Shown: positions 1 through 13,675 of the stretch, piece by piece
Layout of the letters: every line of letters starts with the position of its first letter
How positions within the stretch are numbered: the stretch's first letter is position 1
Assembly (NCBI GenBank): GCA_900551595.1
Contig: URWR01000029.1
Coordinates: forward strand, 1-13,675
Origin: an uncultured Coriobacteriaceae bacterium
GTDB taxonomy: Bacteria > Actinomycetota > Coriobacteriia > Coriobacteriales > Atopobiaceae
DNA: 13,675 nt
Reading direction: 5' to 3'
The notes under the pieces: generated by a model
Told to the model about the DNA's origin: nothing
The model's database searches: none
Seen by the model: only the letters and a program-made list of their open reading frames with translations
Made by a program: the position numbers and the translations under genes

Positions 1-48
1 CTTTTCCAGTAGCATTGCCAAGGCTTCGTCAATATTAGTTACTGCCAT
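1..48 (-). CDS. N-terminal fragment of an unidentified protein (runs off the left edge)
   Basis: Sixteen codons of a minus-strand gene are visible (MAVTNIDEALAMLLEK). The ATG at 48-46 is preceded by a strong ribosome binding site, CGGAGG, at 60-55 with six bases of spacing, so the start is well supported. Too little is present to assign a family. It lies 127 bp downstream of the aldo/keto reductase on the same strand and may be co-transcribed with it. Confidence 0.6.
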   Translation of the reverse strand, partial: MAVTNIDEALAMLLEK

Positions 49-175
49 TGATTACCTCCGACGGTGCGTCCGGAACAATATGAGTGCTACGTTTTGAGTA
101 GTGGATAGTAAATCGATCTGTTGGAAGCTCTTCTCCAGATTGAATATCTTTCCATATACCAATAATTCCGTCGTC

Positions 176-1183
176 CTACGCTCCAAAATACGAAGCAATC
201 TCGTGCATGCGAGCAACCTGATCCACACCAAAGGGGCACCGAGAATTGCAATGTCCACAACTTACGCAATCTCCGGCTTTGCGCTCCAGCTTTGCATAAT
301 GTTCCTGAGCGAGCACATCACCAGCAAGTGTAAGGTCGTAGTACTTGTTCACCAATCCAATATGTATCCCCTGCGGACAAGGTGCACAATGATTGCAGTA
401 CACGCATCTCCCAGCTGCGTTTTCCGGCGCAAGATCCGACAAGACTGAGTAATCACACTCTTTATCTGAAGCTTCAAAGAATCCGAGCAACTCATGTAAA
501 TCTTTTCGATCGCGCACGCCAGGAACTACGCAAATAACGCCAGGGGTATCAAGCGCGTACTGCAAACACTGGTAGCGTGTAAGCGCTTTGTGGAATGGTG
601 AACGTGTTGCATCAAGCAACTGACCTCCAGCAAAGGCCTTCATAACCGAAATACCCACGCCCTCATCAACACACCGCTGATAAAGCGCTTGTCGCTCAGC
701 AGACGTACCCAGGCCATAGGTGCCTTTGCCATAGTCATACACCGGATTGATACTAAACATCATGAGATCGATTATCCCAAGATCAAGTACACAATTCGCA
801 AGCTCGGGATTGTGGATCGAAAGACCAATATGATGAATAATTCCCTGGTCATGCAGGGTGCGAACATAATCGAGTGCGCCTGAAGCAACGTATTGATTCA
901 AATCTGATGTCTCATCAATGCAGTGAATGAGGCTGAAATCAATATAGACAGTTCCAAGTACCGATAATTCCCAATCTATTGAGCGCTTCATAGCGTCCAA
1001 ATTGGTTGTCCAGCCATATTCAGCCTGAGGCGAAACATAGTTCGCGCCAAAATGCATCTGAAAATACAGCTGCTCACGAGTGGTAGGACCAGCTTCACGC
1101 ATTGCCTCACCAAGCGCCGAAAACAAAGGAGCATGTCCAGCAGCTAAATCAATGAAGTTAATTCCCGATTGAAATGCTTCCAC
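176..1183 (-). CDS. 4Fe-4S aldo/keto reductase family protein, N-terminally truncated
   Basis: A 335-residue aldo/keto reductase (TIM barrel) with a C-terminal ferredoxin-like domain, probably a cytoplasmic oxidoreductase of unknown substrate. The barrel shows the catalytic-type Asp in NFIDLA (D12) and the His in SLIHCID (H87). The usual Tyr after DxA is replaced by His (H17), and the usual strand-3 Lys is replaced within FQMHFG. From memory, relatives with a QMHFGA motif share these changes. Two 4Fe-4S cysteine sets follow: C260/C263/C266/C269 and C306/C309/C312/C316, each ending in CP. The only available start is GTG at 1183, with a poor ribosome binding site. The frame stays open upstream to a TGA at 1240-1238 and reads LGSAQLGA..., which looks like the family's first strand. 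The gene is therefore either 5'-truncated or frameshifted and may be a pseudogene. That it belongs to the family is secure; that it is functional is not. Confidence 0.75.
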   Translation of the reverse strand: MEAFQSGINFIDLAAGHAPLFSALGEAMREAGPTTREQLYFQMHFGANYVSPQAEYGWTTNLDAMKRSIDWELSVLGTVYIDFSLIHCIDETSDLNQYVASGALDYVRTLHDQGIIHHIGLSIHNPELANCVLDLGIIDLMMFSINPVYDYGKGTYGLGTSAERQALYQRCVDEGVGISVMKAFAGGQLLDATRSPFHKALTRYQCLQYALDTPGVICVVPGVRDRKDLHELLGFFEASDKECDYSVLSDLAPENAAGRCVYCNHCAPCPQGIHIGLVNKYYDLTLAGDVLAQEHYAKLERKAGDCVSCGHCNSRCPFGVDQVARMHEIASYFGA

Positions 1184-1368
1184 ATAGGTTGCTACTGCCT
1201 CATGATGCTCGGTTGCTCCCAGCTGAGCGCTACCAAGTCATAGAAGGTGGTCCGGCAAAATCTCTCGAACCACAACACAAAACTGTTCTGCCCAAGAGCG
1301 TTAGACTTACGATGCACTCGTGCCTGTACGTACTATCCGTTTATGCCGGATAAAATCTGGAGCCTCTC

Positions 1369-2610
1369 ATGCGTTTTACCTCATCACAACTGCACGTTAT
1401 TGTCACGCTTGGGTTCTGCGGACTTGTTTCAGCAGCTGACAATTGGTTTGTATCACCAGCACTTCCCGCTATTGCCAGCGGACTGAATGTTGCTGCCTCA
1501 GCTGCCGCCGTTATTCTCAGCGCATATCTTGTGCCATACGGTGTATTGCAGCCCGTATGCGGAACAATTGGAGATAGGCTCGGTCGTCTGAGGGTATTAC
1601 GTGTGATAGTTGCTGGCTTGGCTATTGGTACCTTTCTTTGCGCTCTCTGTCCAACACTCCCCTTTCTTATAGCTGCCAGAATTCTTACCGGCTGTTTTGC
1701 AGCAGGCATTATTTCTGTTGCGCAAGCTTTTGTGGGCGACGTTGTTGGTCATGAGAATCGCGGAGCTGCTGTTGGCTTACTGATGGGCATTACCTTTACG
1801 GGACAAGGACTCTCATCTGGCCTAGGTGGCATCATTACTGATCTTATTAGCTGGCGCGCTGCTTTTTGCTGCTTTGGTGTTCTAGCACTTATTGCCCTCG
1901 CCGGTCTTTTTACGCTGCGCGAACCTGTCCTGACGTTGAAAACTAAATCGCGGGATGCCCTCAACAACCCAACAATGCCCACCAAAAGTAGTTCTCACAT
2001 TTCTGAAGCGCAGAAGCCTTTTCTCACTCGTGCGCTTCGACTCTTTTTTGGTCCCCATCGTGCAGTTTTTCTCACCGCCTGTACGACAGGCATTGCTTTT
2101 CTCGGCATCTACGGCTTTATGGGAACCTTTCTCTCTGAACGCTGCGGCCTCGGCTCCACCGAAGCTGGCCTTATCATGATGCTTTATGGCGTCATGTGCC
2201 TGGTGGGAGGCGCCCTTTCTGGAAAGATTGGAGCTTCTGATGGACCATTGCGCGTTATAGCCGTAGGCGAAACTTCTGGCCTTATTGCTGTAGGAGCACT
2301 CATTGCGGTATCGCTCGTAGGAGCATGGCCCATAGCACTACTCGCCGCCGGAGCACTTGGTATGGGCTATATCCTTGTCCAGCCCACCTTGGTGTCCCTC
2401 TCAATGGATGCTGATCCTACTCAGGCGGGACTCTGCACCGGACTTGTGGGTCTTGGTGTGTTTGCAGGAGGAGGTGTCGGCAGCTCGATTGACAGCATCA
2501 TTGTTGCTGCCTGTGGCTACCTGGGCCTTTGGATCGCCGGTGGCGTGTTAATGATTTTGCAAGTAGTCCTTGGCGGGATTGCACTCCGTCGGCTTATGCG
2601 TAAGAACTAG
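1369..2610 (+). CDS. MFS transporter, DHA1-like drug/metabolite exporter
   Basis: A 413-residue integral membrane protein with about 12 hydrophobic helices, of normal length for the 12-TM drug:H+ antiporter branch of the major facilitator superfamily. The motif-A loop between helices 2 and 3 is clear (GTIGDRLGRLR, residues 65-75). A Gly-rich helix 5, GQGLSSGLGG followed by WRAAF, resembles the antiporter motif C region. A hydrophilic central loop at about residues 190-225 separates the two six-helix halves. ATG 1369 is preceded by TGGAG about six bases upstream. It is transcribed alone, divergent from the aldo/keto reductase, and converges on the carboxypeptidase gene with overlapping stop codons. 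The substrate cannot be told from sequence. Membership is secure; the export direction is inferred from the motif C-like helix. Confidence 0.9.
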   Translation: MRFTSSQLHVIVTLGFCGLVSAADNWFVSPALPAIASGLNVAASAAAVILSAYLVPYGVLQPVCGTIGDRLGRLRVLRVIVAGLAIGTFLCALCPTLPFLIAARILTGCFAAGIISVAQAFVGDVVGHENRGAAVGLLMGITFTGQGLSSGLGGIITDLISWRAAFCCFGVLALIALAGLFTLREPVLTLKTKSRDALNNPTMPTKSSSHISEAQKPFLTRALRLFFGPHRAVFLTACTTGIAFLGIYGFMGTFLSERCGLGSTEAGLIMMLYGVMCLVGGALSGKIGASDGPLRVIAVGETSGLIAVGALIAVSLVGAWPIALLAAGALGMGYILVQPTLVSLSMDADPTQAGLCTGLVGLGVFAGGGVGSSIDSIIVAACGYLGLWIAGGVLMILQVVLGGIALRRLMRKN

Positions 2611-4046
2611 CTGCGCATATGGCTGCCACCACTGCTCGACTTCGTTCCTTTCTTAGGAGAAGAAGCCGCGCTGTGGCTGCCAGCGTTGCGACGACGAATA
2701 TGGCGCCATACGCACAGCGATACCACCAAAACCACGAGCGCCACTACACCGCCTGCCACGCCAATCATCAAATTCCTGTTGGAGAGCACGCCGTGCAGTG
2801 TGTTTCGCACAAGCGCAATGGGAGAAATTTCCACATCGTTGCCAGCAACAAGATCAACTTCACCGAGCACCTCGTCGTTATATGTATAGGTGACTGTTCC
2901 TAAATAGGTGCCCTGCTCGATAGGGGCTACATATTCATCCGGCAGATCATACGTAGCAACAATATCGTCAGTATTGATATCTGACGGCAGAGGTTCTACG
3001 AGAGAATTATTAGCAACAATGCTCAGGGTCTGATTATCTGCAGAGTCAGTAACAAGCTGAACCTTAACCTCTTCGCCTTCCTCTACAACAGTTGTGTTTG
3101 CATAGTTGGCAAAGCCCCACTCCAAAAGGCGCTTAGACTCTGTCATGCTCGGAGGCGTTTCGCCGTAGGGCACATCTGCACAGCCCATAACGACCGAGTA
3201 GAGCTTCATATTGTCTGTTGCTGCTGAAGCAGCTAAGCATCTGCCAGCCTCATACGTGTTGCCACTTTTAATACCATTGGCAGAAGCCAGATACGCCGAA
3301 GATTCCTTGTCGAGAAGCTCGTTGGAGTTTTTAATTTCGCGAGCTTGCTGAAGATTCGTCGCAGGCATGTTGTAAACCGGCGTAGCAACAATCTTTGCAA
3401 ATGTCTCATTTTCCATAGCAGCAGACATGATGCGATAGAGGTCGCGAGCGGTCGTGTAATGATTTGGGTCATGCAAACCACACGGGTTAACAAAGTGCGT
3501 ATGGTCACAGCCAAGCTCTGCTGCTTTGTCATTCATCATCTGGACGAAGGTGTCTACAGAACCACCGCCCACATAGCGCGCAAGCGCATATGATGCTTCA
3601 TTGCCCGACGGCAAGAGCAGGCCATAGAGCAGCTCTTCAACCGTGAGCGTTTCTCCCGGCTCAAAACCTGCCATCGAACTATCCACAGGCAGAGCCTCAA
3701 AATCGGCATCGGTCATAGTAACTTGGTCGGTGAGCTGCGCATTTTCAAGTACCACCAACGCTGTCATGATCTTTGTCATTGACGCGGGATAGCGCTGATC
3801 ATCGGCATTTTTCTCATACAGCACCGTGCCTGTTTCAGGCTCGACTAACAAAGCCGCCGTGCCTTGAATTTGGGGGTCATCGGCTGCAAGTGCCGTAACG
3901 GGTAAGCAGAGGGCACATATCACAATCAGCAGCGAGAAAAGCCACGGCAGAACCCGCGTAACAGCGCTCCGTTCCTTTAAAACAGTCTTGCTTGCGGGCG
4001 TAGAGTCCGAGACATGATGCTTGGCTATAGCCGTACGCCATTCCAT
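2607..4046 (-). CDS. dacA: D-alanyl-D-alanine carboxypeptidase, peptidase S11 (PBP5-type)
   Basis: A 479-residue low-molecular-mass penicillin-binding protein that trims the terminal D-Ala of peptidoglycan stem peptides outside the membrane. All three catalytic boxes are visible: SMTK (nucleophile S89, K92), SGN (147-149) and KSG (260-262). A hydrophobic segment at about 29-52 ending in ALA-A is the signal sequence, with an unusually long (about 28-residue) N-terminal cytoplasmic part. The catalytic domain is followed by a C-terminal beta-rich domain. The protein ends with a true transmembrane helix (about 426-448) and a basic Ser/Lys/Gly tail, rather than the amphipathic anchor of E. coli PBP5. 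I chose ATG 4046 because AGGGAG lies about 8 bases upstream; the in-frame ATG at 4100 has no ribosome binding site. Its stop overlaps that of the convergent MFS gene. Confidence 0.93.
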   Translation of the reverse strand: MEWRTAIAKHHVSDSTPASKTVLKERSAVTRVLPWLFSLLIVICALCLPVTALAADDPQIQGTAALLVEPETGTVLYEKNADDQRYPASMTKIMTALVVLENAQLTDQVTMTDADFEALPVDSSMAGFEPGETLTVEELLYGLLLPSGNEASYALARYVGGGSVDTFVQMMNDKAAELGCDHTHFVNPCGLHDPNHYTTARDLYRIMSAAMENETFAKIVATPVYNMPATNLQQAREIKNSNELLDKESSAYLASANGIKSGNTYEAGRCLAASAATDNMKLYSVVMGCADVPYGETPPSMTESKRLLEWGFANYANTTVVEEGEEVKVQLVTDSADNQTLSIVANNSLVEPLPSDINTDDIVATYDLPDEYVAPIEQGTYLGTVTYTYNDEVLGEVDLVAGNDVEISPIALVRNTLHGVLSNRNLMIGVAGGVVALVVLVVSLCVWRHIRRRNAGSHSAASSPKKGTKSSSGGSHMRS

Positions 4047-4130
4047 AGTGCTCTCCCTGGTAAACCGCCTTGGGTCTAACGAAGTGTGATTAGTGTTCAT
4101 TTATCTACGGCTCAAACCTGTGCGGCCGAC

Positions 4131-4144
4131 CGAAGGTTCCTTCG
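4131..4144. repeat. Short palindrome upstream of dacA
   Basis: CGAAGG-TT-CCTTCG is a perfect inverted repeat about 85 bp upstream of the chosen dacA start, in the 232-bp gap between dacA and the glycosylase gene. It could be a leader hairpin or a small operator. Nothing else distinctive was seen in this gap, and I found no convincing promoter. Confidence 0.35.
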
Positions 4145-4278
4145 AGAGTAACATCTCAGGACTCTTTTGGTAGACGAGATAAACACATCGTTATAAAGAT
4201 GAAGCATGATAAAAGAGTATTTGAGGCATGGTTATACAACACGTAAAGCAATTCATACCATCTGGCATGCCTGCTCTT

Positions 4279-4785
4279 TTAAGTTTGCAATGCATCGACA
4301 ATTGGCCGATACGCTTCCACTAAATCGTCCAGCCGCATCCGCGCGTTTGCAGGGCTTGTAGAAGGAAGTGGCGTGGCGCTCATGCCCACCTGCTGCTCAC
4401 ATAACTTTCGATAGAGATGGTACGCAGTCGTTCCTGTTGTAAAAATGTGTGCAATTGGCGCTTGCGAGACAATGCGCACAAGGTCATTTGGTTGTGGATT
4501 GGCAATACTAGCATCAGAGGCACCAGCAATCTCGCATGCGTGCAATACATCCCAAAGCGCAATGTGATGTGCAAGCAAAAACTCACAACGAACTTTGTTT
4601 TCTGATAATGCCTGATCCTTGAGAGAGAAAAGCTGCTCCATAACACGCCAAAAACGGTTTCGAGGATTGGCATAATAGAAGTGCTGTTCACGGGACTTTG
4701 GAGAGGGCATAGTGCCCAGAACAAGTACCCGTGAGTTGTTATCAAACACGGGATCCAACGTATGAATTACAAGCTCTGATTTCAT
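4279..4785 (-). CDS. DNA-deoxyinosine (hypoxanthine) glycosylase, UDG superfamily
   Basis: A 168-residue cytoplasmic repair enzyme of the uracil-DNA glycosylase superfamily, closest in motif layout to family 6 (hypoxanthine-DNA glycosylases), which remove deaminated adenine. Visible signatures are the first active-site loop LGTMPSPKS (23-31), the YYANPRNRFW motif (37-46) typical of this family, LWDV near residue 77, and the C-terminal PSTSPANAR loop (141-149), which corresponds to the DNA-intercalation motif. Length matches the family. ATG 4785 is preferred because GAGGGGG sits just upstream. An in-frame ATG ten codons earlier (4815) lacks a ribosome binding site and would overlap an inverted repeat in the divergent promoter region. 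Mismatch-specific or plain uracil activity cannot be excluded from sequence. Confidence 0.88.
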   Translation of the reverse strand: MKSELVIHTLDPVFDNNSRVLVLGTMPSPKSREQHFYYANPRNRFWRVMEQLFSLKDQALSENKVRCEFLLAHHIALWDVLHACEIAGASDASIANPQPNDLVRIVSQAPIAHIFTTGTTAYHLYRKLCEQQVGMSATPLPSTSPANARMRLDDLVEAYRPIVDALQT

Positions 4786-4798
4786 AGTCCCCCTCTTG

Positions 4799-4814
4799 TG
4801 AGTTGGACAACTCA
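4799..4814. promoter_or_regulatory. Inverted repeat in a divergent promoter region (candidate operator)
   Basis: TGAGTTG-GA-CAACTCA has perfect 7-bp arms around a 2-bp centre. It lies in the 95-bp gap between the divergent glycosylase (start 4785) and flavodoxin-like (start 4881) genes. The size and symmetry suit a dimeric regulator. No regulator gene is adjacent, so the assignment is tentative. Confidence 0.4.
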
Positions 4815-4880
4815 TATGGGTAAAACATACTGCATTGTGTTAGCCACAGACCAATCTATCTTGTGAAAGGAGTGAAGCTC

Positions 4881-5522
4881 ATGCATGCTACTCAGGTTGC
4901 CCTTACGTGCATCGATGGTAGAGATAGCCATGAGGCACTTCGTTGGCTCCTTTCCGACTTTGTTGAGGCAACGCTTGCCTACTCCCAACTGGCTGCACAA
5001 ACAATTAAGGGTGCTGAAATGCCACCTCCAGAGATACTCACCTTTAACTGGTCTGGCAAAGCCCCTGATAATACTACGAGCACTCAAACACTTCAGACAT
5101 GTGACTGCCTTGTTGTGGGTTGCACAAACCAAGATATGCAAACAGCTTTTGACGCTACAAACAGACAGTTCGCTTCACTTCTCGAACAGCTGCCGCCTCA
5201 TGCTCGCGTCTATACCATTTGCAGCACAGATGGACCAGATCCCACCCTTGCCACGCCTTATCTCGCCTCTTTAGCTCGTATTGCTCAAGAGCGTTGGATG
5301 GGCGGGGTTGCCATAGGCGGAGCAGAATTCACAGCCTATCTCGCACATCAACCCCGCATGGGAATTCTTCGCCGCCCCATATCAGAAACACTCGATACGC
5401 TCATTGCAGCTGTCAGATCTCAAACGACACTCAAAGGACAGGCCGACTCACATCTTCTCTATGCACATCCTGGTATTCCCAAAGTGCTCTGGGGTTTAGC
5501 TTGTAAGTTGCTCTTGTCTTAA
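4881..5522 (+). CDS. Flavodoxin-fold / NAD(P)H-dependent oxidoreductase-like protein (tentative)
   Basis: A 213-residue soluble protein that I cannot name with certainty. Three stretches recall the flavodoxin-like NADPH:FMN oxidoreductase family. The N-terminal VALTCIDGRDSHEALRWLL sits where that family has a strand plus a GSPR-type phosphate loop, but the loop is not conserved here. Next, VYTICSTDG is followed by RWMGGVAIGGAE, like the conserved Cys/Gly-rich core. Finally, a C-terminal HPGIPKVLWGLA resembles the PPxPRFLYxLAGN ending of relatives. With a degenerate FMN loop it may no longer bind flavin. ATG 4881 has AAAGGAG eight bases upstream; the earlier in-frame GTG at 4863 has no such site. 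It is divergent from the glycosylase and followed by the YbaK-like gene on the same strand. Confidence 0.8.
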   Translation: MHATQVALTCIDGRDSHEALRWLLSDFVEATLAYSQLAAQTIKGAEMPPPEILTFNWSGKAPDNTTSTQTLQTCDCLVVGCTNQDMQTAFDATNRQFASLLEQLPPHARVYTICSTDGPDPTLATPYLASLARIAQERWMGGVAIGGAEFTAYLAHQPRMGILRRPISETLDTLIAAVRSQTTLKGQADSHLLYAHPGIPKVLWGLACKLLLS

Positions 5523-5579
5523 GTACTCGGTGAGGTCTGCTTGCTCACAACCTCATCTCGGGCAGGCAACCTCATATTC

Positions 5580-5609
5580 TTTACTGGCACATTCAGCATA
5601 TTTGCTATA
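5580..5609 (+). promoter_or_regulatory. Possible sigma-70-type promoter for the YbaK-like gene
   Basis: TTTACT at 5580-5585 and GCTATA at 5604-5609, separated by 18 bp, lie about 50 bp upstream of the start at 5658. Both boxes are imperfect, so this is a weak prediction. Confidence 0.25.
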
Positions 5610-5657
5610 CCGTACTGCCATTAATCACAATGTTTTATCTCATAAGGGGTCTTTGTT

Positions 5658-6134
5658 ATGGCAATCGAGAAGGTCAGAACATTCATGGCAGAACGCGGTA
5701 TGGCCGATCGTATTATGGAGTTTGAAACCTCAAGCGCAACCGTAGAACTTGCAGCTCAAGCCGTTGGCTGCGAGCCTGCTCGCATTGCAAAGACCCTCTC
5801 GTTTTACGTGGGCGATCGCGTAGCGTTAGTCGTTGCCGCAGGTGATGCACGCATTGATAACCCCAAGTTCAAAGCACAATTTCACACCAAGGCAAAAATG
5901 CTCAAAGCCGAAGATGCGGAGAAGCTCATCGGTCACGCGGTTGGAGGCGTTTGCCCCTTTGCCGTGAATGATGGATGCGATATCTACCTCGATGAATCCC
6001 TCAAACGCTTCCCAACGGTATACCCAGCCTGTGGCAGCTCCAACAGCGCCATCGAACTCAGCTGTTCTGAGCTCGAAGAACTTTGCGCTCCTTGTAGTTG
6101 GATTGATGTATGCAAGCTTCCTCAGGCTGAGTAA
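5658..6134 (+). CDS. YbaK/ProX-type aminoacyl-tRNA deacylase
   Basis: A 158-residue cytoplasmic editing protein of the YbaK/EbsC family. Members hydrolyse mischarged tRNAs, such as Cys- or Ala-tRNA(Pro), as stand-alone proofreaders. Conserved features are visible: the lysine in AKTLSF (K45), the GDARID motif (62-67), GGVCPF (96-101), the YLDESL strand, and the C-terminal GSSNSAIEL motif (126-134). Length matches the family. ATG 5658 has AAGGGG eight bases upstream. The gene follows the flavodoxin-like gene with a 135-bp gap and converges on the ArsC-like gene, with only 20 bp between stop codons. Which tRNA it edits cannot be told from sequence. Confidence 0.9.
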   Translation: MAIEKVRTFMAERGMADRIMEFETSSATVELAAQAVGCEPARIAKTLSFYVGDRVALVVAAGDARIDNPKFKAQFHTKAKMLKAEDAEKLIGHAVGGVCPFAVNDGCDIYLDESLKRFPTVYPACGSSNSAIELSCSELEELCAPCSWIDVCKLPQAE

Positions 6135-6150
6135 TGGCCCTCGCTTGGGT

Positions 6151-6167
6151 GCTTTTACGGTAAAAGC
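6151..6167. repeat. Near-perfect palindrome at a convergent gene junction
   Basis: GCTTTTAC-G-GTAAAAGC overlaps the last codons and stop of the ArsC-like gene, just past the YbaK-like stop. In RNA it could form a 7-bp stem with a 3-nt loop, but it is A+T-rich and lacks a following U tract. I do not call it a terminator. Confidence 0.4.
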
Positions 6168-6517
6168 TGCGCTTCCCATTCTTTCTCACGGAAGCCAACC
6201 AAAACGAAGGTATCGCCTACAACAAGCGGACGCTTTACCAGCATGCCATCACTTGCGAGAAGCTCAAACGCTTCTTCGTCTGACATACCAGCATCCAACA
6301 GTGCCTTAACACCGAGCGCGCGATATTTTTGTCCACTCGTATTGAAGAAGCGGCGAAGAGGCAAACCAGAACGCTTCTGCCAAAGGGCTAGTTCCTCTGC
6401 GGAAGGGTTCTGCTCGACAATATGACGATCTTCATATGCAATGCCATGCTCATCGAGCCATGCTTTTGCTTTTTTGCACGTAGAACACTTGGGGTATTCA
6501 ACAAAAAGCACCGTCAT
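6155..6517 (-). CDS. ArsC/Spx-family thioredoxin-fold protein
   Basis: A 120-residue thioredoxin-fold protein of the ArsC/Spx/YffB group. The N-terminal strand is followed by the redox motif CSTC (C11, C14) in PKCSTCKKA. Then come the helix and the NTSGQKYRALG and LVKRPLVVGD segments that are conserved in the group, the last carrying the cis-Pro loop. Length matches single-domain members. Members range from arsenate reductases to Spx/MgsR-type transcription regulators that bind RNA polymerase, and sequence alone does not separate these. No arsenic genes are nearby, so an arsenate role is not supported. ATG 6517 has GGAAAGG about seven bases upstream. A strong 12-bp-arm inverted repeat lies in its upstream region. 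Confidence 0.88.
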   Translation of the reverse strand: MTVLFVEYPKCSTCKKAKAWLDEHGIAYEDRHIVEQNPSAEELALWQKRSGLPLRRFFNTSGQKYRALGVKALLDAGMSDEEAFELLASDGMLVKRPLVVGDTFVLVGFREKEWEAQLLP

Positions 6518-6561
6518 TGGACTGCCTTTCCGTGAAAAGAGACTCTTATCAGCTCTTGCTC

Positions 6562-6594
6562 TGAGGTGAGAAAAGTCTAAGCTTTCTCACCTCA
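6562..6594. promoter_or_regulatory. Perfect 12-bp-arm inverted repeat upstream of the ArsC-like gene
   Basis: TGAGGTGAGAAA (6562-6573) and TTTCTCACCTCA (6583-6594) are exact reverse complements with a 9-nt loop. The repeat sits 45 bp upstream of the ArsC-like start and beyond the terminator of the isomerase gene. No U tract follows on either strand, so a leader hairpin or an operator is more likely than a simple terminator. Confidence 0.55.
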
Positions 6595-6608
6595 ACAAAG
6601 AAGCGGCT

Positions 6609-6641
6609 AAAAAACGGCGCTCTTCCTTGTGCAAGAGCGCC
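6609..6641 (-). terminator. Rho-independent terminator of the SlyD-like gene
   Basis: On the minus strand, GGCGCTCTT and AAGAGCGCC form a perfect 9-bp, G+C-rich stem with an 8-nt loop. After one base comes a run of six T (A run at 6609-6614). It begins 18 bp past the isomerase stop codon at 6660, as expected for its terminator. Confidence 0.92.
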
Positions 6642-6659
6642 ATAACCTTACTGTGTGTT

Positions 6660-7085
6660 TTATTCAACCTCGAGAAGCTCAATATTGAAGTTAAGAGCCT
6701 TACCTGCCATCTCGTGATTGAGGTCGAACGTAATGTTTGTATCGTCCTTAGCGACAACTGAAGCAGGCAGAGGCTGACCCATTGGGCCGGAAAGCATGAC
6801 ACGCTGGCCCACGGAAAGCTCTTCAGCACCGGGAAGCTGATCGAGCGGGATTGTCTGCACCAGGCGCTCGTCTCGCTCACCATAAGCCTCTGCAGGCTCG
6901 AGATGGACATCAACCACCTGGCCAACTTCCATATCGCGCACAGCCTCATCGAAGCCCTTAATCATCTGACCTGCCATGCAGGTAAATGCCAGTGGCTCAC
7001 CGCGATCACGCGAAGAATCGAACTTTGTTCCATCGTCGAGCGTGCCTACATAATGGACTTTAACTTTCTTGCCCTCGTTACTCAT
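6660..7085 (-). CDS. FKBP-type peptidyl-prolyl isomerase, SlyD-like
   Basis: A 141-residue cytoplasmic prolyl isomerase/chaperone. The N-terminal FKBP half has VKVHYVGTLDDGTKFDSS and the MIKGFDEAV motif. The AYGERDERLVQTIP segment opens the inserted-in-flap chaperone domain (about residues 67-120), which defines the SlyD subgroup. The chain then returns to the FKBP fold with NHEMAGKALNF near the C-terminus. The His-rich metal-binding tail of E. coli SlyD is absent, so a nickel role is not supported. ATG 7085 is chosen because AAGGA lies about seven bases upstream and the FKBP domain begins directly after it; the open frame continues upstream without domain content. The gene is followed by a strong terminator and preceded, 66 bp away, by the membrane-protein gene on the same strand. 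Confidence 0.92.
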   Translation of the reverse strand: MSNEGKKVKVHYVGTLDDGTKFDSSRDRGEPLAFTCMAGQMIKGFDEAVRDMEVGQVVDVHLEPAEAYGERDERLVQTIPLDQLPGAEELSVGQRVMLSGPMGQPLPASVVAKDDTNITFDLNHEMAGKALNFNIELLEVE

Positions 7086-7151
7086 GTGATTTCCTTCGGT
7101 TGGGGGTCTGTAACGTCTGATTGTGACAGATGGAGCTAGCAGACGCATCCC

Positions 7152-7943
7152 TTAATGTTTACCCATGACACGTGTCATCCAGTCGAGGTTATCCTTCACG
7201 CCCGCGGTGTTGGCGTTGATTTGCTGAGCCTGGTTGAGAATCTGTCCCTGCATCATGAGGTTGCCGATCTGGAGCATATTACCAATGCGCTGCTGATTGA
7301 GCATCTGCTGCTGCCCAGCTTCCATGCGGCGCTGATGCATCTCGGTCTCGTAGAGGTTAACCATCTCCTGAACGGTCGTCGCTCGGTGGTTGCGGACGGC
7401 GGAGAGAAAGAAATCAACGGCGGCGATATTGTCGTAGTCCATCGGATACCACGGAGCAACCTCATGTGCCCAACGACGTTGCACGGCAAATATTTGCTGT
7501 TTGGTTTGCTCGATATTTTGCGTGATGGCCTGGTTGTTGGCCTCTATGCGAGCATTATTCCTATCGATATTTGCGTTTACCTGACTGCGGCTCTTATCAG
7601 CTGACCGAGCAATGACACCATACAGCACAACTCCAATAATGGCCGAGACACAGAGGTTGATGATATTCCACACGGTCACCTGACTGCCCGTGCCTCCCAT
7701 AGCAAAAAATGGAATGGTAAGAGGGTAGGTAATTACTTTGAGCGGTGTGCTGGTAATTGCCGTAAATGCGATCAAGAAGCCGAGCACCGCATATAAAACG
7801 GGGTGCCTCTTTGTTTTTCTTTCTTCTTTAACTGCATAGTGTGAAGTCATCTGATTAATACGATTTTGAAGTCCAACTATTTGATGCATTAAATCATGTG
7901 CGGTTGTAATTCCAGCAAGTAAATCTGTTGGCTGCGTTCCCAT
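7152..7943 (-). CDS. Uncharacterised two-helix membrane protein with coiled coil and Gln-rich tail
   Basis: A 263-residue protein that I cannot assign to a named family. After about 45 mostly polar residues come two hydrophobic segments, HPVLYAVLGFLIAFTAI (about 47-66) and WNIINLCVSAIIGVVLYGV (about 91-112). Next is a long Asn/Gln/Ile-rich stretch of heptad character (about 115-160) suggesting a coiled coil, then a globular patch with an Arg-rich helix. The segment NHRATTVQEMVNLYETEMHQRR resembles a motif I recall from uncharacterised Gram-positive membrane proteins. The C-terminus (about 205-245) is rich in Gln, Asn and Met. ATG 7943 is chosen with GGAAGG about eight bases upstream; GTG 7952 lies too close to the same site. 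It may be co-transcribed with the isomerase gene downstream. Confidence 0.82.
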   Translation of the reverse strand: MGTQPTDLLAGITTAHDLMHQIVGLQNRINQMTSHYAVKEERKTKRHPVLYAVLGFLIAFTAITSTPLKVITYPLTIPFFAMGGTGSQVTVWNIINLCVSAIIGVVLYGVIARSADKSRSQVNANIDRNNARIEANNQAITQNIEQTKQQIFAVQRRWAHEVAPWYPMDYDNIAAVDFFLSAVRNHRATTVQEMVNLYETEMHQRRMEAGQQQMLNQQRIGNMLQIGNLMMQGQILNQAQQINANTAGVKDNLDWMTRVMGKH

Positions 7944-7966
7944 GTGTGCCACCTTCCCCTATTTAC

Positions 7967-8019
7967 ATGCACAGTGCTTGTTGGCGCGTCTTTTGCAACG
8001 TGTTGCAGTGCCTGTGCAT
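7967..8019. repeat. Nested inverted repeats upstream of the membrane-protein gene
   Basis: An outer pair, ATGCACAG (7967-7974) and CTGTGCAT (8012-8019), encloses an inner near-palindrome, TGCAAC-GT-GTTGCA (7994-8007). Both lie within 80 bp upstream of the start at 7943, in the 221-bp gap before the MFS gene. They could be operator half-sites or a leader structure. No clear promoter boxes were found. Confidence 0.4.
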
Positions 8020-8067
8020 AGTTATGGCACGGGAAAATTACTTGAATAAGTGTTTTTGAATAGATAA

Positions 8068-8095
8068 AAAAATTTGCACTGCTTGTCTTTACAGT
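8068..8095 (-). terminator. Weak terminator candidate after the OFA-like MFS gene
   Basis: On the minus strand, a 5-bp stem (ACTGT with GCAGT, one wobble pair) is followed after a few bases by seven T (A run at 8066-8072). The stem is short, so the call is weak. It is the only terminator-like structure between the MFS stop (8165) and the next gene. Confidence 0.3.
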
Positions 8096-8164
8096 AGTTC
8101 GAACGACACAGCAATGAGATTGGCCAGAGTCATACCGTAAGTTGTACAAATCATGTAATCCTGC

Positions 8165-9517
8165 TCAGCGATCTTTGCCATAGCTCAAGCGCGGAGCACC
8201 ATGCTCACGCAAGTACTTGACAAGTGCATGAGCGGCAGGAGCAGCAGCAAGCAGAAGTACAAGCATAACAACAGAGCCAACACAAGAAATAACCCACATG
8301 GGAATAAACGACTGGAATGCGTCGAAGATAGCGCCGGAAAGCATCGTTCCAAACGCATATCCAAGCATTTCGAGGCTTGTAAGCCAGCCGGTAATACGCC
8401 CTACATCCTTCGGACCATAGCAACGAACCGCTACCAGAGACGGAGCAACCGTACCCATGCAGGTTCCAAAGCCAAAGAAAATTGCCGAGACCACGGGTCC
8501 CCAATTAGTTGCCGCAAAGCACAAACCCACTGAACCAATGAGACACGCTGCACTTCCCACAATAATGCCTGTACGCACACCAAAACGGTCATACAGCCAT
8601 CCCGTAAGAATCTTAGAAACAAGCACCACGATCATGTTGAAAGAATAAATGGCGCTTGCAAAGGACATGTCATGTCCGCCCGTAATAATCTGCTGTCCAT
8701 CTACCGTAACGGCGGTCATGTTGGTAATGGAATTAGGAATAGCCGCACCATTGATAACGCCCATCACCATAAAGCCAGCAACCATAAGCCAGAATGATGG
8801 ATGACGCCACACATGACTCCAATTCACTTCGATATCAACGGGCGTATCTTTCGCACGCTTACCCTTTGCTGAGTCCTGGTTGGCCATATCAGCACCATAG
8901 GGAACAAGACCCAAATCTGAAGGACGACTATGAAACACAACGACCGTAATTGGAAATGCAATCACAAAGCACACAACGGCAAGTACCAAAAACGATGAGC
9001 GCCAACCAATGGAGGCAATGAGTGAACTTACAACTGGAGAGAAAATAGCCCCACCAAAGCCCGAACCACTGAGTGCTACTGCCACCGCCAGGCCTTGTTT
9101 AAGTGTGAACCAATTCGTTAGTACGATAGAAATAAGCAGGCGAGTTCCTGCAACGATAACCAAACCATCAATGGCAAACAGGACAAACAATTGCCACGCA
9201 GCAGATGTACTTGCAAAACCAACAAGAGCGGCTGCGGTAATAGCAACTGATAATCCACCCAAAATACGACCATCAACGTGGTCTACAACATTGCCAATTA
9301 CAAGCGATCCCACAATTGAGACGAGTGTTGACATGGAATTTGCCATGTTATAGGTGCCCACGGTAATGTCAAGATCCTGAACAATGTGAGGCTGGAAGAG
9401 CGACATGCCACTTACCATCGTGGTATAGCATGTCCCCATAATAAGAAAACCGGCAATAACAAGCAGCCAGCCATAGTAAGGTCGCCGCTGAGAAGCAGCT
9501 GGAGTAGTCGAAAACAT
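8165..9517 (-). CDS. MFS transporter, OFA (oxalate/formate antiporter)-like
   Basis: A 450-residue, 12-helix carrier of the major facilitator superfamily. The opening PYYGWLLVIAGFLIMG is characteristic of the OFA/monocarboxylate-like branch. Motif-A loops occur in both halves: GNVVDHVDGR (75-84) and GWLYDRFGVR (306-315). A hydrophilic central loop at about 200-235 links the halves. Members move organic anions, but this protein's substrate is not known. ATG 9517 has AAGGGA about eight bases upstream; the in-frame TTG at 9601 would overlap the upstream gene and lacks support. It starts 49 bp after the M20 amidohydrolase stop on the same strand, so the two likely form an operon. The carrier may import the amidohydrolase substrate or exchange a product. 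Confidence 0.9.
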   Translation of the reverse strand: MFSTTPAASQRRPYYGWLLVIAGFLIMGTCYTTMVSGMSLFQPHIVQDLDITVGTYNMANSMSTLVSIVGSLVIGNVVDHVDGRILGGLSVAITAAALVGFASTSAAWQLFVLFAIDGLVIVAGTRLLISIVLTNWFTLKQGLAVAVALSGSGFGGAIFSPVVSSLIASIGWRSSFLVLAVVCFVIAFPITVVVFHSRPSDLGLVPYGADMANQDSAKGKRAKDTPVDIEVNWSHVWRHPSFWLMVAGFMVMGVINGAAIPNSITNMTAVTVDGQQIITGGHDMSFASAIYSFNMIVVLVSKILTGWLYDRFGVRTGIIVGSAACLIGSVGLCFAATNWGPVVSAIFFGFGTCMGTVAPSLVAVRCYGPKDVGRITGWLTSLEMLGYAFGTMLSGAIFDAFQSFIPMWVISCVGSVVMLVLLLAAAPAAHALVKYLREHGAPRLSYGKDR

Positions 9518-9566
9518 TGAGGACTTCCCTTCTCTCTGGAGCGGCAATATATACACTCTCAAAAAC

Positions 9567-10823
9567 TCAGTTGCTATGACAAGCAAGCCAAGAGACAGCA
9601 ACTACAGCATGTAAAGCAGCACCCATCCATAGGGCGCTCTCATCGATCTTCATATGAGGATTGTGATGTGGCGCCCAATCGGGACCGCCAGCGCCCAAAA
9701 TAGCAAAGAAGCTCGGCACCGTTTTAGATACATAGGAAAAGTCTTCGGTAGCGGCCATAGGCGCAGTTTCATGCACCTTCCCCGGTCCAGCAACAAACTC
9801 AAGCGCAGGCAATACATTTGCAGCTAGCACAGGATCGGTAATAACACTCGGACAATTAAACATTGCTACTTTTGCCGAAGCGCGCCATGCATGTGCATAG
9901 GCATCAACAAGCTCCGGAATGCGCTTAAGCACATGTTCGCGAGCTGCCACATTGAGACTCCGTATTCCAAACTTAAGGTCAGCAGTATCAGGCAATATAT
10001 TGGGAACTGTACCTGCCTGAAGTGCACCACAGGAAAGCGTTATTGCGGCTGCAGGATCAACTTCACGAGTCATCAGCAAATTAAGTGCCTGATAGATTTG
10101 GTTTGCTACCATAAGCGGATCAACACACTGCTGCGGTGCTGATGTGTGGCCACCGTGCCCCTGAATTGTCACCGTAAAGGTATCCAATGATGTGCTTGAT
10201 ACTCCGGGAGCATAAGAAATCTGACCAACTGGTTCGGTTGCCATAATATGCAGGCCAAAAGCAGCATCTACATGCGGGTTCTCTAAAAGGCCGTCTTCGA
10301 TCATGGTGCGCGATCCAGCGCCAAGCTCCTCACCCGGCTGGAACATAAGTTTTACCGTACCCTGAAGCTCATTCTCATGTTGCTTGAGAATCTTCGCTGC
10401 CGCGAGCAGCATGGCTGTGTGTGCATCATGTCCGCACATATGACTACATGTACGATCAGAGCAAAACGGCAGGTCATTTTCCTCAACAATCGGAAGAGCA
10501 TCCATATCGGCGCGAAGTAAGATGCAAGGACCAACATTGCCAATGGTGCCCACTACGCCCGTTGAAGTTGTTATATTTGGATACCCCAATGCCTCGTATA
10601 CCTGCGTGAGCTCGGGTGCCACTTTACCGCAAGGAGTCCAAGGTATCTCCAGCTCATCCAGGCGTTGCTCAACATATGAAGCGGTCTCGGGTATATTCAT
10701 GCCTACTTCAGGTTGCTGATGCAAACAGCGGCGGTCTGCCAGGATGTTTTCCTGCAAACTTCGAGCCTCGTCCAAAAGCTGCTGAGCAAGACGATGCACC
10801 TTGCTAATGCCGTCCGCGCTCAT
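9567..10823 (-). CDS. M20 family amidohydrolase (IAA-amino acid/hippurate hydrolase-like)
   Basis: A 418-residue metal-dependent amidase of peptidase family M20 subfamily D, whose members release amino acids from N-acyl or N-aryl conjugates. Visible motifs are LRADMDALP (103-111), the metal site MCGHDAH (C130, H132), FQPGEE with the catalytic and metal-binding glutamates (E165/E166), GLHI with H192, a dimerisation-domain start at GHGGHTSAP, and the C-terminal MAATEDFSY with PHHNP. An extra stretch near residues 65-85 lengthens the N-terminal part. ATG 10823 has GGAGG eight bases upstream; the in-frame TTG at 10838 overlaps that site and is rejected. It is first in an operon with the OFA-like carrier and divergent from the YtcJ-like gene. 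A perfect inverted repeat lies 33 bp upstream. The substrate is unknown. Confidence 0.92.
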   Translation of the reverse strand: MSADGISKVHRLAQQLLDEARSLQENILADRRCLHQQPEVGMNIPETASYVEQRLDELEIPWTPCGKVAPELTQVYEALGYPNITTSTGVVGTIGNVGPCILLRADMDALPIVEENDLPFCSDRTCSHMCGHDAHTAMLLAAAKILKQHENELQGTVKLMFQPGEELGAGSRTMIEDGLLENPHVDAAFGLHIMATEPVGQISYAPGVSSTSLDTFTVTIQGHGGHTSAPQQCVDPLMVANQIYQALNLLMTREVDPAAAITLSCGALQAGTVPNILPDTADLKFGIRSLNVAAREHVLKRIPELVDAYAHAWRASAKVAMFNCPSVITDPVLAANVLPALEFVAGPGKVHETAPMAATEDFSYVSKTVPSFFAILGAGGPDWAPHHNPHMKIDESALWMGAALHAVVAVSWLACHSN

Positions 10824-11182
10824 ATGGTTTGCCTCCAAATCTTGGTTCGACCTCAGCGCACAGGATTTAATTCAATGAATCCTGTGCGCAATCTTGTCGT
10901 ACTGTCCTTGCACGAATAGCCTATAAGCAAACTATAAGTGCAATACACCCTACCAGCTTCTTTGCACTGCCAAGAGCAATACACCGAGTTCTGTTTGAAA
11001 AATCAACTTTATGGCAACTACTTTGCAATATAGCGACAACCTCGGTGTACGGTATTCCATATAGAGTGCGTTATGCTGAACAACAGTACAAGAGAGTCCC
11101 AGGTACCGTTAAAAGAATCGAAGCAGCGCAACCATGCTATCGAATACTGCAAACGGTATGGAAGTTGGGGTTGGGAGGAATG
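10824..11182. other. 359-bp divergent intergenic region rich in short repeats
   Basis: There is no credible gene here: the open frame reaching back to GTG 11045 has no ribosome binding site and no domain content. Besides the operator-like repeat at 10856-10889, it contains CTATAAG twice (10920-10926 and 10931-10937, 11-bp period) and GCAATACACC twice (10940-10949 and 10976-10985, 36-bp period). It also contains the inverted pair TACACCGAG/CTCGGTGTA (10980-10988 and 11041-11049) and the inverted pair TACCGTT/AACGGTA (11104-11110 and 11152-11158). Promoters for both divergent units should lie here, but no consensus pair is convincing. Confidence 0.55.
10856..10889. promoter_or_regulatory. Perfect 12-bp-arm inverted repeat, candidate operator of the M20-MFS operon
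   Basis: GCGCACAGGATT (10856-10867) and AATCCTGTGCGC (10878-10889) are exact reverse complements with a 10-bp, A+T-rich centre. The repeat lies just upstream of the M20 gene's ribosome binding site. No U tract follows, so it is not a terminator. The centre-to-centre spacing of the arms is 22 bp, about two helical turns, which suits a dimeric repressor. A leader-RNA hairpin is the alternative. Confidence 0.6.
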
Positions 11183-12844
11183 ATGACAAGCACGCATCAT
11201 GACACAGATTCAAATCATTCAGTAACACGATTCGAACACGGTCGGTTTTGGACTGCCAATCCTTCCCAGCCAGAAGCAGATACCATGGTTGTGAACGAAC
11301 AGGGTCGTATTGCCTGGATTGGGCAGGCTACCGAGCTTCCAGAGATTTATACGGGAAGTGCTTGTCGTGTTGTCAATCTTGAAGGTGCTCGTGTTATTCC
11401 AGGATTTGTAGATGCCCACATGCATGCTGTTATGCTCGCCAACTTTGCCCCGCAAATCTCAGCACTACCGCCAGCGGTAAACTCCATTGAAGATCTTGTT
11501 AATGCCATTGCCGCCCGCCGTGCCCAGCAGGGTCCTGATGCTTGGATTGAGGGTTGGGGCTATGACGAGGGGCTCTTTGCAGAGAAACGCTCTCCCACTC
11601 GTTGGGACTTAGACCGTGGATGTGCCGATGCACCCGTGTGCATAATGCGTACCTGTGGACATATTCGCTGTGTGAATAGCCGTGCGCTTGAGCTTGCTGG
11701 TATTACTCGCGATACACCCGATCCTGCTGGTGGTGAAATCGAACGTAATGCTAACGGTGAGCCAACAGGCGTTCTCAAGGAAACTGCTCGTAACCTTGTA
11801 ACACCGGTAATTCCCAAGCCCAGCCGAGAAGACGCTGTACACAACATTGTGGCGCTTGGACAGCTTCTGGCATCGCAAGGCGTTGTTGCTGGTACAGATA
11901 TGTGCAGCGTCGATGGTACCGATACTCACCCGCTTCTTATTGATGCAGCACGCCATGGGCTGCCGCAAGATATTGCCAGCTACATGCTGTGGGACTACAT
12001 CAAGGCAAATCCCGATGCATACATACTTGGTTCGGACGAAATGAATCGTTCGCAGCAGATATTCTCTGCTGGAATAAAAATTCTCACTGATGGCAGCGTT
12101 TCAGGTCGCACGGCATGGTTCTATGAGCCTTTCCTTCCCTCTGACCGAGATCTTGGTGCAGAGAACTGCGGCATTCCTACCTGCACCGATGAAGATATTG
12201 ATGCCGCCATTGCCTTTTGCCAAGCTCATCACTGCCAGCTCTCACTTCATGCTATGGGTACCCACGCTATCGACCGCGTACTCGATCGCGTCATGGCTGC
12301 CGGACTTTGGGACGCAGGTTCTGTACCGCCGGTGCGTGTGGAGCATGTAACAGCTCCCTCTGCCCACGCAATAAAAACTTTTGCTCAAACAGGCATTGCA
12401 GTTGTAACTCAACCCATCTTTCCTTACGCAGAAATTGATACGTACCGCACTAACCTCGGCGATACGCGCACCCGCAGTTGCTATCCTTTCCGCACTATGG
12501 TTGACGCTGGAGTACGAGTAGCTTTATCTACTGACGCTCCTGCCACTTCGTGGGCCGTACCATCCGACCCATTCCCCAACCTGAAGAGTGCCATTACACG
12601 CCGTGCACATACAGGCTTTGATTTTGGTCAAGATGAGCGCCTCAGTCGCGAGGAAGCACTGAGCCGATACACACGTGAAGCTGCTTCGGTGGTTGGGTTT
12701 GAGGGTCTTGGTATGCTTTGTGCGGGCTATAAGGCAAGCTTTGCTGTTCTTGACCGAGACTTGCTCACAATCCCAGAAGACGAGATTGATAAGGTGCAGG
12801 TTACTGCAACATATATTCGTGGCAAGAAGGTTTTTGAAGCCTAA
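11183..12844 (+). CDS. YtcJ-like metal-dependent amidohydrolase (Amidohydro_3)
   Basis: A 553-residue amidohydrolase-superfamily enzyme of the YtcJ/AepA type, with a TIM-barrel metal site inside a beta-sandwich composite domain. The sequence shows the first metal motif FVDAHMH (H79, H81), a KILTDGSVSGRTA segment with the candidate metal-bridging lysine (K299), SLHAMGTHAID (H356), RVEHV (H388) and LSTDAPA (D451). These complete the HxH-K-H-H-D pattern, so an active hydrolase is expected; relatives cleave amide or formyl bonds of small molecules. Length is normal. Two adjacent ATGs (11180, 11183) follow GGGAGGA; 11183 has the better spacing. It is divergent from the M20-MFS operon and probably works on related amide substrates. 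A strong hairpin follows the stop. Confidence 0.9.
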   Translation: MTSTHHDTDSNHSVTRFEHGRFWTANPSQPEADTMVVNEQGRIAWIGQATELPEIYTGSACRVVNLEGARVIPGFVDAHMHAVMLANFAPQISALPPAVNSIEDLVNAIAARRAQQGPDAWIEGWGYDEGLFAEKRSPTRWDLDRGCADAPVCIMRTCGHIRCVNSRALELAGITRDTPDPAGGEIERNANGEPTGVLKETARNLVTPVIPKPSREDAVHNIVALGQLLASQGVVAGTDMCSVDGTDTHPLLIDAARHGLPQDIASYMLWDYIKANPDAYILGSDEMNRSQQIFSAGIKILTDGSVSGRTAWFYEPFLPSDRDLGAENCGIPTCTDEDIDAAIAFCQAHHCQLSLHAMGTHAIDRVLDRVMAAGLWDAGSVPPVRVEHVTAPSAHAIKTFAQTGIAVVTQPIFPYAEIDTYRTNLGDTRTRSCYPFRTMVDAGVRVALSTDAPATSWAVPSDPFPNLKSAITRRAHTGFDFGQDERLSREEALSRYTREAASVVGFEGLGMLCAGYKASFAVLDRDLLTIPEDEIDKVQVTATYIRGKKVFEA

Positions 12845-12853
12845 GCTTTCGTA

Positions 12854-12889
12854 TGACAAGGCTGGATGACATGCCAACCAGCCTTGTCA
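12854..12889 (+). terminator. Strong hairpin after the YtcJ-like gene, without a clear U tract
   Basis: TGACAAGGCTGG (12854-12865) and CCAGCCTTGTCA (12878-12889) are a perfect 12-bp stem with a 12-nt loop, ten bases past the stop codon. The following bases (GTGTT) are not a proper U run. The position suggests transcript end or 3'-end protection, but it is not a canonical terminator. Confidence 0.6.
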
Positions 12890-12922
12890 GTGTTAACGCC
12901 GCTCAATAAAGGTAAGACTCAC

Positions 12923-12955
12923 AAAAAAAAGCTCGGAGAGCATAGCCTCCGAGCT
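12923..12955 (-). terminator. Rho-independent terminator downstream of the tRNA fragment
   Basis: On the minus strand, AGCTCGGAG and CTCCGAGCT form a 9-bp stem with an 8-nt loop, followed by a run of eight T (A run at 12923-12930, the innermost of which also pairs). It lies 9 bp past the CCA end of the tRNA fragment, so it is most likely the tRNA gene's original terminator. It now also ends any transcript reading out of the integrase. Confidence 0.92.
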
Positions 12956-12964
12956 GATGTTTCA

Positions 12965-13002
12965 TGGTCGCGGGGGCAGGATTTGAACCTACGACCTCCG
13001 GG
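12965..13002 (-). tRNA. 3' end of a tRNA gene (most like tRNA-Met), att core
   Basis: On the minus strand the sequence reads as the last part of a tRNA. First is the 3' strand of the anticodon stem CCCGG (13002-12998), then variable loop AGGTC. The T arm is GTAGG-TTCAAAT-CCTGC. It ends with acceptor strand CCCCGCG, discriminator A and encoded CCA (12967-12965). The layout CCCGGAGGTCG...CAAATCCTGCCCCCGC is like bacterial initiator tRNA-Met. However, position 72 is G rather than the usual mismatched base, and the anticodon is missing, so identity is not certain. Upstream (13003 on) there is no D arm, anticodon arm or 5' acceptor strand. It is therefore a displaced 3' fragment left by integration, not a whole gene. 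Confidence 0.85.
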
Positions 13003-13100
13003 CAAGCGAGGGACGCTTCTCGTATCACGAGGTCAACCTTTATATCCTCCCAGCTCATGATGCGTATTTTGCGGTATTCGGATACGCTCTGTGGTCATAT

Positions 13101-13144
13101 AAATCACCGTAAATCACGCTGATACTCATTACCATACTCATTAC
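13101..13144. repeat. Two sets of short tandem direct repeats next to the integrase
   Basis: AAATCAC occurs at 13101-13107 and 13111-13117 (10-bp period), then ATACTCATTAC at 13122-13132 and 13134-13144 (12-bp period). The last copy runs into the integrase stop codon. The position between att core and integrase, and the near-helical periods, fit arm-type integrase or excisionase binding sites. This is inference. Confidence 0.5.
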
Positions 13145-13675
13145 TTTGCGCCTTCAGGACGCCGAAGCATCTCCACCAGAGGCGAGATGTCGGTGAGGTC
13201 GGTATAGTAGCTCCTGTTGACCTCCGGGCTGTGGCCGAAGTACGCCGCGCGCTGGATTTCCGGAACTCCCTTGTTCAGCCACTCGGTATTGAGCGTGGCT
13301 CGCCACACGTGAGTGGACACCTCGTTCAAGAGGGGAATGTCCAAAGCATCGGCAAGCTCGTGGTACAGCTTCTTGATGGCGTGCTCGGCGTTGTTCAAGT
13401 CCCACTCTTTACCGGGAGCGGCGGGAGCGGGGAACAAGAGCGCATCTGGTGCCTTCCCAGCCTCCTCGAGACGTTTCCGTACGCGCTCGGCAACGCGCTC
13501 GTCCAGCACGGGGATTGTGCGCCCCTTGTGCGTCTTCGAGGTCTCTTCGGTGACGGTGATGGTGAGCAGGCCGTCCTTCTCGCCCACGTTCCACCGTGCG
13601 AGCGTCCTCGCCTCGTTGATGCGGAGACCAGTTGCTGCCTGAAGCAACGTGATCTCCGTAACAGCGCGGCGCAGG
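13141..13675 (-). CDS. Tyrosine-type site-specific recombinase/integrase, catalytic domain (5' end outside window)
   Basis: The C-terminal 177 residues of a tyrosine recombinase are visible; the frame is open to the right edge. Catalytic signatures are the first Arg in ATGLRINEA, the His-x-x-Arg box in STHVWRAT, the GHS motif, and the nucleophilic Tyr in VNRSYYTDL about ten residues after GH. An N-terminal DNA-binding domain is expected beyond the window. The gene reads toward the tRNA fragment 138 bp away, the usual arrangement for an integrase beside its att site. Its sequence is about 65% G+C, clearly higher than the genes to the left, a sign of recent acquisition. Product: excision and integration of the element to the right. 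Confidence 0.9.
   Translation of the reverse strand, partial: LRRAVTEITLLQAATGLRINEARTLARWNVGEKDGLLTITVTEETSKTHKGRTIPVLDERVAERVRKRLEEAGKAPDALLFPAPAAPGKEWDLNNAEHAIKKLYHELADALDIPLLNEVSTHVWRATLNTEWLNKGVPEIQRAAYFGHSPEVNRSYYTDLTDISPLVEMLRRPEGAK

Follow-up and report, generated by a model that had tools for sequence, protein, structure and literature searches.

Which mobile element ends at the right-hand border of this DNA, which host gene did it enter, and at which bases does element give way to host? The window, by which we mean the whole 13,675-nucleotide stretch analysed here, closes with four features on its minus strand:

12930..12955, minus strand: tRNA-gene terminator-like hairpin, still present on the chromosomal side (10 pairs, 6 of them GC, with a T tail)
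12965..13002, minus strand: initiator tRNA-fMet gene, displaced 3' fragment covering tRNA positions 39-76 with the CCA (38/38 identical to the intact tRNA-fMet of relatives)
13003..13140, minus strand: element end between the integrase stop codon and the tRNA fragment, 138 bp, presumed attachment-site arm region
13141..13674, minus strand: tyrosine integrase, C-terminal 177 amino acids, frame open at the window end (PF00589 and motifs)

This arrangement very probably represents the integrase-side end of an integrative element of about 8-10 kb, inserted site-specifically by a tyrosine recombinase into the host initiator tRNA-fMet gene, with the exchange falling within tRNA positions 39-49.

The tRNA fragment, read on the minus strand from 13002 to 12965 as CCCGG-AGGTC-GTAGG-TTCAAAT-CCTGC-CCCCGCG-A-CCA, has no 5' tRNA half and agrees at all 38 nucleotides with the 3' portion of initiator tRNA-fMet genes that are intact in relatives, for example at L004 (8155-8231) and L194 (L, G and C numbers are our handles for loci, genomes and contigs). 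By sequence comparison, its source can be named as the initiator tRNA-fMet gene, and an exact match of this length to a gene that is intact in relatives would be no chance event. In the intact genes, CCC at 39-41 lies opposite GGG at 29-31, a feature of initiator tRNAs. Within the window, neither ARAGORN nor Rfam at gathering thresholds called a tRNA. The integrase frame matches PF00589 (2.8e-12) and contains GLRINEA, SKTHKGR, HVWR, GH and YY, presumably the catalytic motifs of a tyrosine integrase. GC content shows only a weak step, from 0.50-0.54 to 0.57 in the last interval. The first-pass annotation had described a 38-nt tRNA 3' end lacking its 5' half, a terminator still attached on the chromosomal side and a tyrosine integrase 138 bp away. 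Each of these elements is borne out: the same 38 nt terminate the intact tRNA-fMet genes of relatives, a hairpin with T tail lies at 12955-12930 of the minus strand, and the gap to the PF00589 frame is exactly 138 bp.

Related elements with the same anatomy occur elsewhere in the order. To survey relatives, we used the L081 integrase as query against 395 genomes of the Coriobacteriales and obtained matches in at least 26, a lower bound since at most four candidates per genome were scored; the family search gave 8 of 65. Strong matches (E below 1e-20) were present in 17 genomes, and in 16 of them a tRNA-fMet fragment lies no more than about 210 bp from the integrase match, the exception being G098, in which no fragment stands beside the integrase. 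The weak match of G014, the only one checked among the nine weaker matches, has no adjoining fragment. A regenerated intact tRNA-fMet gene is located on the same contig and strand in nine of the 17 strong-match genomes. Four of these show the full layout, in which the fragment, the integrase, the element and an intact tRNA-fMet follow one another on a single contig and strand, with repeat-to-repeat lengths of 8,860 bp (G179), 10,091 bp (G249), 9,624 bp (G229) and 7,648 bp (G166), and the same order from fragment through integrase to intact tRNA is present in G006, G151, G112, G171 and G027, the integrase of G027 being in two pieces. The far end in G299 and G043 is another fragment of an array, with the intact gene on another contig, and the intact tRNA-fMet of G064 and G159 likewise lies on another contig. 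Contig C3 of G024 continues for over 340 kb past its fragment and integrase (111882-113251) and has no intact tRNA-fMet along that length; the intact gene is located on C6. This arrangement is not explained by the simple layout and reflects either rearrangement or misassembly. The remaining two genomes are arranged differently, with the integrase on the opposite side of the att site in G026 and an inverted order in G047.

These layouts bear on three further claims made from the window sequence, namely that it holds the end of an integrative element in a tRNA gene, that the element extends rightward from the fragment, and that its far end holds, on the same strand, an intact tRNA with a matching 3' part. 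The first two are backed by the anatomy and layouts of the relatives and the third by nine of the 17 genomes, its extension to the window's own copy being by homology. We infer that the window copy has the same far end and the same crossover as its relatives.

Several loci depart from the common pattern. In G026 (C1 173014-174384) and G171 (C6 144486-145928), integrases of about 48-50% identity are found on that side of the att site which carries the rebuilt tRNA, and not next to the displaced fragment. In G047 (C1 1894290-1895858; L118, L131), an intact tRNA-fMet and a fragment are found on opposite strands about 100 bp apart with an integrase adjoining, which looks like an inversion at an array. 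One contig of G299 (C6, L202) carries three tRNA-fMet 3' fragments, two of them in L081, and is a tandem array at one gene of elements with different ends. A search of viral contigs, with a single protein and an alignment as queries, returned one relative, L081, whose integrase is 95% identical and has the same fragment beside it; we did not count this match as evidence that the element is a virus.

The left side of the junction is most likely chromosomal. It contains a gene that faces the tRNA gene:

11045..12844, plus strand: amidohydrolase gene (PF07969), chromosomal flank, convergent with the tRNA gene

The cluster made up of this gene and those at 8165-9601 and 9567-10838 is kept together in L001 (first gene partial), L002, L003, L010 and L052. 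This amidohydrolase is also present in Candidatus Limicola stercorigallinarum (L004), where it is located 3' of an intact tRNA-fMet gene, convergent with it and 1.85 kb apart; the interval holds a 363-aa and a 163-aa ORF, and no tRNA fragment was seen in it. The presence of the cluster in relatives, together with the amidohydrolase beside an intact tRNA-fMet in L004, makes a chromosomal origin of the left side most likely, with the window fragment apparently occupying the place expected for the 3' end of the host gene. Alternatively, the left side could be a further element of a tandem array, given that several fragments share one contig in G299/L081, G026, G171, G027 and G047 and that the window gene at 7152-7952 resembles element cargo. 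The conserved cluster at 8165-12844 and the intact tRNA-fMet adjoining the amidohydrolase of Ca. Limicola led us to reject this option, which we consider extremely unlikely, in favor of a chromosomal left flank. The gene at 7152-7952 (minus strand, chromosomal side) encodes a 266-aa protein with 72-77% identity to a cargo-gene product that the elements of G179, G249 and G043 carry close to their far end; the gene is either a host gene taken up as cargo or cargo stranded in the chromosome.

The visible end is nearly identical to elements residing in other species. Positions 12965-13675 of the window (711 bases) are 99.2% identical to the element end of G229, the match ending at the tRNA CCA, and positions 12944-13675 are 98.8% identical to that of G249. 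The integrase is 99.4% identical to those of both genomes over the 177 C-terminal amino acids compared, and the distance from integrase stop to fragment, taken from coordinates, is 138 bp in the window, G179, G249, G229 and G166 alike. No match to the window amidohydrolase was found in G249, G179 or G166 and only a weak one in G229, indicating that a near-identical element is present in different species. The identity of about 99% with elements in genomes without a close amidohydrolase homologue further indicates recent transfer. A different reading would make the window end a dead remnant of an old insertion, its far end gone and no intact element to the right. The far end does lie beyond the window, the G043 integrase has an in-frame stop, and TGCCCG-type fragments occur without an adjoining window-type integrase in G026 and G171. 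However, the visible end is about 99% identical at the DNA level to elements of full layout in two genomes that lack a close homologue of the window amidohydrolase, and the visible integrase frame is open. We regard a dead remnant as very unlikely. In total, the window-type end pattern was found in 8 of the 395 genomes, six with window-type integrases plus G026 and G171.

Host alleles in relatives place the switch from element to host outside the anticodon loop. We compared seven window-type integrase ends, those of the window, G249, G229, G179, G166, G043 and G299. On the element side, all seven differ from the CTCATAA found at positions 32-38 of the gene, reading TCGCTTG (as in the window), AGTTCTG or AAGGGTG, so element DNA reaches at least to position 38. 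The T stem at the integrase end varies while the adjoining element hardly varies: it reads GTAGG in the window, G299, G179 and G166, GTTGG in G249 and G229, and GGTGG in G043. At the far ends, the T stem is GTAGG in all six that could be read. The GTTGG allele is shared by two relatives of G249 (G230 and G246) and by the two best upstream matches among the relatives of G229 (G227 and G228); two other relatives of G249, G263 and G067, have GTAGG. The T stem at the integrase end thus follows the host, which sets the start of host DNA at position 50 or earlier in G043 and at position 51 or earlier in G249 and G229. With element DNA to at least 38 and host DNA from 50 or 51, the switch falls within 39-49 and outside the anticodon loop. 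For the window copy, we place it by homology in the corresponding interval:

12992..13002, minus strand: putative element-to-host switch interval, tRNA positions 39-49 (homology with G249, G229 and G043)

The edge of similarity at position 39 would then mark the border of the shared core, with the crossover located elsewhere. The first-pass annotation had proposed strand exchange in the anticodon loop, a placement that does not agree with an element sequence differing at 32-38 and a T stem following the host. The loop could nevertheless be the site of exchange for this same element if its integrase tolerated mismatches in the overlap. Such tolerance is described for some tyrosine integrases (PMC10865867), the anticodon loop is among the three subsites on record (PMC4383910), and the edge of similarity does coincide with the loop/stem border. 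In addition, relatives of the G006 type, whose integrase shows 43-44% identity, have CATAACCC and a larger part of the anticodon loop in common with the gene. Resolution of mismatched overlaps, however, would be expected to leave the host version at 32-38 at times, and element and gene mismatch there in all seven window-type ends. We judge exchange in the loop to be unlikely and retain a switch within 39-49. Crossover in the T loop or at the T/acceptor junction (at or 3' of position 54) was rejected on the grounds that the integrase-end T stem follows the host in G249, G229 and G043 and that the far ends read GTAGG.

One relative lacks the element at an otherwise matching site. Compared with G043, G014 is 97.8% identical along the 5,606 bp that lead to the integrase-end fragment and 96.5% identical along 3,014 bp past the far end. 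The 8.65 kb separating these flanks in G043 are absent from G014, whose only integrase match is the weak one, on another contig. Comparison with a strain lacking the element had been suggested as a check. G014 provides such a relative for G043, but the joined site there is one of the fragments making up an array. Consequently, the element of G043 either entered that fragment, or entered the tRNA gene first and was followed by a second element in G043 only. The integrase of the G043 element (C1 83753-84973) contains one in-frame TAG stop.

Within 39-49, the favored, though not firm, candidate for the exchange segment is AGGTCG at 44-49, in the variable loop (window 12992-12997, minus strand). 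G043 carries G43 at its integrase end. The same 3' half, terminator included, carries A43 in G014 and also, behind another element end, in G265; this puts the switch in G043 3' of position 43 and hence within 44-49. G229 likewise has G43 at its integrase end against A43 in the native alleles of G227 and G228, which points to a switch 3' of 43. In G229, however, an element-like terminator follows the displaced half, which makes it uncertain what occupied the site previously; the gene may have been rebuilt once before. The evidence is mixed: in five of the six genomes with a known host gene (G249, G299, G043, G179 and G166, but not G229), the integrase end has at position 43 the pairing partner of host position 27. 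This is expected if base 43 is host-derived and counts against 44-49; an exchange segment that includes position 43 could explain the mixed pattern. At position 47, the rebuilt tRNA-fMet of G166 (C7 19019-19096, L196) has C and its displaced fragment has T; T is also found in the other tabulated genes, except for C47 in L087 (G002), a different allele. Among intact genes fitting our search pattern, to which the pairing count was confined, both stems are fully paired in 50 of 50 distinct contexts when G-T is counted, and the 27-43 pair is Watson-Crick in 49 of them and T-G in one (G152).

Taken together, we see about an even chance that a subfamily of Coriobacteriales integrases uses a further tRNA sublocation between the anticodon loop and the T stem, most likely the variable loop at 44-49. 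If exchange does occur at 44-49, both strands of the anticodon stem would be host-derived and both strands of the T stem element-derived. The gene would in this case be swapped by modules, the host keeping the whole anticodon arm, including the initiator-specific GGG/CCC pairs, and the element bringing a complete T arm, and every insertion would rewrite the T arm of what is apparently the sole initiator tRNA gene in the cell. No more than one near-identical intact tRNA-fMet was seen per genome. The possibly incomplete genomes G003 and G007 showed none, and two near-full tRNA-fMet matches were present in G158.

The following sequence of events would account for the locus. The integrase would join the att site of the circular element to the tRNA gene within 39-49, most likely at AGGTCG (44-49). 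At the far end, the 5' part of the host gene would be completed by a 3' part that the element brings along together with a terminator of its own, giving a rebuilt initiator tRNA gene, and the old 3' part with the old terminator would remain behind as the 38-nt fragment of the window. We infer that strand exchange is carried out by the integrase seen here. The element would also be able to excise, replicate by means of its P4-type primase and move between species.

From the integrase end, the order of genes in window-type elements is integrase, HTH_17 protein, P4-family primase, cargo, and an XRE regulator at the far end. For the small HTH_17 protein, the stronger match is to an excisionase family (phrog_66, 8.7e-08) and a weaker one is to a small-terminase family (phrog_57, 7.1e-06). 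The primase matches TIGR01613 (4.2e-57) and also PF19263, DUF5906, D5_N and Pox_D5. Some of the elements encode a SAP-domain protein, and most cargo is without family matches. Scanning the main ORFs of G249, G229, G179, G166, G043 and L081 revealed no capsid, terminase (apart from the weak phrog_57 match), relaxase or FtsK-like protein; a Mob_Pre relaxase is present in the distant relative G112. The element may be a satellite or a mobilizable element. Satellites of the P4 and PICI kinds carry an integrase, an Xis-like HTH protein, a P4-family primase and an XRE regulator, the same set that is found here within about 8-10 kb. In contrast to them, no capsid or large-terminase gene was detected among the proteins scanned, and the small-terminase match (phrog_57) is weak. 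AICEs reside in Actinomycetota, use tRNA genes as sites and have an int-xis-rep backbone. Host phylum, site and backbone agree in the present case, whereas an FtsK/TraB-like translocase was not found among the scanned proteins of window-type elements.

Mobile elements that occupy tRNA genes are a known kind, of which the crossover placement described here is a variant. For genomic islands in tRNA genes, the Islander catalogue recognizes three crossover subsites, namely anticodon loop, T loop and T/acceptor junction (PMC4383910). Its islands share with the relatives studied here a tyrosine integrase, a regenerated tRNA at one end, a displaced 3' fragment at the other and the occurrence of tandem arrays; the switch within 39-49 differs from its three subsites. 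By fragment length, the element would probably be counted as anticodon-centred. A review of archaeal systems places the cuts at loop borders (PMC8371274). The Vibrio islands VPaI-1 and VSP-II also lie in a tRNA-Met gene at a hotspot shared across species and have a phage-like integrase and a direct repeat (45 bp in VPaI-1), but at 24-27 kb they are larger than the element of about 8-10 kb (PMC1464126). In the open-access literature, to the extent that its text was accessible, we found no report of a variable-loop crossover, of a switch between anticodon loop and T stem, or of this element.

The length of a displaced fragment makes it easy to infer a crossover position, and the host alleles of relatives show that for one integrase subfamily this gives the wrong place. 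If confirmed, exchange in the variable loop would add one more usable sublocation within tRNA genes and would explain how an element from a foreign species can rewrite part of the initiator tRNA gene without breaking its stems. In a lineage that has been little studied, the locus also offers an att site open to direct testing. While displaced tRNA-fMet pieces are usually 3' fragments, a 5' fragment (query positions 1-42) lies near the intact gene in G152 (C10 111115-111156) and G357 (C102 131-172).
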